Assembly: GCA_025890175.1 (NCBI GenBank)
Contig: JANPYM010000011.1
Coordinates: forward strand, 147,669 to 211,668
Direction: 5' to 3'
Origin: Ciborinia camelliae
Taxonomy: Eukaryota; Ascomycota; Leotiomycetes; Helotiales; Sclerotiniaceae
Length of the DNA: 64,000 nucleotides
Below the pieces are notes generated by a model, which saw only the letters and a program-made list of their open reading frames with translations, was not told where the DNA came from and ran no database searches. Positions 1 through 64,000 of the stretch are shown piece after piece; the first letter of the stretch is position 1; each line of letters opens with the position of its first letter. A program made the translations under genes and the position numbers.

Positions 1-3000
1 ACAAAAAATTTAGAAATAAATGAAATTTGTTTTTCCTTTTAAAATTAAAAAATCTAATAAAAATATAAATTTATCTTTAAATATTATTTATTCTTATTTT
101 AAAGATAATAAAATAAAATAAAATATTATTATTATTATATATAATATTTATGTTTAATCCCAAAGAATAATTTGGAATATTTAATAAATATTTATATATA
201 TATAAGGTTTTTATTAAACTATTTAAAATAATATTAAATTCTAATCCTTAATCTATTTGAAAAATCTTGATTAGTAATATTATACATCTAAATTTGTTTT
301 TTTTTGATAGAATATAAATAACAATTAAAAATTGAAAAAATTTATAATTAGGGTTAATATTTGGGAATAATTTATCCGGATTAATAATAAAGATTTTTTA
401 AAAAATAATCAAATTAATTATAATATTTAATTTCTTTTTTTTTAAATTAATATTTGTTTAAATAAATAGTTTTCAAAACTTTTTAAAAAAATTAAAAAAT
501 ATTTATTATAATTCTAAAAAGCTTATTATAATTTAGATCTTTTTTATTAGAGCATGATAATCAACAAAGTCTTTATTTTATCTGCCTACAATTTTTTGTA
601 AATATCGAAAAATATAAATTGATTTTTTAAATATAATTTTAAGTTTATACTAAATTATAAAAACTATTTCTTTTGAATAATTATTATTAATAAGATTTTT
701 AATAATAATACAAAGTCTTTTTTTAAAGGATTTAATTATAAATATATTTAACTTTATTTCTTTTTTGGAATTGTAATTTTCCTTAGAAATAATTAAGGCC
801 TTAAAATATTTGAAAAAATTAAAAATAAATGATTTTAAAACAAAACAAAATAAAGAATATTTATATTTTACTTTAAAAAAACTTAAATTTAAAAATATTA
901 TCTTAATTAGAAATTTAGATTTATTATTTGCCAAATCTCTGGGTTAAATAATTAATTTTATAAAAAATATTAATTAAATATAAGATTATTAATAAAATTA
1001 TTTAATAATATTAAAATAAAATTAAACGTTTTTTTTATTAAAAATTATTTTTTTTAAATATATTTATTCTTATTTTGTTAAAAATTGATTTTTATAATTA
1101 TATTTGATATATTCTAATTAACTATATAAAATATATAAAATATCAATAAACTTTTTTATATATTAAATTGTATTATTAATATATTAATTTATAAATTAAA
1201 ATATAAATAGAATATTTGTAAAAGATTTAAAAAAGCTATTTTTATTAAATTGTTTATTAATTTTAAAATATAATTTATTATTATTTCTTACCAGATTTTA
1301 TTAATTATTATTATAGTTATTTTATATAAATTAAAGGTTTCCGGTATAAGGATTTTATAAAAAGTATAGGTTTTAAGAAATATATTAATTTTAAAGGTAA
1401 GACTAATTTTATTATAAAGTATTCAAAAAAATTATTAAATACTTTATAACAAAATTTTAAAGCTTTTAATATTAAATTAAAAATATTAATATTAATATAT
1501 TTTATTCTAAAGTTAATTTTGTAAAAATTATATTTATTGATTTACTAAAACATTTTTAAATAAATTATTTAAGATTTTTAAAATAATATTTTTTATTTTA
1601 TTTAGTTTTAATTTATTATATATATTTAATAATATAATAAGATTTTTGGATTATTTTATATACTTATTATAATATATTATACAAATTTATATTTTTTTAT
1701 ATAATATTATAATATAATTGTTTTTTTCGAATATTTTTAATAAATATTAAAACAATTATATTTAATATAAATTTTTTGAAAAAGATTAAAATATTAATTT
1801 TATTAATAATATTATTTTTAAGTTTATTTTTTTTTAATATTCTATAAAAAAAATATAAAGTATATTAATAATATTCGGATAATGATTTTTTAATAATTTA
1901 TTTAAATACTTTAATTTCTAATTATATATTAATATTAAACAAATTTATAATCTTTACTAGAAAATATTCGAAAAAACAAGATTTAATATTATTTATATCA
2001 GCAATAATAATATTATCATAATTTTTAAGAATATTATGAATATAAAAGATAAAGTTAATCTATTTAATTGTTTCTTTATTATATAATATGTAAATTACTT
2101 TAAGAAATGTATTATTTAGAGAAAATAATAGTTTAGTAAATTCGAAGTTATATTTAAAGTAAGATAATCATTTTAAAGTAAATGTATTGCCATTAAACCG
2201 GCCTATAAAAACAAATTTTGGTTTTTTATTTAAAGCAATTATAAATATTTTGGAAAATAAAGATAATAAAATTAGAAAAAGTTTTGAAAATTTTAGAAAT
2301 ATATTTGTAATTACAAATTTTATATATAAATCTTCGATTTTAAAATTTGACCAACAAAAAAATAATAGCAATATTGAAAAATCTATTAATATAAATTTTG
2401 ATTAAAAAATAGATTTGAAAAAGTTAATAGAATTATATAAAAAATATAAAAAAAAATAATATTAATATATAATAAAAAATTGTATTATTTATTATTAATA
2501 TTAATTTTTAAAAAAAATTTTAATTGAAAAAAATTGGAAAATATAGAGTATTATAGCAATTGGATATTACAATTTTTGTAATAAATTTTATACAATTTAA
2601 TTTTATTTAAATTAAATATAACCCAAAAAAAAATATAAATTTAAGTTTTAAAAATAAAAAAATAATTTATTAATTACATTTGAATTTTTTAAAAAATTAT
2701 ATTAAAATTAATTATAATATAAAAATATTAAGAATTTTTTTTTTAAAAAAATAAAAAACGTTAAATATTGAAAATATATAATAAAAAAATTATATTTGAT
2801 AATTTTAAAAAATTATATTATTAATTTGAATAAAAGTATACGAAAATAAAAAAACTAAAATATATATTATAATATATTAAATAAAAAAATCAAATAAATA
2901 AAAATTCTAAATCAAAATTAAGATATTTTATATATATTATCAAAAAATATATTAATTTTAATAAAAAAGAATATAAATTCAAAATCTAAATTGGGATTGC

Positions 3001-3030
3001 TTATAAGTAAGGTCCTAAATTAATATTATA
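1..3030. repeat. AT-rich, RIP-like degenerate block
   Basis: Almost pure A/T sequence with scattered G/C and no credible reading frame. Composition changes abruptly at about 3000-3050 to normal gene-bearing DNA. Such blocks in filamentous ascomycetes are usually old transposons mutated C-to-T by repeat-induced point mutation. I see no recognisable transposon protein, LTR or terminal repeat, so the original element cannot be named. The left edge is outside the window. Confidence 0.85.
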
Positions 3031-3430
3031 TTAATATAATCCCCATATGACCTGATAAATCCATCCCTATTACTGTGATCTGTTCTGAGCAAGTTTCATC
3101 CTTGTTTACGCCGGGGTGGTTGGTGCTTCAAAAGTTCCAAGGTGCTTTATGATTTCTAAGCGAGGCATTATTGTGCTATCAGTAGGTACCCCTCGACCTT
3201 CCATAGGTCTCCTCCCTCCATCATACAAATACAAATACCAATACATGCTCCCCGTCAACATCAACATCAACATCGCATCATTCTTCTACAACTCACTGCT
3301 CAAACCAAACACTTTTCGTACATCTGCGATTTTACCATAAACTTCACGCATACTACACACAGGATCCGAATTCTTCAAATACCTACCTCCCTATCCATCT
3401 ACATAAAGATTAAACAAAGACAAAGACAAA

Positions 3431-3921
3431 ATGGCCGATTCCGAAGTCAAGACCCCAGCTCCCCTTGTCGCGGCAGAGGGCGAACATACTTATAAATTCG
3501 GGATTACCATGACTTGTGGTGGTTGCTCCGGGGCGGTTGATAGGGTTTTGAAGAAACTTGATGGTTTGTTATTCTTTTTTCTTTTGTTCAGCTATATCAT
3601 ATCGCATCATCTTCCCGCCTCTGTCTCTCTTCTCTTCCGACCTTACCTCCCTCCTTCCCTCCTCCACTCTACCAAAGCAAACAGGGCATCCGCACAACTT
3701 CCCCTTGCCACATCATAAATACAAGAAGCTAACCCAAGCGCCCCCAAAAAACAGGAGTCAAAGCCTACGAAGTCGACCTCAAAGGACAAAGCGCCACGGT
3801 GATCGGAAAGCCGGAATTGGATTACGATACGGTGTTGAAGAAGATTGCGAAGACGGGGAAGAAGATCAATACGGCCGAGGCGGATGGGCAGAGTATGAGT
3901 GTCGAGGTTAAGGAGGAGTAG
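3431..3921 (+). CDS. ATX1-type copper metallochaperone
   Basis: Small cytosolic heavy-metal-associated (HMA) domain protein. ATX1 proteins bind Cu(I) and hand it to the P-type ATPase (Ccc2 type) of the secretory pathway. Two exons, 3431-3563 and 3755-3921, encode 99 residues. The 191-bp intron (3564-3754) starts GTTTGT, has a branch site GCTAAC at about 3729 and ends ACAG. The metal site MTCGGC lies at residues 27-32, with Cys29 and Cys32 as ligands. A KTGKK stretch near the C-terminus fits the conserved lysine-rich loop of the family. The N-terminus has about 20 extra residues compared with yeast Atx1. The ATG follows an A-rich leader (ACAAAATGG). Gene symbol withheld because the organism is unknown. 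Confidence 0.9.
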
Positions 3922-4657
3922 AGGGGAGTGGAGTGGGGGTGCATGTTTTGCTGTTGATGATTGGGAGAGGAAATCCTGATGGGATTGCTTGGTGTGTGAT
4001 CACTATCATATATCGTTGGTGATGTCATATACGTAGATGGCGATAGAGACAGAAACAGAGACAGAGACCGAGAATGCTGAGAGGAGAGGTTGAACCGCAA
4101 GAGATGAGAATATCATTACGAAATTATGACCAACAGTCTATGTGTTTTCTTCCCATCAGTGATTCTGATGCTATAACCTCGGCCTGGCTTGAGTTTCTCA
4201 GTTGCGGAGATGTACTTGGTTGCTCATGCACGAGCAACTGACTTACTTACTTGACTAGTCAATTGACTGGTAGTTCCAGTGCAAGCTGGAGAATCGCTGG
4301 AGAATCCCTAACCTTCTAATACTTCCGAGTTTGGGAGCAAGGTCCAAGATTCAAAATTCAAGATTCAAGGTTCCGCCCCTATATTATATTATATCATCGG
4401 GTTCCTTTTCCTAAGACTTACCTACGTAGGGTGTCTTCTTTTCTATTCTTTTCTATTCTTTTTTATTTTATTCTCTACCTCCTCCCTTGTATAGATAGGT
4501 AGATATCTTGGTACCTAGGTACCTACCTACCTGTCTATATCATTCACCAGCAGAGGAGTTACCTTGGCTTGCGATACCTAGCTTATCCAGAGGGAGAAGA
4601 AGTTTTGAGATACGGAGATGGGTTTTATGCTGCGTTTTAGAAGGGGGGGGTTGGGGG

Positions 4658-4667
4658 NNNNNNNNNN
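4658..4667. other. Assembly gap (10 Ns)
   Basis: Ten consecutive N bases flanked by homopolymeric G. The true gap length is unknown. Any frame that crosses it is meaningless. Confidence 0.99.
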
Positions 4668-5100
4668 AGGTTGGAGGCAGGTGCTGTATGTTTGTGTGTA
4701 AGAGGTTTTTTGTGCGGGTCGGTTTCTGGGTAGTGTTTTTTTTTTGGGGGGGGGGGGGCGGTTAATTGATGGATTGATGGATGGATGGATTTGGATTTGG
4801 TTTTTGGTTTTTGGGGTGGGGATTTTATTGTTGTTGCTGTTGTTGTTTTGGGGGGTTTTCTTGTTCCTTTTATTTGGACTCCTAGGATTTATCATCATCA
4901 CTGCCGAATTTTCGAATGATATGTACCAGAATATGTATGTATGTACTATCTGTCTGGATATTGTTGTGGTGTATCAATATTATCTTCCTTGTCATTCTAG
5001 CTTGTGTACTAAATTCCCTATATCAATATATACCTAGCTAGAGAACTTGATACTGTTAACGAATCCTCTGCCAATGTATTATCAACCTTCCAGTATCTGT

Positions 5101-5197
5101 ATGAGATGGGATGGGATAGTATGGGATGGGATAGTATGGGATGGGATAGTATGGGATGGGATAGTATGGGATGGGATAGTATGGGATGGGATGGGAT
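5101..5197. repeat. 15-bp minisatellite
   Basis: About six tandem copies of a 15-bp unit, ATGGGATGGGATAGT, itself built from ATGGG pentamers. Translating it gives an artefactual repetitive open frame on the minus strand. Confidence 0.9.
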
Positions 5198-6983
5198 ATA
5201 TAAGGTAAATGAAAATAAAAACCATTCTTGCAATTCCAAGAATCGATACTCTATAGTAAGCTCATAGCTAGTGCTGATTCTTACAGTTTGGGGAGGTGGT
5301 TTGGGGTAAAGAGTGCAGTGGAGAGGTGGGGTGAGGTGAGTAAAATGTATGACTGAAAGCTCCAGCAGGATTGAAATATTCTACCTATACTTAGTATATA
5401 AAACCTTTGATCTGTGATAGATTTGTTCGGTTCTTTGATATCATCATCGAGTTCTGCGGCGAAAACACCCCTATCTTTTGCTGTTGTCGGGATTTCTGTT
5501 GCTTTCAATTGCCAGCGTTTTGTTGTATTGATGATGACATGACGCGATGACTTTGGCAGTAACCTACCTGGTAACATACATTTGGTTTAACATTCCATGG
5601 GTTGATGATCAGAAAATCAGAGGAGTGTCATGCCGTATTGAATTTTGCAAAAAATACTAACTAGGTATGTAGGTAGGTTGTGTAAATCACCTGAATTGTT
5701 CGACCAGAGACAGGGAGTTAGATTTTAGTTTCTCAATCATGTTTCAGGTGGTCTTGTCTTTTATACTTACACTTTGGCTTTCAACTTGTTATTATTGATT
5801 TCTTGGTGCGTAGGTATTCCATGAATATATCTTGGCGGTTATAATTTAATTACCTATTATAGCCGGATTTGACCTGATGTTTATTAATAGATGTAAAGTA
5901 TCAAGAGTGAAGTTGAAGGCAAAGTATGAAACAAAAGGATCACTAGATGAGAATGGCAGGAAAGTTCGATTCGCATGGAATAAAATTCGAGACATAAGAA
6001 AGGAGAACGGGAAATTGTAGTATTATAGTTAGTTGGTTGGTTATGCTTCATCGTGCTGATACTAATCTGTAGAAAAGCTCTTATACTTGGAGTTAGGTAT
6101 TTTTTCGTTCATCGGCGCCGATATACATAGGATTCTTGTTCTCACTGTCTATATCTTGCGTCTTGTCATTAATTACTGTACTATCTGTGTGAATGAATAT
6201 GGCGATTTAAGAATCGGGAATTTTCTCATCCCTCTCCATCCATCCCGTGCGGAAAAGTCGCCTACGAAATTTTATTATAGTTGGAGATACACTTTTCAGA
6301 TACGACGTTATTACAGGTTACAGTTTACACACTGATCCCGCAGCTCTTTATTATCAGATCCTACCTAGGTTCGGGTTCTTATACATCGCGTTTATATACC
6401 TACCCGAAGATGGGCTTGGCATTTGGAAAACCCGATATGTCCATCGTTGTGCCATGACGTCTCGAATCTCATCTCTATTCTCAAGTGGGAATTTTATCTA
6501 CTTACCTAAGGAGTATTCATTTCCATTCGAAAATTGATCATTGTCATTTTCCCCCTCCCATTAACATCCATCTACCCCCTTCCCCCTATAAGCCATCCCA
6601 TCTAACCCTAACCTAACCTATTTGTATCCCCTCAACCAATAAACTCCCATTCTAAAATAAAAGCTCTAAAGAAAGAAACCCAAAACGCAAACTACAGTGA
6701 CGCGGCGCACTTTATCTACTCTAAATCAAACGTCGGCCCTTCACAGTCCCTACAATTTCTCATGTTAAATCCGAAGGATCCAAATTTACTTTAGATATAC
6801 TTTATAGCTCAATTAATAGCTTAATTAATAGGTAGTTTCAGCTTTTCGTTTATGGCAAGATTACGTTTAGACTTTGATAAGCCATAAAGTTGGTTATGAG
6901 TTATTCATCATTGTACGCGGTAAGAGTCCCTTCTTGGGATAAGCGACCATTTGAGTAACAACGATATCTAGAGAAACACGTTC

Positions 6984-7102
6984 ACATACGACCATAGACT
7001 GAAGAGAATTGGGCATCCCGTCCGCTCTGCCATACACAAGCTTCAGATCGGTGGATTAGTAGTTGGGTGGGTGACCACCAGCGAATCCCCACTGTTGTAT
7101 GT
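6984..7102 (+). rRNA. 5S ribosomal RNA
   Basis: About 119 nt. It begins ACATACGACCATAG and contains the conserved blocks CATCCCGTCCGCTCTG and TAGTAGTTGGGTGGGTGACC, then CCAGCGAATCCC. Its 3' end TGTATGT pairs with the 5' ACATACG (helix I). An internal pair, CTGAAG with CTTCAG, supports helix III. A T8 run at 7102-7109 is a good RNA polymerase III terminator. A single copy away from the rDNA matches the dispersed 5S genes typical of filamentous ascomycetes. The helices look intact, so it is probably functional. Confidence 0.93.
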
Positions 7103-7109
7103 TTTTTTT
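7102..7109 (+). terminator. Pol III T-tract terminator of 5S rRNA
   Basis: Run of eight T directly at the 3' end of the 5S gene. Confidence 0.8.
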
Positions 7110-8692
7110 GGCTTTTTTTGGCTTTTTTTGCTCCATATTCTTTTCTTTTTGGTACCATTCTCAATCGATATCGATGCAGAGAGAGGGTGAGTCAGGGAAG
7201 TGAAAACCATAAGAAGCCTAATAAGAAGATCAGGATCCAAATCCCGATCATCGGAGTTGGTTATACTAGAGTTTTTCATCTCTTTATAGCAACACTTTAT
7301 TTAATATTAATCTATATCCCTTTACCTTTTTCTTCTAGGTTGAGTATGCGCATATTTAACCTCCACATCAATAAACACCTCCCTACCATTAACCGACCCG
7401 ACTAGAGACATCAATCAGCGAGCCGCATACCAAGTCTTGCCCTCTTTACAATTTACATCCTCCAATGCCATACTATTGAGGAAGAAAGAAAGAAAGAATA
7501 ATGAGAAATACCCAGTTCGAGTTCATGTAGACTCGTTTCCATCGCATGAAAGCTGTGAATCTCGGTGGTGATTTGTGGTCACTTGTTCTGGTCTGGATCT
7601 TCGCTACCTAATTCTTGAATTGTTGTAAGTATAGGTACCTTGGGTTTTCCTTATGCGGGAGAATCAGTCACATACGAAAGAGAAGTCCCTTCGCGATGAT
7701 GGGAGTCAGGTAGTTTGTCGGGTATCTTTTGCAGGGGTTTGAGAATATTGCTCGGTGAGAGGTATATATATATGCTATTGATTTCTTTTCAGGACCGGTG
7801 TTCTTGGTGAATAGACAAAAATGTACTAATTATAATAAGTCATTGACTATTAGCTGCTATTTTATCTAATGTGTTGATAGCATTAAGGTATTCATTCAAC
7901 GATAGAACATCTATGACGGATCAAGAGCATCGGATGAACTATGTACTATTACTATTGGTAGGAAGAACGCGGGGCTGTGATGGAAGTGGTATAAGTTTGT
8001 TCCTGTCACGGTGGCTGATATTTAGGGTTTTTATATTGTATTAGTAGGTTCAAACAAAGTTACTAGTTATCAAGATACAATATTAACTGCTGGAAGAAGT
8101 TAGCAGCCATACTATATTACGGATTTCAGTATCACAAGTTGTACGCAGTTGTAAAAGAATGAGGGGTTGGGTTTTATTGAGGTTATTCATAAGTTCGACC
8201 TAGAGTTGAGTCACAGTATATTTTGTTATAATTCACTATTTATAACATTAGGGTTAGTAGGGCTTAGCGTCGCCTACCCCGCAGGGGCATATATTCCTTT
8301 GTAGAATGGATCACTTCTTAGCAGTGATAAGATTGGGGTAACATAACTATACCCGTACAGCCATAGATTAGTACAAAATAATACAGTTCAATCTGGTTGG
8401 ATAATGTCATTATTATAAGCCTTTGGTTGAAGCTTTCAGAAATCTCAGTTCTCCTTCCTTCCGTGATCCGGCAGTACAGAAGGAATCTTCAGAAGAGCTC
8501 TACTCTTCAGAACTAGGTATGTATAATTCACAACAACAGGAATACTCATCTTCGTCACCTGGGCAACCCAAACTTCCCCAAAAAAGTCTTACCCTCAACT
8601 AATTGCCTTCATCACTAGGTAGTTAGATAACAATGTCGACCCATAATCTGCAGTCATGAACCAAAAAAGATGCATTCAACAACGACGAAGAC
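7110..8692. other. Gene-free region downstream of the 5S gene
   Basis: No gene seen. Directly after the 5S terminator come three near-identical TTTTTTGGC repeats (7103-7130). The remainder is ordinary intergenic sequence with short poly-A/T tracts. Confidence 0.5.
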
Positions 8693-9034
8693 ATGACCTC
8701 AATCCTCGGACTCCTGAGAGAGCAACTAGCCAAACGAGACCACGCCATCACCCAGCTCCAAGAAAAACACACCCAGATGCGCTTACTGAGCATGAAACTC
8801 CAAGAGCAGCTGCAGTCCCACATCGAGAAGAAAGCCCATCGTCAAGACGAGGTTCACAAACTGCGTCAACGGATCGCCGAACTGAATGTGGCGCATCAGC
8901 TCGAAATCCAGCAAATTCATCAGCGGTATGCGGAACAGAGTGCGGCGCAGAGGGAGGATCTTCAATGGCTCCGGAGAGAGGTCCTGGTGCTGAGGCTACG
9001 GGTTGATCGGCTGAGGAGAGGTAATGCGGATTGA
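8693..9034 (+). CDS. Small coiled-coil protein, hypothetical
   Basis: A 113-residue open frame starting at an ATG. The protein is almost entirely charged, Gln/Glu/Arg/Leu-rich helix with regular heptad-like hydrophobic spacing (for example LREQLAKRDHAITQLQEKH), so a coiled coil is likely. No family is recognised and no catalytic motif is visible. The stop at 9032-9034 may be premature: in another frame the following bases (about 9036-9170) continue as similar Glu/Arg/Val-rich helical sequence ending LAKIEELD. A frameshift or an unusually short (about 40 bp) intron near 9020-9060 is therefore possible. GC content is higher than in the flanks, which supports coding. Confidence 0.5.
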   Translation: MTSILGLLREQLAKRDHAITQLQEKHTQMRLLSMKLQEQLQSHIEKKAHRQDEVHKLRQRIAELNVAHQLEIQQIHQRYAEQSAAQREDLQWLRREVLVLRLRVDRLRRGNAD

Positions 9035-10952
9035 TTGGTGCGCTTCGGGATGAGGTTCAGAGGGTTCATTCACGGGATGTTGAGGAGCATGTTACTCCTA
9101 GCAATGAATGTAATAGCTCCGGCAACATGTCCAGCGGATTAGCGAAGATAGAAGAGTTGGATTGATAGTGATCCGCGGGGGAATACTCAGTTGGGTGTTC
9201 AGAATAGTGAGCGCGAAGTTATTGCTGATTACAGCTTGCTTTATGCACTCCTTATATGGCTCTGACTTTAGGGGTTCTTTGGTTCTTTCGGTTCCTTGAA
9301 AGTGGATCATAACAACTAGAAGAATCTTGCATGTTAGATCTACGCATAATTCCATTCTTGTTATTGATGGTTTAGACATCTGATCTGATATCTCAACATC
9401 TTTCAAGGTTGAATACCTATATTAATTAGATTCTAGAATTTACATACCCCCTCATGTCTAAATAAAAATCATCGACTTTCCAACCAACCAATCGTATAAT
9501 TTGAACTTGGACTGTGTTTTCTGGATTGGAAACTATCGTGACTATCGTGACGGAAGTTGCTTTTCTTATTCAACTTACTTGATATCTTAACTTTCCTACC
9601 TCTCTAGTTACCTAGGTATCTATATACAGCCCCCCAGTTAAAATCTCTCTATAGGTATCTAATTTAGGTATTTCCCACTTATAGATTCGATCTAGGTTGT
9701 CAAGTTAGACGTCTATTCTCTGCATTCCTTTCGGATCATATATGGGTTACTATCACTTCATGCAACCAAACCAAATGATCAATATACCAATTTCTCATCT
9801 CGTACCCGTAGTCCTGCTTCCATTTTATTAAGCATTTCGCTATTAATGACGTTGAAAAATAAAATAAAAATATATAATTATATTAGTTTCTTAGAAAATA
9901 TGGTGAAATAATTTGCAATTAGTTGATTGTATCTTAAATTTCTGGAGATTTCACTATCCTTTTATATTTATGTTTATATATCTAGTCAGCTATAAGATAG
10001 GTAGGTGGGTATACAAGAAAGAAAGGAATAGTTTAAATCTAATTGAAGATTAACATGATTCTTTTGATTGATAATTTGATATATACTCAAAGTAAGGTCT
10101 GCTGATTAATTCTCTTAGGTAGGTAGGGATATGAATATCTTGTGGATTTCATTTCTGTGTAGGTGAGTGTGGAAAACGAAAATGAAATAGATTATATTGA
10201 TGTATCTGTGTATGGTTTTGTTATTATTCTTTATAGTCTTATATTTCTATGTTGTAAGATTCTTTAAAAGATTTATTTATATATAAAATTTGTATATGCA
10301 TACTACTATCAAAAGGGGGAAAAACGAATTATATCAACTAACTCCAAAGACACGAGAGTCAAGATCTTGCGTTAAATTTCCTTTTATCACGGTATCAGTC
10401 CGCATGCGTAGTTTGGTTAAGGAGTGGATGGATGTGGTTGTAATGGGGATCGAGAAGTGGTGCTGTGAGGAGAAGTCAGGGTGGGGGGTTTTTTTGATAT
10501 CTTGGAGATGGGCGGGGAGTTGATTTAGGGTATTTTTTCGCGGGAGAAAGGGGGGAGGGCTGGCTGGGATGGGGGATGGTAGATTTTAAGGGTGTTTTGG
10601 GTGGGGGGAGGCGAAGAGTGGTGAGGACTGATGGATGAGAGGGAATTTTGGGTGGATTATGGGGTGGGATAGGGAAGGAGAATATGCCATCTCTTGGATT
10701 ACATGAGTTTAAGTCGCCGGGGACAGGATAGTTTTCCACACAAGAATATTTGCCGGCGTTGGCATTAATTTTTAGTTTTAAAAAAGCTTGAAGTATAAGA
10801 AAAACAAAACCTGGTGATGCCAGGTATTGTGCCAACATCTTGAGTGTCTCGGAAACGATGTTGAAAAATGAAAGACATGTGAGTGCTGCGAAAATATCAA
10901 AGTTAAAACTTCACATCTTCACCAGTGTCCCCATAAACGGTATCAAAATATC

Positions 10953-10958
10953 CCGAGG
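10953..10958 (-). promoter_or_regulatory. Candidate FarA/FarB-type site (CCTCGG)
   Basis: CCGAGG on the plus strand is the reverse complement of CCTCGG, the core recognised by the fungal fatty-acid regulators FarA/FarB in Aspergillus. It lies about 295 bp upstream of the thiolase ATG. A hexamer alone is weak evidence. Confidence 0.35.
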
Positions 10959-11091
10959 TTCGCCTTTCCATTCTGCGGCGGTAAAGAGTTGCAAACCCCT
11001 CAATATCGAAAACCTCATCCGAAGATGACTAAGCACCAATAGAGCCCCGCCGCTAGATCTCCGGATATAACGGCAAGGATTAACTTCCGAG

Positions 11092-11097
11092 CCTCGG
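11092..11097 (+). promoter_or_regulatory. Candidate FarA/FarB-type site (CCTCGG)
   Basis: Second CCTCGG core, 155 bp upstream of the thiolase ATG. With the site at 10953 it fits fatty-acid induction of a lipid beta-oxidation gene. This is inference from the motif and the gene's role. Confidence 0.4.
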
Positions 11098-11252
11098 TTA
11101 TTTCCCCGCAAAGTTACCCCAGAAATTAACATCACCGATAAGGCGCAGCATTTATATCAACAGATCTGTATTATAATTTCAGCAAGCTTTCATTACACAA
11201 TCAAGACCAGATCCTTCAATTCTGCCATATCCAGCTCATCCTATACCTCAAA

Positions 11253-12688
11253 ATGGTTATCAAGCGCAATGAGCCATGCTACGTCCTCGGCGTTGGCATG
11301 ACCAAATTTATCAAACCTAGGGGTAAAGTCGACTACACCGAGCTTGGGTTTGAAGCTGGTATCAAGGCTATGCTTGATGCACAAATCAATTATGACGATG
11401 TTGACCAAGGTGTTGCTTGTTATTGCTATGGCGATTCGACCTGCGGACAACGCGTCTTTTATCAATTCGGAATGACACAAATCCCAATCTACAATGTAAA
11501 CAACAATTGTTCGACCGGTTCTACAGGATTGGCCCTAGCTAGAAATGTGATTAGCCATGGAGGTGCCGATTGTATATTGGTTGTTGGATTTGAAAAGATG
11601 AACCCGGGCTCACTACAGAGTTTCTGGAATGATCGCAGCAATCCGACTGGGACAACTGGAGAGATGATGCGAGCTACGAGAGGTGTCACAAATGCACCCG
11701 GTGCCGCCCAAATGTTTGGTAATGCAGGAAGAGAATACATGGAGAAGTATATCCCCTCAATGCTGCTGGTTGGCGTAGCATAGGCTGACTCCTGATTCCA
11801 AACAGGTATGGTGCCCAAAACGAAGATTTTGCGGAAATCGCCCGAGTCAACCACGAACACTCTCAACGAAATCCATACTCCCAATTCCAAGACGTATACA
11901 CGCTCGAACAAATTATGAAATCCCCAATGATCCATGAACCTCTGACGAAACTTCAATGCTGCCCTACATCAGATGGAGGGGCTGCAGCCGTTCTCGTTTC
12001 CCAAGATTTCCTTGATGCGCGTCCACATCTTAAAGAACAAGCCATCTTAATCGCAGGCCAATGTATGGCTACTGATGCTCCATCCCTATTTTCCAAATCT
12101 GCGATTGATCTTATGGGGTTCGAAATGACCAAATATGCAGCAAAGACTGCCATGGAGGAAGCGAATGTTACACCAGCAGACGTCAAAGTCTGTGAATTGC
12201 ACGACTGTTTCTCAGCCAATGAGATGATTGTTATTGATTCCTTGGGTCTTTCACCACCAGGAAAAGCCCACGAGATGGTTAGAGCGGGTGACATTACATA
12301 CGGAGGCAAGATGGTCATCAATCCCTCCGGTGGTTTAATCTCGAAAGGGCATCCACTTGGAGCATCCGGAATTGCGCAGTGTGCCGAACTTGTTTGGCAT
12401 CTTCGTGGATGGGCAAACAACCGATTGGTCGATGATACCAAGGTGGCTCTGCAGCACAATCTAGGATTGGGAGGAGCCGTCGTGGTGACTGTGTATAAGC
12501 GTGCTGATGGAAAGACAAACACACCCGTCGATTCCGCCGACGTTGGAAAGAAGAATCGGTTGGGTTATAATCCGGCGGTTGAGGCGAAGGGGTTCACAGA
12601 GATGCAGGCTACGAGTGTGAGGAGCAAAACTAAGTCTAGTGCTTGGGCTTTGGGTGATGTGGAAAGGAAGGTCGAGGCTAGGTTTTGA
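11253..12688 (+). CDS. SCP2/SCP-x type thiolase (3-ketoacyl-CoA thiolase-like)
   Basis: Two exons, 11253-11746 and 11806-12688, with a 59-bp intron (donor GTATAT, branch GCTGAC, acceptor ACAG), encode 458 residues. The family cleaves 3-oxoacyl-CoA with CoA in fatty-acid or branched-chain beta-oxidation, usually in peroxisomes. The nucleophile motif NNNCSTGSTG has Cys86. An HDCFSANE motif lies near His297, GHPLGASG near His347, and HNLGLGG at 382-388. The last replaces the classical thiolase C-terminal Cys motif and marks the SCP-x/lipid-transfer-protein thiolase subgroup. There is no SCP2 sterol-binding domain at the C-terminus, only about 65 extra residues. The protein ends in ARF, close to but not a canonical PTS1 signal. 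Two CCTCGG cores lie upstream. Confidence 0.92.
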
Positions 12689-15454
12689 TTTCCTAGCATA
12701 CTTTTTGAATATCTCATGTACTTAATTCCCACCATATACCCCCGTTTTCTGAAACCGAAATGCAATTTCTTGAATTTGAGAACGTATTGTTGCAGATTTT
12801 CTTTTCGTATTGTGTTTTGAAGTTCAGGGATCCAATGAATTGGAATTGGAATTATGTACCCCAAGATAGTGAGTAGTTTATAAGTTAACTAAAACCAGCT
12901 TATTCTCCTCCTCTATACTTATCATACATATGCATATAACTCGGCCAAGCTAATGAATGATGAGGATAATCCATTTCTTCAGAGTGGAGATCCATCTGTA
13001 AGATTTGAATAGATTAGATTAGATATGTAATACTGTTTATGCGTAGTATAGGTAGTTTTTCGTGCTGTGGATTTATCTTATTGGATGGAGTGTAATAAAG
13101 CGGTTTTTATTAGGATGGGATATTATATATTTTTTCTTTTATAGGGAGAGGGGGTAAGGGATCGGGGATGTCTATCTGGGTATGATATGGACTATGATTA
13201 ATAATGAGGAGGTATTTTATTTAGTACATCATTCACTTTCTTTTTATTAAATGGTTTTATTGTTTTATTGTCGATTATTTCTACATTTACTATCATCCTA
13301 TTCCGAATCGGTTATTGTCGCTTATTAGGAATTCTGTATCCCACTAGAGCTAAATATGTAATTGGGCTTTCATCACCTACCTAGATATACCTACCTAAAG
13401 ATCTTGGTTACACGAATAAAATTAAGGTCAGGTCGTGCATCAGATGGAATCCTATCAAAAGATTATCTTGGCTTTGTTTTGATATGGTATATAGACGGTA
13501 GAGTTTACTGGGTGTTATATCATTCTTCATATATTTCAGAATTCTAACTTAAATAGATATCTAATATATATTATAATATCTAGCGGATAGAATAGCATTT
13601 TCTTTTGGTGCAGGCACAGCTGGAGATATGCAATCGATATTTTTAAGATAAAGATAAAGATATAAAACCTTTTTTCCTTTTTTTTGGTTGGGATTTCTTC
13701 TGTATTGAAGATTAAAAAAATACCTACTAATATATATAATGAAAAAAGACTGCGAAGAATAGTACTACTGTACGTGGCTATTCTATTCTATTCCAGCTCT
13801 TATATTTCTCTGGTATTGCGGCGGTGATATTACGGCGGTGATATTGCGGTGTGTGAATATAAACGGGGGAGCGGTGATTAATTATCTCGCTGTCGAAACT
13901 CTGAAGGAAAACTAAGGTATCCATCTTCGTAACCACAAACTTACGGGGCTGTATTTCTCTTCTCGTTCTCATTTTTCATTTTATGATGATAGATTATAGG
14001 GTACTAGAGCTGGAGTGTAATGGGAGGCATCTCATCTCACTTTCCATAATTTTAATTGGTATTCTTGCGAGATTTCTGTACTCGAAATTTAAATTTCAAG
14101 GGCACGAATGGGGCTTTATATTACAGTCTGTAGGGTAATGTGATGTTATATGAGTAGTTGAAGTCGTTGGTAATAGACTTGCTTGGAAATGGATCGGAAC
14201 TGAGAAAGCATTTGGTAGGTAGGTATATGTAGGTAGAGTGAGGAATTTCCCTCGGAAATTAATGGGGGGTATATATATATATATATATATAATTGGTATG
14301 TGAACACTCTTCAATATCTAGCAATCTATCTCTCAATTCTTATATTCAATAAGGCATCTTTGGTGCAGTCTATACTTGAGGAAGTGAAATCTATATCCTT
14401 TGGACTGCCTCAGCCTTGAGGACTATTTCCTTATTTGAGGAGGGGGTACGCTTGGGTGTCGTTGTTTTTGGGGATAATGTTGCTGTCAATGCTCCCGAGA
14501 TACGTACACTATACTTGAATCATTACTACTGAAACCTGGTAAATTAAATAGAAACAACAGTTTTACGGTGACAATTTCTATCTATCTACAAAATAAATCT
14601 CAGAACTCGTGTCGTGAGGATATCTATCCACCTACCTCACGGGGAAACTATCACATCTAACTTTCAAGAGCGCTTTTTGAGATTGATTAGATCTGGTATG
14701 CTAGTCGAATTCTTTTATACCTGGATCTTTAAAAGCGGTTTAGGTCTCACGGGGGTGAACCAGATGGATAGGATGCTGTCGTACTAGTATAACTTAACTG
14801 AACTTGAGTCTGAACTCCTTTTTGGAACTGTGTGGGTCCGGTCTACTTTAGAACAATTTTGGGTGGGCTATTTAAAGATGAATGTGTATTATTACTTACG
14901 ATATTTGGGACAATATGTAGGATCCCTCATTCAATTATAGGATGGGTTTTAGTTTGCACGAAAGGAGAGAGAGAGAGGGAGAGAGAAAGGGAGGTTATAA
15001 AAGCTGTAATAAAGCAGGTTTAACGCTTTTCCTCAATACTAAAGAATCATCAAGAATGATCGTCACGCAAAATTATCACTATCATTTTACTTGAACTATC
15101 GCTGCCATTTGGTCTTGTCGTTTTGTTTGATATAGACGATGAAATAAATGGTTTTTCTTGGCTGGGATGAACGAGTCACGCTCCTTGCGAGTGGTATGTA
15201 TCACATGTCTTCTTCTCACTCGATCCTTGATAATCTTGCCAAATGAATGAGCTTATGTTATAGCGGTAGTTTGTATTTTTGTCTTTGGCGCACACCATCT
15301 TATACTCCCAGGCGATTTCTGGTGTTCATTGAGTTGCGGGATTTCCTTGGTATCAAGGCATCACATCATACAGAAATGTATTCATATAAACCTTGAAGCT
15401 TGGCTCATTTTGAGGTAATTGAGGCTCCCCTCAAGTCTTCTGCAACTCCTCCGT
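12689..15454. other. Gene-free region after the thiolase
   Basis: No supportable gene. AT-rich intergenic sequence with TACCTA motifs (13374-13398 and 14216-14234), a (TA)n run at 14270-14291 and a GA-rich run (14964-14993). Confidence 0.5.
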
Positions 15455-15457
15455 CCT

Positions 15458-16085
15458 TTATTGCGTAATATATCCATTCGGCCACAATACTCTAGAATTA
15501 TCCTGATTCCCAATCGAAAAATCAATAACATTACCCTCAACATCATACAATCGCGCATCATTCAACATTTTGTCATACTCCTCTTTGGAGAACTCCGATG
15601 AATGCAAATACTCATTCACGTAGGGTGGTGTAATCCACATTCCGCAATTGACCTCGAAGTCTGGACCGATGATGTACTTCCATCCTTGAGGGTTACAATA
15701 GACTTGTAAGCCGTTCGAATTCAGAATGTAGTAATGTCCATCTATTCTTGTTTTAGTGTTTGTATAAATATCAAATAGAACTTGTCATACGGGTGTAGTC
15801 GTAGCGTTTGTTTCCCTGTTGTAACGATGTTAGCCAGGTGCGTGATCAAACTTTTGGAGGTTGCGGATATGTACCAAATTGTTGAGAACTAAGTCGTCTT
15901 CTGATATTCCGAGGATTGGCATTAGACATGTTTCGACTTTTGTAGAATTTGATGGTTTGGATGAATACGTGGCTCAAGGAAGCGTGACCAACAGTACTTC
16001 AAACTTGGGAGGGGATGTCGGTGTCCCGCAGCAAAAGCATCACACTAATAGTAAGATTCGGAAATCCTTCAATGTTGTTAGTTGA
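15458..16085 (-). pseudogene. Decayed protein-coding gene, unrecognised
   Basis: Read on the minus strand, several protein-like segments follow each other in different frames. About 16080-15990 reads NNIEGFPNLTISVMLLLRD. About 15945-15845 reads ISEDDLVLNNLVHIRNLQKF. About 15775-15458 is open for roughly 100 codons (from about RIDGHYYILNSNGLQVYCN to the stop after LWPNGYITQ) with a strong protein-like look. In-frame stops and frame changes separate the pieces, and only some could be explained by short introns. No ATG-led complete gene could be built and no family is recognised. The most likely reading is an eroded gene; a multi-exon gene with poorly seen introns is the alternative. Confidence 0.4.
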
Positions 16086-16335
16086 AGCTCTGTGAACTTG
16101 GGGGTTGGGAAGTTCTTTCTTTATAGACCAAAAGACCTGCTACTATTCTTTAGGCACATAATGTTGAGGAATTTTGGATATCGAACTTTCTAGCATTAAC
16201 CTTTAATCTCCTTTCTAAAAGTATTTGCAACTCGGAAACACTACCGGCTCCATGTACACCTCCTTTATGTACCATTCACACCACCAGCATTTGAAAACTT
16301 TGTTTTTTGCTTCTCCATTGGTCACCATCGAAAAC

Positions 16336-17296
16336 TTACTCCTCATTCCAAATAGTTGCCATTTTATTCCATCCAATTAGATCAAATTGCCGAATGATAA
16401 CGGCTGCACGCTTGAAGATTGATGCACCTTTGTGGTGCCGGATTCCTCGACGCACCTTCAACAACCGGGCGGCTAGCTGTTTTGGGCGGCAAATACCACC
16501 AAAAATAAAGCACCCCACTCAACAATACAACCTACAAACTTCTTAACGTGAGGTTATCACTGATAAAACATTTATTTTACAGGCAGTCTGTCTAAATACA
16601 GGTTATGTTGAATATCTTTTTATCAAAACCAAATGAAACAGGGGTCTATTTGAGTTAGGCTTCTTTCCCTTCACGTCATGTTGCAGATCGACTCTGATGC
16701 TTAAAGATATCAGGCCGTAGTCCGTTTTCGTAATACTTTATACTCATAGAACAAGAATCTTTTAAGACTAGGCTTACCGGATTCTTGTGGACACATTGCA
16801 GATATAAAAGACAGGAGTCTTTTTCAATTGTTAGAGCCCCAAGTATAGATTAAGGAAGAGAATAGAGAGGACCATCTGATATCCTGGCAAAGGCCCAGCG
16901 GCTCATCCTGGTTGTGCACCTGGTAATGGTACATTGTGGCTCGGATCTTCAACTATGAGTTCCAATTTCCACTGTCATAGAAGTCTATTATTATTGTCAT
17001 TCAGCGCTCATGATTACCATCTTCTTAAATCTTGACTTACAGTCTCATCCACCCCGACTTTTGTAACAGATATGAACACAATCTTTTACACGTACGTCCT
17101 ATGAATCTGGATCTATCCACTCACATTTCGACCTCAAAGCAAATATAAGGATTGATATCTTGTTGTTACCGTCTAAGTCCTGAATATGGAAGAAATATTT
17201 ATAGGCAGTGTCTACTCTGTCAAGACTAGAACTTAAAATTCCAGTACATATTTCATTCCACCCAACATCAATATCCACTGTACCTAAATAGCGCAT
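16336..17296 (-). pseudogene. Further minus-strand gene remnants
   Basis: Three separated stretches look protein-like on the minus strand. 17296-17099 has an ATG-led frame of 65 codons beginning MRYLGTVDIDVGWNEICTGI. Around 16960-16850 reads KLELIVEDPSHNVPLPGAQPG, then a stop, then AAGPLPGYQ. 16518-16336 starts MGCFIFGGICRPKQ and ends at a perfect GTAAGT donor-like site. They cannot be joined in one frame, and the second is interrupted by TGA. They may belong to the same dead locus as 15458-16085 or to a different one. No family is recognised. Confidence 0.3.
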
Positions 17297-17299
17297 CCG

Positions 17300-18103
17300 A
17301 ATTCAATTATCTTGTTCATATTCTTCCTATAAACCCATTTCATTGTAAACATTCGAACTTTCCATAAACCACAAAGAAATCTACTATAAAACACGTCAGG
17401 AGCGCTCTTTATGCTTCGCCCGGTTCTCAGTTCAAAACCCAAGACCAGCTCAAACGACTTGGAGGTGTATCATAGATCAAGTTTTTAAACTAAAATCCCT
17501 TCAAGCTACAGTCCCCATAAACATAATCACTGTCAATTTCAAAGTTCGATTAATCGTCATCATTAAAGGAACAACTGTCAATTTTAGCAACAGTTTGTCA
17601 CGCTCAACATGACATGATAATGACTTCTTTTTGCTATTTAGCTGGAGCTGGATTATGATTTGAGAGACTCCGCAGTAAATGATTATTATAAATCCGAGAT
17701 TGCCTTGTAATGCGATAGCCCTTTCTTTTATTTTCATTATTGATGGGAGCAATCTCACTACTTTGCGAAGTTATTTATAGCCGAATTTAATTTGCGGGGT
17801 TAGCTGGAGATGGTCACAGTCATCATTTTGATTTCTCAAACCCGATATTTTATTAACTTATAATTCGCATACAATGAAAAAAATACTGGGAGCAACAGCG
17901 ATCGTTGAAGAATACAAATATAAATTTTAACTTTCGTAATACCTTCGTGGTATAACACACAATCCCAAATCCTGTCGTTGCCGCGCCTAAAATAGATATT
18001 ATCCCAAATCACTACTCGAAAAAAACGTGATTCCCAAACCAGAAACTCGCGAACATGAAACAACAATAGATGAAACGCCAACATTTTCTTCCATAATCTT
18101 CCA
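17300..18103. other. Intergenic, nothing recognised
   Basis: Downstream flank of the NLR gene. It contains no supportable gene, only antisense shadow frames near 17836-18129. Confidence 0.5.
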
Positions 18104-21100
18104 TCAACATAACTCTTCCTCCTCTCCACTCGTTAACCTCTCCAGCATCCCTCGACTCCAAACCGCATGCGGATGTCCTTCTCCCAAAACCCTACTTTGC
18201 AACTCCAGCGCCCGTTGATGCCACAATATCGCTTTCTTCCTTCCTTCCACACTCCCAATAAGTGCTCCCATATCCTCCCATAAACTCCCTATATCATTCA
18301 TCGTCCACAGGGTATCCGGATTATCCTTTCCAAGCACTCTAACTCTCCTTTCATACATATCCTCCATGATTTCCAACGCTTCTTTGTATTTACCCTGCGC
18401 TTTCAAAACTTTGGCGATGTCTGATCTTGTGCGGATAGTGTGGGGATGATCTTCGCCCATTATAGTCATTTGGCCTTTTAGCGCAAGTTGGTGAAGGTTG
18501 AGTGCTTCGGGGTAGCGATCTTGGAATCGGTAGCAGCGGGCAAGAGTGTTGAGGGTCCAAATTATCTGCAGATCGGTTTCTGGAAGTGATTTTCGCAGGA
18601 TGTAGAGAGCGCGGAGATGGTATTGTTCTGATTCCGAGTATTTCTTAAGATGTCGCGTTTCTCGGCCCAGCTCATTCAAAGTCAATGCTAGATCGAGATG
18701 ATCAGGTGGAAGATACTTTTCTTGAATTGACAGAGCTTTCATTTGGGTCGTTAATGCCTTCTCCGTCAGGTTCTTCTGATCGTACATTATCCCGAGGCTA
18801 TTTAGGAGCCAAGTTGTGCGGACAGATTGTGGTGATGAAGCTCCTTGGGGACTCTGTGATAGAGCTTTTTCGAACATATCAATGGCTTGATCCACCTTTC
18901 CTGCCATTGTGAAAGCTCTTGCCAAATCCCGGACAATTAAGTCACGTTCAAAATTCGATATAGACTCTGCCTGGCCTAAATCTAATTGATCCAATTCAAT
19001 CAACGCCCGCTGTATATCAGCCAGATCCTCCGCTGCAAAGGTGGTTGTTGATCCTTCTTTGTGATGCTTCCAATCACTGACCTGTTTCTGATATTTTGCT
19101 ATTCGCTGTAGGGGAAATGATTGCCTATTTGAAATAAGAAAACGGAGAATCCATGTTGACCTTGCTAGCGGTGAAGCTACAAAACTGGCGTGTTTTTGAG
19201 ATAATTGTTCGTCAAATGATGCTGAAGATAGATGATGGCACCAGTTCTCGGTAGAATATTTCACCAGTGGGTATTGAAGATGATCAACACTGGTGCTATG
19301 AATAACAGCTGGTAGAGAGAGACTAGCTAGGGTCACCTCGCTAATAGTTTGATTTGCATGGGACTCAGTCATCAGGAACTGAGTTGCCTTCGCGGACATT
19401 GAGTCAAAATCATGAGACTTCCATAGGAATTCCCGAACCGATAGATGGACCGGGTGGAATGTATCCTTCTCTGCTCGGTATTCAATCAACGGGGCACCCA
19501 GATCGATTACAGCATCTTTGAAAGGACGTTGATCTTCCAAGAATTCTTTCTTGTTATCATCCCAGGATAAAGCACACTGGAGCTCTTTCCATGACAGTGG
19601 TCGTGTGGTGCAACAGACCCAGAGAAGTATTTCGCGAGCAAGATTTCGTCGTCGAATACTTTGCGAGCCTAATCTTTCTAGTATCTGGCCATAAACACCA
19701 TTGAGTCCCTCCGGAATCTTATCAACAGCCTCCACAATACTCTGGGAGTCAATGGCTTCAGCTAAACTTTGGACTCCCAAAGAAGCATATAGAAACATTC
19801 CACCGGAAGCATTTGACAATTTAGAAAATGCTTGATCCTGTGCTCCTGTTCCTTTGCCAGGTAAATGATGTAATGACTTGGTTAGAAATTTGTCGATGTC
19901 TGGTTGTACCAAAGTAGGTTCTAGCTCAATAGTTGTGTGTGGGACCTCTGCAAGCTCATTTATAATAGTGGGAAGGTTTCGAGAAAATAGAGCTAATCGA
20001 ATATTCGAGGTGCTTCCTGCTATATTGCCAAATGACTTTGTGAGGTCAGCAGGGTCGCTGCATTCATCTATTCCATCGAGAATGATGTAAGATAATGGAA
20101 CATCCACCCCGACATGTTTGATGATCGAGAGAATGTCATCCGCTCTAGATATATGCTGTCTCCCATACTTCCTGGCTCGATAATAGGCTTCATAAACCTC
20201 GATGGGGAAATCTTGCATCGGCATAATCAGTTGTGCCAAAATTGAGCCTAAGATATTCAATGTCTCTCTTTTTCGACTATCTCCGGAATCGCAATAAAAA
20301 TAAGCGACTAGATTCTTTTCCTTCTTTTCTGATTCCTGTTGAAGATACTCGATGGTAACAGAACTTAGCACAGTCTTGCCCGATCCCGGTCGGCCATGAA
20401 TCCACAATGTCGAATAGTCCTCGGAAGATTTGGAGCAGTCTTTCCAACTCTTGAATCTTGAGTCATCTTGTAGCCACACTCCAGTCCCTGGCGAGCGTCT
20501 ATTGAGAGATCGATAATAGTCCTCTTTGGGGTCAACTTGAGTTAACCATTTCAATATTGAATCTTTGATGTCTATTTGTACCCGTCAGTTTCAGGAATAT
20601 AAAGAAATTTTCCCTCGTAGAGTCGTTGAACTTAATAAAAATATCATGTGACTTACCATATGCATCTCGACTATCTATTCGATTCATCATACCAGCATTA
20701 TCCAAAGCAATGGTTCCAACTAATTCTTGAATCTGTTTGGTTGAGGCATCCATCCGAGCTCGATGTGCCAGAGTAATCTCGTCATTGAAAACTCGGGTAT
20801 ATCTTTCAATGTGCTCCAAATTATCTTTGAACTCGGTATCGAAAGATTTCTTGACATTTTTAAGAAATATTTTAAATGCTGTCACATTGTCAGAGTCAAA
20901 CGAGGACATATGGGGATTTAACTAACAGCTTGTAGAAACCGCTTTCCTAATCTTCTCCAGAAAAAGATAAATCTCGTCATATAAATCCGACAACGCAGTT
21001 CTCACACGCAATTCTGTCGCAAACATCTTTTCATACTGGCTAGATATCGAAAGAATATCACTGAGCTTCAACATCGCATTATCGATGTAATAAAAATAGG

Positions 21101-21800
21101 TGGCGGAGGTCTGAGCAACCATCAAAACAGCTTTTAACGAACCCCATACCAAAGAAGCACTACTCGTCCCCTGAACCATCATATCTACTACCGGAGAAAA
21201 TCTCGTTAGGAAATCTATAACTGGTTCAATTGTCTTCCCAACTTTGCGGTATCGTGATGAGGCAAAATGGTGGCGTTCAAGTGCTCGTACTTCTCTCCAT
21301 ACATCGTCAATATTTATTGGTGTTTGGGCTGCTACCGTGTATGAACTAGAGGTTTCTATTTCTGTTGCCAGGCTGGGAGTACCAAATGATGGCGGTTTGA
21401 TCTTGAAGTCTTCTGGCCACTGGGCATTCGGATAGTCAGCTGACCTGTAAGACGGGACTCGGTCTGGAATGTCCATTTTTTTGGCCGGATGCTTCCCAAA
21501 ATGAGACATAGTTGGGAGATTGAGAGTAAGATTGGGTTTGAAAATTAGTGTGGTAATCTTTCCAAATACCAGGTCATATCTCTTCTTTATTAAAACTTCA
21601 CCGAGTTCCTCGGGACACCATGAATCATGCACTGCCATCGTTTTCATTCCCGAAGGCGGACTTTTCGGGCGAAGCAGTGAGACAAAAGACTGGACAATGT
21701 TACACTGTGGCACGAGGCTGTATGCAAGGAATCCCAATTCAGACACAGCCCCGAAAAGGCATATCAGCTCGACTATTTTCGCCACATTGAGCCTCTGCAT
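18104..21800 (-). CDS. NLR/STAND protein: N-terminal fungal domain, NACHT, TPR repeats
   Basis: Three exons on the minus strand (21800-20927, 20878-20657 and 20571-18104; introns of 48 and 85 bp with CTGAC branch sites) give 1187 residues. Fungal NLR proteins are signal-sensing switches for allorecognition, immunity and programmed cell death. About residues 160-290 hold a helical N-terminal domain of the type seen before NACHT in fungi (DUF7708/Goodbye-like is my best guess), with motif SASLVWGSLKAVLMVAQ. NACHT: Walker A GRPGSGKT at about 425-432 (Lys431) and Walker B YIILDGIDEC at about 527-536. The last 260 residues (about 915-1175) are TPR repeats of the kinesin-light-chain-like type (for example LALTLNELGRETRHLKKYSE). 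An alternative start, MSHFGKHPAKK at 21509, would give 1090 residues. It is divergent from the hydrolase gene, 123 bp away. Confidence 0.9.
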
Positions 21801-21923
21801 GATAATATACCTTACAGCCTAATCGAGGAATATTTCAATGTCCCAAGTACGGAAATGTATACCTAGAAAATTTCCTTCCTTTATATCTTTTTGTGTGAGG
21901 ATAATCGGAGGGGCTATTTCTCA
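21801..21923. promoter_or_regulatory. Shared bidirectional promoter
   Basis: The 123 bp between the outward-reading starts of the NLR gene (minus) and the hydrolase gene (plus). Any promoter elements must be shared or overlap. The gap grows to 414 bp if the NLR starts at 21509. I see no specific binding motif with confidence. Confidence 0.5.
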
Positions 21924-23840
21924 ATGACTCGAAATTCGAACGAAGTTTCGCATATTATATGCACTGTCTCTGTTCATCGAGAAGAATATACCATTGCCAT
22001 CGAAGACATCGTACATAAATTCTTCGGTAGGTATGCAAAAGTAGTTCGACATGAATCTCCTGTTAGTATATTTATCGTATAATGCTTTATACAGATTGAA
22101 AATTTAACATTCATAATTAGTCCGGAGCTGAGAACTATGAAGTTCAATTGCCAGCCAAAGAGAATCCCAAGCCTGAAGAATTGCAGGTATTTGAAGCCGA
22201 TCATTAGTACTTGTCAATACAACTAACAACTACAGAAATTGCATAATCTCTGTCGTATCAAAGTCCATGCTTTAGGTCAAGAACTTGGTCCTCTACAAAA
22301 GTCAGACAAAGGAAAAGGGGTAGCGCGCCGTTCAGATTCTGGTTCAGATAAGATACCCCCTCCCCCTCCCCCTCCCGCAAAAGACCGACCAGATACCATC
22401 CGGATTAAGAACATACCCATGACATACACGAGAGAAGTTGTCGAAATAGTTATTCAACAAGAGTTCTGTAGCAAACCTAGAATACATAGTCTTGCACTTC
22501 AAACAAAAGAGCACCTTTGTGCTACAGTCACTTTTCCAGATGAAGAGCATGGTTTCCCGACGGAGCAGCTGCCAAAAGTGATTCAAGCACGTCAATCCCG
22601 TCCAGGTGCACCTGAGATACAATATGATGCGGACTTTCTGGGCCTTACAACACTATACAATGCCGGTTCTGAAAGATTTAAAGTCGACGTTGAGTATGCG
22701 TATCTTTAACGCGATTCAAATTCATGACTGACGTAAATGGTAGTATCGTAGCTGTGGTGGGCCTCGGGACACACGCATTTGGGACTTTCCGCTCCACGAC
22801 TCCTGGTAGCCATGAGATGTGGCTGCGAGATTTCCTGCCAAAAGATATTCCAAACTCTAGAATCTTATTGTACGGCTACCCTTCCACTGTTCCTGGAGGT
22901 CAATCCATGGAAAAAGTGGAGGACATCGCAAGCACCTTCCTGAATCGATTGACACTACTTCGCAAGAATACCTTGGTAGGTGGTTCCTCTTTAAATGCAG
23001 CCACTATTTACTATCGCTGATAATAGCTCATAGACACAAAATCGTCCCATAATCTTCATCGGACAAAGTCTCGGAGGCCTCATAGTCCAAGAGGTAAGTC
23101 TCACCTCAACCAGCGAGGACTTGATACTGACCGCACTTGGTTTAGTCTCTTCTTCGAGCTGCAGATAGTCGCGATCATTATGAGCGGGAAATATTTGGCT
23201 CCTGGCATGGACTAGTCGGCTTTGGTATCCCGATTGGTGGCCTGAACAATCCCTCTCTCATTGAAGTTGTGAAGTCACAACCCAACAAAGTTTTGATCAG
23301 CCAATTGTGTCGTGATCGTGAGCTCGGGACCCCTTCCAATTATCTCATCGAGTTGAAACACAGATTTGAAAATTGCTGCAAACGTAAAGAAAGATCGTCC
23401 TTTTATGCACCGGAAGTATTGTACTTTTGGGAAAGACATTATTCGCAGCCTAGAACTGTAAGTTCCCCTTGGAGAACAAATGCTCGCGATGATCAGGCTG
23501 ACAACGAAACTAGCGGAACGGTATCGTTGGCGAGAAGATTCTCATGGTAGAAGATAATGATAATGCAACACCAGGGGCCAGAAATCTGCCACTAAACTCC
23601 GACCATTCCGGCATGGTAAAGTACAGCAGTAGAGCCGACGTCAATTATGACCATGTTTCGAATAATATCCAGGCCATGGTCGAGAGTTTAGTAGAGCGTG
23701 GAGATATTGTTATGCAGTCCAGCCCAGTACAAATGCAGTCTAGCCCAGTACAAATGCAGCAAGGAAGGTTTGAGCGATTTGCCAGTGGGCCATTACCTCC
23801 AAAGAGAAGACCGACCTTCCTTTCCGAGGACGAGTTTTAG
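21924..23840 (+). CDS. SERAC1-like alpha/beta hydrolase with N-terminal RRM-like region
   Basis: Seven exons (21924-22061, 22121-22186, 22236-22693, 22744-22975, 23034-23093, 23146-23457 and 23514-23840; introns 49-59 bp) encode 530 residues. The hydrolase core starts with IVAVVGLGTHAFGTF (about 222-236), the beta-strand and oxyanion region of SERAC1/DUF676-like serine esterases. The nucleophile elbow GQSLGG has Ser310, and LNSDHSGMVKYS supplies the likely catalytic His453. Upstream, a PPPPPPP linker and residues about 125-170 (beginning TIRIKNIPMTYTREVVEIVI) look like an RRM-type fold; that is an inference. Near the C-terminus a short duplication gives MQSSPVQ twice. In fungi related hydrolases occur as effector domains of NLR proteins (SesB type), so head-to-head placement with an NLR gene suggests a functional pair. 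Confidence 0.82.
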
Positions 23841-24164
23841 GCGACATTATCTTAGCATATACGATGAGAAACCTTGTTACCCTTGGGCAAGATGATAGTT
23901 AACAGATGGTGGCATCCAATACGCATGACCTCGGGAATCCTTAGTATACAGGATGCATCTGAATCAGAACATATATACACGAGGCACCAATTGTTCCCAT
24001 TTCGCTGGCTTTCTCGTTGATTGTGAGCATTATACATTATCTATCAAAATTAATCCGCGCCGTACTCTTTTGTATTGTGATGACCTTGGCGCAAGAATTT
24101 CATTCCCTTATTATGTTGTTGCATACGCCCATTATATATCTTTCTCGCATCCTCGAGTTTGCTG

Positions 24165-26497
24165 CTAAAGACTTCCCGCTCTATCTGGTTTTTAGTATTT
24201 GACATATAAGTTGTCATTGACAAATAACTCACCTTCATCGTTTGAGAATGATACCTCGAGCCAACTAAGTTCTTTTGGGTTCTGGGGAAATTTCCAAGGT
24301 CCAATCTCTAGATCAACGCGGACAGCGTGAATTATAAAAACGCGAGGAAACTTGTCATCGGGCTTGCATTTTTTTCGGTCAAGCTTGGAGTTTTCTTCAA
24401 CTGCAAACTTTTTAGTAATGGGTTCGGATTTAGATTCTGTTTACTTACACTTGAATGCTAGGATTTGCCCTCGTTGGACCCTCTTATCTCTTGATGATGA
24501 CTCAACAAACATAATGACAAGCGGAGGAATAGGCATTTCTATGCTCAGGCCACTACCCTCATCAATAGTCGCAAGGTTTGAACCAGGAATAGCTTGTTGG
24601 GCCTTCAAAGTTGCTATGGAAGAAAAGGTAGTTCTACTTGTAGTCGAGAATGATGTCGATGCCCTTCGGAGCAAAGAGGTTGAGCCAGTTTTAGTAGAAT
24701 CATAGCTCCTGCCAAAGTCTTTGAGCCAAATTTGCAATCTTCCGGTGATTGCATTTTTGCTGTCGAATTGAAACTTTTCGAGGGTACGAAGTTTGATGCC
24801 GTGTTTGCTGCAAAATAATTAGCAAGCACCAGCATTCGAGAAGGTTGGTGGAACGAACAAATCTACTAAAACTTTGTATCCTGTTAGGGCCCTTAGAAAT
24901 CCTTTCAGACTTGTCGAGGTTTGGAATGATAAACAACCCGTCCCGGTCTCACTGCTTCCTGGCCTTTTTTTATCCATGATCAAATCACACAAGTGGACGT
25001 CGGGGGTAAGATAATTGGGTCGAATGGAAGCTCGCCGTAGATCTCTGAAGAAGAAATTAGAACATCAAAAATTAGACGAGACGATCTTATTGTTCAGACT
25101 TACACTTCTCTGAAGGCTCGAAGGCTTCTGGGCCAGAGATCTGGCTCCTCGTCAAAATCCAAAGTCAAAGCACCTTCTATATCTACTCGGACTTTGAGAA
25201 TATGACCGACTTGTTCGCCACCAAGTTCACTACCAATCATTAGCATATATACATGGTCATGACTTGAAAGTTCCAATTTATCATACCATTTAAAAACAAC
25301 TCCGTACTCATCGATGCCCATAGATTGAGTTGACCCCGTTGATATACTTTCATGACGATTTTGTGCTAGAGGTGGAGTCTGGGGAATCTGTGGCGTCGAT
25401 GGATGGGAACGTTGTATTTTAGTTATTTCCTTAACTTCATTGGGTTGGAGCCATTCTGTTTCTAGTTCGGTGAGGATGCCAAAAAGCAGCTGTAAATGGT
25501 CAATTTAGGTCGATTTAAGAACATGACACCACTCACAATTTCCAGCTCCGTTACATAATGACCTAGAGTAAAGCCCGTCTCTATGATATATAAATCTTCA
25601 GGGTGTTTGAAAAGGGTAGGAAATTGGCGGTATTCTCGAGAAGCTCGAGCGGCCATCAAGTAGTGTGAGCAAATCATAAGATGTATCCACCTATTGGAGG
25701 GCTCACAAGACTCCTCTTGCGCAATTTGTAGATTTTGGGTGAAACATTGAACGGAAGCTTGCCAAGATCTGGAAGAGACGTCACAAAGTCTATCTCCAGA
25801 AATATTGCTTAAGTATTCAGCATCGTTCAATTTGTTCCACTTGAATTTATGGTTGTAGCCGTCGAATCGGCTTGCCTCATGGCCCTGTCTCCCACATCTT
25901 TGTATTTCTATGTCGAGATAGCGCTCGATATTTCGCCATCTCCATTTTCTCCATTCGAGAGGAATAGCAGCCTCGACGTTTTCATCCCTGGGGAAATTGT
26001 CAGTTTCCGGCAGTCTATTGGTAGATAATGTAATGACTTACGGGTCAAAGCTACAGAGCAATACTCTCAGTTTGTGATTTTCGATAGCCATACGTTCCAT
26101 CACTATATTAAATGTTTCTGGTTTCCAAGGATAGACATTGGCGCTAGGCAGATAATTCTCGCCATCTTCCACTTCTATCAGATGTAATGTAGATTGGATA
26201 TTGCTGTGTATACTAATCAAAATGCGAGATAAATCTCCAGATGAACGATGATCGCCATTCTGGCCGGAGCTACGCTGAAATTCGTTGAGACGCGCATAAA
26301 TTGTCGACAGGTATCTTTTGAGCTCGTTAAGTTCCTCGTTCAAATCGTTCCCGGATATTGAAACGCGAGGATCTGTTGTGATATTAGAGAAGTACTGATA
26401 CTGCATGTAGGTGTTACATACGAGATAGAGATATACGAGTACGACAGTGAAGCTTATCGGCAAGGGCCCGCATGTGGTCAAAGAATTCCATCGTCAT
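24165..26497 (-). CDS. Hypothetical 8-exon protein, family not recognised
   Basis: Eight minus-strand exons: 26497-26437, 26372-26042, 25987-25537, 25489-25104, 25044-24859, 24807-24449, 24400-24233 and 24184-24165. They give 653 residues, with introns of 47-64 bp. The start is MTMEFFDHMRALADK. A second ATG six bases on is also possible. The N-terminal third is helical, with a Leu-rich segment around ELNELKRYLSTIYARLNEF. The middle holds RSWQASVQCFTQNLQIAQEE. The C-terminal half resembles fungal proteins in which a KHGIKLRTLEKFQFDSKN segment precedes a beta-rich tail. The general look is that of helical HET-domain-like or STAND-associated proteins of filamentous fungi, but I cannot name a domain. 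The junction at 24858/24859 (donor GTTCGT) is the least certain. The last exon codes only seven residues. Confidence 0.65.
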
Positions 26498-27192
26498 AAC
26501 CTTGCCCCTTGTTAAGAGATTTCCACAATATTGCACGGAATAGTATCATATTAAAGTAAAAAGAGAGCGACGGAGTTGACGGCAACAACAAAGGGCAGAA
26601 TGGTGGTTGGAGGCGAGAATAAAAGTTGTATAAACCAGAAATATTTGTCCCAATATGCAGTCTGCAGCCCTGTTCACAACCCTAGCTACCCACAGCTGCT
26701 ACCTGATCCCCACCATCCGCTTATCGTACCGCTGTAGCCCGCTAAAATTATGATCTGGAGACTTTTATTGTGCGGCTCAATACCCAGACTTGGGGTCAAA
26801 TCCTGCTCCATATTTATCACTTTCAGATGAATAGTTTAAGCCCGGTAAAGCTATTGATTATGTGTGTTACGAGAGAGAGGCATGGGGCGCAGCCAATGAC
26901 CTTACTCGAGTAACCCCCCTGCAACACCCTTCTTTCGTAAATGTGACCGTAATCTCACTCATTTTGTGAACTTAGCTTCTTGGTCTTATCTAAATCCGAA
27001 GGATGTCGAGAATGGGGCTGTCGCACAAAATAGCTCACCGACGCCCTTACTGGGGCCAGGCATGGCTCAAATACTTCACAGCGGCCATGCCAAATGCTTC
27101 TTTAGATTTGAAGCAATTTTCGTTTCGCTGTACCCAGTCGCTCTTCTTCTGCGAAGAACCAACGCCTTCTCGACAATCAGAAACTCCGATTC
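26498..27192. promoter_or_regulatory. Intergenic region between divergent genes
   Basis: It holds the promoters of the 8-exon gene (minus) and the amino-acid permease (plus). No gene or specific regulatory motif is seen. Confidence 0.4.
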
Positions 27193-29401
27193 ATGGCGGG
27201 GCATTCGTTGCCACAGGGCTCACAAAGCATGGCGATTAGCTCGGAAAGTTTGCATCGAGACAGGAGCAATATCAGTCTGGGTGGTGTCAGTCTTGATGAT
27301 TTGAGGTACTTGAACGAAGGCGAGGCGGTTGGGAATCCCTCGAAGGAATTCACGAAATCCCCAGAAGATAAAGATTTGTTAAGCCGATTTCAAGTAGCAT
27401 GTATCATAGTCAATCGCATGATGGGTATACTACTCCCCTTGAACCAGCTCTCATCTGCCATGGTCAGTACTAACAACCATAAGGAACGGGAATTTTCGAA
27501 TCTCCAACGACTATAATACAGCAAGATCGGAACATCGGGGCCAGTCTCATCCTCTGGAGCTTAGGATTTATAGCCAGCATGGCTGGCACGCTGATGTACG
27601 TCGAGTATGGTCTTACGATTCCACGACGAAAAATGGCTGGCGAGGTCCAAGCTGTCCCAAGAAGGTATACTCTTGTTGAAGTTCGGTTTGCGACAGGAGG
27701 CTGATCAATTTAGTGGTGGTGAACTGAACTACCTCAAATTCCTGGCGAAACATCCTAAATACATGGCTATCTGCATGTTCGGCTTCATATTTGTCGTAGT
27801 TGGAAATTCTGCCGCCAATTGTGTATCATTTGGAGTCCATGTCCTTGCAGCAGCAGGAATCAACAATCCACAAAAAGGCGCGGTTCAAGGGATTGCACTT
27901 GGTACCGCCTGGCTCGTTACATTGTTGCATGCGCTAGGTAGAATGTTCGGTGTTCACTTGAACAGTGTTTTCGCTGTCACCAAGGTTTCCATGCTTATTA
28001 TGATTATAATCTTGGGTTTCATAGTTCTAAATAATCATACTGATCATCTCCACCGAGACCCACTGTCGTACACGAATCTTAACCCGAAGACTAGTTTCAA
28101 ACAACTCGGAACAGGGGACCATGCTCGTGGATTTGCGGCCGCATACTTGAATATTATCTTTACATGCGGTGGTTGGAACCAAGCAAACTATGTAGGTATT
28201 GTGTTGACCGTTTCTTTTGGTCTAGCTAACTAGCTCTAGGTGCTTGGTGAAATCAAAAAGCCAACCTCGAGATTTAGAGGAATATCATTATGGACAGTTG
28301 GTACAATGTGCCTTCTGTACTTGTTGACGAACATATCATATGTTTGTACAAACTTTGATAGACCTTTGAAATTAGACTGACATCGAATCCAGATGATAGT
28401 AGTGCCCTTGCCTCAGGACGGAAACTTCATCGATGGCGAAACAGTCATTGAACAGTTCTTTAAACTGACAATTGGCCAGGCTTGGAATGAAAGGCGTGCG
28501 ATCCAACTCATGAATGCATGTCTAGCAGTCTCGAGCTTAGGTAACGTCATCGTCACTACCTTTACCGCCGCTCGTGTCAAGCAGGAAATCGCAAAGGAAG
28601 GAATACTTCCCTTTTCTTTAATCTTCGCCAAAAATGTCAACATCATCGAATGGGCAACTAAGAAATTCAAGCGGTCGGAACAGGTCGCGGAGCCTGTTGA
28701 AACCTTAGTGCAAGGAACGGTCACGAGCACCCCAGAGCGGGCCAAATTTGAACCTATACCGTTCCCTGCTCTTGTGCTTCATTGCTCATTCTCCACGATC
28801 CTGATTCTTGCATCAATTCGTGTTCCTCAATCAAAGGATGCTTATCCATTGCTTGTTGGTAAGTGAACCATCACATATCACTTTCGAACTTTCCCTTTCC
28901 CGAAATACATGCTGACAATGTCGGGCAGGTATATACACGTACCCGATTGATGCAATGGTTGCGATATGTCTTAGTTTTGGAATAATATGGATGCGCTCAA
29001 GCCAATCTTCTGAATGGAACACATACTCTACCTCCAATCGATGGTTCAGCCTCGCAACAGCTATTGTTGTTTTCGTTGCCAACTCATTCCCCGTTGCTGC
29101 GTTATGGATTCCCGAATCAACTCTCGGTAGTTCTGTGCCTTGGTACATTGTTCCTACAATAGGGTGGACATTGGTTTTGGGTGGCTTTATCTATTATCTG
29201 GTCTTCCGTTTCGTGGTTCCTTTGTTAAAAGGTGGTGCTGTGTTGGAAGTGAAGAGAGACCCAGTCATCGGCATCGATGATGAAGGTCACTTTGTACAAC
29301 ATGGTGAGATGGTCTATCAGAAATGGTCAGTGCCTGAAGATGAAGATCTACCATACCGGAGTGGTCATAATGGTGAGATTGAACTCAAACAACTCCATTA
29401 A
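27193..29401 (+). CDS. Amino-acid permease, MUP1/LAT-like (APC superfamily)
   Basis: Six exons (27193-27424, 27484-27664, 27714-28191, 28240-28341, 28393-28858 and 28929-29401; introns 48-70 bp) encode 643 residues. This is an integral plasma-membrane importer of amino acids, in the APC family branch that includes the yeast methionine permeases Mup1/Mup3 and LAT-like carriers. A cytosolic N-terminus of about 75 residues precedes TM1, which carries the unwound-helix motif GTGIFESP (about 78-85). The PRSGGELNYLKF loop follows TM2, the usual signature of this branch. About twelve hydrophobic segments follow, ending in a hydrophilic, acidic tail (DDEGHFVQHGEMVYQKW). All key features look intact. 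Substrate choice cannot be read from the sequence. It lies between the NLR cluster and the protease/gasdermin pair, with no obvious functional link to either. Confidence 0.9.
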
Positions 29402-31926
29402 TATGAGCAGTGAGTGTATTGTCTTTATTAGAAAGTTTCTTTATCAGTTGTCCGCAATAATATAGTTGTATTATAATATTTGTATAACAATATGTACACC
29501 ACAAACTATGGCACACAGTTTGGCACACAGTTTCGTATCCACTTAGTCAATATAATATATTTTTTCAAAGTGAACATACTATGAACGGAGAAGTGTCGAT
29601 AATTTGCAAAGTCGGTAGAAGTACCCACGTAGCGCTAAACGCGCGCCAATCACTTAGTGAATACCTACTATCATGTGGCCACGGTCACTCAGGAATACTA
29701 CAACTTTGACCCCATTTCCTCCATCCAATATCAACAACGAATATCTCAAAATGACCGAGAATTCATTCTGAAAGCTGCAATGTCTAATGGACAATGTTAA
29801 TCTCTGGTAGAGTTGCAGACCAGAAAAATGGTATTTTCATACAGCGATTCTTCCGATTCGACCTGCCATTAGTTTCCATACGGGAATTGACATCTTCCCT
29901 CGCTGAAATCGCAAATAAAATTGGCTTTGATATGCCTTCTTCTTAGAGAGACGCCCTGATACTTAATCACCGAGCTTCTTCTTGATCTATTCTATCGAGC
30001 CGCAAGTGTGGGCATTGGCGACTTCAGATCTCTTAATGCTGTAGGTTCTCCAAGTGTTGGCCTTCTGCCATGAGACTTCACAATTGAGATGCCAGTCATG
30101 CAAGGAGGGCATGGCGGGTATAAATATTGGAGTAGAGCTCCCATTTACGTCTTGAAATTGAGACCAATATCTACAACAATTTCTCTACCGGTACTCAGTT
30201 TATCACCTTTCCTCAATCTCTGTCTCCGAAGCTCCTTTCACTGACCGCATCTTCATCACATTCGATACACTCATCTCAGATATCATCGGTATTGACATCG
30301 GCGTAAAAGCTCTAACCGCCACCCTCAACTCCCAAGAATGGAAATATTCTTGATGCTGCTCTCGCCGCCATCCGCATAGAAAATCTCAAAGAATATGTCG
30401 ATGCAAATCTAGCTACCACGGTCAACTTAACAACTGAAACGAATTGTTGATTTTAAATCTTCTGGCATTAGCGTTGATATCTCTACATCTGTCCAACTGT
30501 TAAAATTGAACAACATAGATTTCACCGCGAGTGAGCTTACGACTGTTTTTTGGGAGGGTTTAAGTTCCTGAATAATAAGCAAGTGCTGCTTTGGTTGCGA
30601 AGACTGCGGCTGATGTTATTCCAAGGGTGCTTGCAGTGCTCGATGATGCTTTGCAGAATGGCCTTGACTATTTTTCTTCTCGAGATACTGGTTGTTTCTG
30701 GGCGTATAAGTCCTGTTTTTGCAGAAATGATACCAATCTGAGACCAAATTGCGATTCCTTTCATTAAATCTCGTTGATGGGCAGGACTTGGATTAAGGAC
30801 TTGAATATAATGCGCTCAACTTTTCATAATCTACAAGCCTTCAGAATCATGATCATCATAGTTTGAAATTTTCAAGGAATAATCTCCCAATCAAGTCTTT
30901 TAACTTTCCCTCGTACCGTCTCTATGAAGCTTTCACTTCATCTCGTCTCTTGTCTCTTTTATTCCTATGACGATTCTATACATCCATAGAAATACCCTTC
31001 ATTTATCAGAGACAAAATATCTGATCTATGACTTATATTATGATCTTAGGTCAATAAAGAACCGATGTAACATTCTCTTCATTTTCTAACTTCATTCACA
31101 CGAACATGTTGCTATTTTTGGAAGAGTCTCTTACTTGGTTGCACGGTTTCATGTATATGCACATTAATACCAAGGCCCCTTTATTTGAAAGCTCCCGTTT
31201 GGTGCTAATTGGCTGCATAGCCATGGCATTTCCCATATTTAGTCTAGTCCATTATTCAAATGATCTTTTGCATCGAGTTCTCGATTTTCGGAATTCCCCC
31301 TCAAGCAATACAAGAATTAGAATGAGCTTTTATTTTCTTGTGCATTGTTGATTCTCTGCTTTCACCATATCAGTAATTCCCAAGAAGGTTTTCTTCCCTT
31401 TTTGCATGTTTATCAGCATTATGCATCATTCCGTGGAGTATTTTATACTGTAACTGGAATGCCAATGATTTTGTTCCATTGCAGACATTTGTTTCACGGC
31501 CTCAATAGAGAATATTAGCTCAGTGGTCACCACTTTATCAATTAATGAAGTATAGTGCAACTCGGAATTGTACAGAGACGAACGCATGATTGTGTTTAGT
31601 TGTGTGACAAAACGGCAGAAAAAATGGCACATAGCGTATACAAAAGATCCCACAACATGAAGTTGGGCAGCTTTGCGTTGGGGCTACCAAGCCTTTCAAT
31701 GTATATCTCATTCAACTGAGCAATTTGTTATCCGATATTACTTATAGCCTCCAGCCTTTCCCCTTTGATTTTTCCCTATAAAATCACAGTCTTCACATAT
31801 CCTTCCTTATAAAAGACAATTATTGCATTTGATGACAACGCAGCCTTATCAACCTCTACGAAGCTCTTCTTAGTCATCGTAATTTTCTCTCTCATGAGTT
31901 GAATTTTCTTCCTATTGAATTCCAGG
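29402..31926. other. Mostly non-coding region with one gene remnant
   Basis: No intact gene seen. A remnant with broken frames lies at 30240-30770 (separate entry). Elsewhere only short antisense or shadow frames occur. Confidence 0.5.
30240..30770 (+). pseudogene. Broken small helical-protein gene, possibly secreted surface-protein type
   Basis: Successive protein-like segments on the plus strand change frame. VKALTATLNSQEW ends in a stop at about 30351. Then, one base shifted, comes a segment starting NILDAALAAIRIENL. Then VDFKSSGISVDISTSVQLLK runs to a stop at about 30570. Then AALVAKTAADVIPRVLAVLD follows in another frame. The helical, Ala/Leu/Asp/Thr-rich composition recalls HsbA/cell-wall galactomannoprotein-like proteins, but that is a weak resemblance. 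At least three frame breaks or stops make it a likely dead gene. Confidence 0.35.
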
Positions 31927-33313
31927 ATGCCTTCCTCCTCAGAATTAGAAGAAAAAAAAGGTCGATGGGTATGGATCTGCTGCCGCTGCGAAAACCGCCA
32001 TAGGAAATACCCATTCCCGGCACATGTCAGGTCTTGTGCAGTTTGTAATCACGCACGATGCAGAGATTGTCCATTCACGCATTTGAAACAAGGCCACTGT
32101 CAAGGCAAACTCATTACGACTGCGGAGTCCCAATTTGAAAACTTATCAGCGGATGATCTCCGTGATAACCATTTTACTTATGACTACGATCATTATTACG
32201 GTATTGAGTCTGCACCAGAAGATGTGTACCAGGCCCACGATTCACAACTCATGTATTTGCCTGCAGATGACTCTAAGTATGTGCTTGGAACTGCCTGTAC
32301 TTTCGTTCATACTGACACTTTTGGCAGAATAACGTCAGCAACCAATTATTTCCGAAACCTAGAAAAAATTGCAGAGATTGTGGAAAAAGGAAGGTATGTC
32401 GGAGGTATTCCGATCAAGGTTGCAATTCTTGATACAGGAATACATCCTTCGCACCCGGTCTTTCAATCAATCCGCGAATATAAGAATTTTATCAACCCCT
32501 CTTCTGGACCTGAAGACTATGAGTCTACGCGTCATGGTTCCAGTATGGTTTATTTGCTCCACAAAGTAGCACCTTCTGTTGAGATATATTTTGCTCGTGT
32601 ATTCGGCAATGGACCTATAAAATCGGATTCTGCTATCCCTGTTGCCAATGTATGTCTCCACTTCCATGACTCTGTAAGCACCGAACTAATATGGCCACTG
32701 AAAGGCATTGATTCATGCTAGAGATGTGTGGAAAGTGGACATCATTTCTATGTCATTTGGATTCAAGGATGAGAAAAAAGAATTTCTCAAGGCCATTAAT
32801 GATACCTTACATACCTTGATATTTGCATCTGCCTCAAATTATGGTGCAAACGAGAATCCTCCAATTCGATTCCCGGCGCGAGTGAAAGATCGAGTAATTT
32901 GCCTCAATTCGGCAGATGGTAATGGAAGTCCCTCGGATTGCAACCCTCCTGCCAACGATAAACGGGAAAACTTCACTGCTCTAGGAGAGGGTGTGCGGTT
33001 GAGCGAAGAGGTCATTCAACCGGCTAGAGGGACTAATAGTAATTGTGTCATGGGATCATCAATAGCAACGGTAATTACAGCGGGAATAGCAGCACTTGTA
33101 CTCGAGTTTGCAAGACAAGAAGATTATGTCCCAATCCGGTGTTTAGAATCTATCAAGACCCACTCTGGCATGTCTGCTGTTTTACGCGCCATGACTAAGG
33201 GTGGCGAGAAAGGCGGTTTCAACTTCATAGCTCCTGGGAAAGTTTTCCTAAACTGCAATTCATCAGTTACACGCGAGCGTATATCTAAGGCTCTGGAGGA
33301 AAGAAATCATTGA
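31927..33313 (+). CDS. Subtilisin-like S8 peptidase with N-terminal Cys/His-rich segment
   Basis: Two exons, 31927-32649 and 32705-33313 (55-bp intron, donor GTATGT, branch ACTAAT, acceptor AAAG), encode 443 residues. The full subtilase triad is present: Asp169 in AILDTGIHPSHP, His203 in STRHGSSM and Ser360 in VMGSSIATVITAGIAAL, with oxyanion Asn286 in SASNYG. There is no signal peptide or I9 propeptide. Instead residues about 15-60 hold a Cys/His-rich pattern (CCRC...CAVC...CRDC...H...H.C) like a small zinc-binding module common in leotiomycete proteins. So the enzyme is probably cytosolic and not a digestive secreted protease. It reads towards the gasdermin-like gene 537 bp downstream, the arrangement known for het-Q2/het-Q1. 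A short 5' exon upstream of 31927 cannot be excluded. Confidence 0.85.
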
Positions 33314-33850
33314 CGACCTAGACATTTGGTTATGTTCATTAGTCATCAAAATCGTATCTCATGTAGGTTTGATGCAATATATACTTACTAGTTCTACGAT
33401 CCTTCACTGTCAAAATTCCTGCAAAAGGTCTCAATAAGAGCGTCAGAAAACCAATATCCCGAGTGTAGCTCGGAAATAGGACCTTGTGCTACTTATACCA
33501 CAATTTATGGATGCTGAACGTCGTAGAAAGTCTCCGAGAAGTCCAATCAGTGCTTTTCTCAATACCGATTGACCTTTATTAATGTACAGGAACTTTTATG
33601 TAGGCTACAAGCCTACCTGCATGCTTTTAAATTATTCATAGACTCATCATATGCAGTGTTCTGAAATGTCACCAACCATTAAAGAAAACGTTTCCGAAGA
33701 AAATTACACAGCTTTTAAGATGAAAACAGCGCTTTTTGAGTGATTGTGGCGTCAATCATACTTACTCTCGATTATATCACAATCATTCCTCGTTCATTCG
33801 AATTACAAGTATTCTCAAGTCATTTCAATTTTCTATCATCATTCCCCACA

Positions 33851-34703
33851 ATGACAGAAAAATCCTGGTTTCCCCTTCGCTACAAACATTTCTCATCCAA
33901 TGGACCAATCCAACTGGGTCAAATAAATCATAGAGAACCCCAAAGAACCTCACCAACCTATCGACTTCAGCGGCCCAACTCCCTTCCCATCTAGCATGCC
34001 AATCCACTCTGCCATGGAAAAACATTTTTCGCGAAGTATTTCCGGGACGATGGAGGGGGATGCGTCACTTTCTTCTAAGATTGATGCATTCCCTATTGGC
34101 GCATCTATGCGGGCTGAGTTTGAGAAAGTTATATACAACCATGCCGAATTTGAAACGCTAGAGACGAAAATCATCATCCCTACGACTGAATACATCGTCG
34201 GAAGTATGGCACGACCAAATATCAAGAAATATCTGGGCAATGGTGTATTCCGCAAAAAGATTTACATGATCACTGGGCTGAAAATCGCACGCAAAGGAAA
34301 GGTATCGAGTGGGAATAATAGTGGTGGAGGAGGAGGATCGCAGCTTGGCATTCAACCGACACCTATGATACCTCGGTTATTGGGGCTCGATGTCAAATAT
34401 AAAAGAGGGGTTGATGAAGAATCGAGTTCGAGCGCAACAGATTTTATCTGGGCATTTAATTTGAGACGAATTTATTATCGCAGAGGATTGCTCGTGAAGA
34501 GTGATATCTTTGCCGATGGTGCAACGTTTACAATGAGGGAAGGGAGACCACAGGATGAGTATGAGCAGGGACCGCTTGCCAATGACACTGAAATTACTGT
34601 GCAGGGTATGGATGAGAATGACTTCCATGGAGACTCGGACAAGGTCAATCAGGTTGTGAATCTTGGAAATGGAGAGACGTTGATTATTTTGGAAAAGATG
34701 TAA
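33851..34703 (+). pseudogene. Fungal gasdermin-like (RCD-1/HET-Q1-type) gene with a 5' frameshift
   Basis: Fungal gasdermin-like proteins are cytosolic and oligomerise into membrane pores after proteolytic release, killing the cell. The main open frame, 33996-34703 (235 codons), shows the family look: alternating beta-strand-like segments including MITGLKIARKG and FIWAFNLRRIYYRRG, a Gly-rich GGGGGS loop, and an acidic C-terminal tail. A second frame begins at ATG 33851 with the N-terminal pattern expected of the family (WFPLRYKHFSSNGPIQLG), but it is thrown out of frame at 33921-33928. There AAAT occurs twice in tandem, a net 4-bp insertion, and that frame ends at a stop near 33995. No intron large enough to bridge it is seen. 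So the allele is broken, or starts at the internal ATG 33996 and lacks about 48 N-terminal codons, or contains a sequencing error. Identification rests on pattern recognition plus the neighbouring S8 peptidase. Confidence 0.62.
33921..33928 (+). repeat. AAAT tandem duplication at the frame break
   Basis: Two adjacent copies of AAAT. The net 4-bp gain accounts exactly for the +1 frame difference between the 33851 and 33996 frames. It looks like replication slippage or a small duplication footprint. Confidence 0.7.
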
Positions 34704-36328
34704 CGTGACTGCCTGTATTTTCGGCTACTAGATATTGGAATCAAAATCCGACTCACTTTATTTTTTCCTCATGGGATTCTATGTCGATAGTGGTTACTGG
34801 AAGTAATAACTGCATTATTAATCAGAATTAACCTCCCTTACTCCCCTCCCCTTAACCCCTATAAACCCTAATGATTTATATGCTCCGCGGCAAAGACCAT
34901 CTCCAATTTCCAAATTTCTCAGTCCTTTATTACAATTCTTTTCCTCCTGCGTAATTCGGCAGTGCCATTCCCATTATATTTTTTCTTGATCGGATAACAC
35001 TGCTACACCAACTACCAATCAGCTAAGCGAAATGTACAGTTACAAGAAGCGAATAAGTGCCTCGGCCAATCTTACCAAATCTAAATCTATAGACTATAAA
35101 AGCCCACATCATAAGTGAGACTCCGTATTTAAGTATCGATAAACTTTCCGAATCATTTAAGGGATAGCATTAACGTAAAGAGGTTTCTTGAAAATTAGTT
35201 TCTCCCACTTGAGTTCTATATTTCCTGTCATACGCGTCATATGGGATCATGAAGGTGAAATCGTAGATATGCAATGTGATAAAAGAACTATGCTAAGGAG
35301 GAAAGGATCCTCTTGGAAAGAACACTATCTAATATAGAGGAGATCACGTGACTGTCATTCACTAGGCGGGGGCCTTGGCGTGACAGTGTATAACGAGCAG
35401 AATCTGGATAGCGTTTGGGTCTAGGTACATCTTTCAAGCACCGAATGATCTCGATGAGGAGCTCATTTGCAATTTGTCGATAGACATTGTTTTTTTTGTG
35501 CTTAAAAGGCGGCAGGTTTGAGTAGAGTTGATAATTTTCGCAGACTTGGATGGTAGTTGAGCCCTTTCAGTCGAGAAATAGAAGATGAGTTTAGCATATT
35601 TGGGTAAACAGATTTTACCTTAAAAGAAAGTTTTTTTTTTCCTTTTCATGACAGTAATCTTTATGTGTAACATGAGCAGTGTTCTTCCGAGTGTTGCTTT
35701 CTTTTTGTGTCGTTCCGCTTATACCAAAAAGAAAATGGCATCCCCTTACCCAAATAAAAACAATCGATCTTTGCCTTTCTGAGTCTATCTGGGAAAAAGA
35801 AAAGAATACAGAGAGAATATCATTATTAGGCTTCATTTAGATTCCTAAAAAGCTTTCATACAGAAAACATGAATATTGACTAGCGAATCACTCAAATCCC
35901 CCCCCCTTTCTTCCCAAAAGGAATCCTTTCCAATCAATATCACTATTCAATTATCTCAACCCGACTTTCCTTACACTGATCCCGCAGTCTAGGTAACTTT
36001 GATCCGTTTGTCGAGAGAAATTGATGGCGTTGGAAAGCTAGTTTGATTGTTCCAAGACTTGGTGCCTACCCATTTCAATTATCTGAATTAAAAGCCATCG
36101 ATATCTGGCATGAAATCCCCGCGAGTAATAGTCGTGATGGTTGCATCAATACCCAATAAATACCCTGAAATTAACCAGCGCCCACTATCTTTTCCCATAT
36201 TTTAATGTGTGTAGATATCGTGTAAGATGACGAGCACTTCTGGGCCTTAAATTTGTGCTTCTATTTGTATCGGAAGAACTACAGGCATTTCCTTGAAATA
36301 AAGCCGTGAGAAGAGAATCCGGAATAGC
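34704..36328. other. Intergenic, nothing recognised
   Basis: No supportable gene. AT-rich with several homopolymer runs (for example T11 near 35629). Confidence 0.5.
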
Positions 36329-37754
36329 TTAAAAATTAGTTGTTGCCGACCGACGCGTCCCAAGTAATGGTTTCCCAGAACCTTCGTTTGCATCTTCCAT
36401 ATAAATCGGCTCAGCCATCAAATGCACACGTTTGTTCTTCTGAGCTAGGATATTGTTTTCAGGTAGCTTGGCTGTTGGTTCAGGTGCAGGTTTATGTAAT
36501 GGAGTTATTGTGATTTGGGGATCTGGAATGGGATCCTCTTTATCGGGTGCCTTTTCCGAGATTGATGATTCGTAATACTCAGGATATGGGACGCGGTTTC
36601 GTCTATCGGGCGGCATATAAGTCTGTTGTGGCGAAGAAGTTTCTGAGTCAGGAGCTGATGGTGGAGGGGGTCTGGCTGCCGAACCTGCCCATCGAGACTC
36701 GTAACGTGGCGTTGATTCGAATGGGTTATTGTAGCTTGTGATGGCTGGATAACTTAGTTCATATCCTGAATGTCCGTTGACTCTTTGGGAAGTATTAAAC
36801 AGGTTTGGCATATATTCTTGAGCATATTGGCCCTGAGCAGGATATTGAGGATATCAATATGGGCGAGAGGGACCGTAAAAACCAAAAGATAATTGAGAGG
36901 ATGGTTGCGGGCATCCATAGGGCATTTGTGAATTCATAGGTGGGTTAGAAAATAATCCCATATTGGTATTTGAGTTGCCGAATAAATATGTGTTCGGAAT
37001 TCCAAATGAACTTGTGTTGGAATTGCCAAACAAACTAGTGGAATAAACGGATTTCGATTCTCTATCCACTATCCCAGGGCTATTTTTTCTTTCTGTCCTG
37101 GACCTTTCTTCTTTGCTCTCCCTATTACGTATTTGGGAATCTGTTTCCGCAAATGTCACAGCCATCGTTTTTTTTTCCGTTGCTATGAACATTAGAATTT
37201 TCATTTTGTTTGTTCATTTCAATGGAAGCTTCGATGGGGTGAGCTTCGCCGACTAGATAGACAGTAATTGCTCGGACACCCTGTCCTCCAGAGGCAGGTG
37301 TAGAGTCTTGGTATAGCACATCAAGCTGGGCCAAATTCCACACGAGTGAGGGGCCAGATTCATTTTTCGCATTGATAATGATTCCGATCTGTTCCTGTTG
37401 TAATCGCTTAAGAGCTGTCTTCTTCACAATCACAGATTCTCCTCGGTTGTTTAGTTCTCGAATTCGCCACATCATCTCCGTCTTTGTAAAATATTGTGGG
37501 GTTATGTGAGCCCATAACCAATCATCCACGGTCTTAGGATGAATAGAGAACACTGCGTATTCAAGGCTTACTTCGAATTTCGCTGAAAAAAGGTCCTCCT
37601 CTTGGTTTTCAATTTTAGTTGAGCTATCGGATAGTTTGGCCTGAGATGTTTCCAGAACCGGATCAAGTTCACCTGAAGGTTCATTTATGATGATCACCAC
37701 CAATGCCTTTCTAGGATGTGACCACAATCGAAACCGAGCTGACCATTTTTAACT
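36329..37754 (-). pseudogene. Decayed partial paralog of the adjacent J-domain gene
   Basis: Minus-strand reading. From about 37754 the frame matches the middle module of the neighbouring 1673-residue protein: RLWSHPRKALVVIIINEPS here against RLWSRGEKSHIAVIINKP there. Shared motifs such as the IHP, W.HIT and LQQEQI.III.NAKNE patterns continue to about 37215. The copy then jumps straight to AVTFAETDSQI (about 37165-37130), the counterpart of SVTFVETDSQL, so the whole J-domain segment is missing. A 9-A homopolymer near 37170 coincides with a frame change. An in-frame TGA lies at 36854-36856, and the reading frame continues after it to the stop at 36329. The N-terminal domain is absent. Truncation, internal deletion, frameshift and stop together indicate a pseudogene. 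Confidence 0.75.
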
Positions 37755-38057
37755 ACATTAATTTACCGTACTAATATTACCTACTTCCCACCCGACGTCG
37801 GCGAGAGGGAGGAGGGGGCGGAAACGGCGGCGCAAACCCCCCTCCCCAAGCTGCTAGTATATCTTCGTTTCAAGCTCCATGGGTCCTCCCACGCTCTTAT
37901 CGTATTGAGCTAAAAAATCTTGATTTTAATTCATCATCAAATCACAAGACCTATCCAATCGAGATAATTTGCACCGTTGGATTGAGTGGGTATCTACTAC
38001 AGTATATATTTATTGCGCAGGCACCCCTCTATCATGTAAGCCAGGGTATTCCAAAAC
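37755..38057. other. Spacer between paralog and J-domain gene
   Basis: A GC-rich patch (37795-37850, runs of G then C) and AT-rich sequence. No gene. Confidence 0.4.
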
Positions 38058-41000
38058 TCAAAACAAAGAAGTGCTCGCCCGACGCGGAAAGAATGAGCGT
38101 TTTTCGAAATCCGGTGAATCACCCGCATCGTCTTCCACTGTGGCCTTTTTATCATTAGTCTTTACAGGATCAATGATCTCAGCTTTTTCCTTGACTGCCT
38201 CCTTGATAGGGGCTCGCATAGCTCTCGATGGTTCAGGTGATCCCATTTTCGCCTCAAGGGTTGTGTTTTTTGACGAAATTTGCCTTGAGCTTGGGCCGGG
38301 ACTTGAGCTATATGGACTACCACCATTACCCCTAGGTGTATAGTATCCTTCATCCGAGACTGTTTCTATAACATTATCGAGATCAAATTGAACTCTGGGA
38401 GGTCTCTCGATTGCCTCATGCTCAGGCTCTCGCCGAGGCTGTTTTCCTTTATCCTGCTTCTTCACCGGTTTAGATTTTCGACTCTCATTCTTGGAATTTG
38501 TGACGAGCGTCTCATTCAAGTCTATGTAAGAAATAATATCAAAGTCTCTTCTTTCGTTTTCCTCCTGTGCAGCAGCTTTTGCCTCTTCCCCGGCTGGCGT
38601 CCATTTCAATAAGAGCTGTTGCACAATATCGTCGCCCGCATTTTCGCTTCCCGGAAGTGCCCAAGGATCGAATGATCTGCCGTCGTAGTGATCAGGGTAA
38701 TATGAAGGTCTTCTACCTAGAGGTATAGCTGGTTGCTGCATGAATGGAACAGGTGGCAGGAAGCGAGGAGATGACCGAGGTTCTGGTGATGCGGGTGGAA
38801 TACCTCTTTCATATCTCCTCTTCCAATCTATTCCATCTCCATCAGGATGGTTTAGTTGATACCGTGGAGTGTTTGATTCGTGTTTTTGTTGCCAATCTAA
38901 AGTTTTAGCAACAGGTCTTTCAAAACGGGTGGTCCTCCTAGGTGACGGCCTTCTCATTCGATCGTAATATGCTGAGACTCTATCTTGTTCGTGAGATCGT
39001 CGTGGTGGAGATCGGTTTCGAGTCCGTCGTATTGGAGACCGGCCGCGAGTTCGTGGTGGCGAGAACTCCTGATCGGAGCTGGAGTTGGAGCTCAAGCTCA
39101 AATTTGAATTTCTTCGTGCTACATATGGTTCGCGCAATACGATATTACTCTTCAACGGTATTTTTTGATATGTAACAGACCCCGGGGGTAATCTACCATC
39201 CCAAGTATCTTCCTCTCTCGCGCGATCCCTTGCGATGCGACTTTCCAGCTGAGAATCCGTCTCGACGAATGTCACCGAAGGATGGGGGCGTGGAGAAGCC
39301 AAACTGGTCTCTACTGGGGGCTGATTAAAATTGTTTTCGCGATCATAAGCTTCGCGTTGGGTAGTCGTTCCAAGCGATTCGTACGCCTCAGTAATTTCAA
39401 CGAATCGTTTGCCAGCAGAGGGATCGGTGGGATTCAACATTGGATGAGAGCTTTTGTATAGAGAAAGGTAAGCCCTTCTTACAGTTAGCAAATAGGAATC
39501 TAATATATTGATATATAAAAGGAAGGTTCACATACTCTACAATGGCGGCAGCTGTGGCATCTGTGGGAATCCCCAAAACTTCATAATAATTTTGAGTCTC
39601 CTGTTCATTATCGGGAGACTCAATTTCGAATAGATCTGGCTCCGAGGTCACTGGCTCAGGAGAGTTCAGAAGGGTTGATTCTGTGCCGTTAGAAAGTAGG
39701 TTTGTGGGCTCAGGATATGTGAGCTGAGGAGCTTCGCTCGACTCTATAAAATCAACGGATTTCAGGCTCGGAGAGGGTATAGTATCATCGACTCCCATGT
39801 TTTTTAATGTCTCAGGGGGGCTCGTAGAACAATGGCTTTGCTTCAACATTGCACTAATTTTCGTACTCTTTTGTGATTCTCCCATAAGATAGATCGTGAT
39901 GGATTGAATACCATCGTTCCCTGGTGTGATGATTGATCCACAAATAACTTCAAGCTGCGCCAGGGTCCATACATCACTCCCATCGACTTCATTCTTCGAG
40001 TTGACTATTATTTGTATCTGTTCCTGCTGTAACATTGTGAGCTCTAAGAGCTTCGCAATAACTGTACTCCCGTTCGTGCTTAATTCCAGAATTCTTCCTA
40101 GAATGTGCGCCTTCGAGAAATTTTGTCGTGTAATATGTGCCTTCACCCAATCCGGAGGCTGATACGAAATCTCACGGGTTCTTGGGTGAATTGTATATGC
40201 ACAATACATCATGCAATCTCTATCCTCCATAGCTCGAAGAATTAATTTCCCGAGAGCCTGTGTGTTAAGACTGTCGCTGTTGCTACTAGTCAATGTCCTG
40301 ATGGGTGCAGACCTAAAGTCAAGACCCGAATCGGGCGCCATATCAAGATGAACCAGAGGCTTATTGATGATTACAGCGATATGGCTCTTCTCTCCACGCG
40401 ACCACAATCGACCATGAGATTTCACCTGTTTTAAATGTATGAGCGTCCTCCTATAGCTCCCTTGAGGCTTCAGAATCTGAGTCAAACTATTGTTCGCGTC
40501 CACATCAAGGAGGCAAAATTCTCTCCACCAGTCTTGCTCCGGTGCTTGTGACAGCATCTTCTCAATTTCAGGCTTGCGCAACTTCAAATTTCCAACGGTC
40601 GGGATTTGCTGATAATTGTGACCTTTAATGTGGAATGCAGTAGTGAAGGACCCCGTCGGAAATATTGCGTCCATGTCTTTCTGGCTAAATTGATCGCGTT
40701 TGAAGACTTTCTTAAGGCTTTCGCGGATATTGGTCCTCTGTTTAAAGAAAGTACTTCCAGATGATGGATTACTTTGGGAATCAAAAGGTGTGGATTCGTA
40801 GGCGAAACCAGCAGTAGCAGGTGAAAAAAATGAAGGAACAGGAGGTTCTGGAATTGATGGCGGAGAACTCGTTGGTATGGGGATATTGCTATTCAACTTA
40901 TCTTCTTCCTTGGTTAATTCTATCAAATTATCATCATGATTAGGCTTTTGGAATTGAGGGGTGGTAAGTGATAAGCTTAATACAGGGCTTGATGACAGAT

Positions 41001-43235
41001 TCAACGAGGGACTTGGAGGAATGGTGATTTCGGGGTTTTCATCTGTACCATTCTCTGGGAGCATTTCAACTAACGGCATATCCGCCTCATTTGAATGTTC
41101 AAGGATTTCCTCATCGACCACAAGATAATCTTCTATGTTTTTATGCTCGGGTTGGCTGGGGTCACTTGCGGTTTGTGCTTGAGTTGCCAGGATCGTTGGC
41201 AATGCTGCAAGTAGCTTAGTTGCTACTAATTGTGCCAGGTCTTCCGGAGCTAGTTGTGGTGTTTCATCTTGCAGTATCACTTCCTGCGTGATCAGGTCTT
41301 CCAGTTCACCCGCCTTCAGTTCTTCTAACTCTCCAGATAGCAAATCGATGTTCGTACTCTGTAAGCCTGCGTTTCGTGATTGATTGTCTCCACCAAGGCA
41401 TCCTTGATTGGTGGCCTGTTTTGATGCGGTCAAATCATCACTAAAGTCGATAAGATCGCCAGAGGTGTCTTGAATCTGACTGGGAAGGTAACGTGCCTCA
41501 TATTCTAAAGCTGACCCAGATGATTTTGATTCCAAGGATACCTTTGGTTTGGGCTGTTTATTCTCCAAAACGCGAGTGTAAATTGGCGCAGTTATTTTCA
41601 ATTCGTTTCGTAGATCAGAGATGGTGTGACTTTTATCAATATCATCGCTCTGTATGCCCGGATTTGAAACTTGACTTTTGGTATGTGCCAAGTCAAAACC
41701 ATAGTCGGCCAATGAAGTTGACCCCACTGGAGTTTGCGAAGGCCCTCCAATCTCGCTCAAAGTTGCTTCGAAGGTTTGGGATGTTGTGGATTTTCTTGAC
41801 TCGGAGTTTCCCCGTCCCCTTTGTTTCTGTTGCCGCGATTTATCCCTATGATATTTGCGAGACTTCTCGTCTACATCCGGTTCTGCCTCTTCTGCAAAAT
41901 TCTTCAACCCTTTCTGAGCTCTCGTTGAAAAATTATCAATATCCTCAGACTTGTCATCCGGCGTTGTATAACCAGGAAATCTCTTTGTGTCATCGTTGTC
42001 CACAGCACTCGTAGGTTTAGATTTTCGTCTTGCTTTAGTATCAAAATGCGCCATATGGCTTTTAGCTGCATCGATGGCAGCATTTCCAGATGTTGCGGCA
42101 TATTCAGGTATCGCAGAGCTGCTATCTGATCTGTCCGTATCCTTGCGTTTGGGTTCTCGTCTTTTAATGGAACCGTTCTCGTTCTCTACATATGGTCTTC
42201 GTCGAGAAGGCTTCAAAGGGTCATCAGGCACAGCTGGGAGGCGAAAGCTTTGGGGATAGGGAGGTTCTCGTGGATGTATCTCAGAATGTGCAACAAAGCC
42301 GGGCGGAATCTGAGACCAGCCTGTCTCGGTGGGTGTGTTATCAGTATATGGTAACCCCCCATGTATCAATGGGATGTGTTGTGTTCGAATCGAAGGAATC
42401 GATGATGGCATGAATCGAGTGTTCAAATAATTCGTTTCCCAACCCCTCACTCCTGAATGAAATCCAGAGTTCATTGAATAATTATGATGTGGTTCTGCCC
42501 CCAGATCAATATTCGCATATTGTGCCTGTTGAGCGTCTTGTCGGGCCATATTGTACACATGAGCAACCAGTGAACCATTGGAAGATAATGCACTGGATTT
42601 TTGTAAGCTCGATTGTTTACATGTAGGTGAGAAACTTACGGTTGATTCTGGACCGCTCTAATATTTAGAATACTGAAGAAGAAGTTCAAGCTCACTTGAA
42701 GTCGTTGGAGTTATTTCGAATACCTATCAAGCTTGTGTTCCCCTAGTGGAATTAGGTATTTCGCAAATCGCGATTCCTTGAGTTTGCGTACTTTTGCTAG
42801 AGCTTCGTCGACTTTCAGGACTTGTGGGTGCTTTCCTGGATTGGCCCTGACTTCTTCTTTGTATTCGTGTAACCGAAGTGCAATCTTGGGTTCCAAATCG
42901 GGTGAATCGTCCTTTTCCAGGACCCAGGCTTCCACTCTCCAAAAGATCTTCAAACAATCGTCAGTTGTTTGTTGAATTTTTCTAATACCTTCTGTACTGA
43001 GAAGTGTCGCCTTTTGTCTCTGCCTTACGACACGGTCACTTTCCTCCTTTAAAAAGATGTTAATTTGTTCAATTGAATCGCTCGCAGCACGAATATTTGT
43101 CAACGTTGCTTGAAGATTTTGAGCGGCGGAGCTGGCTTCATTCGCATACTTCGACAGAACCTGTACCAATTGAATACCAAAGCTAGCAATTCCAACTGCT
43201 GAGCTAGCAGCACCCAATATTGTAATTGGATCCAT
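38058..43235 (-). CDS. Large protein: fungal STAND-type N-terminal domain, disordered linker, J-domain
   Basis: Four exons on the minus strand (43235-42724, 42672-42640, 42592-39536 and 39477-38058; introns 47-58 bp) encode 1673 residues. The N-terminus MDPITILGAASSAVGIASFG, with helical sequence to about residue 170, is the fungal N-terminal domain found on STAND/NACHT and HeLo-like proteins. A long Ser/Pro/Lys-rich disordered stretch follows. Residues about 900-1085 form a module shared with the broken neighbour. A J-domain spans about 1180-1245, starting YYEVLGIPTDATAAAIV and split by the last intron. Its HPD motif, needed to stimulate Hsp70 ATPase, reads HPM (1212-1214), so Hsp70 stimulation is doubtful. 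The C-terminal 430 residues are Arg/Ser/Pro-rich and disordered. The role is unknown; the domain mix suggests a regulatory or scaffold protein. Confidence 0.85.
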
Positions 43236-44384
43236 CAGGGTATCATTATATCGAAGAAAGCCATGATCGATGAATCGAGATTCAGATTCTTTGATGGAAT
43301 GATTCTTTACTTCAACTCGATGAGATGAGTTTTCAACGAGGCTCCGGGCTGAGCAATAATCTGCATTGTAACATCAGGTTCTCACTGCATGTAATAATTG
43401 CATGCGCAATAGGCGGAGCGCTGCACATATTTGCGGATCGGGAAAGGTGGGAAATCAATTGGCAAATCAATTGGCATGTCAACCTAGGTCTTGAGGGGTG
43501 GCCGCAGGCGTCTAAATCACGTGGATTGTACACACACCTATCAGAGCCCTCCAAAACTAGGTGTCTGACCTGCGTCAATATGCCTCTCAATCTGCCCTCC
43601 CGCCAAGCCAATTCTAAACGGCAAGAAAAGCCCTCTGGTTTATCCTATCTACCATTTAAGTGGTGAACCATTGTACCTTGGAGACTTCTCCGATACAATA
43701 GGCCAATTTGAACAGAGTATGCATAACCTAGTGCTCTCCGTGTAATGATTAGATATAAATTACAAACAGAACATAGTAATGCTCAAGCAGAGCCTCAAAG
43801 CCTTGCAGCGCATTTAACTACCACAAAGATTCCCTTGCGCCCAAGTATCGTAGATGGCGAATCCTTGGGCTTCCAGGGCTTTATATAAATGAAATAGCAG
43901 GCCAGACGATGGTATTACTTTTGAATCGTGTGCAATAATGAGGTTCCAGTTGGAGATTGATTTCGATGGCCAATGTTTATGTTGATTTGTAACCTGATTT
44001 GGTTTTGAAACTGGTGACACTGGACACTGGTATAGGTAAGTGGGTTCAGAGCTTTGACCTGATGAATATTTAGCGGCACACATGCAGCCGCACCATCCGC
44101 ACTTACGGGTTGTGCTTTAGCTAGATATCCTAGATTCTCCAAATAATCCGCTAAAGGACTAATGTAACAGCTTATCAAACTTGAAAAGAGGTTTAGCGAA
44201 CAGATTGTTCTAGGGGAATCATAGAATTGGAATGGTATCCAACAGATGGTCTCCAATAGTTTAAACTTTACCATCTAGATCCTGATGAGGAATAACTTTG
44301 ATTCGAACATATAAGGTGTTATAATTTAATCAAGCTGTTCCATCAAACACCAGAGCAAGGCAAGGGCTATGAAATCGCCTCACG
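43236..44384. other. Intergenic, possible weak coding remnant
   Basis: No intact gene. A minus-strand frame of 89 codons at 43814-44083 (with ..SSGLLFHLYKALEAQGFAIY near its end) looks protein-like, but it has no supporting start, partner exon or family match. An overlapping frame covers 43915-44274. I treat it as non-coding or a remnant. Confidence 0.35.
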
Positions 44385-44753
44385 TTATTCTTTCATAGAT
44401 CCCTCAACCACTTCCCTCCCCGACTTCACCGACCTCACCACCAGCTTAAAATCTTCTTCCTCGGCACCAGCAAACCTAATTATAGAACCATGGGTCTTCT
44501 CCAATGTAGCCACCGTGTCACCCTCTATTTCCACATCCCCCTCCTCGTATTCCCCACGTCCATCAATCTCTTCCAAACCTCGAAACTTTTCGCCCTCCGC
44601 TCCAATTTCCCTAAACCATACAATCCTCCAACGCAGATGCGCACACGAACTTTCAAAGCCCTCGCTCCCAATCTTCAACCATAACATCCCGTTCCTCAAC
44701 TCTCCCATCTCGTCACTCAAACTAACTTCCGGCAATGAGCTAACCATACCCAA
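44385..44753 (-). CDS. Hypothetical protein or gene fragment
   Basis: A minus-strand frame of about 120 codons, Glu/Gly/Arg-rich, with an ATG at about 44747 (MVSSLPEVSLSDEMGELRNG). The same frame is open upstream to about 45014 except for a single TGA at 44763-44765. The upstream part includes TITILPPSCDLQVSTYAFLF, which also looks coding. Either a gene was split by a premature TGA, an unseen intron removes it, or only the downstream part is translated. No family is recognised. Confidence 0.38.
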   Translation of the reverse strand: MGMVSSLPEVSLSDEMGELRNGMLWLKIGSEGFESSCAHLRWRIVWFREIGAEGEKFRGLEEIDGRGEYEEGDVEIEGDTVATLEKTHGSIIRFAGAEEEDFKLVVRSVKSGREVVEGSMKE

Positions 44754-46840
44754 ATTTTTGAATCACATGTTTTTGGCTACTCCGAAAAATAGAAAGGCGT
44801 AGGTTGAGACTTGGAGATCGCATGAAGGAGGCAGAATGGTAATTGTCTGGGTTTGTGAACAAAGTTTCTTCCTTATTGTACCAAAGAAAAAGAAACAATA
44901 TGGAAGAGAGAATAAACGCGTTCCATACAGCCTGTTATAAAGGACCTCCAAAACTATGCGCAGACCAAATGATTTTCCTCCCTTCACTCTTCGTTTCACT
45001 TCATAGCTCTCCAACGCTCTTCATTAGTCCAGCGCCAATATTTTCGACGGGCTGGATGGGTGCATATCCATAGGTAAGTAAGCACTTGGACCTTCATGCC
45101 TGAATTTATTTCTAGAATCCCGGGTAATAGATCATGCAACTAAAGTATTACACATCCCCTATCTGTCCAGGAATTGATGGGATGGCCATTTTGATCGTGA
45201 ATGGCTATGATGCTGGGGAGTGTGAGATTTTGGGGATAACAGAGGGATAGAAAGGTATACTCAATGCTTAGCCCGATGAAGCTGGGTCAAGGGGAACTAT
45301 CGGCACGGGAATTGGGGTGTGGGAAAGAAGTGGTTGTGCATCGTTTGTATTGGATTTGGATAGCTTGGATCGAAGTTTGACAAAGATTTGCGACGAGATA
45401 CTCGAAGATCACAAGGTATGTATGGTGAATAGGTATGTACGGTGAATAAGTATGTGTGGTGAATTAGTATCGTGGGGGCACGTGTGTGATTAGCGACGGT
45501 GACGTTAATGGTCATCTGGCTCTATAGCCATGCATGAAGAGGTGGGGGTCCAAAATATAGAAAATCTATAGATTTGGGTGAATTTGTTGTATGGCATCGA
45601 TCAGTACCACTTTCGAGCAATCCATATACGTGATGATTAAAACATCCTTTTGACTACGGGCTCATCCGAAGATTTGCGTTGCGGGATACCACGCGGAAAA
45701 AATCAGCGGGGCGTCGGATCAAAGTTTCTTTTTCTAGTCATGTGACATGTAATTTTCGTCATGAATATCGCAACTTCACCTCATGACTCGAAACTGCAAT
45801 GAAGTCTCCTCAGCCCTGAAATTGAGGCACAGCATTTAAGGTAATGTCGTACAGGTTGGGTTGTACTGCATTTCAGCTTTTGAACATTTCTCCGAGTTTG
45901 GACGTTTCAGGGGTTCAGTCACGTGTAACCACCCATTAAAGTAAGTCGCGATTAGATGTAGTCTCCCAATTAGTTATTCGCGTTTGTTATTATTCCTGTG
46001 AGAACGGAAGTATCGAAGATGGAGGGCCTCTTCAATGCCGCTCGCTTCATATACCTCCTTTCATAACTCTCATACCAGTTACCTGCGCAATATAACACTC
46101 CGTAATGGAAGAAATTTAAAGCCAAGTACCAATATAATAAGTGGAGTCCATCATGTATCCAATCTCATAAAGTTTACACAATAATAATTCACCATCGGAT
46201 TTTATCTTCACCGACAACCTTTCTAATCGATATCTTCCAAGTTTCTCAGACCGCCATGTAAGGATACCTAGGACCTAGGGTACGCGGGTATTCCCCTTTC
46301 TGGAAGATTCGAAGAAACTACAAGAAACTAATTGATAACTTGACACAATTGACAGCGTCAATTGGTTGGAGACCTTGCACACTTAAAGAGGGATACCGCC
46401 GTTTCCAAATTTAATCGGAAGCTAATATAATGTTAAAGGCTTGAAGCCTCTAAAGGCCAACGCATTATTCTCTTCTCAATAATACTCCCGTACTATGCTA
46501 TGGTAAAAAAAGAAACGCCATTTTGCACAAATTCTCAATTCCCATCAACTTAAAGTCTTAAAGGCGTCAAATCATTACATCTTGTCTGCATCTTGTCTGC
46601 ACGTTGTCTGCACGTTGTCTAATAAAAGTCATCACGCTGAAGATCCTCATGCGCCTTGCCGTCTATTGATTTGCTGTACATGATCAACTTCACATAATTC
46701 TCACGGGTCAAGAGTGACTTTCCTCAACGATTGGTCATTAAAGGGGTCGCCGGACATTTTCACACACGCTATCCGAACGCCTACACTGTCGCTGAACCAC
46801 ACACCCAGGGATAATTTAGTGTTGCCGTGCAGTCCGTCCA
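44754..46840. other. Intergenic, nothing recognised
   Basis: Apart from the possible upstream part of the preceding fragment (to about 45014), no gene is seen. A short tandem array of an 11-bp unit (CATCTTGTCTG twice, CACGTTGTCTG about twice) lies at 46577-46620. Confidence 0.5.
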
Positions 46841-46841
46841 A

Positions 46842-46847
46842 CCCCGC
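46842..46847 (-). promoter_or_regulatory. Candidate CreA/CRE1 site (GCGGGG)
   Basis: CCCCGC on the plus strand is GCGGGG on the minus strand, matching the SYGGRG consensus of the carbon-catabolite repressor CreA. It lies about 217 bp upstream of a sugar-transporter ATG. A hexamer is weak evidence alone. Confidence 0.33.
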
Positions 46848-46968
46848 AATTACTGACTAACCCTGAAAATCTTTGAAAACCGCAACTCCAACTTCCAATT
46901 CGAGGATTCCTTTCCCCTCCAACCCAGGTCAAAGTGTGACCAAACACCCAACGACCTGGACAATCCTA

Positions 46969-46974
46969 CCCCGC
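46969..46974 (-). promoter_or_regulatory. Candidate CreA/CRE1 site (GCGGGG)
   Basis: Second SYGGRG match on the same strand, about 90 bp before the transporter ATG. Paired sites in the same promoter are what CreA control usually needs, so glucose repression is a reasonable inference. Confidence 0.36.
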
Positions 46975-47063
46975 ATTCTTTTAGTCCTCCTGCACGAGGG
47001 CAGTTGGGAGTTGAAAGTGGAACGACGGGCAGCATAAGAATCGGGGGTCCCTGAGTTTCCAAG

Positions 47064-49149
47064 ATGGCTCTATCTTCAACATCTGTCGATCTGGCCATTA
47101 GCAAGTCAGATAGGGATAACGCGATGGTAAATATTCACGATCACGACCACATTGAGAATAATGAGAAACCTCTTCGTTTTCCAGAGGAGGATCGTCTCAA
47201 TGTCACGACTTCGACGGAACAGATGATCAAGGATGCCAAGGCTTCGACGGAAAGAGAGCATAATATGACATTGCTTCAGGGGATCAGATTATACCCAAAA
47301 GCCATCGCTTGGTCTCTTCTCATCTCAACATGCATTGCTATGGAGGGATACGATGTTTGTTTACTGAGTAACTTTTGTAAGTATCACAGAACATCTGAAG
47401 GGCTGACAATACTAATCGGAATTTAGATGCGTTCCCTCAATTCAACCAGAAATACGGTGAACAATTACCCGATGGAACTTGGCAGGTTCCAGCCAAATGG
47501 CAAGCCGGCTTGAGTAACGTAAGTCAAGAATTGTACCACCAACGGTTGGAATCTACTTACTCACGTGTTTCTTGGTACTAGGGTGCTAATGTTGGTGAAA
47601 TCATTGGTTTGTTCATCAATGGTTTTGTTTCCGAAAGGTTTGGATATCGATACACTGTTATGACATGCTTATCTCTCATCATCGCCTTTACGGCAATTTT
47701 CTTCACCGCTCAAGATGTGATTGCACTCGAAGTTGCTGAAATTCTTTGTGGTATCGTAGGTTCATCTCCATTCCAGCTCTCCGGAAATCTTTTGCTAACG
47801 TCCAATAGCCATGGGGAGTTTTTCAAACCCTTACCATCACATATGCTTCCGAAGTTTGCCCGCTTGGACTTCGTGGATACCTCACAACATATGTCAACTT
47901 CTGTTGGGGATTAGGACAAGTCATTGGAATTGGAGTCATCAAAGCTATGTTGCCACGCACCGATGAATGGGCTTATAGAATTCCTTACAGTCTTCAGTGG
48001 ATGTGGCCAGTCCCACTACTTGTTGGCATCGCATTGGCTCCGGAATCTCCATGGTGGCTTGTCAGGAAAGGAAGAATCGAAGATGCCAAGAAATCACTTC
48101 TTCGATTGACTAGTCTTAACAAAGAGACCAATTTCGATGCTGACGAAACTATTGCAATGATGGTTCATACTACGGCAATTGAGGAGAAAATAACAACAGG
48201 AGCAAGCTACATGGATTGCTTCAGGGGTGTAGACAGACGTCGAACTGAGGTAATTCATTCCATGATATGACATAAGAAAACCGAGTACTAACCTACTTCC
48301 CAGATCGTCTGCATGGTATGGGCGATGCAAAACTTGAGTGGAAACTCCTTTTCAGGCTACTCCTCCTATTTCCTCGAACAAGCCGGCCTACCCACATCCA
48401 CATCCTACGATTTCGCTCTCGGTCAATATGGAATCAACATGGCCGGAGTTTTTGGAGCTTGGTTCCTCATGAGTATGGGAATTGGTCGACGAACCCTCTA
48501 TCTCTATGGTCTTTGTGTTCTCTGCGCCATGCTCTTCATTCTCGGATTCCTCGGTCTCGTCCCCGCTTCCCATAAAACCGAAGCCTCCATGGCGACCGGT
48601 TGTATCATGTTGGTGTGGGCATTAGGTTACCAACTTACCGTTGGTACGGTTTGTTATTCACTGGTTGCAGAATTGTCTACGAGGAGACTTCAGATCAAGA
48701 CGGTGGTTCTGGGCCGAAATTTATACAATATCGTCGGTATCGTTTGTAGTATTATTACTCCATACATGCTGAATCCCGGAGCATGGAATTGGAAAAATTA
48801 CGCAGGTTTCTTTTGGGTATGTTTCTTTCTTCTCTTCATCCTTCTCCAACATACAACACACATACACATACCCTATCTCATTAATATAGCACTAACACCA
48901 AACCAGGGAGGAATCTGTTTTCTCTGCATCATCTACACGTATTTCCGGCTTCCGGAACCCAACGGCCGCTCCTTCGCCGAACTCGATCTTCTTTTCGAAA
49001 AAGGCGTCAGCGCGCGAAAATTCGCAAGCACGAAGGTGAACGTCTTCGATGATGCTGTGAGTGTAGATAGTACGAGCGTGGTCAAGAACTACGACGAGAA
49101 GGTAATGACCGGAGCTCTCGAGAAGGATGTCGAGGTTGCTTCATCCTGA
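47064..49149 (+). CDS. MFS sugar transporter, alpha-glucoside/maltose permease type
   Basis: Six exons (47064-47376, 47427-47518, 47582-47755, 47809-48249, 48304-48816 and 48907-49149; introns 50-90 bp) encode 591 residues. It is a plasma-membrane sugar:H+ symporter of the fungal maltose/alpha-glucoside group. A hydrophilic N-terminus of about 75 residues leads to TM1 (AWSLLISTCIAMEGYDVCLL) and the YAFPQFNQKYG loop typical of the group. The MFS/sugar signatures are seen: NGFVSERFGYR (GRR-like, TM2-3), PESPWWLVRKGR after TM6, GIGRRTLYLYG (TM8-9) and a PEPNGRSFAELDLLFEKG tail, which is the PETKGR-type motif. All appear intact. Two candidate CreA sites are upstream. Exact substrate is not determinable from sequence. 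Confidence 0.92.
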
Positions 49150-49262
49150 GAGGCCCTCGTTCTTGGAAGAAGCTCTCATCTGTGAGCGATTTTGGACGGA
49201 ATTTGGATCACGCATCACGGTGAGATCGAGGTGCGATCTGATGACGTAAAGTGGGTTTGGGT

Positions 49263-49280
49263 CCCCCCCCCCCCCCCCCC
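49263..49280. repeat. Poly-C run of 18
   Basis: Homopolymer of 18 C just 114 bp after the transporter stop. Its length is likely unreliable in the assembly. Confidence 0.9.
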
Positions 49281-49795
49281 GTAGTAAAATAGAGATTTTC
49301 GAGGCGTTTTTTCAGACGACGAAACGGCAATAAATGTGGTAGGTAGGTAGATGACGATGGCTCAAGATGGAATCAATTACCTTTTCAAAGGAGATTTTGC
49401 ATAGCATAGCATTGCATAGCATTGCATGGCATAATAGCATCCACTTCAAAGTATTGGGTTGGGATTGAAGAACGGACGGAGTTGGGAGAATCTTATGTTT
49501 TTGTTTTTTTTTGTTTTTGTATAATTATTATATAATTAGGTATTGATTAATGATGCATGCGATGAGAATTGGATAGATTTATGATTTTTTTTAATGTAAT
49601 GTAATGTAATGCAATGCAATGGATTATACTGTACTGTACTGTATTGTATTGTTAATACCTTCCCACCATTCTTCCCTATTCATAATCAAGGTCAAATCTC
49701 ATTTGATTCTGATTTAATTCCCATATGATTCCCATGTGATTCCCATTTGATTCTCATGTTATTCTCATATTATTTTGGTTCTTTTTAACCCTTTA

Positions 49796-49834
49796 ATCCA
49801 ATCCAATCCAATCCAATCCAATCCAATCCAATCC
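49796..49834. repeat. (ATCCA)n microsatellite
   Basis: About seven tandem copies of the pentamer ATCCA. Confidence 0.85.
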
Positions 49835-50013
49835 CACCATAAACCATAAACCAAAAGTTCAAAACCAAACCAAGGATGAAGATTAAGATTAAGATTAAGA
49901 CCAAGACTATCCATTCCATTCCATTTCATCTTATTGTATTGTATTGTATACAGGATGGTCGAATCAGATTACATAAAGTAAAATAAAATCAAATCAATTT
50001 ATAGATATATACA

Positions 50014-50024
50014 CATGCACACAC

Positions 50025-50061
<37 letters not shown>

Positions 50062-50070
50062 TACATATAC
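50014..50070. repeat. (ACACAT)n microsatellite
   Basis: Tandem ACACAT hexamers grading into ACATAT units. Confidence 0.85.
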
Positions 50071-50333
50071 ATATATACTTAACCACCTAACCGCCTAATC
50101 CCTACAACCTAACCCCCTAACCCCTGTAACACAGCATCCATCCATCCATCTAGCGAGCCAGCGAGCCAGCCAGCCAACCCTCGCCACTACTAAAAAAGAT
50201 TGCAAAACCATGGATGAACCGGTTCTGTCCTGTCCAGCCAACCATCGAACCTTCATAAACACTCTACTCTACCCTTCCCCCTCCTCCCTCCTCCCCCCTC
50301 CTCCCCCTCCTCTATCCCCCTCTACCCACCCCT

Positions 50334-52572
50334 CTAATTCTCCTTCAAACCTTTACTCTTCAACCCACCCATCGAGCCCCACTTCAAATCACTCTCGAGT
50401 TCATCGTTGGGCTGATCATGTCTACTATACATTTTATATTCGACTTCATCTTTAAACTCCAGTTTCCCGGACTCCACCTGTTTTCTCGTCGCCGACAATT
50501 TGGATTTGGGGAGACCCATGGATTCGAGGAATTGAACGGCTGCAAGAAGAGAAAGAAAAAGAGTGTATAGATTAGTACTTGTTGAATTTCAGAGGAGAGG
50601 ATCATGGGATGGGATGAGATGGGATGGGAATCCGGGAAAAAAAGGATAACTTACTATCCGTCCACTCGGTTTCCTTTCTCTTAGAGCTCCAACCTAATTC
50701 TCCAGCCATGATATCAATAACTTTAGGTGCCGCCTCTAAAGCTGCTTGAGCATTCAAAAATGCCAATCGAGTTCTTCTAGCCAAGACATCTACTGCCGTT
50801 TGAGCATATTCATGTCGAACGGCATATCTAACCTCTCCATCAATAAATGGATACAATGGAGAGATCTTTTCACCTCGAACGGGGAATCTTTGTTCGGTTG
50901 GGGAAGAGAGAGATGCGACAGTCCAAGCTCGATCACCATAATTTTCGGTAAGATGTTTAGCGACATCGGTTTCGAGACCAAAGTGTTGGATGAGGTTAAT
51001 GAAAAGAGTTTTAGAGAAACCGTGAGCACCAACGAGCTTAACTTGATGAGTTTGACAAGATCCATTCAAGTGAGCACCATCATCATGCAATTGTGTACCT
51101 GAAACATCTGGTGCATTTGATACTGCCTTGGTTTGAAGTTTGAATTCGGAGATGGCTTCATCAACACATTCTTCTGCCATTTGACGATAAGTAGTCCATT
51201 TACCACCTGCACAAGTGAGGAGACCAGAAGGTGAGATATTGATGAGATGGTTGCGAACGAGTGATTCAGTATTCTTTGCGTTTGGATCTTTGACTAAAGG
51301 ACGAATTCCGGACCAGGCTGCGAGAACATCACCACGGCGGACATTAATATCTGGAGCGAGGTAACGTCGGATTTCAGAAAGAATCCAATCGATTTCTTCT
51401 TCGCTTGCGACTGGATTGTAGGAGATTTTGGTAGGAGAATCGGTGGTACCAGCGATGGTATTTCCTTGCCATGGGAGGAAGAAGATAACTCTACCATCAG
51501 AAGTTTTAGGATCAATAAGACCCATCTTTTGAGGACTGTAATATCCAGGAAGGATGACGTGAACACCGGAACTTGGTGCAACGATCTCCTTTATCCCTTC
51601 ATCATCCATCTTTCTAATGGAATCGCAGAATGGTCCTGTGGCATTGACTACACCCCTCGCTCTAATTTTGAATTCCTTCGCTACTTTGCCGTCCTTTTCT
51701 TCTACCAAATCCCTAACCGTTGCACCACATAATTTGCCATCGGCGTCCTTTTCCAAACCGGTAACTTCAAGATGGTTAACCACGGTACTTCCATATAAAG
51801 CCGCCGTCATAGCCAACGAAACGTTCATTCTTGAATCATTATGAGCACCATCATAATAAACCAAAGCCCCCACCAAATTATCCTTCTTCAACATCGGAAA
51901 AGCATCCAAAGCCTTACTCCTGGTCAAGAAATACGAAGTCTCAATGCCCTCGGAACCAGCCAAGAAATCATAAGCTTTGGTACCCGCCCAATAATAAGGA
52001 GCTTTCCACCATTTATCCAACGGCAGCATGATTGGTAACCAACTCGACAGATGTGGCGCCGTCTCCAAGAAATATTTCCGTTCCCTCAACGCCTCCTTCA
52101 CCAACGCATATTGATTATAATCCAATTCCCAAACCGCCTTTTCCAGATATCGTACACCCCCATGAACCAATTTGGTACTCTTGCTACTGGTCCCACTACT
52201 AAAATCATCTCTCTCCACCACCGCCACCTTTAATCCTCGCGTCGCAGCATCCAATGCCACACCCGCTCCGGTCGCTCCCGCACCAATAACTAGTAAATCG
52301 TAGACATCATCTTCATTTTGTGGTGTGGCAGATGCCGGGGCCCCTTGTGATCCCCCACTTCTCTTTAAATCCGCAATTTGTTCCGCTCGGGTTTTGATCT
52401 TGGGGAATCGTGGAGGTCGGAAATGTCCATCGGCGCCAAAGGGAGGAACGACGGCAGAATCGGCCCCGGGGATATTTCGTGGTCGATATGTATAGTAAAG
52501 GACGCCACCACCAACTGATGTCGCTCCAATTGTGTAAAGTAAAGGCTTGGCGAGTCTTTGTCGGAATGCCAT
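50334..52572 (-). CDS. FAD-dependent glycerol-3-phosphate dehydrogenase, mitochondrial (GUT2 type)
   Basis: Two exons on the minus strand, 52572-50655 and 50539-50334, with a 115-bp intron, give 707 residues. The enzyme oxidises sn-glycerol 3-phosphate to dihydroxyacetone phosphate and passes electrons to ubiquinone at the outer face of the inner mitochondrial membrane (glycerol catabolism and the G3P shuttle). The N-terminus MAFRQRLAKPLLYTIGATSV is a basic presequence plus hydrophobic segment. The FAD-binding VIGAGATGAGVALDAATRG lies at about 95-113, and SSGTSSKSTKLVHGGVRYLE follows, a family signature. The C-terminal exon holds the charged tail expected of eukaryotic enzymes. An in-frame ATG at 52794 would add 74 Ser/Pro-rich residues, but the mitochondrial presequence favours 52572. 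Neighbouring genes give no further clue. Confidence 0.94.
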
Positions 52573-55455
52573 TATCGATCGGGTTATTTCGTGGGGAGAT
52601 GGAGATGAAGATGGAGATGGAGATGCGGAGGGAGAGGAGAGAGGAGGTTCAAGGTTGGATGAAGATTTGAAGGTTTGAAGATTTGGAGAGTTGGGGAAAG
52701 GTTGTGATGATTGAATGGAAAGACCAGGTGGAGACTTTTCGTGTTGGTCGTAGGAGGTAACGATGATGAAAGTGCCAAGCTTGGTAAATATCAATCGAAT
52801 GCAGATCAGCCCGCTTTATTGAAGATGTTAACCACAAAACATCGGGTTCAAAGCTTGGTATTGATTATCTAAGCTGGGAAAGTTCAAACCGTCAATTAAT
52901 TGACTTGAGGAAGGTCTAGAATATTAAAGATTTAATGTTTTATATGGGATAATTGAATGTACCTCCCGAGATAGGTATAAAAAATAATTATGTATATATA
53001 AAAGAAGAGTGGTTTTATATAAATATTACCTCATGAGGTATTATTTGCTTTGTTCACATGTTTACATGAAATCAAGCTATCCTCTCCCATCATTCAATTG
53101 AGGAACGTGCACGAAGATAGATACATTATCGGACAGCCACAGCCGCATTCATTACCTTATTCCAGGTTGAGCTTCCATAAGTTCCATTTCATTATTCCAT
53201 TACCCATGTCATATAATTCATATCATTTATACCTACCTACCCAATTTTCCATATCCATTAATCAATCCCCCAGAATATTTCTTCCACCAATAAAATACAG
53301 AAGATGTACTTTAATTCAATGTTATATTAATTTATATCAAAAACTTATCTATCTAGTAGATACTATATATATCACCATCACCATCAATCTGATTTACCAG
53401 ATCATTTACACCAAGTTTACTATATTCTATATATTACCGCAACATTGCCGTCAACCAGCCAATGTATTTCTATTTCTATTTCTACGGATCAGATTACAAA
53501 TAAGCGTCAAAAATCCAAAATAAATACTAGATAGATACTTAGGATAGGGGCTATGTACTCACTCACTCACTCACTTACTCCTTATTACTCTCTCAACCCA
53601 ATCCAACCCAACCCAACCAGCCATTGAATTCCAAATCACCTCCAGCTTGATTAGAATTAGAATTAGAATAAGTCAGTCATTCATTCCACTCTTTTTGCTT
53701 ATATTACCTACCTTAGGTACCTACCTGAGTCTTGAATTTCGAATTTCGAATTTCGAACTTTAATGATTTATCTACCTACCAGTTCCGATCTACCTATCTA
53801 CCCATCATCTACCTATACTCCGTATATAACTTATAAATACCTAAGTAAATAAATAAAAAAAGGGAGATATTTTTTACTGAAATATTAAAAACCTACCCCA
53901 CATTTTCATCACCCATCCCATCCCATCCCATCATTTTCTCCATGAGAATCTCTGTTGATCATTATAATAATTCATGCTAGATATAGGTATCCGATATCGC
54001 CCGGATTACTGTACCGGATTCTGAATGCCTTGCAGAGTCGCAGTGGCTACCTGGGATTGGAAATACTATTTTATATATCTAGTAGGTATCCAAACATCTC
54101 TCGTCTACAATATGATACGATACTGGATTGTAATCTACTTACTTATTGTTTGATTCGGATTTGGATTCGGGTTTGGTTTGTATGATTTGGATTGTTTGGA
54201 TTGGTTTGGTTTTGTATGGTTTGGTTTGTTTGGATTGGTTTGGATTGGATTGGTTTGGATTGGGGATGTATAGGTTAATACCTAGGAACGCATATACTTG
54301 TGTTTGATTTGATATGAAGAAGGAGGTGAGGTGAGGTGAGGTGAGTGAGTCAAATGTATGCACGGGATTCTTGGTTTGGTTGATTTGATTTAATTCGGTT
54401 GGGTTGGTACCTAGATACCTATCGATTTATCTTACTGAACAACATTAAAACCAGGGGTATCTTTAAGGGGGCGGGGTAGAATATTGGGGTTTGATTATTA
54501 TATATCTATATATATATATATATATACCTACCTATATTTATCTACATTTAAATATACATTTAAATATCGAAATATACAAATTAATCCAAGGAAACCGAAA
54601 TAATCGAGAAAGATTCATTTAGATTCATTCAGATCTAATCTAATCTCTAAGTTCTTTTATATTTACTTTACTTACCTCAGATAATCTTACTATATACTCT
54701 GAAACAGATATCATATACCTAGGAATCCATTTATATATATATAATATACCGGTACTTATATATATAGTTTCTTTTCTTCATTCTTCATCCTCCACATCCA
54801 TCTAAATCCAATAAAATTAACCCAATCTAACCCAATTTACAAGTACAGGATACCTATCAACGAAAGGAATGGTAGGTACTAGGTAGGTAAATAAAGGAGT
54901 TCAAAGCGGACCGCCCGGCTAGCATCTGATCCGGCTCTTGAACATTTCGGCTATATCTTAACTTAAATCCGAAGAATACCGTATCCATTCATCCATCCGT
55001 TAGGTTGGTTCTAAGTACCTATTTACATCTCCTTAGATTCGGTAATATCGGCTTCAGGCAGCAGGCAGCGGGAGTAGGTACCTAGAATCCAATTCCAATT
55101 TTATCAGGTACCTACCTACCTACCTAGGCGGGCGGAGCAGGGCAGGGCAAAATCGTAATTGATTGGTTTGGATTGGAATTGGGATTGGTGCGGATTGGAT
55201 TGAATATACTCCTTACTTTTTTCTCTTTCTTTTGCAAAATACCTCGAAGAAAGAAAGCAGAAGGGAAGGAAAGGGAAGAAAGTGGAATGGTATGGAAGGA
55301 AGCGGAATGGTATCTCGACTCGAAATCGAAATCGAAATCGATAATTTGAATATATGAGTGAGTGAGTGGGAGTATGGGTGTATGGGGAGTGGGTGAGTGA
55401 GTGAGTGGGTGAGTGTATGGGGAGAGAGAGAGGGGATATTAAGACTAATATCAAG

Positions 55456-55491
55456 ATGAAGGTGCAGATGAAGGTGCAGATGAAGGTGCAG
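55456..55491. repeat. 12-bp tandem repeat GATGAAGGTGCA
   Basis: Three exact copies of GATGAAGGTGCA in tandem. Confidence 0.85.
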
Positions 55492-55640
55492 AGTAATTAT
55501 ATATTATATACGATCAGTAGATCGTTTTGAAATGTGCCTTTGAATTCGGCTTCGAGTTCGAGTTCGACTTCGAGGGTGCATACTTACTTAGGTACTTGGG
55601 TCTTTTGGTTAGGTCTTCTGGTTAGGTAGCGCTGGGAAAG

Positions 55641-55676
55641 ATGGATGGGTGGATGGATGGATGGATGGATGGATGG
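55641..55676. repeat. (GGAT)n microsatellite
   Basis: Tandem GGAT/TGGA tetramers. A second shorter run lies at 55710-55733. Confidence 0.85.
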
Positions 55677-57796
55677 TTTAATGCTGGGGGATTGAGGGAG
55701 GTTTGGCGGGATGGATGGATGGATGGTTTGATGGATGCTGGGGGATTGGGGGGAGATTGAGGGGGATTCTAAGTTGGGGGATTGAGGGAGATTGACGGAT
55801 ATGCAGTTCTTGAGGAGGGGAGAAGATTGATGGATATGCAGTAATTGAGGAGATGATGAGATGATGAGAGATGGTTCGAGGATCATGATCATTACTGAAT
55901 GACACAGATCACGGATTCTTTGATAAGCTGGACACGCAATGATCGAGGAACGGAAGAGAAGATGAGATGAGATGGTTCGAGGATCATTCCTACTGCATGG
56001 CACAGATTCTTGGGGACTGCTGGACATGCAATTATTTTCCTTTTCTCAACAACATGCTTCTAAGGATCATTACTGAATGACACAGATTCTTTGATAAGCT
56101 GTCGAGTAGGCATGCTTCGACTGTATCCAAGTAGGAGCTCAGCCATGAATCATGTCAACCCATCACGGCGAACCTCTCTTCCTGACAACACGGAAGGGAA
56201 TTTTTCTTCATTCTTTCGAAGAACCTTTCAGGATGATTATTATTTGCAATTTGGGCTGTGTGGAAAATCCATTACATATGATTAGCAGACATGGGTCTTG
56301 CGGTTGGTTTCATGGAATTATGCATTCTAAACAATGAGATCGATGGGGATATTGATACTGGGGAGGGATATGAAATGGGAAGATATATGAAACGTCAAGG
56401 ACGTCCCCGTGGGAGATTAAACCTCAAGGGGAAGAATGACTCTACAAGGTTACTGATGTAAAATGGGTGCTGGTGTTTATTCAATTTTGGAGGCTTCATC
56501 GTTTCATCTTCCTTTTCTGGGGTCCATCCAATCTCTTGGGTATATTCTTCCAGGTTGTACTGACGGTGTGGATAGGAAGGATACGAAGGATACTGATACT
56601 CCGCAATGGATTGATGAATATTCTATTCATCAAATACATATTTGGTTGGTGAATGTAATGGATTCATGGGGTTGAGATCTGGACAACGGGATTTCTGCAA
56701 TTCAGTGCGGTATTGTACCGCACTGAACTGTACTGCAACATATATTACCTACCTAGGTAAGATTCCAAGTGGAATTTAGATGCGATGAAGGAATTCCATC
56801 AAATCAAATCCAGTGTCAACAACATACCTCCTTACCGTAGGAGGTAGACAAGACACCCCACGATCCAAATAGGTATACAACGGCCTCGGCGTGGAATTAT
56901 AGGAATAATTTACATAATCCTTCTAATCTTTTTCTTGATTGGTCCAAAGTTTTAACATTTTGTCGTACGATCATACGATTTCACCACATTTCGTGATTTG
57001 ATAGACGGTGTCGTGATCAAAGGTGAATTTCCAGCCCTACCGATCTCAACGTACTTAGGTAGTGGGGGTCCTCTTTCCATGACAGGATTTTATCGTGATT
57101 GGTCATCACCAAAAATGGATAGAGAAGGAAGTGATATATCAGTATCGTCCCTTCTTCATCTGATATTAGGACTGGGCGTTGAGGGAATTCTATATTCAAT
57201 AGGACCGAAAGACTCGTGAATACTGTACCTAGGTTTGGAGGTAGGTGGGAGTATTCGAAGTGTCAATTCTGGTATTTGAGTAGGTATCTATTCCTCTGCC
57301 TCTGCCTCTCCCTGTCCTTCTTCCTTTCCTTCCCTTATCTTTTCCTGCTTTCTCACTCTTTCAATCACTTCACATCACTTCACATCACTTCACATCATAT
57401 CACGAAAGACTTTTGACTTGGTTGGAAAATAACTTGTTCCCTTCTTCAAAACCCGTTCGCGTTCATCTTCACCTTCACCTTCACCTTCAATTTCACCTTC
57501 AATAAACGAGTTCGTTTACGGCTTGGTCATATTGATTTGTCCATTGTGAATACCTTCAAATTCAAAAACATAAAAAGTCACCTTGTACCTAAAAAATCAC
57601 CTTCTCCATCTCTCCATCTTTTACCCCGCCCGCTCTTCCTTCTCTCAACAATCTTCTCTCTACAACCTTCAACCTTCCAAATTCAATTGAACGATCTTCT
57701 TTAAGATCGAAAACGAAAAACAACTTCTACCTTCCTCAATTCATCAAAAACGACCTTACAAAACCCAAAAACCATCATAATAGTCATATCATCGAG

Positions 57797-59528
57797 ATGA
57801 CGGACCATTTACAACCACAATCTGCTATCTCACACCAATCCTATTACAGTACGACGACAACCAAAGAAGTTCCAGCACCATTATCAGTTTCTAGTACTCC
57901 AGAAGGATGGATATACAAACGTGTTCGAATTGGTCGATTTGCCTTACCTTGTTACGCGTCACCACAAGTTCAACTTGTTTTGGTCGCACTCGTATGCTTC
58001 CTCTGTGTTGGTATGTATAATGCGCTGAGCGGTCTTGGTGGTGGTGGCCAAATTTCGGCAAAGCCAGCAGATAATGCGAATTCGGCCCTCTATTCCACCT
58101 TCTCGGTCGTCGGATTCTTCGCAGGTACCTTTGCAAATCGTCTCGGCATCAGGCTCACCTTGAGTTTGGGTGGTTTGGGTTATTGTATTTATGCGGCAAG
58201 TTACCTGTGCTACAGCCATACTCAAAGTACAGGTTTTGTCATCTTTGCGGGTGCATTACTTGGTGTCTGCGCTGGTCTTCTTTGGACAGCTCAAGGTGCT
58301 ATCATGATGTCTTATCCACCTGAGGAATCAAAAGGAAAATACATCTCATGGTTTTGGTCGATCTTTAACCTTGGAGGCGTCTTCGGTGCTTTGGTAAGTC
58401 CAAAATCGCAAAACTAAAACTGTATACTAATTTACTTTAGATTCCCCTTGCCTTGAACATCAAAGACACCGAGAACCGTGTTGTTACCGACGGTACATAT
58501 ATTGGATTCATCTCTCTGATGTTCTTCGGTGCAGTCTCCGCTCTATGCCTATGCGATGCCCACAAAGTTCGACGAGCCGATGGATCGCACGTCATCCTTA
58601 TGAAGAATCCAACTTGGAGTACAGAAATCTGGGGGCTTTGGTATACACTTAGAAACAACGTCTATGTCTTCCTTCTATTTCCTATGTTCTTTGCCTCCAA
58701 TTGGTTCTACACATATCAATTTAATGGTGTCAATGGCGCACACTTCGATACACGAACTCGAGCTCTCAACAACATTGTATATTGGTTTGCCCAAATTATT
58801 GGTGCTTTCTTGTCTGGTTATGCCCTGGATATACAAAGATATAAGAGAGCCACCAGAGCGAGAGCTGGTTTAATCATCTTGATCCTTTTGACCGTCGCGA
58901 TTTGGGGTGCGGGTTACGCTTGGCAGATTACCGTTCCAGATCGTCACATTACTGGCGCACCTGGTTATGAGGGTAAGATGGACTGGAGACATAAAGATTA
59001 TCCCAAAGGTCTGGCTTTGTATATTGCCTATGGATTTTATGATGCGGTCTGGCAATTATCAGTTTACTGGTAAGTGTTCAATGTCTCCAAGATTTTTCTT
59101 CACTAACATTTCTCAGGTTCATGGGTGCCCTCTCCAACTCGGGTAGAAAGACGGCAAACTTCGCTGGTTTCTACAAGGGTATTCAATCTGCTGGTGCTGC
59201 TATCTCTTGGCGTATCGATGCGATGGAATACCCATACCTAACCCAATTCGCCATCACGTGGAGTCTTCTTGCTGGTTCTCTCGTTGTTGCAGCACCAGTC
59301 ATCTTCATGAATATCAAGGATGCTACCAACATTGATGATGATCTTGTTGATACCGATCTTAATTACGCCGATGTTATGCCTCAAGCTCTTCTTGTCGATA
59401 AACATGACTATCTTCATCAAAGTGGTCTTGATCACTCAACATACCCTCGTAACCCATATCCTGCCACATCTGATGATATGGAACTTCCTCATCTTCGTCG
59501 CGAGAAAACTTCCGATGACCTTGTTTGA
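57797..59528 (+). CDS. UNC93-like MFS membrane protein
   Basis: Three exons, 57797-58393, 58441-59069 and 59117-59528 (two 47-bp introns), encode 545 residues. It is a polytopic MFS protein of the UNC93-like group that is widespread in fungi. About 12 membrane segments follow a 50-residue hydrophilic N-terminus. VALVCFLCVGMYNALSGLGGGG in TM1 and the following loop is the most typical signature. IMMSYPPEESKGKYISWFW after TM5 and GFYDAVWQLSVYWFMGALSN in TM10 also fit the family. The C-terminus is hydrophilic and Asp/His-rich. Fungal members are mostly uncharacterised; transport of ions or small solutes is only inferred. The 5' leader from about 57420 is rich in CTTCACCTT-type repeats and pyrimidines, as often seen before highly expressed fungal genes. 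Confidence 0.9.
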
Positions 59529-60084
59529 ATCATTTAACAGTAGACAAGAGTGTGAGCTGTTACTATTAGTAAAGTCTATCGTATCTCGGGTGGACTGGCT
59601 TCCCCTCTTGGGCAGACTGATTTCTTTTTTGTTTACCATGTCGATGATTGATTTTATGGATGAAGGAATGGAAGAAATATTTTGCTCGACACACAGCTGT
59701 TATAAAAAGACAAAGATACGCGAATGCTTCGTATGTGCTGAGATGGATTTCGATGACGGACTTTTCGTGTTTTCTGATATATTACAACGGAGCAAAGCAT
59801 ATCCGACAGTTCGAAAATTTGCTTTTTTTCTTCTTCTTAATTTCTGCGAATGGAATGGAATGCTGGTCGGGTTCTGGTTTTGTTGATGAAGGAACTTGAA
59901 GCAAATTGTGAATGAAGATGGATGATGGATGATGTGGGATGTGGGATGAAGAATGAAGGATGAAGGATGAAGGATGAAGAATGTGGGATGAAAATGAAAA
60001 TGAAAAATGAAAAATGAAAAATGTTATATCAGCGTGCTTGAGAGATTTTTATCGGTGGACTTTGACTTTGACTTTGACTTTGTG

Positions 60085-60160
60085 AATTGTTGGTTGGTGG
60101 TTGGTGGTTAGTGGTTAGTGGTTGGTGGTTAGTGGTTAGTGGTTGGTGGTTAGTGGTTGG
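60085..60160. repeat. GTTGGTGGTTAGTGG-type minisatellite
   Basis: Irregular tandem array of GGTTGGTGGTTAGT-like units, seven to eight bases alternating TTGGTGG and TTAGTGG. Confidence 0.8.
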
Positions 60161-60541
60161 CTTTGGGCTTAAAAGTATATGCTTGTGAATGGTGCTTGTG
60201 AATGATGGATGATGGATGGTGGATGGTGGATGGTGGATGGATGGGATCGGATGTTTTAGTCTCGAAATTGATGGATTGATTGATTGATTGAAAGTTGAAA
60301 GTTGAAAGTTGAAAGTTGAAAGTTGAAACTTGAAACTTGAAGCATTGTATTGATAATATAGCATTTTTTAGCATTTTTAGCATTTTTTAGCAGTGGAAAT
60401 GAAAGTCCGCACCTCGGATCATCAATCTTGCATGGATTTATTTTTCTTTCTGAGTTTACCCCTGGCTTTTTCTATGGCCCCATTGGCCTGGAGGCAAGAT
60501 CAAGATCAAGATCAAGATAAAGATTTTATGTGTATTTTGAT

Positions 60542-60652
60542 AATTGGGAATTGGGAATTGGGAATTGGGAATTGGGAATTGGGAATTGGGAATTGGGAAT
60601 TGGGAATTGGGAATTGGGAATTGGGAATTGGGAATTGGGAATTGGGAATTGT
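60542..60652. repeat. Perfect heptamer array (AATTGGG)n
   Basis: About 16 uninterrupted copies of AATTGGG. The perfection points to recent expansion. It is low-complexity and open in frames on both strands. Confidence 0.95.
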
Positions 60653-60757
60653 ATGATATTGTTGTATTATTGTGTATAATATCTACATTAATCGTATAGA
60701 GATTATATCACTGTCGGGAATACAAAATACAGATAGATGCTGTGTATCCTGTAACTT

Positions 60758-61208
60758 CAGGGTTGGGCATAGGATAGGGTAGGGTAGGGTAGGGTATACC
60801 CGGGGTAACCCGGGGTAAAACCTGGTGGGTTGATTACTTTATTTCTTTTTCACAGGATCAGATGATCATTTTCTAAAATGTTTTAGATATTTGGGGTACC
60901 TGTGGGTATATTATATATTATCTGATTGTTTAATATGGTTGTTTAATATAGTTCAACTGTCCAAATTTTGAAGGGGGGAAAGGGGGGGGGTTACGGTTAG
61001 GGTTACAATTTGATTTTGATTTTTTAGGGTTAAATAAAAAGTAAATATAAAGTTGGGAATAGCTTCAACTTTAGACGATAGCATTAGACGATCACATGAT
61101 ATATACCCGCGGGTTTTATAGGGTAACCACCCCGTAGAATCCAGCAGGGTAGGGTAAACCACCCGGAGAGGTGAAATACTCCGGGTAGGGTACGGGTGCC
61201 CAACCCTG
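60758..61208. mobile_element. MITE-like element with 12-bp terminal inverted repeats
   Basis: CAGGGTTGGGCA at 60758-60769 is mirrored by TGCCCAACCCTG at 61197-61208, an exact 12-bp terminal inverted repeat. The subterminal parts are GGGTAGGGTA-rich in opposite orientation (60776-60799; 61144-61194). Length is 451 bp with no coding capacity, so it would be a non-autonomous DNA transposon. CAGGG ends are common among hAT elements. A 7-bp direct repeat ATCCTGT lies at 60746-60752 and 61209-61215, touching the right end but five bases from the left end, so the target-site duplication is not clean. Confidence 0.6.
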
Positions 61209-61248
61209 ATCCTGTTATATCATATTACAACTTCTATCGATAAAGTCT

Positions 61249-61983
61249 GTGCAATACTTCAGAGCAAATTCATTTTGCGTGTCCCGGCAGATCTCGCAAA
61301 TGGTTAGCCAAGCAGAATACACCATGTTACAGTTGGAAATTTACGGCAGCTTTATTGCGGGACCGGATATCATCGCTCTTCTCAAACGCTTTTCACCACT
61401 CAAACCTTTCGGGATGGAAATCTGGTTTCTCCAAATGATTATAGATATAGGCTGTTCTCCTTGGCATGTGATTGAGGGACTATCATATTTGAAGTATCGC
61501 TTGGAAGCACTCGAGATATATTGTGTGAATAGCCAAGCGAAGGATATAGAAACTTGGTCACTGGCCGGATTGGAGGTCCTGGAAGTCTTAAAATTGGACG
61601 TTTTGGCGATATTGCCAGGTAGAAGAGGCAAAAGGAAGATTTCGGTCCCTGGGCACCCCTTGTTGACAAGACTTCCCAACACATTGAGATCTTTGCATTT
61701 GGATTTCTTCAAAAATCGACGACATGATGTGACGGATACTTGGGTTCAATCATGTGACCTCGTTGACACGGGCATGGGACGTGTTCCGTTCCGCATCTGA
61801 AGCATATCTCGTTGGCAACGATTCCTCCGTGGCCTTCCGAAAGTGCTCAACCTAGGCTTATACTATCCAGGTATCGTCTTTGGCCAAAGCTTTCGAGAAA
61901 GTGTAAGAAGAGAGGAATTGATGTCACTTTGGAAGCCCCTGGATTTCGTAAACACTATCGACATGAAGAAAGTGTTGATATAA
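61249..61983 (+). pseudogene. Truncated F-box-family paralog with premature TGA
   Basis: A frame of 183 codons (61249-61800) resembles the C-terminal half of the F-box-family protein encoded just downstream (62548-63963). Compare VIEGLSYLKYRLEALEIYC here with IMEGLSHLKHCLKGLSIFLG there, and LPGRRGKRK...LLTRLPNTLRSLHLD with LPGTEDPW...IFPCTLISLRLN. After the TGA at 61798-61800 the same frame stays open for 60 further codons to TAA 61981-61983 with convincing protein sequence (WQRFLRGLPKVLNLGLYYPG). The N-terminal half with the F-box is absent; the MITE-like element ends 40 bp upstream. Truncation plus the in-frame stop make a pseudogene the best call. Confidence 0.68.
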
Positions 61984-62547
61984 AGTAGTTCTACATACAC
62001 TAGCTTAGTCATCGAGTTAAGTTATATGGAATCTCCGATTCCATAGAACTTAGCTCGATACACAATAATATAATGATTGATAGAAAGGAACAAAATATGA
62101 TAGTCTTACTGGTTCAGATATGAAGCCTAACGATATCCAAAGAATGTTATCATTACGGGGCTACAAAGGCATGATAGGTTCATGAGTTTCATATCTCAGT
62201 AATTTCTTGGTATCCAGATATCAATTACAGAACGCACTTGCCAAACATAAGATTCTTTCCTAATCTTGTGGTGAACATCTGGGTTGTTCTTTCCATTCGT
62301 CAACGTTCACTTGCATGCTCAATCTGGAGGTAAAACCAGTTCAGAAATTCCATCACCAAAAGTTTTGCAGAAATACTTGGAACGACATTATATATCAACA
62401 TTCCTAACTAGGAGCCATAAATACTCACTACGCCCTTTTTTGGCATTGATTCATAAAATAGTCTTCAAAACTTACCATTGATGTTGAAAGCTTATTACAC
62501 CAAATCCGTCCTGATCCGCAGAAAAACAAGGCTCGACATCCGCACAA
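61984..62547. other. Spacer between F-box copies
   Basis: No gene. A palindrome-like segment, AACTTAGCTCGATACA / TAGTCATCGAGTTAAGTTA (62004-62062), flanks TGGAATCTCCGATTCCA (62027-62043), which could form a hairpin. Confidence 0.4.
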
Positions 62548-63963
62548 ATGCATAATACCGGCAAAGTCCTCTTCGAAAGCCTTCCAACAGAAATCCTTTA
62601 CAATATCACAAAGAAACTGGTAGAGGAACAATATGCCAACGTTTATTCCCACCCCACACTATCGCTCAGCAGGTGCTCCAAACAACTTCACCTTGTTGCT
62701 CTTCCAAGCTTATACCGCCGTATAATAGCAACGAATATGGAAATGCTGAGGCTCTTGATAAAAGCCATTTCCAAGTACCCGGGCCGTGTCAGCTTGGTGA
62801 AATATATTGATCTGACCTATTTTGATCGTTTTGAATACGGTATTAAAGGCTCAACCTGGGTAGTTATGAATTCTTCGTCCGTTATGCAAAGCACCGAAGA
62901 AAATATCTGGAAATTGTATACCCATAAACGTTCAGCCCGCAAGCAATCGCTGAAATCATGGAGGAACGCGATCGATATGGCGACCCAGGACATGTCATTC
63001 TGGTCTTTCTCGGCAGTATCTATAATCTTATTTCCCAAATTAAAGAAGCTCTTTCTTCCTAATCTTTTTAGGCCAATGCAATCAGGCGATTCGCTATTCT
63101 TTTTTGGATTCTTTGAAAAAGTTGCAGGAGCCGAGATGTGCCGTGGTTTGAAAAAGGCTCCTTTGATTGCGCTGAATAATCTATCCATCGAAGCGATCGA
63201 CTCGCAAAGGCCAGGGATGTTCTCCAGGTCATTGTTACAGACTCTCACGCTGCAGACTCTGCAGACGCTCGAGCTACATTTCCTATTTATCAAGAGCTCG
63301 GCATGGACGATGTACCCAAAATTCTCAAACTCAACACTTTTGGGTTTGAACATAACCAGCTGTGACATTCTTCCTCATGAACTCCTCAAACTTCTTAAAA
63401 TTTTCACTTCCCTGCAAACTTTCTCTTATAAAGAGAGATGGCCGCGTTATGGAGGGTGTATCAGCGATAATCTGGCGATTTCCTTTCCGGAAATCATGGA
63501 GGGATTGTCTCATCTCAAACATTGTTTGAAAGGGTTAAGTATATTCTTAGGCAATCATGCTCAAATGAGTATAGACTTCTCAATGCTACATGAATTTATG
63601 GTGCTCGAAAAATTGGAAATCAGTGTTTCCACATTACTGCCAGGTACGGAAGATCCCTGGTCATCGGTGTTAGGACGTCAATTGAGGCATATATTTCCCT
63701 GCACACTGATATCGCTGAGGCTCAATTGCGACGGGGTAGGAGAAGAATATCTGACGGTTATGCTACAAGAGCTACGCGAGCTAGTGGGGGAAATGAAGGG
63801 GTGCATGCCTAATTTAAGGGAAGTGCAATTCAAACATTTTCTTGGTCACGACTCGCATTCTTTCACGAGCCATTCAGAATGCGGCATATATGAACGCTAC
63901 CCTCTGTTAGCAAAACTCTCAGCTGAGTTTGAGGAAAATGGGGTCGTTCTGAGAATCTGTTGA
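62548..63963 (+). CDS. F-box-type protein, hypothetical
   Basis: A single exon of 471 residues. The N-terminal segment LFESLPTEILYNITKKLVEE (about 8-27), followed by LSLSRCSKQLHLVALPSLYRRI, has the F-box pattern (L..LP.EIL..I...L; then S..CK.L). F-box proteins bind Skp1 and recruit targets to SCF ubiquitin ligases. The rest is leucine-rich without an obvious repeat register, as is usual in the large fungal F-box/LRR-like families. It contains LTLQTLQTLELHFLF-type stretches, including a local duplication CTGCAGACTCTGCAGAC. A broken relative lies directly upstream, indicating tandem duplication. The target is unknown. Confidence 0.75.
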   Translation: MHNTGKVLFESLPTEILYNITKKLVEEQYANVYSHPTLSLSRCSKQLHLVALPSLYRRIIATNMEMLRLLIKAISKYPGRVSLVKYIDLTYFDRFEYGIKGSTWVVMNSSSVMQSTEENIWKLYTHKRSARKQSLKSWRNAIDMATQDMSFWSFSAVSIILFPKLKKLFLPNLFRPMQSGDSLFFFGFFEKVAGAEMCRGLKKAPLIALNNLSIEAIDSQRPGMFSRSLLQTLTLQTLQTLELHFLFIKSSAWTMYPKFSNSTLLGLNITSCDILPHELLKLLKIFTSLQTFSYKERWPRYGGCISDNLAISFPEIMEGLSHLKHCLKGLSIFLGNHAQMSIDFSMLHEFMVLEKLEISVSTLLPGTEDPWSSVLGRQLRHIFPCTLISLRLNCDGVGEEYLTVMLQELRELVGEMKGCMPNLREVQFKHFLGHDSHSFTSHSECGIYERYPLLAKLSAEFEENGVVLRIC

Positions 63964-64000
63964 GTGTCAATGTGTTGTTGCCATTGTCAAAAAAAGATAC

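What the first reader, a model, noticed from the sequence alone, without database searches (positions are those of the whole stretch)
31927..34703. Subtilase-gasdermin gene pair: a het-Q2/het-Q1-like cell-death module
An S8 peptidase with intact triad (Asp169, His203, Ser360), no signal peptide and a Cys/His-rich N-terminus lies 537 bp upstream, same strand, of a gene with the pattern of fungal gasdermin-like proteins. In Podospora the linked het-Q2 subtilase cuts the het-Q1 gasdermin-like protein to trigger incompatibility cell death, and such pairs recur in fungal genomes. The zinc-ribbon-like N-terminus replacing an NLR or propeptide on the protease would be an unusual architecture and could be the sensing part.
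Basis: partly seen in the sequence, partly recalled or inferred. Interest (0 to 1): 0.93.

Follow-up and report, generated by a model that had tools for sequence, protein, structure and literature searches.

The report
Fungal protease–gasdermin cell-death gene pair
This is a fungal gene pair, a cutting enzyme next to a pore-forming protein that it probably switches on to kill the cell; the arrangement is already known from many fungi, and in this genome the front end of the pore-former's gene looks broken or misread.

Summary
The finding is real and of a known kind. The window is from Ciborinia camelliae (proteins NHQ30_008422/008423). The upstream gene is an S8 subtilase without a signal-peptide-like N-terminus: 426 aa in my three-exon model, Pfam E 2.8e-15, triad D152/H186/S343 plus N269. 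The downstream gene matches the fungal gasdermin RCD-1-1 (E 1.1e-7 as annotated, 4.8e-12 with a profile). In Sclerotinia borealis both relatives are listed on contigs of 18,196 bases. A second, decayed pair lies on contig C1, a weak remnant of a third on C5. A review puts ~80% of fungal gasdermin genes beside protease genes, ~63% beside S8.

Structure prediction failed.

The parts
31927..33313 (+). S8 subtilase gene (Q2L-type protease), exons 31927-32276, 32328-32649, 32705-33313; 426 aa; D152 (codon at 32431), H186 (32533), N269 (32837), S343 (33059). One search used an intron-1 junction one base further 3'; the product and these positions are the same.
   Evidence: (Pfam PF00082 E 2.8e-15); public model NHQ30_008422 = P0005
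31961..32104 (+). Cys/His-rich N-terminal segment (WVWICCRC ... CAVCNHARCRDC), zinc-ribbon-like; in frame, stop-free, 144 nt; spliced out as an intron in the public model P0005
   Evidence: (C12 E 3.9e-4, C22 E 2.1e-3); codon usage of 31963-32106 does not support coding
32277..32327 (+). intron 1 of the S8 gene (GTATGT ... TACTGAC ... CAG)
   Evidence: sequence; residues absent from P0005, P0006, P0007
32650..32704 (+). intron 2 of the S8 gene
   Evidence: same junction in P0005
33996..34703 (+). gasdermin-like ORF, 235 aa; RCD-1-matching part residues 34-160 (34095-34475); 57 residues follow the GATF at 175-178
   Evidence: public model NHQ30_008423 = P0001
33927..33995 (+). in-frame stretch upstream of the annotated gasdermin ATG; the RCD-1 match extends 11-13 residues into it; preceded by an in-frame TAA (33924-33926)
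   Evidence: (35.2 to 38.8 bits for RCD-1-1; 21.1 to 27.2 for RCD-1-2)
33851..33925 (+). possible 5' coding piece of the gasdermin, in a different frame from the rest (suggestive only)
   Evidence: 154 of 2000 shuffles score as well against the C1 copy; no PDB match

Best explanation
A two-gene regulated-cell-death module of Ciborinia camelliae: a cytosolic S8 protease (HET-Q2-like, 'Q2L') encoded just upstream of its substrate, a fungal gasdermin. Most likely the protease, once activated (possibly through its zinc-ribbon-like N-terminus), cuts the gasdermin in the linker behind the conserved core and frees the pore-forming domain from a short C-terminal tail; the pores then kill the cell. Shown by sequence: the two families, their adjacency, the intact triad, and recurrence of the pair. 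Inferred: cytosolic location, cleavage, activation, pore formation, cell death, and the sensing role of the N-terminus. In this assembly I could not bring the gasdermin's 5' end into one open frame, so this allele may be inactive or mis-sequenced, or its first exon was missed.
For: RCD-1 chains are the only credible PDB matches of the downstream product (profile: all 4 sequences listed at E <= 1 are RCD-1); relative P0004 alone gives RCD-1-1 at E 4.4e-9. S8 Pfam hit over its cut-off with D/H/N/S present. S8 relatives include proteins with TPR domains (P0009, P0028) and, by Pfam numbers whose names I recall, ankyrin (P0037) and patatin (P0010), the multidomain style reported for Q2L proteases. 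S. borealis: gasdermin relative P0002 and S8 relative P0006 both listed with a contig of 18,196 bases. Same genome: 2 of 2 gasdermin matches at E <= 0.001 (the tool's counts are lower bounds) have an S8 match within about 2 kb; a rough estimate puts the chance of one such neighbourhood at 9e-4. Review: ~80% of fGSDM genes cluster with proteases, ~63% with S8; HET-Q2 (388 aa) removes 40 residues from HET-Q1 (278 aa).
Against: AlphaFold2 with 4 sequences gave mean pLDDT 32.3, so there is no structural confirmation. Pfam Gasdermin PF04598 did not hit the product or the genome. The 5' gasdermin frame is interrupted. In S. borealis the catalytic Asp reads Gly. Botrytis paeoniae (P0003) and JGI P0004 have no S8 hit listed on a contig of equal length, and Monilinia fructicola (P0007) and JGI P0008 have no gasdermin hit. 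Cleavage was not tested.
Confidence: 0.77

Rival explanations
1. A decaying module: the gasdermin is a pseudogene in this strain and the protease is drifting or kept for another purpose.
For: In-frame stop at 33924-33926, 12 codons before the RCD-1-1 match begins; 0 splice models with a canonical donor and acceptor bypass it. The C1 pair is decayed: a TAG inside the gasdermin match; in the S8 a stop and an insertion with 102-nt inverted arms, 95% complementary. The C5 S8 has stops, with only a weak gasdermin-like remnant beside it. S. borealis S8 lacks the Asp.
Against: The S8 here is open over 426 codons and keeps its catalytic residues; the gasdermin ORF is open to its end and 59, 53 and 42% identical to three relatives. 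An assembly error or a first exon I missed would explain the stop as well.
Confidence: 0.4
2. Half of an allorecognition (heterokaryon incompatibility) system of het-Q type: strains with an active protease and no working gasdermin kill fusion cells with strains that keep the gasdermin.
For: An intact protease beside a doubtful gasdermin fits the published pseudogenization model for het-Q1/het-Q2.
Against: One strain only; no population data; a sequencing error is not excluded; nothing shows that the protease is constitutively active.
Confidence: 0.12
3. The two genes are unrelated neighbours; the S8 is an ordinary intracellular subtilase.
For: Three of the six S8-related loci found in this genome (C16, C17, C24) showed no gasdermin-like stretch in the 9.9 kb fetched around each.
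Against: Pairing repeats in S. borealis and at C1 and fits a published genome-wide trend.
Confidence: 0.06
4. The Cys-rich N-terminus is an intron and not protein, as in the public model P0005.
For: P0005 splices 31961-32104 out; relatives P0006-P0008 show no such segment in their models; a protein search restricted to this region scored no match (3 candidates); its codon usage scores below 99.9% of 2164 open stretches (confounded by Cys/His/Trp content).
Against: It matches Cys-rich segments at C12 and C22 (E 3.9e-4 and 2.1e-3), beyond its Cys pattern (0 and 2 of 5000 shuffles with Cys held in place); the donor GTCGAT is atypical; its 48 codons are stop-free and a multiple of three.
Confidence: 0.25

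Closest known systems
HET-Q2 / HET-Q1 of Podospora anserina
   Same: S8 protease of similar size (388 aa; here 426) and a gasdermin with a short C-terminal tail (figures from passages of PMC10989679)
   Different: het-Q1 and het-Q2 are idiomorphs, one or the other per strain; here both lie side by side; Cys/His-rich N-terminus here (its absence from HET-Q2 was not checked); 5' gasdermin frame doubtful; no direct sequence comparison with HET-Q1/HET-Q2 was made
Q2L-fGSDM two-gene clusters of fungi (Clave et al. 2022, known to me through reviews)
   Same: gasdermin gene within 10 kb of an S8 protease gene
   Different: The architectures named in the passages I read (TPR, ANK, WD40, NLR, kinase-like) do not include a zinc ribbon; the full list of 18 was not seen
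RCD-1-1/RCD-1-2 of Neurospora crassa (PDB 8jyz)
   Same: Gasdermin, best PDB match
   Different: RCD-1 works by co-existence of two allelic variants, not by cleavage
Bacterial gasdermin-protease systems
   Same: Protease and gasdermin genes clustered
   Different: Bacterial, antiphage; not compared by sequence here

Membership tests
Q2L-fGSDM two-gene cluster | Gasdermin N-domain homology of one product | tested here: met
   RCD-1-1 E 1.1e-7, 8.7e-9 extended, profile 4.8e-12; Pfam Gasdermin no hit; fold not confirmed
Q2L-fGSDM two-gene cluster | Protease gene within 10 kb | tested here: met
   S8 ends 682 bp before the gasdermin ATG; PF00082 E 2.8e-15
Q2L-fGSDM two-gene cluster | Catalytic residues of the S8 protease | tested here: met
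   D152, H186, N269, S343
Q2L-fGSDM two-gene cluster | Pair kept in related genomes | tested here: inconclusive
   S. borealis yes, by equal contig length; P0003, P0004 (gasdermin) and P0007, P0008 (S8) show no partner in the lists
Q2L-fGSDM two-gene cluster | Complete gasdermin reading frame (bears on activity; not defining) | tested here: inconclusive
   In-frame stop 12 codons before the RCD-1-1 match; no canonical splice model bypasses it, 8 loose GT-AG models do; sequencing error not excluded
Q2L-fGSDM two-gene cluster | Proteolytic removal of a short C-terminal tail, then cell death | not testable with these tools
   57 residues follow GATF; no assay
het-Q1/het-Q2 allorecognition system | The two genes are idiomorphs at one locus | tested here: not met
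   Both genes in one haplotype
het-Q1/het-Q2 allorecognition system | Incompatibility between strains | not testable with these tools
   No other isolate held
rcd-1 allelic system | Two divergent alleles that co-activate | not testable with these tools
   One strain only
Zinc ribbon / treble-clef domains | Paired Cys/His knuckles that bind zinc in a known fold | tested here: inconclusive
   C18 C19 C21, C37 C40, H42, C45 C48; no Pfam match; no structure

The most novel reading that the evidence does not exclude
The strain carries a natural het-Q2-like haplotype in the making: a zinc-ribbon-gated S8 protease that is intact beside a freshly broken gasdermin, so that fusion with strains keeping the gasdermin would trigger death. 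It would be an incompatibility system caught while arising by pseudogenization, with a protease architecture not among those named in the review passages I read.
Probability: 0.1. Interest if true: 0.72.

Novelty: new member of a known kind. Interest (0 to 1): 0.42.

Why it matters
It adds a pyroptosis-like protease-gasdermin module from a Sclerotiniaceae fungus, questions two public gene models (the protease's missing Cys-rich segment; the gasdermin's tiny first exon), and shows decay of a sister pair within one genome. If the zinc-ribbon segment is real protein, it is a small candidate sensor for the open question of what activates these proteases. If the gasdermin break is real, the locus tests the pseudogenization model of incompatibility.

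Tried and rejected
Pfam Gasdermin PF04598: no match in the products or the genome. Protein search restricted to the Cys-rich region: 3 candidates, none at E <= 10; the word-based method could miss diverged zinc ribbons. Codon usage trained on 11 window ORFs, two of which overlap in different frames (4700 codons with pseudocounts), did not separate coding from non-coding on short pieces and scored the Cys-rich segment very low; reported as evidence against. The two gasdermin 5' pieces, each alone against the C1 copy, were not significant (154 and 1534 of 2000 shuffles), and neither the window's 33851-33925 piece nor the C1 piece found RCD-1. The C1 gasdermin ORF alone did not find RCD-1. The C5 remnant is weak: HMM E 0.2; shuffles reaching the score 30, 49, 2 and 31 of 3000 against P0001-P0004, 1361 of 3000 against the C1 copy.

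Splice models for the gasdermin's 5' end (introns of 45-400 nt, single intron): none with a canonical donor and pyrimidine acceptor; 15 with any GT-AG, 8 of them with at least 10 upstream codons, none using the 33887-33922 piece. Models with more introns were not tried.

Rejected: ordinary secreted subtilase (no signal-peptide-like stretch); chance neighbours (see rivals). That the zinc-ribbon architecture is not in print is not claimed: I saw only search listings and the passages; the primary paper (PMC8851545) was not held.

Full report
Where it is. A protein search with the 33996-34703 product returned NHQ30_008423 of Ciborinia camelliae (100% identity), and one with the protease returned NHQ30_008422. 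The window is G000:C3:147669-211668 of a 46.2-Mb, 27-contig assembly.

The protease. The 17 residues it would add are absent from the public model P0005 and from the relatives P0006 (Sclerotinia borealis) and P0007 (Monilinia fructicola). With the second intron (32650-32704) the product is 426 aa. Pfam Peptidase_S8 scores E 2.8e-15. D152, H186, N269 and S343 are the triad and, by recalled subtilisin numbering, the oxyanion Asn. H186, N269 and S343 are invariant in the eight rows aligned; D152 is Asp in seven and Gly in P0006, the S. borealis relative. The best-scoring solved structures are subtilisins BPN' (done with P0005). There is no hydrophobic N-terminus.

The Cys/His-rich N-terminus. The public model splices 31961-32104 out as an intron with an atypical donor. 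I think it is protein, at about 75%. It matches two other Cys-rich segments in the genome (C12 E 3.9e-4, C22 E 2.1e-3). None of 5000 full shuffles reaches either score, and with the cysteines held in place 0 (C12) and 2 (C22) of 5000 do. Against it: the annotated relatives have no such segment, a protein search restricted to this region found nothing, and its codon usage is unlike that of the window's other genes, a test confounded by its amino-acid make-up. It has no Pfam match. That it is a metal-binding sensor is inference.

The gasdermin. phmmer against 177,635 PDB sequences gives RCD-1-1 of Neurospora crassa at E 1.1e-7; the only non-RCD-1 entry listed is an antibody at E 0.48. A profile of four relatives gives 4.8e-12, and the four sequences listed at E <= 1 are all RCD-1. 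The columns conserved in the four relatives include EFETL, MITGL and D-x-x-WAF. After GATF (residue 178) 57 residues follow: an acidic linker and a GM-x-x-x-DF motif in three of four rows, GL-x-x-x-DF in the fourth. By analogy with HET-Q1, cut at F238 with loss of 40 residues, the linker is where a cut would be expected; this is inference. AlphaFold2 failed (mean pLDDT 32.3), so the fold is not confirmed structurally.

A doubtful front end. When the query is extended upstream of the annotated ATG in the same frame, the RCD-1-1 match rises from 35.2 to 38.8 bits and RCD-1-2 from 21.1 to 27.2, and the aligned part grows by 11-13 residues upstream of that ATG. This is a modest gain, but it suggests that the gene reaches further 5' than the ORF. 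In that frame a TAA lies at 33924-33926, 12 codons before the RCD-1-1 match begins, and the first 50 residues of the RCD-1-1 chain have no counterpart. The piece just upstream (33851-33925), in a different frame, resembles the corresponding piece of the C1 copy (FSSNGPIQLGQI against FPPNGLIVLGSI), but not significantly by itself (154 of 2000 shuffles). A scan of single-intron splice models found none with a canonical donor and acceptor that bypasses the stop, and 8 loose GT-AG models, none of which uses that piece. The public model P0001 begins MHGPTPFPSS, which needs a very small first exon (my reading). So the allele is 5'-broken, or the assembly has an error here, or a first exon was missed.

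Recurrence. In S. borealis the gasdermin relative P0002 and the S8 relative P0006 are both listed with a contig of 18,196 bases, hence very likely the same contig. In this genome the search with the gasdermin found two places, C3 and C1 (the same two with P0004 at E <= 1), and an independent search with the protease found six loci, among them C3 and C1. At C1 the genes are convergent and decayed: the gasdermin match holds a TAG, and the S8 has a stop and an insertion with 102-nt inverted arms. At C5 a decayed S8 faces a 98-aa ORF with ATDFVSAFRLRKI, a possible gasdermin remnant (weak). No gasdermin-like stretch was found around the S8 loci of C16, C17 and C24 (9.9 kb each).

Comparison with what is known. 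From passages of PMC12881547 and PMC10989679, and from passages and section 15 of PMC10197012: about 80% of fungal gasdermin genes cluster with protease genes, about 63% with S8; the proteases are called Q2L and show 18 annotated architectures, often with TPR, ANK or WD40 repeats; HET-Q2 cleaves HET-Q1; and incompatibility systems may arise when a component of such a pathway is lost or becomes constitutively active. I did not see the primary paper. The pair here meets the testable features of a Q2L-fGSDM cluster. It is not a het-Q system in the strict sense, since het-Q1 and het-Q2 are idiomorphs and here both genes sit together.

Verdict. It is a new member of a known kind, with three points of added interest: the zinc-ribbon-like N-terminus, the doubtful gasdermin front end, and the decay of a sister pair. 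The most novel reading, an incompatibility locus arising by loss of the gasdermin, is possible but rests on one assembly.

Noticed in passing
window 18104-21800 (-): A fungal STAND/NLR-like gene: an 816-aa ORF with NPHP3_N, GPIID_WHD and TPR repeats (NACHT just below its cut-off), preceded by an ORF matching DUF7708 and, below cut-off, the Goodbye domain; a third ORF lies between them (not scanned). It is about 10 kb from the protease-gasdermin pair.
   Followed up: partly
L010:4150-6674 (G000:C1): Second, convergent and decayed gasdermin-S8 pair; within the S8 an insertion with 102-nt inverted arms, 95% complementary, like a small transposable element.
   Followed up: partly
L011:4028-5455 (G000:C5): Decayed S8 facing an ORF that looks like a gasdermin C-terminal remnant, beside a long run of the peptide repeat LR(I/T)YE(S/P)TN.
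   Followed up: partly
L012:4297-6088 (-) (G000:C16): S8 gene with a long N-terminal extension and no gasdermin-like stretch found in the 9.9 kb fetched.
   Followed up: no
L017:1036-1677 (G000:C22) and L016:1486-1686 (-) (G000:C12): Cys-rich W-x-[WF]... CC-x-C ... CxxCxHxRCxxC segments, 77% identical to each other; no Pfam zinc family over its cut-off in the C22 ORF, which ends shortly after the segment.
   Followed up: partly
P0006 (Sclerotinia borealis F-4128): The S8 relative apparently linked to the gasdermin relative has Gly in place of the catalytic Asp and is named a lipid acyl hydrolase.
   Followed up: no
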